Assembly (NCBI GenBank): GCA_947364595.1
Contig: CANATJ010000005.1
Coordinates: forward strand, 1 to 39,771
Source of the DNA: an uncultured Bacillota bacterium
Lineage (GTDB): Bacteria; Bacillota_I; Bacilli_A; RF39; UBA660
Direction: 5' to 3'
DNA: 39,771 nt
Shown here: one piece after another, positions 1 to 39,771 of the stretch
Numbering within the stretch: position 1 is the first letter of the stretch
How the letters are laid out: every line of letters begins with the position of its first letter
Notes under the pieces: model-generated
The model's input: the letters and a program-made list of their open reading frames with translations, nothing else
Told to the model about the DNA's origin: nothing
The model's database searches: none
Position numbers and translations under genes: made by a program

Positions 1-12
1 AAATATTATAAT

Positions 13-66
13 AAAAAAGTAAAAATATAATTAAATATTTACTTTTTTCATATAATTTGTTATAAT
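13..66 (+). promoter_or_regulatory. rpsF operon promoter overlapped by an AT-rich inverted repeat
   Basis: A sigma-A promoter is visible: TTTACT at 38-43, a 17-base spacer and TATAAT at 61-66. Its -35 region lies in the right arm of an AT-rich inverted repeat (arms 13-28 and 33-48, four-base loop) that ends in a run of T. The repeat could be the terminator of a gene outside the window. The promoter core is nearly identical to the typA promoter at 9935-9963. Confidence 0.75.
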
Positions 67-73
67 CTAAGAC

Positions 74-106
74 GAGTATTAATTTACTCCTTGCTTCAAA
101 CGAAGC
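74..106 (+). promoter_or_regulatory. two short hairpins in the rpsF leader
   Basis: The untranslated leader contains two perfect 5-bp hairpins: GAGTA/TACTC (74-78 with 85-89) and GCTTC/GAAGC (93-97 with 102-106). Many Firmicutes autoregulate this operon through an S6:S18-binding leader RNA. The diagnostic CCG bulge of that motif is not visible here, so an autoregulatory role is only a possibility. Confidence 0.35.
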
Positions 107-131
107 CAAAAGACCATAAGGAGGTGTCAAA

Positions 132-422
132 ATGAGAAATTATGAAATCATGTTTATCGTTAGACCAACATTAAGTGAAGATGAAGTTAAAAACGTTGTT
201 AAAGAATTTACTTCAGTTATTACTAGTAATGGTGCTAAAGTAACAAATGAACAAAACATGGGACAAAAAGAACTTGCATATGAAATAAACGATTTCAAAA
301 GTGGATACTACTATTTACTTGAAGTAGAAGCAAATGATGATAAAGCAACTAAAGAATTCGATCGTTTAGCATTAATTAGTAAAAATGTAATTCGTCATTT
401 AATTACAAAAATAGAAGACTAA
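132..422 (+). CDS. rpsF: 30S ribosomal protein S6
   Basis: Small-subunit ribosomal protein S6, which binds 16S rRNA as a dimer with S18 in the platform of the 30S subunit. The 96-residue product has the usual length and the typical start MRNYEIMFIVRP, followed by the S6 fold through GYYYLLEVEA and the C-terminal IRHLI. A strong ribosome binding site (AAGGAGGTG, about 118-126) fixes the ATG. It is the first gene of rpsF-ssb-rpsR, the standard Firmicutes order, with 16 bases to ssb. Identification is secure. Confidence 0.97.
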   Translation: MRNYEIMFIVRPTLSEDEVKNVVKEFTSVITSNGAKVTNEQNMGQKELAYEINDFKSGYYYLLEVEANDDKATKEFDRLALISKNVIRHLITKIED

Positions 423-438
423 GAAAAGAGGTACTAAT

Positions 439-891
439 ATGAATAGAGTATGTTTAGTTGGTAGATTAACTGCTAAACCAGAATTAAGATATACAGGTTC
501 TAATATTCCTTATACACGTTTTAGCGTTGCGGTTAATAGAACTTTTAGTAACGCCCAAGGAGAAAGAGAAACAGACTTTATCAATGTTATAGTATGGAGA
601 AGACAAGCAGAAAATGTTGCCAACTACTTAGATAAAGGAAGTCAAGTTTCAATTGAAGGACGTCTTCAAACAGGAAGTTATACAGATAAAGATGGAAACA
701 AACGTTACACAACAGATGTAGCTGCAGATTCAGTACAATTTTTAGATACAAAAAAACAAACAGAAGCAAGAGCAAACAACTCAACACCATATGATTATCA
801 AGATGCTCCAGCAAACAATGTAAACGTTGATGATGATCCTTTTGCAGATTTCGGAGATAATGTATCTATAGATGATAACTTTCTAGAATAA
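439..891 (+). CDS. ssb: single-stranded DNA-binding protein
   Basis: SSB coats single-stranded DNA during replication and repair and recruits partner proteins through its C-terminal tip. The OB-fold occupies roughly residues 1-105 (start [18 protein letters not shown], with [18 protein letters not shown]). A short acidic, low-complexity tail follows (DDDPFADFG near 132-140). The tail ends in DDNFLE instead of the usual acidic-Pro-Phe tip. It lies between rpsF and rpsR with a GAGG-type ribosome binding site, so it is probably the general SSB and not a plasmid or phage copy. Confidence 0.96.
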
Positions 892-907
892 TAAAAGGAG
901 GATAACG

Positions 908-1123
908 ATGGCAGAATATCGTAGAAAAAAAAGAAAAGTATGCCAAATGTGTGCAGGTAAACACGTTAGCTATAAAGATGATAGCGTAAAAAAATACGTT
1001 AGTGCAGATAAAGGTAAAATTTTACCAAGAAGAATTACAGGTGCTTGTTCAAAACACCAAAGATATATAGCTGGTGAAGTAAAAAAAGCACGTTTCATGG
1101 CATTATTACCATTCGTAAAATAA
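908..1123 (+). CDS. rpsR: 30S ribosomal protein S18
   Basis: Small-subunit protein S18, partner of S6. The 71-residue product starts [15 protein letters not shown] and carries the family signature around [16 protein letters not shown] and the end RFMALLPF. The paired cysteines near the N-terminus resemble zinc-type S18 paralogues. It is translated from an AAAAGGAGG site 16 bases after ssb and closes the operon, with an intrinsic terminator directly downstream. Confidence 0.97.
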
Positions 1124-1129
1124 AATATC

Positions 1130-1151
1130 AAAACTCCATTTGGAGTTTTTT
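1130..1151 (+). terminator. intrinsic terminator of rpsF-ssb-rpsR
   Basis: A 9-bp stem AAAACTCCA/TGGAGTTTT with a 2-base apex (a slightly larger loop in practice) is followed by a run of T. It lies seven bases after the rpsR stop. Confidence 0.9.
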
Positions 1152-1183
1152 CTTTTTCCTTACTATTAAAAATAAAAAAATAA

Positions 1184-1192
1184 TGTTATACT
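1184..1192 (+). promoter_or_regulatory. extended -10 promoter of the rpiB-like gene
   Basis: TGTTATACT (TG-n-TATACT) lies 24 bases before the start codon, just after the S18 terminator. No convincing -35 is seen, which is normal for extended -10 promoters. Confidence 0.5.
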
Positions 1193-1215
1193 AATAATAG
1201 TAAAAAGGAGGAAGT

Positions 1216-1749
1216 ATGGCAAAAGAAAATATCAAACAATCTTCACTAGAAGATATTGTTAAAAATAACTATCAAGAAAAAACAATAATTGAACTAGACA
1301 TACCATTTAAAAAAATAGGAATAGCTAGTGATCATAGAGGTTATAAATTAAAACAAAAACTTACAAAATATTTAACAAAAAAAGGATATACTGTAATAGA
1401 CTATGGATGCGACGATCAAGAAAGTCATGACTATCCTGAATATGGCTTTATCTTAGGAAAAGCCATAAGAGACCAAAAAGTAGAAAAAGGAATTGTAATT
1501 TGTGGTAGTGGAATAGGCATTAGTATAGCTTGCAACAAAATAAAAAACGTTAGATGTGCCAAAGTAAATAACGTAAAAGAAGCAAAATATACAAGATTAG
1601 ATAATGATGCTAATGTTATTGCTTTAAGTGGAAAAATGCCAACATTTAGAGCAAAAGATATAACAGACGTATTTTTAAAAACAAAATTTAGTGGTCAAAA
1701 ACGTCATCAAAAACGTATTGATATGCTAAATAATTATCAGGAAAAATAA
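1216..1749 (+). CDS. rpiB: RpiB/LacAB-family sugar-phosphate isomerase
   Basis: Probably interconverts ribose 5-phosphate and ribulose 5-phosphate. The RpiB fold starts near residue 32 (KKIGIASDHRGYKLK). It carries HDYPEYG, the catalytic-cysteine segment GIVICGSGIGISIACNK, and the anion-binding end of the domain at NDANVIALSG. The C-terminal FSGQKRHQKRIDML matches the usual tail. An extra N-terminal segment of about 30 polar residues precedes the domain. The AAAAGGAGG site at 1203-1211 supports the start at 1216, so the extension is probably real. LacA/LacB or allose-phosphate isomerases share the fold, so the exact sugar is uncertain. The stop overlaps the next start by one base. Confidence 0.85.
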   Translation: MAKENIKQSSLEDIVKNNYQEKTIIELDIPFKKIGIASDHRGYKLKQKLTKYLTKKGYTVIDYGCDDQESHDYPEYGFILGKAIRDQKVEKGIVICGSGIGISIACNKIKNVRCAKVNNVKEAKYTRLDNDANVIALSGKMPTFRAKDITDVFLKTKFSGQKRHQKRIDMLNNYQEK

Positions 1750-1931
1750 TGATAAAAGCTTATATATACGTAATAGTAACCGCAATTACATTTTGGAGTC
1801 TAGACAGTTTAAACCTATCAAATTTATTTAAAAAGAATAAAATATATTCAGCAAGGTTATTATATATACTAGTTAGCATGGCTTTATCGTATTTAGTAGT
1901 TAACTTTTTATATGACATTATAAGTTATTAA
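1749..1931 (+). CDS. DUF1146 small membrane protein (YwzB-like)
   Basis: A 60-residue integral membrane protein with two hydrophobic helices (about 4-20 and 36-57) around a basic loop, FKKNKIYSARLLYIL. That loop and the ending SYLVVNFLYDI match my memory of the DUF1146/YwzB family. In Bacillus, ywzB lies just upstream of spoIID, as here, which supports the call. Its function is unknown. Translation is probably coupled to rpiB, because the ATG overlaps the upstream TAA. Confidence 0.75.
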   Translation: MIKAYIYVIVTAITFWSLDSLNLSNLFKKNKIYSARLLYILVSMALSYLVVNFLYDIISY

Positions 1932-1950
1932 AATAGAAAGGAACTATAAT

Positions 1951-2862
1951 ATGAAAAAGTTTATTATTGTTACACTACTAGTAATTATAATACCTTTTTT
2001 AGTTGTAAAAATTTTTGTTAGAACCGATGAAATAAAATTTAAATTTGTTAGTAATCAAGTAATAAAAGTAAAAGATGAAAAATCAGGTCAAATATCAGAA
2101 ATACCATTTGAAGACTATATAAAAGGTGTTGTAGCAGGAGAAATGCCAACAAGTTTTGAAGAAGAAGCCTTAAAAGCTCAGGCTGTTGCCTCAAGAAGCT
2201 ATGTAATGTACAAAATAAAAGGGAATAAAAATAATGATTATGATATATTAAATACCACAACTCATCAAGTATATTTAAGTGATGAAAAATTAAAAGAAAA
2301 TTGGAAAGAAGAATATACAAAAAAAATCAATAAAATAAAATCAGCTATTGCCCAAACAAGAGGAGAATATCTAAGTTATAATGGTGAAATAGTAAATGCA
2401 ATGTTCTTTTCAACAAGTGTAGGAGCAACCGAAAATAGTGAAGAAGTTTTTGTTTCCAAGTTACCATATTTAAGAAGCGTCAGCAGTAAATGGGATGAAC
2501 AATCACCAGTTTATACTGATACCGCCATCTTTGAATTAACAGATTTTTATAATAAATTAAATATTAAATACAATAATAAAATAACAGTAGAACCAATAAG
2601 TCAAACCACAACTGGAAGAATTAGAAAATTAAAAATAAATGGTATTGAAATGAAAGGAAGTGAAGTAGCTACAAAATTAAAATTAAGATCAAATTTTTTC
2701 AATATAATTCAAAACGATAACAAAGTAACAATTACTACAAAAGGTTTTGGTCATGGAGTTGGAATGAGCCAATATGGCGCAAATGGAATGGCTAAAGAAG
2801 GCTATAAATATAATCAAATATTAAAACACTATTATCAAGGAACAGAAATTAAAAAAATATAG
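1951..2862 (+). CDS. spoIID: stage II sporulation protein D (SpoIID/LytB)
   Basis: Membrane-anchored lytic transglycosylase that trims glycan strands during engulfment of the forespore. It has an N-terminal signal anchor (about residues 2-23). The SpoIID domain includes the conserved GVVAGEMPTSFEEEALKAQA with its Glu-Met-Pro, SRSYVMY, and the C-terminal GFGHGVGMSQYGANGMAKEG. The 303-residue length is near normal. Its neighbours (DUF1146 upstream, SpoIIQ/SpoIIID/Mbl downstream) match Bacillus gene order, but murA, which usually precedes spoIID, is absent. It has an AAAGGA-type ribosome binding site. Confidence 0.95.
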   Translation: MKKFIIVTLLVIIIPFLVVKIFVRTDEIKFKFVSNQVIKVKDEKSGQISEIPFEDYIKGVVAGEMPTSFEEEALKAQAVASRSYVMYKIKGNKNNDYDILNTTTHQVYLSDEKLKENWKEEYTKKINKIKSAIAQTRGEYLSYNGEIVNAMFFSTSVGATENSEEVFVSKLPYLRSVSSKWDEQSPVYTDTAIFELTDFYNKLNIKYNNKITVEPISQTTTGRIRKLKINGIEMKGSEVATKLKLRSNFFNIIQNDNKVTITTKGFGHGVGMSQYGANGMAKEGYKYNQILKHYYQGTEIKKI

Positions 2863-2908
2863 TATAATTTAGATTTTAAAGTTCAAAATGATAATAGAGG
2901 TGAAAAAA

Positions 2909-3553
2909 ATGGAAAAAAGGAAATTAAAAAAGCCAGTATTTTATGGATTATGTGTAACCACACTTGCTATTCTTTTAGGAGCTTTATATTATGTAGATAA
3001 TTCAAATAATTCATTACAACAACCACAAGAGCAAGATTATAAATATGTTTCAAGATTATTTGAAGACGAAACACAAGCTGTAGTTAATACTCAAACATTA
3101 GTTATGAGACCATATAACAATGCAGATGTAAAAGCCCTTCAAAATTTCTATGACTACAAAGGAAAAGAAACAGATCAAGAAAGATCAATAATCAATTATG
3201 AAACAACATATATCCAAAACAATGGTGTAGCCTATGGTGGATTAAGTGATACATTTGACGTTGTTAGTATCTTAGATGGAACAGTTACAAGCATCAAAGA
3301 TGATAAATTATTAGGAAAAGTTGTTACCATTGATCATGGAAATAACATTATTAGTAGTTATCAAAGTTTAAGTGAAGTATTAGTAAAAGAAAACGATAAA
3401 GTTACACAAGGTATGGCAATTGGAAAAGCTGGACAGTCAAACATTAATAAAAATTTAGGTAACCATGTTTTATTTGAATTAAATATTGATGGACAATATG
3501 TAAATCCTGAAAACTGCTATGATAAAGCAGTAGATCAATTAAAGAGTAATTAA
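2909..3553 (+). CDS. spoIIQ: stage II sporulation protein Q (degenerate LytM/M23 domain)
   Basis: SpoIIQ is made in the forespore and joins SpoIIIAH to form the channel linking forespore and mother cell. I place the start at 2909, because AGAGGTG at 2896-2902 fits it; an ATG at 2888 is in frame but lacks a site. One N-terminal helix (LCVTTLAILLGALYYV) precedes a LytM/M23 domain over roughly the second half. The metal site is degraded: the expected first His and Asp appear as YGGLSD, and the HxH motif reads HVLFE. Loss of zinc ligands also occurs in Bacillus SpoIIQ, so a structural role is likely. Position between spoIID and spoIIID supports the name. Confidence 0.85.
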   Translation: MEKRKLKKPVFYGLCVTTLAILLGALYYVDNSNNSLQQPQEQDYKYVSRLFEDETQAVVNTQTLVMRPYNNADVKALQNFYDYKGKETDQERSIINYETTYIQNNGVAYGGLSDTFDVVSILDGTVTSIKDDKLLGKVVTIDHGNNIISSYQSLSEVLVKENDKVTQGMAIGKAGQSNINKNLGNHVLFELNIDGQYVNPENCYDKAVDQLKSN

Positions 3554-3565
3554 ACTCTTTTTTTT
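3541..3565 (+). terminator. intrinsic terminator after spoIIQ
   Basis: Stem AAAGAGT/ACTCTTT with loop AATTAA and a following T tract. The spoIIQ stop codon (3551-3553) lies in the loop, so the hairpin overlaps the gene end. Confidence 0.85.
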
Positions 3566-3626
3566 ATAAATCACTTTTGCATTAAATCGCTTAGAAAATT
3601 ATATACTTTATTAAAGGAGAGATATC

Positions 3627-3881
3627 TTGGATAAAGTTATAATAACAAGAGTGCTTGAAGAAGCGAATTATATTATTAAAACAAACTATACATTAAGGCA
3701 AATAGCTAAAGAATTTAACGTTTCTAAAAGTACAGTTCATAAAGATTTAAAAGAAAGATTAAAATCAATTGATTTATCACTTCATAAAGAAGTAAAAAAC
3801 ATTTTAAAAAATCATAAAGACACTAGGCATATAAAAGGCGGAGAATCAACGAAAAAAAAGTATCTAAAATTACATTTATAA
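3627..3881 (+). CDS. spoIIID: stage III sporulation transcriptional regulator SpoIIID
   Basis: Small DNA-binding protein that, with sigma-E, switches genes on and off in the mother cell. The 84-residue product carries the SpoIIID helix-turn-helix TLRQIAKEFNVSKSTVHKDL (about 22-41) and the C-terminal basic region HKDTRHIKGGESTKKKY needed for DNA contact. Both match the Bacillus protein closely. The start is TTG at 3627, with AAGGAGAG at 3614-3621. It lies directly upstream of mbl, as in Bacillus. Confidence 0.96.
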   Translation: MDKVIITRVLEEANYIIKTNYTLRQIAKEFNVSKSTVHKDLKERLKSIDLSLHKEVKNILKNHKDTRHIKGGESTKKKYLKLHL

Positions 3882-3902
3882 GTATAAAAAAACAACTAGG
3901 TA

Positions 3903-3911
3903 TGGTATAAT
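3903..3911 (+). promoter_or_regulatory. extended -10 promoter of mbl
   Basis: TGGTATAAT (TG-n-TATAAT) lies 24 bases upstream of the mbl ATG and after the spoIIID stop, so mbl can be expressed in growing cells independently of sporulation genes. Confidence 0.6.
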
Positions 3912-3935
3912 ATTAAAAGGAAAAAAGGTGATAAA

Positions 3936-4943
3936 ATGTTTTCAAAAGATATTGGAATAGATTTAGGAACAGCAAACGTACTTATATATATAAAAGGACA
4001 AGGAATTGTTCTAAACGAACCAAGTGTAGTTGCAATAGACGAAGAAACAAAAAGACCATTAGCTGTTGGAACAGAAGCAAGAGAAATGTTAGGAAGAACA
4101 CCTGGTCAAGTAAAAGCCATAAGACCAATGAAAGATGGAGTAATAGCAGATTTCGAAATTACAGAAATCATGCTTAACCATTTTATTAGAAAAGTAAATG
4201 GTAGAAGCTTTTTTGCAAGACCAAAAATTTTAATATGTTGTCCTTCAAACATCACCCAAGTAGAAAAAAACGCTATAAAAGAAGCCGCTGAAAAAACAGG
4301 AGCAAGAAAAGTATATCTAGAAGAAGAACCAAAAGTAGCCGCTGTAGGAGCCGGAATGGATATATCAAAACCAAGCGGAAATATGGTAATTGATATAGGT
4401 GGAGGAACTACAGATATAGCCGTTTTATCATTAGGTGGTATTGTAAATTCTTCATCTATCAAAATAGCAGGAAATGTATTTGATAACGATATTATTAAAT
4501 ACATACGTGAAAAATACAAATTACTTGTAGGTGATAGAACTGCAGAAGAAATCAAATTTCAAATAGGTACAGTATTTCCTGGATATAGAAATGAAAAAAT
4601 GGAAGTTAGAGGTAGAGATTTAGTAACAGGTTTACCACATACAATTACCTTAACATCAGATGAAGTAGAAGAAGCCTTAAGAGAAAGTGTTTATGCAATA
4701 GTTAATACTGCAAAATCAGTTTTAGAACAAACACCACCAGAATTATCAGCTGATATCATTGATAAAGGTATTGTTATAACTGGCGGTGGCGCACTATTAA
4801 ATGGCTTTGATCAATTATTAGGTCATGAATTAAAAGTACCAGTTTTCGTTGCTGAAAGTCCATTAACATGTGTTGTTGAAGGAACTGGTGTTTTATTAGA
4901 AAATATTCCATTACTAGAAAGTGGGTTAAATAAATTTTATTAG
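3936..4943 (+). CDS. mbl: MreB-family cell-shape protein (Mbl)
   Basis: Bacterial actin that forms membrane-associated filaments directing elongation-phase wall synthesis. The actin-fold ATP motifs are all visible: DIGIDLGTANVLIYIKGQGI (phosphate 1), IDIGGGTTDIAVLSLGG (phosphate 2) and GIVITGGGALLNGFD (adenosine). The 335-residue length is typical. It is called Mbl and not MreB because of the spoIIID neighbourhood, as in Bacillus; sequence alone would not decide between paralogues. It has an AAAAAAGGTGAT ribosome binding site. Confidence 0.92.
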   Translation: MFSKDIGIDLGTANVLIYIKGQGIVLNEPSVVAIDEETKRPLAVGTEAREMLGRTPGQVKAIRPMKDGVIADFEITEIMLNHFIRKVNGRSFFARPKILICCPSNITQVEKNAIKEAAEKTGARKVYLEEEPKVAAVGAGMDISKPSGNMVIDIGGGTTDIAVLSLGGIVNSSSIKIAGNVFDNDIIKYIREKYKLLVGDRTAEEIKFQIGTVFPGYRNEKMEVRGRDLVTGLPHTITLTSDEVEEALRESVYAIVNTAKSVLEQTPPELSADIIDKGIVITGGGALLNGFDQLLGHELKVPVFVAESPLTCVVEGTGVLLENIPLLESGLNKFY

Positions 4944-4974
4944 TTCATAATATATTTAGAGGGAGGAATATATT

Positions 4975-6375
4975 ATGAATTCAAAAGACTTAAAAGAAAA
5001 ATTATTTAGACCATCTACAAATGGATGGGAAACAGTAAGTCCAGAAGAAAAACAAAATATTCTGGATTTTTCTAATGATTATATAAAATTTTTAAACACT
5101 GCAAAAACTGAAAGAGAATGTACAAAAGAAATAGAAAAAATTTTAAACAATCAAGGATTTAAAAATATAAATACACTGCAAAACATCAAAGCTGGTGAAA
5201 AAATTTATTATGTCAATCGCCATAAAAACATATATGCTGCTGTAATTGGAACAGATAACTTAGAAAATGGCTTTAATATTATTGGATCACATATAGATAG
5301 TCCAAGATTAGATTTAAAACCAAATCCACTTTACGAAGAAACAGAATTAGCACTTTTTAAAACACATTATTATGGTGGAATAAAAAAATATCAATGGGTA
5401 AATATTCCCTTAAGTATGCACGGGGTAATAGTTAAATCAGATGAAGAAGTAGTAGAGGTAAACATTGGAGAAAACGAAGATGATCCAATTTTTACCATAG
5501 CAGATTTACTACCACATTTATCAAGTAAACAAAATAAAAACACTGCTGAAAATGTTATAAGTGGTGAAGATTTAAACATATTAATTGGAAGTATTCCATT
5601 TAATACAAATGAAGAAGTAGAAAAAGTAAAATTAAATATTTTAAACATTTTAAATAAAAAATATGGAATAACAGAGCGTGACTTTGTTAGTGCCGAAATA
5701 GAATTTGTTCCATCTTTCAAATCTAAAAGTTTAGGCTTTGATCAAAGTATGATAGCTGGATATGGCCAAGATGATAGAGTATGTGCTTATACAAGTATCA
5801 AAGCACTATTAGAAATAGAAATCCCAAAGAAAACAGCTATATGTATTTTGGCTGATAAGGAAGAAATTGGTAGCGTTGGAAATACTGGAATGTGCTCTAG
5901 AACATTTGAATGCTTTGTAAATGAAATATTAGAAAAAACAACAGGAAATCAGGCTGGATTAATTGATAAAGTATTTAATAATTCTAAGCTTTTATCAGCT
6001 GATGTAACAGGTGCATATAACCCTAATTTTTCATCAGTATATGAAAAAAACAATGAATCATATATTGGACATGGAATATCAATTTTAAAATATACAGGTA
6101 GTGCTAGTAAAGGTGGAGCATCCGATGCCAATGCCGAATTTTTAGGATATATAAGAAAAATATTTGAAAAAAATAATATTACTTATCAAAATAGTGAAAT
6201 GGGTAAAATTGGTATAGGTGGCGGAGGAACAATAGCCTATATTTTAGCAAACAAAGGAATGGATGTTGTAGACTGTGGAGTTCCTGTTATTTCAATGCAT
6301 TCACCTTATGAAATAACTAGTAAATTTGATGTATACAATACTTATAAAGCCTATAAAGCATTTTATGAAGACTAA
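4975..6375 (+). CDS. M18-family metallo-aminopeptidase
   Basis: Cytosolic dinuclear-zinc aminopeptidase that probably removes N-terminal acidic or neutral residues from peptides. The metal and active-site motifs follow M18 order: IGSHIDSPRLDLKP with its His-x-Asp, QDDRVCAYT, ADKEEIGSVGNTG with Glu-Glu, LLSADVTGAYNP, and a late metal His in PVISMHSPYEITS. The 466 residues match the family. GGGAGG precedes the start by a few bases, and a terminator overlaps the end. Substrate preference cannot be read from the sequence. Confidence 0.92.
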   Translation: MNSKDLKEKLFRPSTNGWETVSPEEKQNILDFSNDYIKFLNTAKTERECTKEIEKILNNQGFKNINTLQNIKAGEKIYYVNRHKNIYAAVIGTDNLENGFNIIGSHIDSPRLDLKPNPLYEETELALFKTHYYGGIKKYQWVNIPLSMHGVIVKSDEEVVEVNIGENEDDPIFTIADLLPHLSSKQNKNTAENVISGEDLNILIGSIPFNTNEEVEKVKLNILNILNKKYGITERDFVSAEIEFVPSFKSKSLGFDQSMIAGYGQDDRVCAYTSIKALLEIEIPKKTAICILADKEEIGSVGNTGMCSRTFECFVNEILEKTTGNQAGLIDKVFNNSKLLSADVTGAYNPNFSSVYEKNNESYIGHGISILKYTGSASKGGASDANAEFLGYIRKIFEKNNITYQNSEMGKIGIGGGGTIAYILANKGMDVVDCGVPVISMHSPYEITSKFDVYNTYKAYKAFYED

Positions 6376-6390
6376 TTTTAGTCTTTTTTT
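6368..6390 (+). terminator. intrinsic terminator after the M18 aminopeptidase
   Basis: Stem AAGACTA/TAGTCTT, loop ATTT, followed by seven or more T. Confidence 0.85.
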
Positions 6391-6427
6391 CATAAATGAA
6401 CGAAAAATAGATTTATTTATAAAAATA

Positions 6428-6436
6428 TGTTAAAAT
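6428..6436 (+). promoter_or_regulatory. extended -10 promoter of the tagO-like gene
   Basis: TGTTAAAAT (TG-n-TAAAAT) lies 20 bases upstream of the preferred GTG start. Confidence 0.4.
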
Positions 6437-6456
6437 TATAAATAGAGGTGAGTTGT

Positions 6457-7515
6457 GTGGAACAGACAGAAATTGCAAGAATATTTATGATGATAGCAAT
6501 ACCATTTTTATTTGTAACATGTTTAATACCCTTTATCAAAAAAATAGCTATTCATGTAGGAGCATTAGATATACCAAATAAAAGAAAAGTTCATCAAAAA
6601 CCAATGCCAAGATTAGGTGGGCTAGGAATATTTGGTGGATTCTTATTTGGTTACATGCTATTTGGTGAACCAAATAGTGTTATGAATTCTATTTTAATTG
6701 GAAGTTTTATAATAGTGTTAATTGGAGCAATTGATGATATTAAACCAGTAAAAGCTTCAGTAAAATTTGTTGCTCAATTAATGGCCGCCATTATCGTAAC
6801 ATGCTATGGTAAACTTTTAATTCAAGATATTTCAGCTTTTGGATTTTATATCGATTTTGGAATAATGTCATATCCTATAACAATATTTTTTATTCTAGGA
6901 TGTTTAAATTGTATTAATCTTATAGATGGTTTAGATGGCTTAGCTGGAGGTATAAGCGCTATATACTTTGCAACCATTGGAATAATCTCTATAATAATGG
7001 GGAAAATGGGCTTAGATTATGTTTTAACATTTATTATGTTAGGTTCAATTTTAGGATTTTTAGTTCATAATTTTTATCCAGCATCAATATTTGCAGGAGA
7101 CTCTGGATCATTATTTATGGGATTCATGATAGCCGTAATTGCCTTATTAGGATTTAAAGGAGTAACACTTACATCATTATTAATTCCTCTTCTTATTTTA
7201 GCAATTCCAATATTAGATACAGTATTTGCTATTATACGTAGAATGTTAAAAGGCCAAAGTATATCAACCCCAGACAAATCGCACTTGCATCACCAATTAT
7301 TAAATAAAAATTTTTCTCATAGAACTACAGTTTTAATCATATATGGAATAAATATCTTATTTGCAGCCGCATCAATAATTTATGTCCTTCATGATCAAAA
7401 AATAGGTTATATCATATATGCAATCTTAACAGTAATTGTGATAATATTTATTTTAAAAACAGATATTATTGTAGATACATCACATTATAAAAAAAATACT
7501 AAACACAAAAAATAA
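6457..7515 (+). CDS. tagO: undecaprenyl-phosphate GlcNAc-1-phosphate transferase (TagO/WecA family)
   Basis: Polytopic enzyme that attaches a sugar-1-phosphate, usually GlcNAc, to undecaprenyl phosphate, starting teichoic-acid or other wall polymer synthesis. Seen in order: PNKRKVHQKPMPRLGG, the Asp pair in GAIDDIKPV, NCINLIDGLDGLAGG, FAGDSGSLFMGF and the His-rich DKSHLHHQLL, with about ten hydrophobic helices. GTG at 6457 is preferred because AGAGGTGA (6444-6451) sits five bases before it; the in-frame GTG at 6448 would overlap that site. No polymer-synthesis genes lie alongside, so the product polymer is unknown. Confidence 0.9.
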   Translation: MEQTEIARIFMMIAIPFLFVTCLIPFIKKIAIHVGALDIPNKRKVHQKPMPRLGGLGIFGGFLFGYMLFGEPNSVMNSILIGSFIIVLIGAIDDIKPVKASVKFVAQLMAAIIVTCYGKLLIQDISAFGFYIDFGIMSYPITIFFILGCLNCINLIDGLDGLAGGISAIYFATIGIISIIMGKMGLDYVLTFIMLGSILGFLVHNFYPASIFAGDSGSLFMGFMIAVIALLGFKGVTLTSLLIPLLILAIPILDTVFAIIRRMLKGQSISTPDKSHLHHQLLNKNFSHRTTVLIIYGINILFAAASIIYVLHDQKIGYIIYAILTVIVIIFILKTDIIVDTSHYKKNTKHKK

Positions 7516-7542
7516 TTATGTTATACATAATTGTTTTTTTTT
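7514..7542 (+). terminator. intrinsic terminator after the tagO-like gene
   Basis: Stem AATTATGT/ACATAATT with loop TAT, then G and nine T. Confidence 0.8.
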
Positions 7543-7567
7543 AGTTAATAATAAAAATGGTGATTTT

Positions 7568-8287
7568 ATGGAAAAAGAAATTATGGATATTTTTGATGTA
7601 ATTTTAAGATGCTTAGTTTCCTTAGTAACTCTTTTTTTAGTAACAAAAATGATTGGAAAAAAGCAAATATCTCAGTTTAGTTTATTTGATTATGTTATTG
7701 GAATTTCAATCGGTAATTTTGCCGCCGAAATGGCCATTAATCTAGATTCAAAATACCTACATGGAACTATAGCCGTTATTGTATTTGGATTAGTTTCTTA
7801 TATTGTATCTTTAATAACACTTAAAAGCCTAAAAGTAAGAAAATTTTTTATTGGAGATCCTACCTTACTTATCCAAGATGGAAAAATTTTATACACAAAT
7901 TTAAGAAAAGCTAAATTTGACATTAATGATTTATTAGAAGAATGCCGAATAAATGGTTATTTTGATATATCTCAAATAGACTATGCCTTAATGGAAGCAA
8001 ACGGTAAAATAAGCTTTTTAGCAAAACCAGATTATCAATCGCCAATAAATAAAGATCTAAAAATAAAAGCAAAAAAAACAGGATTATGTGCAAATCTTAT
8101 AGTAGACGGGCACATAATGGAGCATGCTTTAGAAGTAATGCATAAAGATAAAAAATGGCTTATGCATGAAATAAAAGTAAAAGGTTATGAATTAGATGAA
8201 GTTTTATTAGCAACTTTAGATTTAGAAGAAAAATTTTTAGTTTACGGAAAAAATGTCAATACAGAAGGTTATAACATTTTAGGATAA
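7568..8287 (+). CDS. DUF421 membrane protein (YetF/YcaP-like)
   Basis: Three N-terminal membrane helices (to about residue 85) are followed by a cytosolic domain. The family segments LVTKMIGKKQISQFSLFDYV, ISIGNFAAEMAI and KVRKFFIGDPTLLIQDGKIL are recognisable, as is the later pattern LLEECRINGYFDISQIDYAL. Bacillus YetF-type proteins have roles in spores and membranes that are poorly defined. GGTGAT sits five bases before the ATG; a second in-frame ATG at 7583 is possible. Flanked by terminators, so probably monocistronic. Confidence 0.85.
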   Translation: MEKEIMDIFDVILRCLVSLVTLFLVTKMIGKKQISQFSLFDYVIGISIGNFAAEMAINLDSKYLHGTIAVIVFGLVSYIVSLITLKSLKVRKFFIGDPTLLIQDGKILYTNLRKAKFDINDLLEECRINGYFDISQIDYALMEANGKISFLAKPDYQSPINKDLKIKAKKTGLCANLIVDGHIMEHALEVMHKDKKWLMHEIKVKGYELDEVLLATLDLEEKFLVYGKNVNTEGYNILG

Positions 8288-8295
8288 ATTATATA

Positions 8296-8304
8296 TGTTA
8301 TAAT
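8296..8304 (+). promoter_or_regulatory. extended -10 promoter of the NUDIX gene
   Basis: TGTTATAAT, a consensus extended -10 element, lies 17 bases before the ATG in the 34-base gap. The leader would be very short but still leaves room for GGTGAT. Confidence 0.5.
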
Positions 8305-8321
8305 AAAATTGGTGATATATA

Positions 8322-8753
8322 ATGAAAAGACATTTCTGCGCATCAGCCTTTGTGATTAATCCTATAAATAAAAAAATCTTACTAGTAAAACATAAAGATT
8401 ATGATAAATGGCTTCAACCAGGCGGACATATTGAAGAAGATGAGACACCAGAAGAAGCCGCAATTAGAGAAGTCTATGAAGAAACAGGAATTAAAATAAC
8501 AATATTAGGAGAAAGATTTCCAAGAGAAGATGATCTAGTAAGACCCCTTGGAATTCAATGTAATAGAAAAGAAAACGGGGATAGACATATTGATATCATT
8601 TATTATGCGAAACCAAATGATTTAGAAGCACCTTTAAAAATAAATGATGAAAGTTTAGATATTAGATGGTTTACAAGAAATGAATTGGAACAATTACCAG
8701 TATTTCCAGATGTAAGAATAACAATGGATTATATTTTAAGAAATTATTTTTAA
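8322..8753 (+). CDS. NUDIX hydrolase
   Basis: Hydrolyses a nucleoside diphosphate linked to another group; substrate unknown. The 143-residue protein is a single NUDIX domain. Its box runs from GGHIEEDETPEEAAIREV into YEETGIKI, matching Gx5Ex7REUxEExGU with the metal-binding glutamates intact. The N-terminal HFCASAFVINP and the late IDIIYYAKP fit the fold. Ends before a bidirectional terminator shared with the convergent CaCA gene. Confidence 0.9.
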   Translation: MKRHFCASAFVINPINKKILLVKHKDYDKWLQPGGHIEEDETPEEAAIREVYEETGIKITILGERFPREDDLVRPLGIQCNRKENGDRHIDIIYYAKPNDLEAPLKINDESLDIRWFTRNELEQLPVFPDVRITMDYILRNYF

Positions 8754-8756
8754 AAC

Positions 8757-8796
8757 AAAAAGTTAGATAAATTATTAAAATTATCTAACCTTTTTT
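8757..8796. terminator. bidirectional terminator between NUDIX and CaCA genes
   Basis: Stem GTTAGATAA (8762-8770)/TTATCTAAC (8781-8789), with T run on the right and A run on the left, so it can stop transcription from both convergent genes. Confidence 0.9.
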
Positions 8797-9811
8797 ATGA
8801 AATAATACCAAGACAAACGAAAAGAATAAAAATTAAATAAAACATTCCACATGAAATCAGCATTCTAACAGTTAAATGTTTTTTAATATTTAATTCCAGT
8901 AATAACAAACAAGAAGAAAATAAAGTAATTATAGCCGAAAGAGAAGTTCCGAAATTATTACTCCAATCCGTTAATAAAATAGCTAAACCAGGCAAAATAG
9001 AAGCTTGAAACATCATAGCTCCAGTAATATTTGAAAGAGCTAAAGTATCTTTTTCCCTAGAAATCCATAAAACACTATTAAATTTTTCAGGAAGTTCTGT
9101 AGCAATAGGAGTAATAATAATAGCCAAAACAAACGCTGGAACATTAAAAATTCCGGCAACAATTGATAAAGAATCAATAAAATGATTTGCTCCAAAAATT
9201 ATCAAAGTCAAAGCTATAATAGTTTGTAAAAAAATTATAAATATAATAACATTTTTATTTAAATTTTTTTCTTTTCCAAAGCCAAAATATAAATTTGGTA
9301 AATCAGTTTCATGAGATTTATTTTCTTTAACAACCTTAATAATATAAATAAGATAATTAACAAATAACAAAATAGCGAAACAAATCTTAATAGACTTAAA
9401 TTCACTAGGAATAAAACCGCAAATCAAAGCAATAGAAAAAGAAAAAATAAAAAATTTTAAATCATGACTAATAACCTTATAATTAACCATCACTTTATCT
9501 TTATGTTTACGTCTATTTTTAAAAATAATAACCGCTATACCAGTAACAAACATAGTTAAAGTAGAAAGCATTAAAGGTGCTCCTAAAATAGCTCCAATCC
9601 CAATTTCATCAGCCTTAGAATTATCTCCAGATAAAAGAGCTAAAACAGGAATTAAAGTTTCAGGCAAAGCCGTTCCAATTGCCGCCAAAATAGATCCAAC
9701 AGCCCCTTCAGAAAGGTTAAACATTTTACCAATCCATTCAATTGCATTAACAAATAGCTCAGCTGCCAGTAAAATAATTATTAAATTAATAAATAAAGTT
9801 ATTATTTCCAT
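8795..9811 (-). CDS. CaCA-family cation (Na+/Ca2+) exchanger
   Basis: Integral membrane antiporter of the Ca2+:cation superfamily. The two inverted alpha-repeats are visible: GAVGSILAAIGTALPETLIP near residue 35-55 and LAIIITPIATELPEKFNSVL in the second half, each with the conserved acidic residue after TALP or TELP. About ten membrane helices span 338 residues. In the second repeat, PIATELPEK replaces the more usual GTSLPE. The ion transported cannot be told from sequence. GGTGAT precedes the start. Confidence 0.88.
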   Translation of the reverse strand: MEIITLFINLIIILLAAELFVNAIEWIGKMFNLSEGAVGSILAAIGTALPETLIPVLALLSGDNSKADEIGIGAILGAPLMLSTLTMFVTGIAVIIFKNRRKHKDKVMVNYKVISHDLKFFIFSFSIALICGFIPSEFKSIKICFAILLFVNYLIYIIKVVKENKSHETDLPNLYFGFGKEKNLNKNVIIFIIFLQTIIALTLIIFGANHFIDSLSIVAGIFNVPAFVLAIIITPIATELPEKFNSVLWISREKDTLALSNITGAMMFQASILPGLAILLTDWSNNFGTSLSAIITLFSSCLLLLELNIKKHLTVRMLISCGMFYLIFILFVCLGIIS

Positions 9812-9826
9812 ATAATCACCATATTA

Positions 9827-9856
9827 AATATACTATGTTTTCTAAAATAGTGTCAA
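9827..9856 (-). promoter_or_regulatory. sigma-A promoter of the CaCA gene
   Basis: On the minus strand: consensus TTGACA (9856-9851), 18-base spacer, TATATT (9832-9827). Confidence 0.7.
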
Positions 9857-9934
9857 TAATAGAATATGAAAAAAACGTTAATAAACATTAAATAAAAATA
9901 ATTAAGAGTAATTCCTGTAAAAAATTACTTTTTA

Positions 9935-9963
9935 TTTACTTTTTTTCATATAAGTGCTATAAT
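9935..9963 (+). promoter_or_regulatory. sigma-A promoter of typA
   Basis: TTTACT (9935-9940), 17-base spacer, TATAAT (9958-9963). The core and T-rich spacer almost duplicate the rpsF promoter. Just upstream, a hairpin AGTAATT/AATTACT (9907-9913 with 9923-9929) followed by T resembles a weak terminator but has no gene to terminate on this strand. Confidence 0.75.
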
Positions 9964-9994
9964 TAACCAATGTGAAAAGAGAGTGGGATGTATT

Positions 9995-11800
9995 ATGAAA
10001 CAAAGAAATATAGCAATAATAGCGCACGTTGACCATGGAAAAACAACTCTAGTTGACCAATTATTACAAATGTCAGGAACATTTAGAGAAAACGAAGAAG
10101 TACAAGTAAGAGCCATGGATTCAAATGAAATTGAAAGAGAACGTGGAATAACAATATTAGCTAAAACGACCGCAATTAATTATAAAGGTTACCGTATCAA
10201 TATTCTAGATACACCAGGGCATGCCGATTTTGGTGGCGAAGTAGAACGTATAATGAATATGGTAGATGGAGTATTATTAGTAGTAGACGCTTATGAAGGA
10301 ACAATGCCTCAAACAAGATTTGTCTTAAAAAAAGCTTTAGAAGCAGGAGTAATTCCAATAGTAGTAGTCAATAAAATCGATAAAGATTCAGCAAGACCTA
10401 AAGAAGTAGTTGATGAAGTAATAGATTTGTTTATAGAATTAGGAGCAAGTATCGAACAATTAGACTTCCCAGTTATTTATGCATCAGCATTAGCTGGAAC
10501 TTCTAGCTTTGATCCAGAAATTTCTACTCAAGAAAAAACAATGGATCCAATATTAGATACAGTTATAAAACATATTCCAGAGCCAAATGTTGATGTTGAT
10601 GGTGCTCTTCAATTTCAACCAGCACTATTAGACTATAATGACTTCGTTGGAAGAATAGGAATCGGATTAATAAAAAGAGGAAAAATAAAATTAAATAGTT
10701 TAGTTTCATGTGTTAGATTAGATGGAACAATTAAACAATTTAGAGTTCAAAAAATATTTGGATATTTAGGTTTAAATAAAATTGAAGTAAATGAAGCAAA
10801 AGCTGGAGATATAGTTGCCATAGCTGGTCTTCCTGATATTTCAGTTGGAGAGACAGTTTGTGAAGTCGGAAAAGAAGAAGCTTTAACACCACTTAGAATA
10901 GATGAACCAACATTACAAATGACTTTTGGTGTTAATACAAGTCCATTTAGTGGTCGTGAAGGAAAATTCATAACAGCTAGAAAAATAGAAGAAAGATTAA
11001 TGAAAGAAACAGAAAGAGACGTATCATTAAAAGTTAAACAAATAGATTCAGAATCATGGATGGTTTCAGGAAGAGGAGAACTACACCTTTCAATATTAAT
11101 CGAAAATATGCGTAGAGAAGGTTATGAATTACAAGTATCAAAACCACAAATAATCACTAAAGAAATTGATGGAGTAATGTGTGAACCATTTGAAGACGTT
11201 CAAGTAGATGTTCCAGAAGAATATGTAGGTAGTGTTATCGAATTACTAGGACTACGTGGTGGAAGTATGGAAAATATGGAAAGTCATGACAATCAATCAA
11301 GATTACTATATACTATTCCATCAAGAGGATTAATTGGGTTTATGACAGAATTTATGACTTTAACAAAAGGTTATGGAATTATCAACCATACCTTTAAAGA
11401 ATATGCCCCAATGGTATCTAATGCTGTTGGAACAAGAAAAGCTGGAGTATTAGTTTCAATCGAAAATGGAAAATCAACAGCCTATGCCTTAGGAGCCTTA
11501 GAAGATCGTGGTATCATGTTTATTGAACCAGGAACAGAAGTTTACGAAGGAATGATTGTTGGTGAACATAGTCACGACAACGATTTGGCTGTAAATGTTA
11601 TCAAAAGTAAAAATCTAACAAATACAAGAAGTGCTAATAAGGATCATACAGTAGTATTAAAACGCCCTAGAGAAATGAGCTTAGAAGTTTGTTTAGATTA
11701 TATAAACGATGATGAATTAGTAGAAGTCACACCACAAACATATCGTTTACGTAAAAAAGTTTTAAATACAAACGAAAGAAAAAAATATGATAAAAGATAA
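9995..11800 (+). CDS. typA: ribosome-associated GTPase TypA/BipA
   Basis: Translational GTPase related to EF-G and LepA, important for ribosome assembly and stress or cold growth. Domains: GTPase (about residues 1-195) with [43 protein letters not shown]; beta-barrel domain II; then the BipA-specific C-terminal domain with [18 protein letters not shown] and [14 protein letters not shown] at 9995 gives the family's normal start, [16 protein letters not shown]. An in-frame GTG at 9983 adds four residues. Neither has a strong ribosome binding site, so the start is not certain. Confidence 0.96.
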
Positions 11801-11826
11801 AAACTTTCCAAACGGAAAGTTTTTTC
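11801..11826. terminator. bidirectional terminator between typA and tspO
   Basis: Stem AAACTTTCC/GGAAAGTTT with loop AAAC. A run of T on the right and a run of A on the left serve both convergent genes. Confidence 0.9.
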
Positions 11827-11827
11827 T

Positions 11828-12268
11828 TTAATTTAATAAATAAATACTAATATTTAAATACCCGGCAAATAAAACCCATAATAAATAAGGAATTTGTAAA
11901 TAAGCTGCCAATTTATCAATTTTCATAAACTTGATAATCATAACTATAATTAAAATAGCTAATAAAATCAACCAAATAAAAGCGAATAAACGCCATTTAA
12001 AAACAAAGAAAAATATAGACCATAAAGCATTAACAAAAAGTTGAACATAATAAACAAAAGGAATACTATTTTTTTTAGATATTAAATAAGCCGAAATACC
12101 CATAAGAACATATAAAATACTCCATACAACAGGGAAAATAAAAGCTGGTGGAGCTAATATAGGTTGATTTAAATTTTTATAATCATTAAAAGGTATCATA
12201 ATCAAAGCTACAATTCCTCCAATAATTAAGGGTATAAAAATATTAATAAATAACCTTTTATAATTCAT
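11828..12268 (-). CDS. tspO: TspO/MBR family membrane protein
   Basis: Five-helix membrane protein related to the mitochondrial translocator protein; members bind porphyrins and hydrophobic ligands. The signature segment APPAFIFPVVWSILYVLMG (about residues 39-57) is clear, and the five hydrophobic spans fit in 146 residues. Bacterial roles include tetrapyrrole handling and stress response; no tetrapyrrole genes are nearby. An AGGAGG site precedes the ATG. Confidence 0.9.
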   Translation of the reverse strand: MNYKRLFINIFIPLIIGGIVALIMIPFNDYKNLNQPILAPPAFIFPVVWSILYVLMGISAYLISKKNSIPFVYYVQLFVNALWSIFFFVFKWRLFAFIWLILLAILIIVMIIKFMKIDKLAAYLQIPYLLWVLFAGYLNISIYLLN

Positions 12269-12400
12269 ATAACCTCCTATTAAATTATTATTCTAATAAA
12301 AATAAATTATTATTCAAAGATTTGTATAATATATTAACTATTTTATCAAAATAATCATATGGAAAAAAATAATACATATCATTTTAACAGGGAGGGAAAC

Positions 12401-13762
12401 ATGAATAAAAAAATAATAATTGGAATTATAGGGTTAATTTTAGCTGTCATACTAATTATCTTTATTGTAAATAATAAAAATAAAGAAGATATAGAAGAGG
12501 AATTAGAAACAAATGAAATAACCGCAACAGTTTTGTCAGTTTCAAGTGATACATTAACCGTTCAAGATAAAGATGATATAATTTATACATTTAATGATTT
12601 TAATTCTGATGAAGACTTAGTAGCTGGTGAAAGTTTAAGCATAAGTTATACTGGATATTTAGATAAAGATACAGAGTATCAAAGTGCCTCAATTGTAAGA
12701 TGTGCGAAATTAGAAGATAGCGATGTTAATGCAATGATGGAAGATAAAAGTGCTTTTAGTGCCTTTTATAAACAAGCCGCAAAAAAATTAAAAACAATGA
12801 CCCTTAAAGAAAAAATAGGTCAAGTTCTTTTAGTCGGAGCACCAGAGACAAATCAAGCAGAGTTATTAAAAGATAATCCATATAGTGGATATATATTGTA
12901 TAAAAGAGATTTTGATAATAAAACTGCAAGTCAAGTAAGAAGACATATAAATAACTTACAAAATAGTTCTGATATACCACTTTTAATTGCAGTAGATGAA
13001 GAAGGTGGCAAAGTAGTTAGAGTAGGAAGTAATCCCAACTTAATTGACGCACCATTTAAATCACCACAAGAATTATATAAAGATGGTGGAATGGATGCAA
13101 TTAAAAATGATACAAAAAACAAAAGTAGAATTTTAAATAATTTAGGAATAAACTTAAATTTAGCACCAGTAGTAGATGTGGCCGATCCAAATGCTTACAT
13201 ATATTATAGGACAATAGGTGAAAATACAGAAGTAACTTCACAGTATGCTAAAACAGTTATAAATGCTAGTAAAGGCACAGGAGTATCATATACTTTAAAA
13301 CATTTCCCAGGTTATGGAAATAACGCCGATACACATCAACAGCAAGCAACAGATGATAGATCATATGACGATATTTTAAAAAATGATATACCACCATTTA
13401 CAGCAGGAACAAATGCGGGAGCCGAAGCTGTATTAGTAAGTCATAACATTATAAAAAGTATAGACCCAAATGAACCGGCATCACTTTCAGCAAGTGTACA
13501 TAACCTACTTAGAAATACCGTTGGATTTAGTGGAATTTCTATTACCGATGATTTATCAATGACAGGAGTAAAAGATGATAACGCCTTAGTAAAAGCACTC
13601 TTAGCTGGAAATGATCTATTAATAGTTACAGACTCAACCAATAGTATAGATAAAATCAAAACAGCAGTTCAAAATGGTAGTTTAGATGAAAAGGTAGTAG
13701 ATAAAGCAGCTTTAAGAGTAATTGCATGGAAATACTATAAAGGATTATTAAATACAAAATAA
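12401..13762 (+). CDS. membrane-anchored glycoside hydrolase family 3 (NagZ-like)
   Basis: Probably a beta-N-acetylhexosaminidase acting on wall fragments. ATG at 12401 follows GGGAGGG (12390-12396); an in-frame ATG at 12359 lacks a site. An N-terminal anchor (about residues 3-25) places the enzyme outside the membrane. An extra domain of about 80 residues, beta-rich by appearance, comes before the GH3 barrel. Barrel motifs: LIAVDEEGGKVVRV, LNLAPVVDV, the substrate/proton-transfer loop KHFPGYGNNADTH, and the nucleophile Asp in GISITDDLSMTG. The Asp-Thr-His in the loop fits the NagZ dyad. Ends at a terminator. Confidence 0.87.
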   Translation: MNKKIIIGIIGLILAVILIIFIVNNKNKEDIEEELETNEITATVLSVSSDTLTVQDKDDIIYTFNDFNSDEDLVAGESLSISYTGYLDKDTEYQSASIVRCAKLEDSDVNAMMEDKSAFSAFYKQAAKKLKTMTLKEKIGQVLLVGAPETNQAELLKDNPYSGYILYKRDFDNKTASQVRRHINNLQNSSDIPLLIAVDEEGGKVVRVGSNPNLIDAPFKSPQELYKDGGMDAIKNDTKNKSRILNNLGINLNLAPVVDVADPNAYIYYRTIGENTEVTSQYAKTVINASKGTGVSYTLKHFPGYGNNADTHQQQATDDRSYDDILKNDIPPFTAGTNAGAEAVLVSHNIIKSIDPNEPASLSASVHNLLRNTVGFSGISITDDLSMTGVKDDNALVKALLAGNDLLIVTDSTNSIDKIKTAVQNGSLDEKVVDKAALRVIAWKYYKGLLNTK

Positions 13763-13790
13763 ATGAACTAAAATTTAGTTCATTTTTATT
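13761..13790 (+). terminator. intrinsic terminator after GH3
   Basis: A near-perfect palindrome, AAATGAACTAAA/TTTAGTTCATTT around one central base, followed by TTTATTT. It can also work in reverse. Confidence 0.8.
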
Positions 13791-13823
13791 TCCAAAAAAC
13801 ATATCATAAAATGGAGGTAAAAA

Positions 13824-14090
13824 ATGTATAGTATTGATCAAATTTTATTAGCTGCAAGCATGTTAGGGATTAAATTTGATAAATTCACTTTAGATGATTT
13901 AATAACAGGAATTAATATTGAATTAGAGCATGGTTTAGTAAGTCCAGCAACAAATGTAACCAACGATAACTTAATATTAACCATGAAAATAGCTTTAGCA
14001 CATTTAAATGAATTTCCAGATTATTATAATAAAGAATATGGATTACCAGCATTAGAAGAACAATTAAAAAGAATAAATAAAAAATCTTAA
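13824..14090 (+). CDS. DUF5661 family small protein
   Basis: An 88-residue soluble protein of unknown function. The segment GINIELEHGLVSPATNVT, followed by KIALAHLNEFPDYY, matches the DUF5661 pattern (ELEHG...TDD...KIALAHL.E.PDYY) as I remember it. The conserved His and acidic residues suggest metal binding, but this is inference. A GGAGG site precedes the ATG. Its TAA overlaps the TAA of the convergent nuclease gene by two bases, with no clear terminator between them. Confidence 0.75.
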   Translation: MYSIDQILLAASMLGIKFDKFTLDDLITGINIELEHGLVSPATNVTNDNLILTMKIALAHLNEFPDYYNKEYGLPALEEQLKRINKKS

Positions 14091-15952
14091 ATTTTAGACT
14101 TTAAAACAATTCCTTTGTTTCTTAATAACCGAACCCTATTTTGCACACCCATAATAGTTCTATTCAAATAAGCTGCTATATCAGCAGTTTTTTTAATCAT
14201 ATAAAATTTAATTAAGTAATCATCTTCTTCTTTATCCCATCGCCCCTTTATCTTATGACATCCTAATCTATTAGCCCTATGTGTAATAGAAGAAAATGTC
14301 CTATCTAATTCATTTGCTATCCAAAGTGGGCCCTTTTCCTTGTAGTATTTAATAACAAAAGCATCTTCTTTTTTATTCCAATGATTACTACGATATATAC
14401 CTAAACAATTTGCCTTTTGTCTACATGATTCCTTAGTTCTATGCAAATGATTTGCTACCCATATACTACCTTTTTTCGGGTAGTGTTTTTTTAAAAATAA
14501 TTCATCTTCTTCAGTCCATTTATTTACATAAAAAGTAAGATTAGATTTACTTGCATACTTTCTGTTTCTAGAAAAATTAATATAATAATCTTTTAATTTT
14601 TTATCATTCAAAGTATCATAATATTCAAAAAAAGAAAGCCAAGGGTTATACCGCTCAGTATAATTATCAAAATTATTTAAAAAATCTAAAACAAGTTCTT
14701 CAATATTTTCTTGTGAATATTTTATTCTAAGAAGTGGAATAGCATATTTTTTACAAAAATTATTTTTAATCTGATCATGCCTTTGAGTTCTATGTAAAAC
14801 CTCTATAGAAGAAATCTTACTATCACCATATAAAGATGATGCAAAAAAATGTTGCGATCCATCAAATTCTATTAAACCAATCAAATTATTCATTTGTATA
14901 TCTTCATAAATTGCAAAATCAAAATAAAGCATCTTCTTATCGACACATTTTTCAAAACCAACTTCCTGTTTATAAATAACTTTGTTTTCATCCAAAATAG
15001 ATTTAATTTTTAAAACATAAGAACTATATTTTTTAGTATAAGAAATTTTTAATCTATTAGCTAATCTAGTACAAGCATCCATATCTTTATTAGGAATTAA
15101 TTCAGCAACATATTTTCCAATAAGCGGATAATATTTTTTTAAAATAATAATATCTTCTTTACACCATAAATTTTCATTAATATACTTTATTCCATTTTTT
15201 CTTGCATAATTTCTACAAGTCACATGAGATCTATTTAAATGTTTTGAAACCCATAAACCACCTTTAGTAGGATAATGTTTTTTCAAAAAATTCTTTTCCT
15301 CTTTAGTCCATAATTTAGGACGTTTAAGTTTAAGAATAGCAGCTTTACTTTTAATCGCTGTTTCTGTTCGATTTAAAGCCTTAGCTACATATTCAATTCC
15401 TTCTTTCGGATAATGTTTTTTAATAAACTTAATTTCATCTTCAGTCCATAAACTAGTGTTATTATATTTAACTCCTAAAACAAATGCTCTTGTAAGACAA
15501 GTTTCTTTATTTCTACCAAGAATTTCACTAACTTTTTTTCCTCCATATTTTGGATAATACTTTCTAATAACATCATCATCTGATTGCTTCCATCTATAGC
15601 TTCTTTTAAGATTTAAAAAACCAGCCCTATGAATACAAGCCTTTTTTGTCCTATTTAATTTTTGGCAGCACCATAAGGCTCCATTATCTGGATAATATTT
15701 TTTTAGAAAATTATCTTCTTTAATAGTCCAATTTTTATATTTTATAGGTACTTTTTTTGATATCTCACCATTTTTAAGTCTAATATGATATAATCTGCCA
15801 CGACAAGCATTAGGCGTTCGGTTTAATATTTTAGCTATATCTTCATATTTTAATTTATTATAACAATTTATTAAAATTTTATCTTCTTTTAAAGTCCAAT
15901 TTTTGTCTGCATTTATACTTTTCTTAATCGTTTTTCTTTTATAATTTCCCAT
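14087..15952 (-). CDS. nuclease core flanked by nine SANT/Myb-like DNA-binding repeats
   Basis: No named family recognised end to end. Nine repeats of 46-48 residues start at Trp 19, 75, 121, 169, 215, 263, 479, 525 and 572. The pattern is W-(T/N)-x-E-(E/D) ... K-x-YP..G ... V-A-x-x-L-N-R-T ... A-C-x-x-R-A-x-x-L-G-I, which reads as a three-helix SANT/Myb-type unit. Between repeats 6 and 7, residues about 314-428 resemble a Vsr/EDxHD homing-endonuclease fold: Glu330, Asp345 in YFDFAIYED, LIEFDGSQHF (Glu362, His368), then RHDQIKNNFCKKY (His392, Asp393) and IPLLRI. Phage and mobile homing-type nucleases with repeated DNA-binding modules are a known theme. The six-core-three layout and full-length frame suggest an intact site-specific nuclease. 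Activity is inference. Confidence 0.7.
   Translation of the reverse strand: MGNYKRKTIKKSINADKNWTLKEDKILINCYNKLKYEDIAKILNRTPNACRGRLYHIRLKNGEISKKVPIKYKNWTIKEDNFLKKYYPDNGALWCCQKLNRTKKACIHRAGFLNLKRSYRWKQSDDDVIRKYYPKYGGKKVSEILGRNKETCLTRAFVLGVKYNNTSLWTEDEIKFIKKHYPKEGIEYVAKALNRTETAIKSKAAILKLKRPKLWTKEEKNFLKKHYPTKGGLWVSKHLNRSHVTCRNYARKNGIKYINENLWCKEDIIILKKYYPLIGKYVAELIPNKDMDACTRLANRLKISYTKKYSSYVLKIKSILDENKVIYKQEVGFEKCVDKKMLYFDFAIYEDIQMNNLIGLIEFDGSQHFFASSLYGDSKISSIEVLHRTQRHDQIKNNFCKKYAIPLLRIKYSQENIEELVLDFLNNFDNYTERYNPWLSFFEYYDTLNDKKLKDYYINFSRNRKYASKSNLTFYVNKWTEEDELFLKKHYPKKGSIWVANHLHRTKESCRQKANCLGIYRSNHWNKKEDAFVIKYYKEKGPLWIANELDRTFSSITHRANRLGCHKIKGRWDKEEDDYLIKFYMIKKTADIAAYLNRTIMGVQNRVRLLRNKGIVLKSKI
14108..14521 (-). 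repeat. three C-terminal SANT/Myb-like repeats (coding)
   Basis: Protein repeats 7-9, beginning KWTEEDELFLKKHYPKKG, HWNKKEDAFVIKYYKEKG and RWDKEEDDYLIKFY. They sit after the nuclease core and a linker of about 48 residues. Confidence 0.75.
15017..15901 (-). repeat. six N-terminal SANT/Myb-like repeats (coding)
   Basis: Protein repeats 1-6 of the nuclease gene, each about 46-48 codons (repeat 1 about 56 with its linker). They differ most in the third helix after the R-T motif: NACRGR, KACIHR, ETCLTR, TAIKSK, VTCRNY and DACTRL. This is the pattern expected if each unit contacts different bases. Confidence 0.75.
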
Positions 15953-15988
15953 ACTAATACTCCAATTAATATTTTACATTAAAATATG

Positions 15989-16012
15989 AAAAAGAACACT
16001 ATAAAGTGTTCT
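15989..16012 (-). terminator. intrinsic terminator of the UDG gene
   Basis: On the minus strand, AGAACACT/AGTGTTCT with a 4-base loop runs into TTTTT. It lies 106 bases after the UDG stop and before the nuclease gene. The 165-base gap 15953-16117 holds no other clear feature. Confidence 0.8.
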
Positions 16013-16117
16013 AGATTACATATAAATGGTGCAATACCAAAATTAGTAAAAGTATTAAAAAATTTTTAAGTTTCCCCACAGAATGACTAATATTTTAATA
16101 GAAAAAGTTAAAAATTA

Positions 16118-16996
16118 CTACATATCTTTTAATTTTTCGAAAATTGGAACATTACCTTTATAACTTTTTGGAGATATTGGACTTGGATGATAAATAGGCA
16201 ATATTTTATATCCGTTTACTTCATATATGTTACCAACAACATCTGAAAATTTATCAAATTTAAAATTAAGTAAATTTCTAGTTGGAAATTCTCCTAAGGT
16301 AATAATTAATTTAGGATCTAATATCTTTAATTGCTCTAACATTATATTTTTACAATTGCTAGAACAAATTTTTAAGTTTTTTCTTTCAAGTGGATAACAC
16401 TTAACTGATTCTAAAAAGGTTGTTTTAAAAATATCTTTATCAATAATATCAAACAACTTTTGTAATACAACCCCGCTCGGTAATACTTTGCCATTTGTAT
16501 CACACCATAATTTATGACTTTTTCTCCATCCATTATTAGCAGGAGCTTCTCCAACTAAAACTATATCATTATTTTTTCCTAAAAATACTGTTGCATCATT
16601 TGGAAATTTATCTACTAATTTATTACAAGAGTTACAAGAATATACTTTTTCATCAACTTGTTTTAATAACATCTTTATTAATCTTAATTTTAATGCGCTA
16701 TATCTATTGGCTGTATCATCAGTTAATATATTTTCTCTATCGATGATTTGGTAATTCTTATATTCTATTTTGTAATCAAATTGATTTGAAGTTAAATCTA
16801 TAATCTTATTTTCTACCATATTAAAGTAATGACTAATTTCATCAATATAAATCAGACAAATATCTCCACCAAAATAATCATTAATAATTAGAGATATTAT
16901 TGCAGACATGCCAAAACATTGACCTTGAACTTTAGGATAACATAAATCTTTTGAATAACAATTTAATAATAATCTTTGAATATTTTCTATATTCAC
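16118..16996 (-). CDS. YunG-like domain fused to a family-4-type uracil-DNA glycosylase
   Basis: The C-terminal part (about 115-292) is a UDG-superfamily domain: VGEAPANNGWRKS (149-153 core), LESVKCYPLERK, LIITLGEFPTRNLL and the late HPSPISPKSYKGN loop. Cysteines 121, 124, 200 and 211 or 215 are placed to hold a 4Fe-4S cluster, as in family 4. Such enzymes excise uracil from DNA. Residues about 1-110 resemble the YunG family: GQCFGMSAIISLIINDYFGG, ISHYFNMV, KIIDLTSNQF, and the helix RYSALKLRL. The start is GTG at 16996, with GATGGGGTG just upstream. Partial homologues of both parts exist separately; what the fusion does is unknown. Confidence 0.8.
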   Translation of the reverse strand: MNIENIQRLLLNCYSKDLCYPKVQGQCFGMSAIISLIINDYFGGDICLIYIDEISHYFNMVENKIIDLTSNQFDYKIEYKNYQIIDRENILTDDTANRYSALKLRLIKMLLKQVDEKVYSCNSCNKLVDKFPNDATVFLGKNNDIVLVGEAPANNGWRKSHKLWCDTNGKVLPSGVVLQKLFDIIDKDIFKTTFLESVKCYPLERKNLKICSSNCKNIMLEQLKILDPKLIITLGEFPTRNLLNFKFDKFSDVVGNIYEVNGYKILPIYHPSPISPKSYKGNVPIFEKLKDM

Positions 16997-17073
16997 AATA
17001 ACACCCCATCACATTAAAGCCTTAATCTATAAGTATTATATCAAATAAACATTAATGTGTCTTTGGTGTTATT
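16997..17073 (-). promoter_or_regulatory. UDG promoter enclosed by an inverted repeat
   Basis: AATAACACC (16997-17005) and ACATTAA (17011-17017) pair with TTAATGT (17052-17058) and GGTGTTATT (17065-17073). A minus-strand TATAAT (17040-17035) lies between the arms, with only a weak -35 match upstream. The left arm includes the ribosome binding region next to the GTG start. This could be an operator, a leader hairpin, or both. Confidence 0.45.
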
Positions 17074-17313
17074 TGATTTTCTTTTGAAAACTATTAACAG
17101 TTATTGAAGTGATACTTATACCTTTATTAAAGAAAAAAGTCCATAATATCAAAAATTATGAACTTTTGCTTTTAAACACACAAAAGTGTGCGTAAATTTT
17201 AATATGGGGCGATTTAAAATCAATGTAAGCTGTGATTAAATATTTCTTTCTAAATTAATAATATCATTTATCTTATTATCTATCAATAATTTAATAAAGG
17301 ATTTGTTTAAAAA
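17074..17313. other. non-coding remainder of the UDG to radical-SAM gap
   Basis: Together with the inverted repeat just before it, this makes the longest gene-free stretch in the window (16997-17313). It contains a terminator hairpin (17135-17167), a small hairpin CACAC/GTGTG (17177-17181 with 17186-17190) and an 8-base copy of the tRNA-His 3' border, ATGGGGCG (17204-17211). It also holds 25 open codons continuing the radical-SAM frame past its TAG. I see no independent gene. Confidence 0.6.
17135..17167 (-). terminator. terminator of the tcmP-radical-SAM transcript
   Basis: AAAAGT-C-CATAAT pairs with ATTATG-A-ACTTTT around a 7-base loop with one mismatch. On the minus strand it ends in TTTTTT, about 150 bases after the radical-SAM stop. 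Confidence 0.7.
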
Positions 17314-18099
17314 CTACTTTATTTGTTCTTCCTCAGTAATAGTTTTATTTTTTATATGATATTCTATTTTGTTTTCTTTACAAAAATCTATAACTTTATA
17401 AGCTAAATCGTTATAATATTTTTTATAATCTTTATATTCAGAAACTTTTTTATTATAGTGTAGCCTTCCAAATATAATTTTATCAGCAAAAGAAACAGCT
17501 TCTAAAATTTCATTAAAATCTTGTTCTATAAAATTTGGAGTTGGATAGGGTTCAATACTTACCCATGTTTTACAGCCCTTATCATGTAAATATTTTAAAC
17601 TTTTAATTCTATCCATATATGGTGCTGATCCTGGTTCCATTTTTTTTCTAAATTCTTCATTCAACGAAATTAAAGTTATCCCATAACTATTATCTTTGCT
17701 TAAATTAGCCAATTCTTTTGGTAAAACTCCTTTAGTTAAAGCTGTACATGGAATATTATAACTATTTACTAATTTTAATATTTCTATAGATAAATTACAA
17801 ATATCATCATATTTATACATAAAAGGGTCAGTAGTGAAACATAGATGAACACTTTTAATTTTATGCTTTAATTTCGGTAATTCTTTTGTTAATAATTCAA
17901 CAGCATTATTAACAATAATTGGATTAATCCAATTATTATAATTTTTCACTTTACCAAAACGACGTGCCATCATAAAAGCATAGCAAGGATACATACATCC
18001 ATGTGAACATCCTTGCACATGATTAATTGTATAATCACCATATTCTACTCCTGTTTTATATAAAAGAGATTTCCTACTCAATGATTCATTGCAATTCAT
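17314..18099 (-). CDS. radical-SAM-like three-Cys protein, partner of TcmP
   Basis: A 261-residue protein with an N-terminal cluster motif, GCSHGCMYPCYAFMMARRFG. Cys31, Cys35 and Cys39 are spaced C-x3-C-x3-C, not the standard C-x3-C-x2-C. The rest resembles SplB-like radical-SAM barrels: VHLCFTTDPFMYKY, TALTKGVLPKEL, YGITLISLNEEFRKKMEPG and TWVSIEPYPTPNFIE. This family is known to sit beside the three-Cys-motif partner TcmP, found 30 bases upstream here, and both occur in phage and mobile contexts. AGAGGAGG precedes the start. It stops at TAG, but the frame stays open for 25 more codons (see findings). Substrate unknown. Confidence 0.8.
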   Translation of the reverse strand: MNCNESLSRKSLLYKTGVEYGDYTINHVQGCSHGCMYPCYAFMMARRFGKVKNYNNWINPIIVNNAVELLTKELPKLKHKIKSVHLCFTTDPFMYKYDDICNLSIEILKLVNSYNIPCTALTKGVLPKELANLSKDNSYGITLISLNEEFRKKMEPGSAPYMDRIKSLKYLHDKGCKTWVSIEPYPTPNFIEQDFNEILEAVSFADKIIFGRLHYNKKVSEYKDYKKYYNDLAYKVIDFCKENKIEYHIKNKTITEEEQIK

Positions 18100-18129
18100 A
18101 AATTAAAACCTCCTCTATTTTACTACATA

Positions 18130-18951
18130 TTATACCATACTTTTATCTTTTAATATATACCTTTCTACTCTTTTTACTAATGCCCATGTTTTTGGGTTAT
18201 CATTGCTAATTAATAAAAGCAATAAAAACAAAGGAGAATTTCTACTATTTTTCAATACTAAATAATTTTCTGAAACATATGGAAAAATTTCTTTCATTTT
18301 TTTATATATAAACTGTTGAACATCTCTTGGTGATACTTTTTCAAATTCAGTACAATCAAATATATTTAATTGAGTATTTTCAAAATATAATTTTTCTTCC
18401 CATGAATCGTCACCTAAACATCTATTCAATACATTTTTCCAATCACCACTAATATTTTTATCTTTTTTTAGCATCCTATTTATTGCATGAAATGGAAATA
18501 AATACCAAACATCAAATGCTTTAGTACAAGAAATTTTCTCTAATGTATTAAAATCCAATTGTGTTGCATAAGGATCAATAAAAAGAACACCTCTACTAAA
18601 TTGCCAATTAATTTTACTAATTATTTTGGGTAGGGCAACATTGCAATCTTCATTATAAATGTGAATATTTAATTCAGGATAACAATCAACAATTTTTTTT
18701 AATTGTTGAAAATTCTTTTTGTTTTTTTCTATAAAATGATATTCATCAAATTTGTTTTCTAAATTAAGGGCCATAATTGTTGAACCATTTATTTTTGATG
18801 AATCTGAAAATTCTATTTCCCCACTTCCTGCAAAGCAATCAATATATATTTTTTTAAATTTCCTATTTTTTAATGCAGTCATATAAAAATTTAAATAATC
18901 TTCAAGTACATTTAATTTTTGCTTGGTCCACTCTCCACCAAATTTATTCAT
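18130..18951 (-). CDS. tcmP: three-Cys-motif partner protein TcmP
   Basis: A 273-residue protein with a Rossmann methyltransferase-like core: IYIDCFAGSGEIEF (about 35-48) resembles a SAM-binding loop, YHFIEKNKKNF fits the acidic end of strand 2, and LFIDPYATQLDF (123-134) sits where DNA or RNA methyltransferases carry an Asp-Pro-Pro-Tyr type motif. The opening GGEWTKQKLNVLEDYLNFY is characteristic of TcmP. Members pair with a three-Cys radical-SAM-like protein, which follows here. No biochemical role is established to my knowledge. AAAAGGAGG precedes the ATG. The leader carries a terminator-like hairpin. Confidence 0.85.
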   Translation of the reverse strand: MNKFGGEWTKQKLNVLEDYLNFYMTALKNRKFKKIYIDCFAGSGEIEFSDSSKINGSTIMALNLENKFDEYHFIEKNKKNFQQLKKIVDCYPELNIHIYNEDCNVALPKIISKINWQFSRGVLFIDPYATQLDFNTLEKISCTKAFDVWYLFPFHAINRMLKKDKNISGDWKNVLNRCLGDDSWEEKLYFENTQLNIFDCTEFEKVSPRDVQQFIYKKMKEIFPYVSENYLVLKNSRNSPLFLLLLLISNDNPKTWALVKRVERYILKDKSMV

Positions 18952-18968
18952 ATATTCCTCCTTTTGCC

Positions 18969-19012
18969 AAAAAAGGCCAGCACAAACAACATAAAGTCCG
19001 TACTAGCCCTTT
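18969..19012 (-). promoter_or_regulatory. terminator-like attenuator in the tcmP leader
   Basis: On the minus strand, AAAGGGCTAGTAC (19012-19000) pairs with GTGCTGGCCTTTT over about 13 bp, including three G-U pairs, around a 16-base loop. It ends in T6 (18974-18969), only a few bases before the tcmP ribosome binding site. It is an intrinsic-terminator structure inside the 5' leader. Confidence 0.65.
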
Positions 19013-19022
19013 AACTAACTCA

Positions 19023-19051
19023 AGTATATCAGATATTTCAACAAATTTCTA
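19023..19051 (-). promoter_or_regulatory. promoter of tcmP-radical-SAM
   Basis: Minus-strand TAGAAA (19051-19046), 17-base spacer, TATACT (19028-19023). Transcription would start about 10 bases before the attenuator hairpin. Confidence 0.6.
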
Positions 19052-19066
19052 CATTTTTCCAAACAA

Positions 19067-19096
19067 AAAAACGAACTATATTCCATAGTTCGTTTT
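19067..19096 (-). terminator. intrinsic terminator of tRNA-His
   Basis: ACGAACTAT/ATAGTTCGT (19071-19079 with 19085-19093) around ATTCC. On the minus strand it is followed by TTTTT. It lies 12 bases past the tRNA end. Confidence 0.85.
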
Positions 19097-19107
19097 ATTA
19101 TTATAAA

Positions 19108-19184
19108 TGGGGCGCTGTGTGGGGATCGAACCCACGCGTGTCGGAACCACAATCCGATGTGTTAACCACTTCACCAACAACGCC
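19108..19184 (-). tRNA. tRNA-His (GTG anticodon)
   Basis: Cloverleaf read on the minus strand: acceptor GCGTTGT pairs with ACAGCGC, anticodon arm TCGGA-TTGTGGT-TCCGA with anticodon GTG, T arm GTGGG-TTCGATC-CCCAC, and encoded CCA. An extra 5' G (G-1) faces C73, the identity element specific to tRNA-His. The minus-strand accessory block begins immediately downstream of its 3' end, a common integration position. Confidence 0.97.
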
Positions 19185-19197
19185 ATTTACAAAGTAT

Positions 19198-19226
19198 ATT
19201 TTAACAGTTATTTAGTTTTTTTTCAA
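19198..19226 (-). promoter_or_regulatory. tRNA-His promoter
   Basis: Minus-strand TTGAAA (19226-19221), 17-base spacer, TAAAAT (19203-19198). Confidence 0.7.
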
Positions 19227-19258
19227 GTATATTCTTATTATTTGTAAATTTTTTATTA

Positions 19259-19462
19259 TTAAAGCTTTTCAAAAACTAGTGTAGCTTGGATTCTATCTCC
19301 ACCAAGTAAACCAGAACTTCCAGCAGAAGTAGTACTAATTGTATGTAATCTATAACCTTTTTTAGCTTGTTCATTTATTACATTTTCTAATTGTGATAAA
19401 TTCCCAGAACCAGTTCCAATAAACTTTTCTTTAAGTGTTACCTGTAAAACAACATATTGCAT
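19259..19462 (-). CDS. DUF4177-like small protein
   Basis: A 67-residue soluble protein: an N-terminal beta strand (MQYVVLQVTLKEKF), a helix LENVINEQAKKGYRLHTIST resembling the DUF4177 'leeliNe.gkeGWeL' pattern, then a final strand ATLVFEK. Function unknown. A strong GAGGAGG site precedes the ATG. It is transcribed toward tRNA-His, with no terminator seen in the 74-base gap. Confidence 0.7.
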   Translation of the reverse strand: MQYVVLQVTLKEKFIGTGSGNLSQLENVINEQAKKGYRLHTISTTSAGSSGLLGGDRIQATLVFEKL

Positions 19463-19553
19463 AAATAATTCCTCCTCATTTAATAAACTATATTCAAAGT
19501 ATACAATATGTCTTATTTAAAAGTCAATAAATATAAACTCATGTGATAATAAC

Positions 19554-19561
19554 CCATACTA
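19554..19561 (+). promoter_or_regulatory. possible sigma-E-type -10 element of the cotJ operon
   Basis: CATACTAT matches 7 of 8 positions of the mother-cell sigma-E -10 consensus (CATACANT) and lies 44 bases before the cotJAB start. No good -35 match is seen at the expected distance. cotJ is sigma-E-controlled in Bacillus. Confidence 0.35.
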
Positions 19562-19604
19562 TTTTTGCCCAAAAACATAATATAAATTGAAGGAGGGTAA
19601 TTAG

Positions 19605-20153
19605 ATGAATAACTATTCAAATATGGGAGGTTTTATGATGAATGAATTTCCAATAAATTATATGCAAAATATGCCAGGGCAAAACGAGATTTTCCCACAA
19701 GCAACACCAGCTTTAGTAAATGATGATAAACAATTAACTAAAAGATTGTCAAAACAAGCTGGGGACAATATGAATTTTAATAAATGTGATTTTAATGGAA
19801 AAACAACCCCTAATAATTTATATGATGTTTATAACGGATTTATTAGAGGAAATATGTTTCCAGACTTATATAATCAATACAAACTTACTAGACCATATGA
19901 TGTAAAACCAATGAATCAGCAAGCAGAACTACTTACAAAAGTTGATGCATATTCATTTGCTGCTCATGATCTTAATTTATATTTAGATACTCATCCAAAT
20001 GATCAAGAAATGATTGAATTATTTAAAGAATATGTACAAGATAAAGAAAGAGCAATAAAAGAATATGAAACCAAATTTGGGCCGCTTTTTGTAGATGATA
20101 GCATGACATCTCCATGGGCATGGAATGACCTACCATGGCCTTGGGAAAATTAG
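19605..20153 (+). CDS. cotJAB: CotJA-CotJB fusion spore-coat protein
   Basis: Spore-coat components usually encoded by two genes are joined here in one 182-residue frame. Residues about 68-93 (PNNLYDVYNGFIRGNMFPDL) match the CotJA core. Residues about 104-182 match CotJB: AELLTKVDAYSFAAHDLNLY, LDTHPNDQEMIELF, EYETKFGPL and the Trp-rich tail WAWNDLPWPWEN. The first 65 residues are Asn/Gln/Met-rich and variable. It has GGAGGG before the ATG and is followed at 17 bases by cotJC. Confidence 0.85.
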   Translation: MNNYSNMGGFMMNEFPINYMQNMPGQNEIFPQATPALVNDDKQLTKRLSKQAGDNMNFNKCDFNGKTTPNNLYDVYNGFIRGNMFPDLYNQYKLTRPYDVKPMNQQAELLTKVDAYSFAAHDLNLYLDTHPNDQEMIELFKEYVQDKERAIKEYETKFGPLFVDDSMTSPWAWNDLPWPWEN

Positions 20154-20169
20154 TAAGGAGGAATTAATA

Positions 20170-20727
20170 ATGTGGAAATATGAAAAAAAATTACAATATC
20201 CTGTTAATATAAAAAAAAGAAATTTAAATATGGCTAAATGTATACTAACACAATATGGTGGACCTGCGGGAGAGTTAGCAGCCGCTTGGCAATATTTAGA
20301 TCAAAGATATAATATGCCAGATGATAGAGGGAAAGCTTTACTAACAGATATTGGAACTGAGGAACTAGCCCACGTTGAAATTATCAGTGCTATGGTTTAT
20401 CAATTAATGAAAGGAGCAACTAAAGAAGAATTAAAAGAATCAGGATTAGATGGCCAATATGCACAATTTGGAAAAGATCTATTTCCAGCAGATGCATTTG
20501 GCAACCCATTTAGCATGACATATATTAAAGTTGCTGGAGATTATATAGCTGATATTGAAAGTAATATGGGAGCAGAACAAAGAGCTCGCGCTACTTATGA
20601 ACATCTAATGGACTTAACAGATGATCCAGATGTTTTAGGACCACTAGCATTCTTAAGAGAACGTGAAATCATTCATTATCAAAGATTTAAAGAGTTGCGT
20701 AATTATTATTTAAAAATGAAAAAATAA
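20170..20727 (+). CDS. cotJC: CotJC, manganese-catalase-family spore-coat protein
   Basis: Ferritin-like di-manganese catalase family member of the inner spore coat. Candidate metal ligands are Glu35 (PAGELAAAW), Glu65 and His68 (GTEELAHVEI), Glu136 (GAEQRARATYEH) and His169 (EREIIHYQRF). All five positions expected of Mn-catalases are filled, so activity is plausible. The start at 20170 follows AAGGAGG (20155-20161); an in-frame ATG at 20125 lies inside cotJAB and has no site. Length 185 residues, as in known CotJC. Confidence 0.94.
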   Translation: MWKYEKKLQYPVNIKKRNLNMAKCILTQYGGPAGELAAAWQYLDQRYNMPDDRGKALLTDIGTEELAHVEIISAMVYQLMKGATKEELKESGLDGQYAQFGKDLFPADAFGNPFSMTYIKVAGDYIADIESNMGAEQRARATYEHLMDLTDDPDVLGPLAFLREREIIHYQRFKELRNYYLKMKK

Positions 20728-20751
20728 ATACTTGATTTCAAGTATTTTTTT
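20726..20751 (+). terminator. intrinsic terminator after cotJC
   Basis: Stem AAATACTTGA/TCAAGTATTT with a tight loop, followed by T. It overlaps the stop codon by two bases. Confidence 0.85.
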
Positions 20752-20785
20752 AATTAGTTATTCCATAATAAAAAAAGGTGATAAT

Positions 20786-21463
20786 ATGAAAAAAATATTA
20801 ATACTATTAATTCCCTTTATTATAGTAGGATGTAGTTCTAACAATCTAGAAATAAAAGGAAATATAACAGAAATAAAATATAATAATACCAATATTTTAA
20901 AAACAGAATTTAAAAACATCAAAAAACTAATAAACACAACTTACAAAGAAAAATCAAAGACAAAATTAAATAACAAACTAACAATAAAAACAACAGACGA
21001 CATTTATTATTTCACAGTTTCCAATAAATATTTAGAATATAAAGGAATGAAAGAAAAAAACCCAAAACTAAACACTTATTTACAATCCTTAACACAAAAA
21101 TATACAGACGATAGCTTTTATACCATAGATTATATGAAAAACTATGACGCAAATAACGATGAAGGAACAATATTGCTAGATAAAACATCAAACTACATTA
21201 TTATAAACCTAGGAGAAAAGGTAAGAAATTTAAAAATTAACGAAATTGAGGAAGAAAACAATCAATTTAAAGACATAAACCTCGTTTATAGTAAAAGCAA
21301 TGTAAAAGATGATAAAATAATCATCAGAAAAAGTATAAATTATGATGCTCCAGATATAAGAATTTCCTTTGAAACCGAATATAATTACTTAGTATCAATT
21401 ATACCAACATATAATTTAGAAAAAGAACAAGTAGAATTCAAAACCACCTTTGAAGCAAAATAA
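20786..21463 (+). CDS. predicted lipoprotein of unknown function
   Basis: A 225-residue secreted protein with a lipoprotein signal: MKKILILLIPFIIVG then Cys16. The mature part is Lys/Asn-rich, with alternating beta-like segments (DDIYYFTVSNKYLEYKG, NYIIINLGEKVRNLKI). I recognise no domain. The start at 20786 follows AAAAAAGGTGAT; an in-frame ATG at 20732 would add a hydrophobic segment and lies within the preceding terminator. Probably anchored to the outer face of the membrane. Confidence 0.75.
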   Translation: MKKILILLIPFIIVGCSSNNLEIKGNITEIKYNNTNILKTEFKNIKKLINTTYKEKSKTKLNNKLTIKTTDDIYYFTVSNKYLEYKGMKEKNPKLNTYLQSLTQKYTDDSFYTIDYMKNYDANNDEGTILLDKTSNYIIINLGEKVRNLKINEIEEENNQFKDINLVYSKSNVKDDKIIIRKSINYDAPDIRISFETEYNYLVSIIPTYNLEKEQVEFKTTFEAK

Positions 21464-21521
21464 AATTATGCATTTATAATTAAAATGTGTTATTATTAAA
21501 AATAGAAAAGTAGGTAATAAC

Positions 21522-22223
21522 ATGAAAAATAAAAACACATATTTAATAACATTTTTAATAAGCATAATACTATTAACTTTAACAACTTATTATAAAGAAG
21601 ATTTAAAACAAGTAATAAATAATAATCAAAACGAAACATATAATATATCAAACATTCCAGATTATAATGGAAGATCATATGTAACATTAAATAATAATGT
21701 ACCAAATTTTACCGAAGAAGACTTAAAAAAAGATACATTTGAAAATTATAGTGATTTAGATTATTTGCAAAGATGTGGTGTGGCTTTTGCTAAAGTAGGG
21801 AAAGAAACTATGCCAACAGAAAAACGTGGTAGTATAGGAATGATAAAACCAAGTGGATGGCACACAGTCAAATATGATATAGTTGATGGAAAATACTTAT
21901 ATAATAGATGTCATCTCATAGGTTATCAACTAACAGGTGAAAACGCTAATGAAAAAAATTTAATAACCTGTACAAGACATATGAATACAAAAGGAATGCT
22001 AGAATTTGAAAATGCAGTCGCAAAATATGTTAAAGAAACAAATAATCATGTATTATATAGAGTAACTCCAATATTTGAAAATGATAATCTTCTAGCTAAA
22101 GGAGTTCAAATAGAAGCCCAATCAGTAGAAGATAATGAAATAAGCTTTAACGTATTTGTTTATAATGTACAAGAAAACATAGAAATAAATTATGCCAATG
22201 GAGATAGTAAATTAAGAGCTTAA
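21522..22223 (+). CDS. secreted EndA-type DNA/RNA non-specific endonuclease
   Basis: Membrane-anchored or exported nuclease related to Streptococcus EndA (DNA-entry nuclease). The N-terminal helix (about residues 6-23) is followed by a beta-beta-alpha-metal nuclease domain. The active segment reads YNRCHLIGYQLTGENANEKN; the His is the expected general base and the later Asn (NEKNLITCTRHMN) the metal ligand. This family has NRCH in place of the DRGH seen in other nucleases. Roles in nutrient DNA use or DNA uptake are possible; no competence genes are nearby. An extended -10 (TGTTATTAT, 21488-21496) precedes it. Confidence 0.88.
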   Translation: MKNKNTYLITFLISIILLTLTTYYKEDLKQVINNNQNETYNISNIPDYNGRSYVTLNNNVPNFTEEDLKKDTFENYSDLDYLQRCGVAFAKVGKETMPTEKRGSIGMIKPSGWHTVKYDIVDGKYLYNRCHLIGYQLTGENANEKNLITCTRHMNTKGMLEFENAVAKYVKETNNHVLYRVTPIFENDNLLAKGVQIEAQSVEDNEISFNVFVYNVQENIEINYANGDSKLRA

Positions 22224-22236
22224 ATAGCTCTTTTTT
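22214..22236 (+). terminator. intrinsic terminator after the EndA-type gene
   Basis: AGAGCT/AGCTCT around TAAAT, followed by T6. It overlaps the gene end. Confidence 0.8.
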
Positions 22237-22258
22237 CATTAAAATAAAAAGGTAAACG

Positions 22259-22267
22259 TGGTATAAT
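22259..22267 (+). promoter_or_regulatory. extended -10 promoter of addB-addA
   Basis: TGGTATAAT, a consensus TG-n-TATAAT element, lies 27 bases before the addB ATG, directly after the upstream terminator. Confidence 0.6.
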
Positions 22268-22294
22268 TAAATAAAAAGATGTAGGAGGAAAAGT

Positions 22295-24598
22295 ATGATA
22301 GATAATATTCAAAAAGAAGATCTAATAATAACCACAAGTCATATAAAAAAAACACTTCTAAAAGAAATATCAAAAACAAAAAAAATTCTTGACGTAAAAA
22401 TAATAACCTTAGAAGAATTTAAAAATAAATATTTCGGAACATATAATGAAAAAGCATTATACTTTTTAATGAAAGAATATAATCTAAAATATGATATTGC
22501 CAAAGAATATCTAAAAAATATCTTTTTTAACATTCCCCTTATAAAACCATACTATGAAAAATTAAAACAAGAAAACTTATTAATAGAAAACAAACAATTT
22601 AAAAAAAATATTAAACACATAACACTTATAGGAATAGAAAATATTGATCCATACATTTTAAAAGAAATAAAAAAATATGATCATAATATTATAAAAGAAA
22701 AAACAAATAATTATAAACCCAAAGTATTAGAGTTTGAAACTCAAACTGAAGAATTAGTATATGTAGCAACTAGTATATTAAAAGATCTAAAAACGATGGA
22801 TATAAACAACATATGTGTAGTAAATATAGATAGTGAATACGAAAATGAATTAAATAGAATATTTAAATTATTTAAAATTCCTGTTAGTAGAAAACAAGAA
22901 AATAAAATATATTCAACCAAAACAGCCAAAATCTTTTTAGATAATTTAATAAAAACAAAAGATGTAAAAAAATCATTAGAAAATTTGCCTCAAAATGATA
23001 TATATAATCAAATAATAAGTGTTTTAAATAAATATATTTTTGTAAATGAAATAGACCAAACATTTATAGATATAATAAAAGCCGAATTAAAACACACCAA
23101 TAAAAAAACAGATACCATAGTAGATGCAGTCAAAATAATAAATATAGATCAAATTACAAATCCAAACAAAAAATATTATATGATAGGATTTAATCAAGGT
23201 TTAATCCCACATATTTATCAAGATAATGATTTACTATCAGATAAAATAAAAAAAGAACTTGGAATTATCACCTCAGAAGAAAAAAACAAACAAGAAAAAG
23301 CAAAAATAACAAACAAAATAAAAACACTGCCAAATTTAGTAATAACCTATAAACTAAAAGATACATTCAACACTTATTATCCATCTCCTATAATTAAATA
23401 TTTAAATTTAGAAGTAATAAAGCAAAAAAACAATAACTTAATTTATTCAAATGATTATAATAAACTTTTATTAGCTAATTTATTAGATAACTATATTAAC
23501 TACAATGAAAAAGATGAAGACTTAAATATTTTATATGCAAATTATCCTAACTTTGAATATTCTACTTATGATAATCAATATCAAAATATAGATAAAAATG
23601 AATTAGCAAATTACCTAAAAAATCATCTAACACTTTCATATTCTAGTATGAATAATTATTACTTATGTCCATTCCGTTTTTATATTCAAAATATTCTAAA
23701 ATTAGATCCTTTTACCGAAACATTCCCAACACTAATAGGTAATTTATTCCATTATTGCCTATCACATATGTATGAAGAAAACTTTGATTTAGAAAAATAT
23801 TATAGCCAGTTTTTAAATGATAAAGCATTAAATCCAAAAGAAAAGTTTTTCTTAAAAAAACTATATAACCAATTAAAAGAAGATATAGAAGTAATAAAGT
23901 GGCAAGATAAACACACTAAATTTAATAAAAAATCCACAGAAAAAACAATATTCATTAATAAGAAAAAAAATCTTTCTGTAAAATTTATGGGAATAGTTGA
24001 TAAAATAAATACCATGCAAAAAGATGGACAAACATATAGTGTGATTATTGACTATAAAACAGGAAATATACAAACAAATTTAGATAACCTTAATTATGGA
24101 TTAAACATGCAACTTCCAACTTATGTTTATTTAATAAAAAAAGGTTTAAATGATAAATGTAAAATTGCTGGATTTTATCTTCAAAAAATATTACATAATC
24201 AAAAACTAGAAGATAATAATAACATCAATGAAAATTTAAAATTAAACGGTTATACAATAAATAATCAGACTATCATCGAAGATATCGATGATACATATCA
24301 AAATAGTGAAATAATCAAAGGTATGAAACAAACAAAAAATGGATTTTATGCGTACACAAAACTAATAAACGAAAATGAAATAGATAAATTAATTAATATT
24401 GTGGATAAAAAAATAGATGACGTAATAGAAAAAATAGAAAATGCTGAATTTAACGTAAATCCCAAAAGAATAGAAAATAAGTTAATAAGTTGCGAGTACT
24501 GTAAATTTAAAGATTTGTGTTTTAAAAAAGAAGAAAATATAACAAACTTGCAAACCAAAAAATTCCAAGATATTATTGGAGGTGATAATAATGCCTAA
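22295..24598 (+). CDS. addB: short AddB-like helicase-nuclease subunit
   Basis: Subunit of the AddAB/RexAB enzyme that resects double-strand breaks for RecA. The C-terminal PD-(D/E)xK nuclease domain is intact: VIIDYKTG near residue 585, and iron-sulphur ligands Cys458 (YYLCPFRFY), Cys733, Cys736 and Cys742 (CEYCKFKDLC). The protein is 767 residues, about two-thirds of a typical AddB, and begins without the N-terminal P-loop: MIDNIQKEDLIITTSHIKK. The ATG follows GGAGG. addA starts inside its last codons, so the two are translationally coupled. Confidence 0.85.
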   Translation: MIDNIQKEDLIITTSHIKKTLLKEISKTKKILDVKIITLEEFKNKYFGTYNEKALYFLMKEYNLKYDIAKEYLKNIFFNIPLIKPYYEKLKQENLLIENKQFKKNIKHITLIGIENIDPYILKEIKKYDHNIIKEKTNNYKPKVLEFETQTEELVYVATSILKDLKTMDINNICVVNIDSEYENELNRIFKLFKIPVSRKQENKIYSTKTAKIFLDNLIKTKDVKKSLENLPQNDIYNQIISVLNKYIFVNEIDQTFIDIIKAELKHTNKKTDTIVDAVKIINIDQITNPNKKYYMIGFNQGLIPHIYQDNDLLSDKIKKELGIITSEEKNKQEKAKITNKIKTLPNLVITYKLKDTFNTYYPSPIIKYLNLEVIKQKNNNLIYSNDYNKLLLANLLDNYINYNEKDEDLNILYANYPNFEYSTYDNQYQNIDKNELANYLKNHLTLSYSSMNNYYLCPFRFYIQNILKLDPFTETFPTLIGNLFHYCLSHMYEENFDLEKYYSQFLNDKALNPKEKFFLKKLYNQLKEDIEVIKWQDKHTKFNKKSTEKTIFINKKKNLSVKFMGIVDKINTMQKDGQTYSVIIDYKTGNIQTNLDNLNYGLNMQLPTYVYLIKKGLNDKCKIAGFYLQKILHNQKLEDNNNINENLKLNGYTINNQTIIEDIDDTYQNSEIIKGMKQTKNGFYAYTKLINENEIDKLINIVDKKIDDVIEKIENAEFNVNPKRIENKLISCEYCKFKDLCFKKEENITNLQTKKFQDIIGGDNNA

Positions 24599-27500
24599 TT
24601 GGACTAAGGATCAAAGTGATGCCATTTATAAAAAAGGAACTAATATCATAGTATCTGCTGGAGCCGGAAGCGGAAAAACCGCAGTCTTATCAGAAAGAGT
24701 ATTAAATCACCTAAAAAATAAAGTTTCTGCCTCTAATCTTTTAATCTTAACATTTACAAACGCTGCTGCTGCAGAAATGAAAGAAAGAATTAGAAATAAA
24801 ATAATTCAAAACATATCTCTTGAAGATCAATTAGATAAAATAGATTCCGCAGATATTACAACATTTGACGCATACGCTTTAAAACTAGTTAAAAAATATA
24901 GCCATCTATTAAATATTTCTAAAGAGGTAACTATTATAGAAGATAGTATAATTAAATTAAAAAAGAAAGAAATATTAAATTTAATTTTTGAAGAATATTA
25001 CCAAAGTAATAATAAATTATTTGATAAATTAATAAATGATTTTTGTCTAAAAGATGATAAAGAAATATTTGAAACAATTCTTAATTTAAATAGTAAATTA
25101 GATAATGTATATAAAAAAAGGCAATATTTAGAAAATTATATATCAAATAATTACAATGAAGAAAAAATAAATTTTTATATAGATGAATATCAAAAATTTT
25201 TAAAAGAAAACATTCAAACAATAGAAAAACAACTAAAAAATTTAAGTTACTATGTAGAAGGAACTTACATTACAAAATTAGAAGAAACTTTAAAACCCTT
25301 ATTTAATTCAACAGATTATGAAGAAATAAAACGAAACATACCAAAATTACCAAATCTTCCGAAAAACAGTCAAGAGGAAGCAAAAAACATAAAAAAAGAA
25401 ATTTCTAATATTTTAAAAAATTTAAATCAATTAGTAACTTATGAAAATATTGAGGCAATAAAATCTTCTCTTATTAATACAAAAGATTATGTTCAAATAA
25501 TTATAGAAATAATTTTAAAATTAGATAAAATGATAAATGAATATAAAAACGAAGAAAATGTTTATGAATTTATTGATATATCCCAAAAGGCTATTCAAAT
25601 ATTAGAAGAAAACGAAGAAATTAGACAAGAATTAAAAGAAAAATACTATGAAATTTTAATCGATGAATATCAAGATACAAATGATCTTCAAGAAAAATTC
25701 ATTTCATATATAGAAAATGAAAATGTTTATATGGTTGGTGATATAAAACAATCAATTTATCGTTTTAGAAATACCAATCCATTACTATTTAAAAATAAAT
25801 ATGATCTTTATTCCCAAGAACAACAAGGAATAAAAATAGATTTAACTAAAAACTTTAGATCTAGAAATGAAGTTTTAGATGGAATAAATCAAATATTTAA
25901 TCAAATAATGGATAACACAATTGGTGGAGCTGATTATAGTAAGACCCATCAAATGGTATTTGGTAATCAAGCTTATAATAATGTAAATAAAGAAAAGTAT
26001 AATCTGGAAATTTTAAACTACGAAAAACAAGAAGATAGCATCTATTCAAACGAAGAAATTGAAATATTTACGATAGCTAAAGATATCAAAAACAAAATAG
26101 AAAACAAATACCAAATAATGGATAATAAAACATTATCTTCAAGAAGCGTAAATTATAATGACTTTGTTATCTTATTAGATAGATCTTCTTCATTTGATAA
26201 ATATAAAAAAATATTTGAATATTTAAATATTCCCTTAACAATATATAAAGATAAAGCCATTACAAACTCAATTGATATTTATCTTATAAAAAATATTATA
26301 AATTTAATAATCAATATTTATAAAAATAATTTTGATGAAAATTTTAAATATTCATTTGTTTCAATTTCTAGAAGTTATTTAATAAATTCTTCCGATAAAG
26401 AAATTTTCCACAGTATAAAAAATGAAAGTTATAAAGAAATGCAACTTTACCAAAAATGTGAAAATTTATCTAAAAACATTTTAGAAATGACCACTAAAGA
26501 ATTGATAATTAAAATCATAGATGAGTTTAATTTTTATCAAAAACTAATAAAAGAGAGAAATATCAACGAACATATAACTATTATAGATTCCATTGTCAAA
26601 ATAGCTAATAGTTGTGATAAATTAGGCTATAGTCCATTTGAGTTTAATGACTATCTTAAAGAAATATTAGAAGAAAAAATAGATATAAAGCTATCATTAA
26701 ATAAAGGACAAACTAATTCTGTAAAAATTATGACTATTCATGCTTCAAAAGGTTTAGAATATCCTATATGTTACTATAGTGGATTATATAAAAAATTTAA
26801 TATAGCTGATCTAAAAGAAAAATTTTATTTTTCAAATAAGTATGGAATTATTTCACCATATTATAAAGATGGACTAAAAAATACTATTTTAAAAACACTT
26901 TTAAAAAATGACTATATTAAAGAAGAAATATCTGAAAAACTAAGATTATTTTATGTTGCCCTAACAAGAGCTCGTGAAAAAATGATTATAGTAACATCAT
27001 TAAAAGAAAATATTCTATCATATAATGATAACGGAATAATTGGTGATGATATAAGATTAAAATACATGTCATTTAAAGAAATATTAGATTCGATTTATAA
27101 AGTTATAGAAAAATATATAGTAAATATTGATATAGAAAAATTAAATTTAACAAAAGATTATAATTTATCAAAATTAGTAGACTTAAAAATAAATTCAAAT
27201 CAATTACCACTAAAAGTAGAAGAAAAACAATATGAAAGCAAAATAATGAAAACAGAAAGTTTTTCCAAAAAAACTGACGAATTATATAATAAAAATCAAA
27301 TAAAAAATATAGAATTTGGACTTAAATTACATAATATCTTGGAAAATATAGATTTTAAAAATCCTGATTATTCTAATTTAAATGAATTTGAAACAAACAA
27401 AGTCAAAGCATTAATAAATAATAATATTTTTAAAAACGCTCAAAAAATTTATAAAGAATATGAATTCATATATGAAGAAAATAATGAAGAATATCATGGA

Positions 27501-27689
27501 ATAATTGATTTGTTAATAATTAAAGAAAATGAAAATATAATAATTGATTATAAATTAAAAAACATAGAAGATAAAGCCTATTTAAAACAATTAAATGGAT
27601 ACAAAAATTATATAGAGAAAATAACAAATAAAAATACAAATATATATTTGTATTCTATATTAAATGAAAAACTCCAAAAAATAAATTAA
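24591..27689 (+). CDS. addA: AddA, ATP-dependent helicase/nuclease subunit A
   Basis: UvrD-type 3'-5' helicase with a C-terminal nuclease, partner of AddB. Motifs in order: Walker A SAGAGSGKTAVL, LTFTNAAAAEMKERI, LIDEYQDTND, GDIKQSIYRFRNTNP, TKNFRSRNEVL, MTIHASKGLEYPI, LFYVALTRAREKM. The nuclease segment has FGLKLHNILE and, near the end, HGIIDLLI plus NIIIDYKLKN. The start at 24591 follows TGGAGGTGA (24577-24584), overlapping addB by 8 bases; an ATG at 24576 is in frame but lacks a site. The 1,032 residues are somewhat short for AddA but complete in motifs. Confidence 0.95.
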   Translation: MPNWTKDQSDAIYKKGTNIIVSAGAGSGKTAVLSERVLNHLKNKVSASNLLILTFTNAAAAEMKERIRNKIIQNISLEDQLDKIDSADITTFDAYALKLVKKYSHLLNISKEVTIIEDSIIKLKKKEILNLIFEEYYQSNNKLFDKLINDFCLKDDKEIFETILNLNSKLDNVYKKRQYLENYISNNYNEEKINFYIDEYQKFLKENIQTIEKQLKNLSYYVEGTYITKLEETLKPLFNSTDYEEIKRNIPKLPNLPKNSQEEAKNIKKEISNILKNLNQLVTYENIEAIKSSLINTKDYVQIIIEIILKLDKMINEYKNEENVYEFIDISQKAIQILEENEEIRQELKEKYYEILIDEYQDTNDLQEKFISYIENENVYMVGDIKQSIYRFRNTNPLLFKNKYDLYSQEQQGIKIDLTKNFRSRNEVLDGINQIFNQIMDNTIGGADYSKTHQMVFGNQAYNNVNKEKYNLEILNYEKQEDSIYSNEEIEIFTIAKDIKNKIENKYQIMDNKTLSSRSVNYNDFVILLDRSSSFDKYKKIFEYLNIPLTIYKDKAITNSIDIYLIKNIINLIINIYKNNFDENFKYSFVSISRSYLINSSDKEIFHSIKNESYKEMQLYQKCENLSKNILEMTTKELIIKIIDEFNFYQKLIKERNINEHITIIDSIVKIANSCDKLGYSPFEFNDYLKEILEEKIDIKLSLNKGQTNSVKIMTIHASKGLEYPICYYSGLYKKFNIADLKEKFYFSNKYGIISPYYKDGLKNTILKTLLKNDYIKEEISEKLRLFYVALTRAREKMIIVTSLKENILSYNDNGIIGDDIRLKYMSFKEILDSIYKVIEKYIVNIDIEKLNLTKDYNLSKLVDLKINSNQLPLKVEEKQYESKIMKTESFSKKTDELYNKNQIKNIEFGLKLHNILENIDFKNPDYSNLNEFETNKVKALINNNIFKNAQKIYKEYEFIYEENNEEYHGIIDLLIIKENENIIIDYKLKNIEDKAYLKQLNGYKNYIEKITNKNTNIYLYSILNEKLQKIN

Positions 27690-27716
27690 AGCTATACAAA
27701 AGGTATAGCTTTTAAA
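27688..27716 (+). terminator. intrinsic terminator after addA
   Basis: AAAGCTATAC/GTATAGCTTT with loop AAAAG, then T. Confidence 0.85.
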
Positions 27717-27748
27717 ATATTTGAAACATTAATAATAGGAGGATATCT

Positions 27749-28255
27749 ATGACCAAAAAAAATAAAAAAGAAATTGTTGGGATTATTTTAAACCAAAAAA
27801 TAGATAATAAAGATAAAGAAGAGATTTTAGAAATGCTTGTAGACACCAATATTGCCGTTGATATAGATAAAGAAGAAGAACAAAATCGTACACTTGGAGA
27901 AAAAGTAGCCAGTAAAATTTCTAATATTGCTGGTAGCTGGTCATTTATATTTTGTTTTATATTCTTGTTATTTGTCTGGATTTTTGTCAATACAGCTATT
28001 TTAAAAGATAATAAATTAGATCCATATCCATTTATTTTACTAAATTTATTTTTATCATGCCTAAGTGCCGTTCAAGCTCCTATAATAATGATGAGTCAAA
28101 ATAAAGAAGCCAAAAAAGATAGTTTAAGAAACAAAAATGATTATAAACTAGATTTAAAAAGTGAACTAATTTTAGAAGAATTACATAGGAAAATAGAACT
28201 TCTTATAAACAATCAAAACAGATTATTAAACATTTTAGAAAAAGAAGAAGATTAA
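27749..28255 (+). CDS. DUF1003 membrane protein
   Basis: A 168-residue protein of unknown function. The DUF1003 pattern is clear: an N-terminal polar part, then NRTLGEKVASKISNIAGSWS, helix FIFCFIFLLFVWIFVN, LDPYPFILLNLFLSCLSAVQ, and the short APIIMMSQNK. A charged helical tail (about 125-168), likely coiled coil, follows. Two membrane helices, tails probably cytosolic. TAGGAGG precedes the ATG. The next gene's -35 begins just past its stop. Confidence 0.88.
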   Translation: MTKKNKKEIVGIILNQKIDNKDKEEILEMLVDTNIAVDIDKEEEQNRTLGEKVASKISNIAGSWSFIFCFIFLLFVWIFVNTAILKDNKLDPYPFILLNLFLSCLSAVQAPIIMMSQNKEAKKDSLRNKNDYKLDLKSELILEELHRKIELLINNQNRLLNILEKEED

Positions 28256-28257
28256 AT

Positions 28258-28285
28258 TTGACAAATATATATAAAATGATATTAT
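28258..28285 (+). promoter_or_regulatory. strong sigma-A promoter of the repeat-protein gene
   Basis: Consensus TTGACA (28258-28263), 16-base spacer, TATTAT (28280-28285). Confidence 0.75.
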
Positions 28286-28310
28286 ATGTAGCCAAGGAGT
28301 TGAGCTAGTT

Positions 28311-29642
28311 ATGGGAAATATTGAAAGAAAAAATTTTTATGAAAATCTATTTGCAAATGAAGATATATTTAGTAATTTAAGTGTAGAGCAAGTAGCAGAA
28401 CTTTTTAATTGCAAAAAAGAAAATATAGGAACATGTATAGAAGATTTTGATAAAAATAAAATTTATATATATTTAGGCGATTTATACATCGATAATCAAA
28501 ATATTAATATGGAAAATTTAAAATCATTGATGATAATTATAGGAAATGCAGATTTTTCTAAGTTAAAAAACGCAAAAGATTTAAGAAATTTACAAATAAT
28601 AACAAATAATGCAAACTTTGAAAAATTAACTCATAGTGAAGGATTAGATAATATCCAAATCATAGGTAAAAATGCGAATTTTAAAAACTTAAAGTCTAGT
28701 AAATGTTTAGAGAATTTGCATATAATCGGTGGAGATGCCCATTTTGAAAAATCACATGATTCTAAGGGGCTAAAAAACTTAACAACAATAAGTGGTGATG
28801 CTCATTTTGAAAGCTTAGAAAATGCAAGAAATTTAACTAAACTAAGAACCATAAGTGGGAATGCTCACTTTGAAAGTTTAGAATATAGTAGAGGATTAAA
28901 TAATCTACAAGTCATAGGGCAAGACGTAAACTTTTCAAGTTTAAAACATGCTAATTATTTAGAAAATTTACAATCAATAGTTGGAAATGCAAATTTTAAA
29001 AGTTTAGAACTTAGTGAAGGATTAGATAATCTACAAGTCATAGGCCAAGATGCAAATTTTCCAAATTTAAAATTTGCCACTGGTTTAAAGAAATTACAAA
29101 TAATAGGAAGTAATGCTCATTTTGAAAGTTTAGTATATGCTGATGGATTAGATAATTTGCAAGTCATAGGCCAAGATGCTCACTTTGATAGTGTGGGTAA
29201 ATTATGGAATTGTTTAAATAATCTAAAAATAATAGGCCAAGATGCTTATTTTCCAAGGACGTATTTGTTGGAAGACTCTTTACTAAAATTAAGTCAAATA
29301 GGAAAAGCTGCTCATTTTGAATCTCTAAACCTTGCTTGGGGATTAAAGAAACTAGAAACTATAGGTGGAGATGCCCATTTTGAAAAACTTGATTCTGGTA
29401 AATATATAAAAAACTTACAAATAATAGGCGGCGATGCTCATTTTGAAAGCTTGAAATTTATGCGACTAACCCATTTACAAACAATAGATGGTGCTGCCTA
29501 TTTTCCAAACTTAAAAGGCATTGAAGTTTTAAAACTTCTTAAGCCGTGCTTACAAAATGAAGATTTGGATGAAATCAGAATAGATGGTCTTCTTCCTGAA
29601 TATAAAATAAAAAAAGGCCTAGGAACACGTATGGTTGGATAA
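28311..29642 (+). CDS. cytosolic protein of 16 tandem 21-residue repeats
   Basis: A 443-residue protein without signal peptide or membrane segment. Residues 1-72 form a charged leader domain. From about 73 to 408 there are 16 repeats with a 21-residue period (two of 22, one of 20). The consensus is L-Q-x-I-G-x-(D/N)-A-x-F-x-x-L-x-x-x-x-G-L-x-N, for example LQVIGQDANFPNLKFATGLK. The regular L-x-x-I and A-x-F hydrophobics suggest a solenoid, leucine-rich-repeat-like or beta-helix, probably a binding scaffold. A C-terminal cap of about 35 residues follows. I do not recognise a function. AAGGAGT lies 10 bases before the ATG. Confidence 0.75.
   Translation: MGNIERKNFYENLFANEDIFSNLSVEQVAELFNCKKENIGTCIEDFDKNKIYIYLGDLYIDNQNINMENLKSLMIIIGNADFSKLKNAKDLRNLQIITNNANFEKLTHSEGLDNIQIIGKNANFKNLKSSKCLENLHIIGGDAHFEKSHDSKGLKNLTTISGDAHFESLENARNLTKLRTISGNAHFESLEYSRGLNNLQVIGQDVNFSSLKHANYLENLQSIVGNANFKSLELSEGLDNLQVIGQDANFPNLKFATGLKKLQIIGSNAHFESLVYADGLDNLQVIGQDAHFDSVGKLWNCLNNLKIIGQDAYFPRTYLLEDSLLKLSQIGKAAHFESLNLAWGLKKLETIGGDAHFEKLDSGKYIKNLQIIGGDAHFESLKFMRLTHLQTIDGAAYFPNLKGIEVLKLLKPCLQNEDLDEIRIDGLLPEYKIKKGLGTRMVG
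28527..29534 (+). repeat. 16 tandem 63-bp coding repeats
   Basis: In-frame repeats in the solenoid gene. Near-identical DNA segments recur, such as the 'gatgctcattttgaaag' type in several units and 'gataatctacaagtcatagg' in two. This suggests growth by unit duplication. Confidence 0.75.
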
Positions 29643-29682
29643 TAAATAAACTAAAAAAATTAAATATAAAAAGTAAAATTTT

Positions 29683-29707
29683 AAAGACTTTTCAAAAAGT
29701 CTTTTTT
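29683..29707 (+). terminator. terminator of the repeat-protein gene
   Basis: AAGACTT/AAGTCTT around a short loop, followed by T6. Confidence 0.8.
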
Positions 29708-29708
29708 C

Positions 29709-29742
29709 TTGAAAAAAACACTTTCACAAAGAAAGTGCTTTT
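29709..29742 (-). terminator. terminator of clpB
   Basis: Minus-strand CACTTTC/GAAAGTG hairpin (29719-29725 with 29731-29737) followed by seven T, just past the clpB stop. Confidence 0.8.
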
Positions 29743-29764
29743 CATTTTATATAGTTAGTTAAAA

Positions 29765-31879
29765 CTAATTTTTAATTATCAATTTATCATCTTTAACATC
29801 GATAGTTATTGTAGAATTAATTTTAATTCTTTCTTCGATAATTGCATTAGCAATTAAAGTTTCAACATTTCTACTAACATAACGTTTAATAGGTCTAGCC
29901 CCATATTTTTCGTCAAAAGAATTATTAATAATAAACTCTTTAGCTTTATCAGTTATATCTAACTTTAATTTTTTATCAGTAAGACGATATTCAATTTCCT
30001 TAATAATTTTATCTAAAATATCATAAACAACTTTTTTATCTAAAGAATTAAAAATAATAATTTCATCAATACGATTAATAAATTCAGGTTTAAAAGTAGC
30101 TCTAAGTTCACTCATAACCATATTATTGCTATTTTCATTATTTTCTAAAATATATTCACTACCTAAATTAGAAGTCATAATAATAATAGTATTTTTAAAA
30201 TCAACAGTACGACCTTGTGAATCAGTTATTCTTCCATCATCTAAAATTTGTAATAAAATATTAAATACCTCTTTATGAGCCTTTTCAATTTCATCAAATA
30301 AAATAATACTGTATGGATTTCTTCTAACTGCTTCAGTTAATTGTCCACCATCATCATAACCAACATATCCTGGAGGAGATCCAATAAGTCTAGCCACTGA
30401 ATGACTTTCCATATATTCGCTCATATCAATACGAATCATATGACGTTCATCGTCAAAAAGTTCGTAAGCTAAAGATTTAGCTACCTCAGTTTTACCAACA
30501 CCAGTAGGTCCTAAGAATATAAATGAACCAATAGGTCTATTAGGATCCTTAATGCCAGCCCTAGCTCTTATAATAGCATCACTAACTAGATGTAATGCCT
30601 CATCTTGTCCTTTAACTCTTTTAGCTAAATTCTCTTCTAAGTGAATTAGTTTATCACGTTCACTACCTACTAACTTACTAATAGGAATATTTGTCCATTT
30701 AGAAATAATAGAAGCAATAGATTCATCATCTACAACATCACTTAAAATAGAAGATTTATTTTCCTTTTTCAAAGCTGAAAGTTCTTTTTCTAATGCTGGT
30801 ATAGTACCATGACGAAGTCTAGCTGCAGTTTCTAAATCATATTTAGATTCAGCATACTCTAAGTCCCTAGTAGCATTTTCAATTTCCTTTTTCTTGTTAT
30901 TAATATTAATATTAATATTTTTTTCCTCTTCCCAAGCTTTTCTTAAATTAGATTCTTTTTCTTTTAAGGCTGAAAGCTTACCATTAATTTCCTCAATACG
31001 ATTTTTAGAAAAATCATCTTTTTCTTTTTTCAAAGCCTCTTTTTCAACCTCTAACTGCATAATTTTTCTGGTTAAATTATCTAAAGCTGTAGGAACTGAT
31101 TCAAGTTGTACTTTAATAGTTGCACATGCTTCATCAACTAAATCAATAGCCTTATCTGGCAAAAATCTATCAGTAATATATCTGTCAGACAAAGTAGCAG
31201 CAGCAATTAAAGCTTTATCTTTAATATTAACTCCATGATATACCTCAAAACGAGATTTCAAACCACGTAAAATAGTAATAGTATCTAAAACTGTAGGTTG
31301 TGAAACTTGAACCTTTTGAAAACGACGTTCCAAAGCTCCATCTTTCTCAATATATTTTCTATATTCATTAAGAGTTGTTGCTCCAATACAGTGGATTTCA
31401 CCTCTAGCAAGCATTGGTTTAAGCATATTACCAGCATCCATAGCACCTTCTAAAGCTCCAGCACCTACAATCATATGAATTTCATCGATGAACATAATAA
31501 TTTCACCATTAGAGTTTTTAACCTCTTTAAGAACTGCTTTTAGACGTTCTTCAAATTCACCACGATATTTAGCACCAGCAATCAAAGCCCCCATATCAAG
31601 TTCCCAAATACGTTTGTTTTTTAAACTATTAGGAACATCGCCTTTGACAATTCGCGCTGCCAATCCTTCAACAATAGCTGTTTTACCAACACCAGGTTCT
31701 CCAATTAAAACTGGATTGTTTTTTGTCTTCCTAGATAGAATTCTAGTAATACTTCTAATTTCTTCATCACGGCCAATAACAGGATCTATTTTGCCATCCA
31801 TAGCCGCTTTGACAATATCACGTCCATATTTTTCAAGAACATTTTGTAAACCTTCTTGATATGCTTGTCTTTCATCCAT
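29765..31879 (-). CDS. clpB: ClpB disaggregase lacking the N-terminal domain
   Basis: Hsp100 AAA+ chaperone that, with DnaK, pulls proteins out of aggregates. Two nucleotide-binding domains are present: Walker A GEPGVGKT (60-67) and GPTGVGKT (457-464), Walker B MFIDEIH and [10 protein letters not shown] coiled-coil middle domain (about 265-375) separates ClpB from ClpA/ClpC-short forms. The usual N-domain of about 150 residues is missing: the protein starts at [19 protein letters not shown]. The start is firm (AAGGAGG just upstream, and promoter with CIRCE immediately before), so the absence is natural. No ClpP-binding loop obvious. Confidence 0.93.
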
Positions 31880-31908
31880 AAAATCAACCTCCTTAAAAAT
31901 CTAAAATA

Positions 31909-31937
31909 ACTATACCACCATTTTTAGCACTTGTCAA
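31909..31937 (-). promoter_or_regulatory. sigma-A promoter of clpB
   Basis: Minus-strand consensus TTGACA (31937-31932), 17-base spacer, TATAGT (31914-31909). The -35 lies inside the CIRCE element. Confidence 0.85.
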
Positions 31938-31950
31938 TAGTGAGTGCTAA
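31924..31950. promoter_or_regulatory. CIRCE operator (HrcA binding site)
   Basis: TTAGCACTT-N9-GAGTGCTAA: the canonical 9-9-9 inverted repeat with one mismatch from TTAGCACTC in the left arm. It overlaps the clpB -35, so HrcA bound here would block initiation until heat stress. Confidence 0.93.
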
Positions 31951-31969
31951 AAGTATGATTTTATAATCA

Positions 31970-31998
31970 TAGACAATTAAAAAAATTTTTGCTATACT
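31970..31998 (+). promoter_or_regulatory. sigma-A promoter of the sortase gene
   Basis: TAGACA (31970-31975), 17-base spacer, TATACT (31993-31998), divergent from clpB. Only 20 bases separate it from CIRCE, so HrcA might affect it too. Confidence 0.7.
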
Positions 31999-32027
31999 CA
32001 TAATATAAAATAAAAGGTGGGATAATC

Positions 32028-32645
32028 GTGTCGAATTTAAGTAATAAAACAGTAGTAATAATAGCTTTCTTATTAGTTATATCTGGTTTTTTATTATTAA
32101 CAGGAGATTATTTAAAATCAAAAAAAGATAAAGCATACCAAAAAATAAGCGTTTCTTTATTTGTTGATCAAGATAATAAAATTCAAGACAACACACCACA
32201 GAATCTCGAAACGGAAGTAACACCACCAGAGCCTAATCCAAGCGGGTATATTGGTATATTAAAAATTAGTAAAATAAATTTAGCTCAAGGATTTTTTGAT
32301 AAAAACCACAAAGATAACAATGTAGATAAAAACATAACAATCTTACCCCCTTCATCTTATCCAACCGATAAAAACGGTAACGTTATATTAGTATCACACT
32401 CAGGAAATAGTAGTATTGCTTATTTTAAACATTTATTTAAAATGCAAGTAGGTGATAAAGTCGAAATAGATTATCAAGGCAAAACCTATACTTATAAAAT
32501 AAATAACATTTATAATGAAACAAAAGATGGAGACGTTACGATTTATAGAGATACAAATAAAAATACTTTAACCTTAATAACTTGTACTAAAAATGACAAT
32601 ACAAAACAAACTATATATATATCTTATTTAGAAAGCGTTAAATAA
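32028..32645 (+). CDS. sortase (class B/D-like transpeptidase)
   Basis: Membrane-anchored cysteine transpeptidase that links surface proteins to the wall. An N-terminal helix (about 9-25) and a linker precede the sortase barrel. The active site is visible as His in VILVSHSGNS, Cys in LTLITCTKND and a downstream basic residue region. TLITC without a clear Arg immediately after makes class assignment uncertain. The start is GTG at 32028, with GGTGGG upstream. No LPxTG-type substrate is encoded in the window. Followed by a terminator and two cell-wall hydrolase genes. Confidence 0.88.
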   Translation: MSNLSNKTVVIIAFLLVISGFLLLTGDYLKSKKDKAYQKISVSLFVDQDNKIQDNTPQNLETEVTPPEPNPSGYIGILKISKINLAQGFFDKNHKDNNVDKNITILPPSSYPTDKNGNVILVSHSGNSSIAYFKHLFKMQVGDKVEIDYQGKTYTYKINNIYNETKDGDVTIYRDTNKNTLTLITCTKNDNTKQTIYISYLESVK

Positions 32646-32674
32646 ACAATTCATAGAAAATGGATTGTTTTTTT
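32644..32674 (+). terminator. intrinsic terminator after the sortase gene
   Basis: AAACAATTCAT/ATGGATTGTTT with loop AGAAA, followed by T. Confidence 0.85.
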
Positions 32675-32783
32675 AAAAAAATGTATAAAAATATAACCCT
32701 TATGCATATAATATTAATGAGCCACTTTAAGCTTTAATATCAAGGCAAAAAGGTTGTTTTTAGACGACAAAAATCGACTGAAT

Positions 32784-32812
32784 TTGACTAGATATAGCAA
32801 AAGTGCTAAAAT
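32784..32812 (+). promoter_or_regulatory. promoter of the first glucosaminidase-like gene
   Basis: TTGACT (32784-32789), 17-base spacer, TAAAAT (32807-32812). The 109 bases between the sortase terminator and this promoter hold nothing I can name. Confidence 0.65.
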
Positions 32813-32855
32813 AAGACCTGTTTTCTGATTTTGCAAGTAACAGGAGAGGGTGAAA

Positions 32856-33593
32856 ATGAAAACAAACCACTCGATTAGGGCCAGTATTTTGGCCATAATC
32901 ATAACACTACTAATCTCGACCTTTTCAAGGCCAGTTATAGTAGAAGCAAGAAGTATAAAAGATGTAAACTTTAAAAACCCATCATTAATTCCAAATGAGT
33001 TAAATATTAAATCAATAAGAAAAACAATAATAAAAGCTGAACCTAAATCAATTTTCCTTAAAATTGATGTAGAAGAGCTAAAACAAATAAAAAGAGCCGA
33101 AAAAAAGGCTTTAGAATTAGAAAAGAAAAAACAAGAAGAAGCAGCAAAAAAAGCTGAAGAAGAAAGACAAAATCAAGTAGTTTATGACGGTTTAAGTTAT
33201 AAAATGCTTGTAGATAAGTTAAATAGATCATTAAATTCAACACTTTCAGGTAAAGGTGAAGCATTTGCTAACTATGCCTTAAAGTTAGGAATTGATCCAT
33301 ATTTAGCAGTAGCCATTGTATTGCATGAAACAGGTTGTAAGTGGAATTGTAGTACGCTTTTAAAACAATGTAATAACGTTGGTGGTATGAAAGGTTCACC
33401 AGGATGTAATGGAGGATCATATAAAGCCTTTTCAAGCCTTGAAGAAGGTATAGAAGCTTATATGAATAATCTTTATAATAACTATTATTCAAAAGGTTTA
33501 AAAACTCCAGAAACAATTGGGCCTAAATATGCCGCTAGTAACACATGGGTACAAAAAATAAATACTTATATAAACGAAATAAAAGCAAATTAA
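32856..33593 (+). CDS. glucosaminidase-like cell-wall hydrolase, copy 1
   Basis: Exported muralytic enzyme candidate. An N-terminal signal or anchor helix (about 9-25) is followed by a Lys/Glu-rich coiled-coil stretch (about 75-108) and a C-terminal lysozyme-like domain of about 135 residues. In that domain, IVLHETGCKWNC carries the likely catalytic Glu, and CNNVGGMKGSPGCNG matches the 'N-[LV]-x-G-[IM]-K-G' region of glucosaminidase (PF01832-type) folds. Four Cys (two pairs) suggest disulphides outside the cell. ATG at 32856 follows GGAGAGGG; a GTG at 32850 lies inside that site. Confidence 0.75.
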   Translation: MKTNHSIRASILAIIITLLISTFSRPVIVEARSIKDVNFKNPSLIPNELNIKSIRKTIIKAEPKSIFLKIDVEELKQIKRAEKKALELEKKKQEEAAKKAEEERQNQVVYDGLSYKMLVDKLNRSLNSTLSGKGEAFANYALKLGIDPYLAVAIVLHETGCKWNCSTLLKQCNNVGGMKGSPGCNGGSYKAFSSLEEGIEAYMNNLYNNYYSKGLKTPETIGPKYAASNTWVQKINTYINEIKAN

Positions 33594-33612
33594 ATTTTAA
33601 TTTGTTTTTTTT
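33586..33612 (+). terminator. terminator of copy 1
   Basis: CAAATTAA/TTAATTTG followed by nine T. It overlaps the gene end. Confidence 0.75.
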
Positions 33613-33662
33613 TATATCTAAAAAGCCTTTAAATATAAGCACAAAAGTGACTAGACATCGAT

Positions 33663-33691
33663 TTGACGCTAAAAAAACTATATGGTAAAAT
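33663..33691 (+). promoter_or_regulatory. promoter of the second glucosaminidase-like gene
   Basis: TTGACG (33663-33668), 17-base spacer, TAAAAT (33686-33691). Same architecture and -10 as the promoter of copy 1. Confidence 0.65.
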
Positions 33692-33719
33692 TATATTAGT
33701 AAAAGTAGGAGAGATGTAA

Positions 33720-34418
33720 ATGAACCAGAATTATAAAGTATATAGTATTTTAGTGTTTGGTTTGATAACATCATTATTATTGCCACATATCGTGACATTT
33801 AATAGTGAACAAAATTTAAAAAACGAAACGCCTATCCAAAATATTAATTACTCTAGTAGTTCTAATAGCGTTGCAATAGCAGTGCCAGATCAAGCAGTTC
33901 CTGTGGCAGCTCCAAAACAAGAGCAACCAAAACAAGAAGAGCCTGTTAAACAAGAACAGCCAAAAATGCAACCAGCAGCGCCAGTAATAGAAGCAAAACC
34001 AATTGTTTTTGATGGCTTAACTATGGAAGAATTAACAAATAAACTTAATAGATCGTTACATTCAACATTATCAGGTACTGGAGCATCATTTGCCAAATAT
34101 GCCGTTGAAATGGGCATTGATCCATATTTAGCAATCGGAATAGTTTTATTAGAAACAGGATGCAATGGTACATGTAGTAAACAAGTACAAGTATGTAATA
34201 ACGTTGGTGGTATGAAAGGTTCACCAGGATGTAATGGGACATCTTATAAATATTTTGAATCTTTAGATGCCGGAATTTATAGTTTTATGGTTAATTTAAA
34301 AACAAATTACTATGATAAAGGTTTAACAACCGCTGAATTAATGAATAAAAAATATGCTACAAGTCAAACTTGGGCAACAAAAGTTAATAGATATGCTAAT
34401 CAAGTAAAAGCAGCTTAA
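33720..34418 (+). CDS. glucosaminidase-like cell-wall hydrolase, copy 2
   Basis: Paralogue of the preceding gene. An N-terminal helix (about 8-24) is followed by a Pro/Gln/Glu-rich linker (about 58-95) instead of a coiled coil, then the same domain: DGLTMEELTNKLNRSL, GIDPYLAIGIVLLETGCNG, CNNVGGMKGSPGCNGTSYK and a Trp-containing end SQTWATKVNRYANQVKA. The catalytic-candidate Glu and four Cys are conserved between the copies. Probably exported and wall-bound through charge or the sortase-independent anchor. AGTAGGAGAG precedes the ATG. Confidence 0.75.
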   Translation: MNQNYKVYSILVFGLITSLLLPHIVTFNSEQNLKNETPIQNINYSSSSNSVAIAVPDQAVPVAAPKQEQPKQEEPVKQEQPKMQPAAPVIEAKPIVFDGLTMEELTNKLNRSLHSTLSGTGASFAKYAVEMGIDPYLAIGIVLLETGCNGTCSKQVQVCNNVGGMKGSPGCNGTSYKYFESLDAGIYSFMVNLKTNYYDKGLTTAELMNKKYATSQTWATKVNRYANQVKAA

Positions 34419-34442
34419 AAACACCTTATGGTGTTTTGTTTA
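34418..34442 (+). terminator. terminator of copy 2
   Basis: AAAACACC/GGTGTTTT with loop TTAT, followed by a short T-rich tail. Confidence 0.75.
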
Positions 34443-34466
34443 TAAAATAAAAAAGGGTGTGATAGA

Positions 34467-35441
34467 ATGCAAAAAGGGTGTCCGAAATGTGGAAGAATGG
34501 TAAATCCATCTTTAGACACTTGTCCATATTGTGGGTATAATTTCCAAGAAATAAATCAAGTTTTTAATAAATTTGCCGATACAAAATTTATTGAAGACGA
34601 AAAATATGCCGGATTTGTTAGAAGAATGATTGCTGGAACATTTGACTTATTTTTTACTATCCTATTATCAGCAGTAATATTATCAGCTATTCATCAATGG
34701 TTATTCAAAATTACAAAAGAAAATATATGGGTTTTTGCAATTATCTTTGTAATTGTATATTTAATATATAACTGCATCATGGAAATGATTAATTGGCATG
34801 GAACATTAGGAAAACATATTGTTGGTATTGAAGTAGTAGATGAAAGTGAAAATACCCTAACATTTAAAAAATCATTCATGAGAAATGTATCAAAAGTTTT
34901 AAATATCATTACTTTAGGTATAGGGTTTATAATGTGTGCTTTGCCACCAAGAAAACAATCTCTTAATGATAAAATAGCCCATACATGTGTTATTAATAAT
35001 ATTAAAATGAATGATAATGAAGATTTAAATTATGCAAATCCATTAATAAGATTATTTGCGTTTATTGTTGATATATTAATAATTATGCTTATAATTTATG
35101 CTATATATTGGCTTAGTAATTTCACCATCGAAAAATTAACAAACACAGCTCCAGAAGTTCTTAATGTAGCTTTAAGTACTAGAGTAATTGTTTACTTTTT
35201 AGTAGGAATTTTCTATTTTCCAATTAGCGAAACTCGCACTGGATCAACATTTGGAAAAAGTATTTTTAAATTAAAAGTGACAAATACAAATGGTGAAATA
35301 ATTAGTTTTGTAAGATCATTTTTAAGACAATTTTTAATTGTAATAGATATTCTAAGTTTAGGATTCTTAATGGCCCTAATAACCAAGAAAAAACAAACAG
35401 TTAAAGATTTAGCAACCCAAACAATTGTTATAAATCGTTAA
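34467..35441 (+). CDS. zinc-ribbon protein with two RDD membrane domains
   Basis: The N-terminal zinc ribbon (MQKGCPKCGRM, then TCPYCGYNF) carries two CxxC pairs. Two successive RDD domains follow, each with an Arg near the first helix (FVRRMIAGTFD; LIRLFAFIVDI) and the later Asp-containing motifs GTLGKHIVGIEVVD and STFGKSIFKLKVTN. About six membrane helices in 324 residues. Function unknown; RDD proteins include ion-antiporter candidates. AAAAAAGGGTGTGAT precedes the ATG. Confidence 0.88.
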   Translation: MQKGCPKCGRMVNPSLDTCPYCGYNFQEINQVFNKFADTKFIEDEKYAGFVRRMIAGTFDLFFTILLSAVILSAIHQWLFKITKENIWVFAIIFVIVYLIYNCIMEMINWHGTLGKHIVGIEVVDESENTLTFKKSFMRNVSKVLNIITLGIGFIMCALPPRKQSLNDKIAHTCVINNIKMNDNEDLNYANPLIRLFAFIVDILIIMLIIYAIYWLSNFTIEKLTNTAPEVLNVALSTRVIVYFLVGIFYFPISETRTGSTFGKSIFKLKVTNTNGEIISFVRSFLRQFLIVIDILSLGFLMALITKKKQTVKDLATQTIVINR

Positions 35442-35466
35442 AAGGCAAATTTTTTTGCCTTTTATT
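35440..35466 (+). terminator. terminator after the RDD gene
   Basis: AAAAGGCAAA/TTTGCCTTTT around TTTT. The symmetric A/T flanks could work both ways. Confidence 0.85.
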
Positions 35467-35478
35467 ATGGCTATAAAA

Positions 35479-35517
35479 TATCATTATCTTTAAAAAAAAT
35501 CAAAGATATGATAAAAT
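35479..35517 (+). promoter_or_regulatory. asnB promoter with a 12-bp inverted repeat
   Basis: An extended -10 TGATAAAAT (35509-35517) overlaps the right arm of an inverted repeat: TATCAT-T-ATCTTT (35479-35491) pairs with AAAGATATGATA (35502-35513), separated by 10 bases. The placement suits an operator. Confidence 0.5.
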
Positions 35518-35550
35518 GAATATGTGTAAATAAGCTAAAGGAGGAATTTT

Positions 35551-37374
35551 ATGTGTGGCTTCGTAGGATACATTAACAAAGAAAAAGACAAAAAAGAAAA
35601 CATCAAAAAAATGGCAGATTTAATAGCCCATCGTGGACCAGATTCAGATGGATACTATTATGATGATCAAATCGCTTTAGCTTTTAGACGCCTTAGTATT
35701 ATCGATTTAGAAGGCGGAAGTCAACCAATTTATAATGAAGATAAAACGAAAGTCATCGTTTTTAATGGTGAAATATATAACTATTCCTTATTAAAAAAGC
35801 AACTAATAAAAAAAGGCCATGTTTTTACTACAAATACTGATACCGAAGTACTTCTTCATGGTTATGAACAATGGCAAGAAAAACTTTTAGATAAAATAAG
35901 AGGAATGTTTGCCTTTGTTATATATGATATTAAAACAAAAGAACTGTTTGCTGCAAGAGATTTTTATGGAATAAAGCCGTTTTATTATGCCCAAATGGAA
36001 GATACCTTTTTATTTGGATCAGAAATAAAAAGTTTTTTAATCCATCCAAACTTTAAAAAAGAATTAAATGAAAAAATGTTAGAATACTATTTAACATTTC
36101 AATATAGTGCTGGTAAAGAAACATTCTTTAAAAATGTCTATAAATTAATGCCTGGCCATTATTTAAAATATAAAAATGGAAAATTAACAATAAAAAAATA
36201 CTATGAAGTGAAATTTCATGAAGATAATACAAAAACATATGAAGAATGGAAAGAAGGATTAAAAGAACGTCTTACGGACTCTATAAAAGCTCATAAAATA
36301 AGTGATGTTGAGGTAGGATCCTTTTTATCAAGCGGTGTAGACTCTTCATACGTTGCTGTTAGTAGTAATGTAGATAAAACATTCACAGTTGGATTTAACA
36401 ATGAAAAATATAGCGAAATAAGTTATGCTAAAGACTTATCAAAAACAATTAATAAAAAAAACATTAGTAAAATAATCACAAAAGAAGAATATTTTAAAAA
36501 TCTTCCAAACATTTTATATTATATGGATGAACCATTAGCCGATCCTTCAGCAATCGCTTTATATTTTGTCGCCAAAACAGCTAGTGAAAACGTAAAAGTA
36601 TCATTATCTGGAGAAGGGGCTGACGAAATTTTTGGGGGATACAATATTTATCAAGAACCACTTACTTTACAGTGGTATTATAAAGTGCCATATCCAGTAA
36701 GATCTGCAATAGGCTTTTTAGCAGGACTTCTTCCTAAAAAAAGAGGAATTAACTTTTTTATAAGACGTGGTAAAAAATTAGAAGATAGATTTGTTGGAAA
36801 TGCCTTTATATTTAATAATAAAGAAATTAAACAAATTTTATTAAACAAACCACAAACAAATGGCTTTCAAGAACTTACAAAGCCATATTATGATAAAGTA
36901 AAAGATAAAGACGACATCACTAAAATGCAATATATAGACTTTAATTTTTGGTTAATAGGAGATATTTTGTTAAAAGCCGATAAAATGAGTATGGCTAATT
37001 CATTAGAAGTTAGAGTACCATTTTTAGATAGACCACTTATAGACTATGCTCTAGGATTACCTACAGACTTTAAAACAGATAAATATAAAACAAAAAAAAT
37101 CTTTAGAGATATAGCAAGCGAAGTATTAGATGGAAAAGTATCAAATAAGAAAAAATTAGGTTTTCCAGTCCCAATTAGACAGTGGATTAAGGAAGAAGAA
37201 ACATATAATAATATTAAAAGATTATTTAAAAATGATAAACGTTTCTTTAAAACAGAAAAAATTATTAAACTTTTAGATGATCATAAAGAAGGTAAAACCG
37301 ATAATAGTCGAAAAATTTGGACAGTTTATGTTTTCTTATTATGGTATGAAATATTCTTTGGAGAAGCAAGATGA
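35551..37374 (+). CDS. asnB: glutamine-hydrolysing asparagine synthase
   Basis: Transfers ammonia from glutamine to aspartate, or to another carboxylate in relatives that amidate peptidoglycan. The glutaminase domain starts MCGFVGYINK, with catalytic Cys2 after Met removal, plus IAHRGPDSDGYY and VFNGEIYNY. The synthase domain has the PP-loop SFLSSGVDSSYVAV, MDEPLADPSAIALYF, SLSGEGADEIFGGY and SLEVRVPFLDRPLIDYAL. At 607 residues it resembles the AsnO/AsnB type. AAAGGAGG precedes the ATG. It stops with TGA, overlapping the next start by four bases. Downstream envelope-type genes make a wall role conceivable, but that is inference. Confidence 0.95.
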   Translation: MCGFVGYINKEKDKKENIKKMADLIAHRGPDSDGYYYDDQIALAFRRLSIIDLEGGSQPIYNEDKTKVIVFNGEIYNYSLLKKQLIKKGHVFTTNTDTEVLLHGYEQWQEKLLDKIRGMFAFVIYDIKTKELFAARDFYGIKPFYYAQMEDTFLFGSEIKSFLIHPNFKKELNEKMLEYYLTFQYSAGKETFFKNVYKLMPGHYLKYKNGKLTIKKYYEVKFHEDNTKTYEEWKEGLKERLTDSIKAHKISDVEVGSFLSSGVDSSYVAVSSNVDKTFTVGFNNEKYSEISYAKDLSKTINKKNISKIITKEEYFKNLPNILYYMDEPLADPSAIALYFVAKTASENVKVSLSGEGADEIFGGYNIYQEPLTLQWYYKVPYPVRSAIGFLAGLLPKKRGINFFIRRGKKLEDRFVGNAFIFNNKEIKQILLNKPQTNGFQELTKPYYDKVKDKDDITKMQYIDFNFWLIGDILLKADKMSMANSLEVRVPFLDRPLIDYALGLPTDFKTDKYKTKKIFRDIASEVLDGKVSNKKKLGFPVPIRQWIKEEETYNNIKRLFKNDKRFFKTEKIIKLLDDHKEGKTDNSRKIWTVYVFLLWYEIFFGEAR

Positions 37375-37877
37375 TATTCTTTTATATTTCATTATCAACA
37401 TATATTAGTTTTTGTATATTAAAATATCGAAAAGCTTTTGTAATTCTTAACAAAGAAAAATATAGTACAAAAAAATATTTTAAAACCATTAAAGAAAATA
37501 AAACAAAATTATTTATAACCCCAGAACTATTAATAATAGGACTAATTATTCTTGCCTTAAATACCGACGTTAAAACTATTGCTATTTCAACCATAATACT
37601 TTACGCAGGTTTATTTCTATATGAATTAAAACAAAAAAGGCCAAAATTAAAAACAAATAAAAAAATCAATATAAGAATATTAATAATTTGTATTATATAT
37701 ATATTAATAAACATTTATTTCTGTTTAGATTATAAAGAATATCATAGCGCAGAAATAATATTTGATAACACACCATTATACTATATAATAACCGTTGTAA
37801 TAAGTTATTTATCATACTTTATAGTGGGAATTTCTAATGCAGTAGCAAATATAGTAGAAAAAATAATCAAAAAATAA
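37371..37877 (+). CDS. multi-pass membrane protein next to a Mur-ligase-like gene
   Basis: A 168-residue protein of no recognised family. Hydrophobic helices lie at about 2-18, 50-66, 70-86, 104-122 and 137-158. The segment FVILNKEKYSTKKYFKTIKE resembles the cytosolic loop of membrane domains fused to the front of some Firmicutes Mur ligases, as I remember them. If so, this is the detached form, next to the ligase-like gene. The ATGA overlap with asnB indicates translational coupling. Confidence 0.55.
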   Translation: MIFFYISLSTYISFCILKYRKAFVILNKEKYSTKKYFKTIKENKTKLFITPELLIIGLIILALNTDVKTIAISTIILYAGLFLYELKQKRPKLKTNKKINIRILIICIIYILINIYFCLDYKEYHSAEIIFDNTPLYYIITVVISYLSYFIVGISNAVANIVEKIIKK

Positions 37878-37895
37878 CTTACAAGGAGAAAAAAC

Positions 37896-39200
37896 ATGCT
37901 AAGGATAGATGCGAATCAAATAAAACCAGGAGATACATTTTTAGCCCTTCAAAATGAAAATTATGATGGTCATGAATATATTAATCAAGCTATTGATAAT
38001 GGTGCAGCTTGTATAATTGCCAGTAAAGGTGATTATGATGTAAAAACAATTATCGTTGAAGATACAAAAACATATCTTTCAAATTACTTAAAAGAGTTAA
38101 ATTTTGATAAGATGAATAAAATTAAATTAATTGGTATTGTTGGAACAAGCGGAAAAACTTCAGTAGGAAATATAATTTATCAGTTATCAAATAAATTAAA
38201 TAAAAAAACTGCATACATAGGCAGTGATGCTTTTCATCTAAATGATAAAAAAACAATTTTAGAAGAAAAACCTAACATTTATCAAATATATGAATTTATA
38301 AATCAAGCTATAGATAATGAATGCCAAAACATTATAATTGAATTATCAAGTAATGATACTATTCAAAGAAACTTTGAAGGGTTAAGATTTGACATTGCAA
38401 TTTTTACCAATTATAATGAAAATAAAGTTAAAGAAGATCAAAAACAAATTTATTTAAATAGTAAAATTGAGCCCTTCAAAATGATAAAGCCTAATGGTCA
38501 TGCAATTATAAATAAAGATGATAAATATTCTTCATCGTTTGCTTTAGTTCAAAATCATAATATATTTTATGGTAAAAACCCATGCGAATATCAAATACAT
38601 AATATAAAATTAGATTATGAAAAAACGACATATAATATAAACGATAAAAAAGTTGATATTCCATTAATAAATTCATATAATGTTTATAACTTTACAGCAG
38701 CTTTTATAACACTTCAAAAATTAGCGTGTTTTGATGAAGACATCCTTGAAGCCGCTTTGACACTAAAACCAATAAATTCTAAATATCAACCTATAAGATA
38801 CAAAAATAATTTAGTAATATTAGATAGTGCTGATAATTTAGAAAAAATAGCTAGTATTATAAAAATAACAAAAGAATTTTCACAAGGAAAAATTATTGCT
38901 GTATTAGATATTCAAAATAAACCAAAAAATTTAAGTACATATCTAATTAAAAATTTAAATTATGTATTTTTTACAACCGATAACAACATATATGAAAATA
39001 CCCAAAATGAAAAGCTAAATGAATTAGAAACAAATAATTCTACATTCATATTAAGTAGAAAAGAAGCTTTAAAAAAATCTTTATCACAACTAGAAGAAAA
39101 AGACATATTGTTAATATTGGATGTTAAAAATAAAAAATCTACAAATGATATTATTTCATTTGATGATTATGACGAACTAACAAAATTAGTTCGTAAATAA
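37896..39200 (+). CDS. MurE-like ligase with degraded catalytic motifs
   Basis: A 434-residue Mur-ligase-fold protein. The N-domain (about 1-70) matches MurE/MurF: IKPGDTFLALQNENYDGHEY. The ATP loop is GIVGTSGKTSVGN (83-89 core; GTNGKT is usual). The central domain keeps IELSS and GLRFDIAIFTNYNEN and the candidate carbamoyl-lysine at Lys190 (YLNSK). The C-domain is worn: DSAD (310-313) replaces the DYAH motif, DNNI (362-365) replaces the diaminopimelate-binding DNPR, and the GKGHE segment reads DVKNK. Likely a divergent paralogue or pseudoenzyme, not the housekeeping MurE. AAGGAG precedes the ATG. Confidence 0.75.
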   Translation: MLRIDANQIKPGDTFLALQNENYDGHEYINQAIDNGAACIIASKGDYDVKTIIVEDTKTYLSNYLKELNFDKMNKIKLIGIVGTSGKTSVGNIIYQLSNKLNKKTAYIGSDAFHLNDKKTILEEKPNIYQIYEFINQAIDNECQNIIIELSSNDTIQRNFEGLRFDIAIFTNYNENKVKEDQKQIYLNSKIEPFKMIKPNGHAIINKDDKYSSSFALVQNHNIFYGKNPCEYQIHNIKLDYEKTTYNINDKKVDIPLINSYNVYNFTAAFITLQKLACFDEDILEAALTLKPINSKYQPIRYKNNLVILDSADNLEKIASIIKITKEFSQGKIIAVLDIQNKPKNLSTYLIKNLNYVFFTTDNNIYENTQNEKLNELETNNSTFILSRKEALKKSLSQLEEKDILLILDVKNKKSTNDIISFDDYDELTKLVRK

Positions 39201-39220
39201 AAAAAGTAAGGAGAAGTAAA

Positions 39221-39771
39221 ATGAAAGAAGAAAATCAAAACTTAAACAAAATAGTAACAATCGTTATCGCAGTAATCGCAGTAATTATAGCCGTTGTTGG
39301 AGTAGTTATGCATATGAAAAATGATGGTACAACAGTAAATCCAGAAACTGGTCAAAAAGTAGAAAATAAAGCTACAAAAGTAGAATTTGGTGGATATGAA
39401 TATCAAATTCCAGCTGGCGTAACAGCATCAGTTCAAGGAACAAAATTATTCATTTATGGGCCATCAAATAAATGGGTAGCTTGCCTATTAACCCAAGCAG
39501 GTGCTAGTTATGATCAATTACTATCAGTAAAAGATCAAATAAAAACATCTTTAGCAAACCAACCACAAGCAAAAACAGAAGGATATAATTTATCAAATGC
39601 TGTAACAGAAGAAAAAGAATATGGTGGAAAAAAATTCCTAATAACTAGAGATATTGCCACTAAAACATATAATATAGATATTACTTATAGTGCATTTGAA
39701 GAAAATTCAGTATATGTAATCTCAGTTACAAAATCAAATGGAGATAAAATGACTGACCAAGAAAGAAATGC
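39221..39771 (+). CDS. membrane-anchored extracytoplasmic protein (3' end outside window)
   Basis: Open from ATG at 39221, after AAGGAGAAG, to the last base: at least 183 codons with no stop. It begins MKEENQNLNKIVTIVIAVIA, with one strong helix (about 11-30), then a polar extracytoplasmic part containing FGGYEYQIPAGVTASVQG and, near the window end, YNIDITYSAFEENSVYVISV. I recognise no family. It is 20 bases after the MurE-like gene, without a terminator, so probably in the same operon. Confidence 0.75.
   Translation, partial: MKEENQNLNKIVTIVIAVIAVIIAVVGVVMHMKNDGTTVNPETGQKVENKATKVEFGGYEYQIPAGVTASVQGTKLFIYGPSNKWVACLLTQAGASYDQLLSVKDQIKTSLANQPQAKTEGYNLSNAVTEEKEYGGKKFLITRDIATKTYNIDITYSAFEENSVYVISVTKSNGDKMTDQERN

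Follow-up and report, generated by a model that had tools for sequence, protein, structure and literature searches.

Nine Myb repeats around a predicted Vsr-fold core: a probable homing endonuclease of the phage VSR group in an uncultured Bacillota bacterium

The question raised by this locus is what a bacterial protein does with nine Myb-like units placed around a nuclease-like core, and to which group of enzymes it belongs. The DNA analysed here, called the window, is a stretch of 39,771 nucleotides from an uncultured Bacillota bacterium whose assembly has 1.04 Mb and is 89% complete. A first-pass annotation had proposed a gene at positions 14087-15952, leaving its strand unstated. The gene was found on the minus strand, where the interval is an intact ORF of 621 aa with an ATG start; the plus strand of the same interval contains many stops. 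At 25% GC the chance probability of an open run of 621 codons is ~1e-25 and, together with the ATG and the GGAG in front of it, this confirmed the intact frame that had been reported. The features are collected in Table 1.

Table 1. Features of the nuclease gene and its island in the window, and nuclease-free Myb-array runs in genomes of the same family (positions preceded by a locus name).
Feature	Position	Strand	Basis or remark
Complete gene, Myb x6 - nuclease core - Myb x3, 621 aa	14087..15952	(-)	
GGAG ribosome-binding-like site, 7 nt 5' of ATG	15960..15963	(-)	sequence
Myb repeat R1, aa 18-63	15764..15901	(-)	
Myb repeat R2, aa 74-119	15596..15733	(-)	
Myb repeat R3, aa 120-165	15458..15595	(-)	
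Myb repeat R4, aa 168-213	15314..15451	(-)	model helices 171-184, 186-192, 197-206
Myb repeat R5, aa 214-259	15176..15313	(-)	
Myb repeat R6, aa 262-307	15032..15169	(-)	most divergent
Predicted Vsr/PD-(D/E)XK-type nuclease core, aa 311-430	14663..15022	(-)	AlphaFold2, Foldseek, phrog_559
Presumed active-site stretch FDF...IEFDGSQH (D345, E362, D364, Q367, H368)	14849..14920	(-)	conservation; catalytic role inferred
D393 to K396 (DQIK), long core helix	14765..14776	(-)	both invariant, 72 sequences
Linker, core to C-terminal repeats, aa 431-477	14522..14662	(-)	
Myb repeat R7, aa 478-523	14384..14521	(-)	assigned by sequence
Myb repeat R8, aa 524-569	14246..14383	(-)	assigned by sequence
Myb repeat R9, aa 571-616	14105..14242	(-)	assigned by sequence
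Terminator-like hairpin + T-run, between upstream UDG gene and nuclease gene	15993..16012	(-)	
YunG + family-4-like uracil-DNA glycosylase (UDG) fusion	16118..16996	(-)	
Radical SAM protein, DUF5131 related	17314..18099	(-)	PADLOC candidate PDC-M41B, weak
TcmP, three-Cys-motif partner	18130..18951	(-)	NCBIfam 3.8e-57; PADLOC PDC-M41A 3.2e-81
tRNA-His, conserved anchor of variable island	19108..19183	(-)	
Nuclease-free Myb-array run, genome G174	L211:4209-10263		
Nuclease-free Myb-array run, genome G616	L212:2244-8371		
Nuclease-free Myb-array run, genome G564	L213:3058-8296		
Nuclease-free Myb-array run, genome G554	L214:4141-8225		
Nuclease-free Myb-array run, genome G459	L215:3657-8703		

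The nine repeats begin at residues 18, 74, 120, 168, 214, 262 and 478, 524, 571, which gives six N-terminal and three C-terminal units and agrees with the split around a central segment described previously. They are spaced by 46-48 residues, the length attributed to the units before, with the exception of the step from R1 to R2 (56). Only the Trp and the second Tyr are present in all nine repeats; the Pro occurs in 6/9 and the Gly in 7/9, and LNRT is exact in 4/9 with its Arg present in 8/9. Apart from the Trp and this Tyr, the positions of YP..G, LNRT and R-A-x-x-L that had been called invariant are therefore common and not invariant. The most divergent unit is R6, in which a degenerate LIPNKD takes the place of LNRT, and the identity between repeat pairs ranges from 17 to 50%. 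The Pfam profile Myb_DNA-binding (PF00249) matched with 50.4 bits against a gathering score of 24.4 (E 2.4e-13), and phrog_323 ('transcriptional regulator, D5-like') matched the repeats with 1.6e-50. Judged by these profiles, the similarity of the repeats to Myb is not due to chance.

The structural model of R1-R6 is formed by helical units (pLDDT 84.5), the mutual arrangement of the repeats not being predicted (pTM 0.43). By DSSP, helices were present in all six, with three clear helices in R1 and R4 and helices 1 and 2 merged elsewhere. The best solved match was c-Myb R1R2R3 on DNA (1h88, prob 1.00), in keeping with the SANT/Myb-like nature proposed for the repeats. The net charge of the two Myb arrays was +46 and +16, and that of the core was -3. 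The most variable positions within the repeat were 19, 31 and 39, then 35, 30 and 8. Positions of helix 3, which the first-pass annotation had considered hypervariable, are among the most variable ones, but the variability is not confined to this helix; because positions 8, 19, 20, 24 and 25, located outside it, vary about as much, hypervariability of the recognition helix is only mildly supported.

The core contains the motifs FDFAIYED (previously read as YFDFAIYED), IEFDGSQHF and RHDQIKNNFC, as had been pointed out. In the alignment of 72 core sequences, residues D345, E362, G365, H368, D393 and K396 were invariant, and D364 and Q367 were conserved in at least 90%. The candidates for an E, D, H, D series are E362, D364, H368 and D393, all of them conserved, a tentative correspondence proposed by conservation. 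The AlphaFold2 model obtained with the same alignment (pLDDT 87.4, pTM 0.81) has the order H-E-E-E-H-E-H, that is, a helix, three strands, a long helix, a strand and a helix. Foldseek against solved structures placed the Vsr-DNA structure 1cw0 first (prob 0.99, TM 0.57), followed by TnsA and then by free Vsr (1vsr), every E-value being >0.001; GTPases and kinases were also listed, with low probabilities. Against predicted viral structures there were 88 matches with E <= 0.001, among them DUF2726 proteins, treble-clef proteins and entries named 'Group I intron-associated VSR homing endonuclease'. The core also matched phrog_559 (3e-20) and, slightly below the cut-off, Pfam DUF2726 (4.1e-5).

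The protein had no Pfam Vsr match, and the search of PDB sequences with the 72-sequence core profile gave no nuclease match with E up to 10, the I-Bth0305I domain being among the unmatched. Against a single, approximate Vsr sequence, the profile produced a weak alignment near the first Asp (P 0.04). The active site of Vsr pairs D51 and H69 (PMC11879112), residues to which D345 and H368 probably correspond, judging by their place in the sequence. That the core is a Vsr-fold nuclease domain with a conserved putative active site is supported by the modelling. Of the Vsr/EDxHD core proposed earlier, the Vsr fold was thus upheld by AlphaFold2 and Foldseek, whereas strict membership of the I-Bth0305I type of EDxHD enzymes is not established, the sequence profile having found no match among solved EDxHD enzymes. 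Neither a non-nuclease fold in the core nor repeats devoid of helices, the two outcomes that had been named as contrary to the proposal, was encountered.

By sequence, the core belongs to the 'VSR' group of homing nucleases from phages (phrog_559, DUF2726), which are often encoded in group I introns. Its identity to the cores of phage and plasmid homing nucleases was 34-45%, with 45% for that of AR9. The AR9 relative is annotated as 'group I intron VSR' and is found inside the RNA polymerase gene, the Sepunavirus and Streptococcus relatives are situated between pieces of terminase genes, and further relatives in phage records are free-standing. PHROG 559 has been described as VSR-type and intron-encoded in terminase genes of Bastillevirinae (PMC11878797). 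Homologues of the core were collected as at least 155 different ORFs from a few genomes and two scans of viral contigs, for which the best 80 loci each of up to 600 candidates were taken, so that rarer builds may be missed. Among the 155 homologues listed, the core was at the C-terminus in 152 and was preceded by zinc-type cysteine motifs in 141. Since zinc modules and a C-terminal core are both absent, the protein departs from the usual build of the phrog_559 / DUF2726 group and is to be regarded as a variant, not as a typical member. In the same list, Myb units accompany the core only in this protein and in L247, a phage protein; when more such proteins were sought in Bacillota genomes and viral contigs, only L247 came near among the matches listed.

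In the tree of the core, the protein had a long branch among phage enzymes of the zinc-finger kind; support ranged from 92/81 to 94/93, with no fully supported group. This position is compatible with the idea that Myb repeats took the place of zinc modules, without proving it. The core is found overwhelmingly in phage contigs and is present in 5 of the 395 genomes of the class, and none of 58 relatives, 35 of which belong to the same genus, had a match to the gene. The occurrence of both gene and core is sporadic and mobile-looking.

By comparison with the phage VSR nucleases (AR9 gp146, EFP01 and the Sepunavirus terminase enzymes), the protein has the same core, predicted fold and invariant residues. 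In those enzymes the core is C-terminal and is preceded by treble-clef zinc modules, and some of them are located in introns, whereas here the zinc module is absent, the core is central with Myb arrays on both sides and there is no intron. L247 resembles the protein in having the same core (4e-29) and at least one Myb unit, but that clear unit (perhaps two) is only N-terminal, the zinc modules are kept and the core is C-terminal. I-Bth0305I also joins a Vsr-like core to extended DNA-binding modules (PMC3943268, PMC11879112); it forms a dimer on its target, which is nearly 60 bp long (PMC3943268). The profile of the core, however, matched no solved homing nuclease. The mismatch-repair endonuclease Vsr provides the best solved fold matches of the core (1cw0, 1vsr), but it has no Myb arrays and the protein lacks the Pfam Vsr match. 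In phage proteins with Myb and LAGLIDADG domains (phrog_4645; L225, L237) tandem Myb repeats likewise seem to aim a homing-type nuclease, although the catalytic fold is unrelated and the two to four repeats are only N-terminal. In the R2 retrotransposon protein, zinc-finger and Myb motifs direct a restriction-like endonuclease to one site. R2 is an animal element with a reverse transcriptase, and the likeness would be an analogy of working only.

Myb arrays were also found joined to other catalytic domains: to LAGLIDADG in L225, L237, L223 and L229 (Pfam to 8e-14), to HNH in L244 (phrog_374, 9e-61), and to other endonuclease-like domains in L243, L003 and L228 (by PHROG or by eye). PHROG 4645 ('endonuclease') covers most of the length of the Myb-LAGLIDADG proteins. 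Considering that Myb arrays occur on several nuclease folds, the window is not the only place where homing-type nucleases make use of them, and they are apparently a recurrent aiming module of phage nucleases without a name; no open-licence paper that we found describes homing nucleases aimed by Myb arrays. The opinion that the architecture is no named family is to be qualified: unions of Myb repeats and nucleases recur in phages, and L247 combines Myb, zinc fingers and the core itself.

Some individual arrangements deserve mention. In viral L243:7495-8979 an endonuclease-like middle domain is followed by three C-terminal Myb repeats, a further instance of Myb units placed behind the catalytic domain. 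The Haloarcula protein L002:7998-9119 has about five Myb repeats and a putative C-terminal PD-(D/E)XK-like domain (by eye, with a weak MmcB-like match). In the Bacilli genome G094, L216:3897-5645 encodes what appears to be an SF2-type helicase that ends in about four Myb repeats (by eye).

The nuclease gene is the last of an island that runs from tRNA-His through TcmP, the radical SAM protein and the UDG fusion. The region has 7 terminator-like sites against a mean of 0.9 in shuffles, and the hairpin before the nuclease gene suggests that it is transcribed separately from the UDG gene. The island genes have in common a low GC at codon positions 1 and 2. There is no intron in the window, where Rfam found only a tRNA. 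Two of these neighbours, TcmP and, weakly, the radical SAM protein, correspond to the PADLOC candidate defence system PDC-M41. The tRNA-His next to the CotJB gene (L042-L056) is the anchor of a genus-wide variable slot whose genes differ by species; in congeners the slot contains, as read from their sequences, apparent DNA methyltransferases, a serine recombinase and Nudix genes. A UDG fusion 72% identical to that of the window adjoins tRNA-His in congener G011 (L047:5915-6805), which does not have this nuclease there.

Taking this setting into account, the protein could be a host defence nuclease of the tRNA-His island, whose Myb arrays would recognise a conserved phage sequence so that invaders are cut. 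We consider this unlikely, even with TcmP, the radical SAM protein (PDC-M41) and the UDG fusion as neighbours and with apparent methyltransferases, a recombinase and other variable genes in the slot of relatives. The nuclease protein itself matched no PADLOC model, the matches being those of its neighbours; a terminator-like site lies between the gene and these neighbours; G011 keeps UDG at the slot without the nuclease; and so long a reader would fit one rare site better than a broad defence.

In genomes of the same family, two or three long proteins with Myb arrays but no nuclease were observed in a run. These proteins have about 330-790 aa and up to nine or more detected units. In G174 the run is downstream of pheST, and a small sigma factor of the sigma-70 type comes after it. 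In the genome of the window no match to such a run was found. The run has the appearance of a regulatory operon, as yet undescribed. In a dead core, loss of the invariant residues would be expected, and here every one of them is kept on a confidently modelled nuclease fold, which argues against a domesticated or cleavage-dead DNA-binding regulator like the nuclease-free Myb-array proteins of related genomes and phages; we find this quite improbable, even though the family has such proteins beside a sigma factor and phrog_323, a 'transcriptional regulator', spans the repeats. Least probable of all is a gene left over from, or carried as cargo by, a prophage or other element now in decay, its original role (e.g. 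phage-phage competition) lost, which would agree with a core overwhelmingly from phage contigs and with the shared low GC of the island, but none of the genes noticed in the window was a phage structural gene, no attachment repeat was found when the tRNA-His end was sought, and the frame is intact.

We regard it as probable that the protein is a free-standing homing endonuclease, or a derivative of one, of the phage VSR (Vsr-fold, DUF2726-type) group. DNA cutting, the target site, gene homing and the bases read by each unit are what we infer for it. The usual N-terminal zinc-finger array would have been swapped for Myb/SANT repeats, six before the core and three after it. Both basic arrays would run along the DNA with the third helix of each unit in the major groove, and jointly they would pick out a long site that is probably bipartite. 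This site would be cut by the slightly acidic core, placed between the arrays, via D345, E362 and D364/H368 with metal ions, and repair of the break templated by the chromosome that carries the gene would copy the gene into the cut allele.

In favour of homing are, by sequence, the phage relatives of the core in an intron and between terminase pieces and the phrog_559 match, together with the predicted Vsr fold, the viral structure matches named VSR homing endonuclease, the sporadic occurrence of gene and core, the c-Myb-like array, the basic character of the arrays and the Myb arrays on other phage homing nucleases. Against it are the candidate defence neighbours in a variable, defence-like slot, the lack of an intron, the Foldseek E-values for the core, the profile without match to a solved nuclease and the low pTM of the array. 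No empty insertion site was found either, the flanking genes having been located in 44 congeners; since the genes around the locus are ordered differently in the relatives, a homing insertion is undemonstrated. It is possible, and proposed here tentatively, that the two Myb arrays (6 + 3 units) clamp the DNA on a bipartite target of ~25-35 bp read unit by unit via helix 3, and that Myb arrays are an unrecognised module exchanged among nuclease folds in phages and bacteria.

The anatomy of a nuclease with a tandem DNA reader, with which the first-pass annotation began, is well supported by the Vsr-fold core, its phage homing relatives and the Myb units. The protein would then represent a known kind of selfish nuclease in a new build, with nine Myb units that flank the core instead of the usual zinc array of the phage relatives. 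If it cuts as proposed, it would be a natural long-site nuclease directed by a repeat array and, if this is true, a test case for additive DNA reading by prokaryotic Myb repeats. Domain libraries mostly tag Myb arrays as transcription regulators only, and their presence on LAGLIDADG, HNH, Vsr-like and other nucleases points to a general aiming module. It is suggested that homing nucleases may exchange entire aiming modules, a zinc array for a Myb array.
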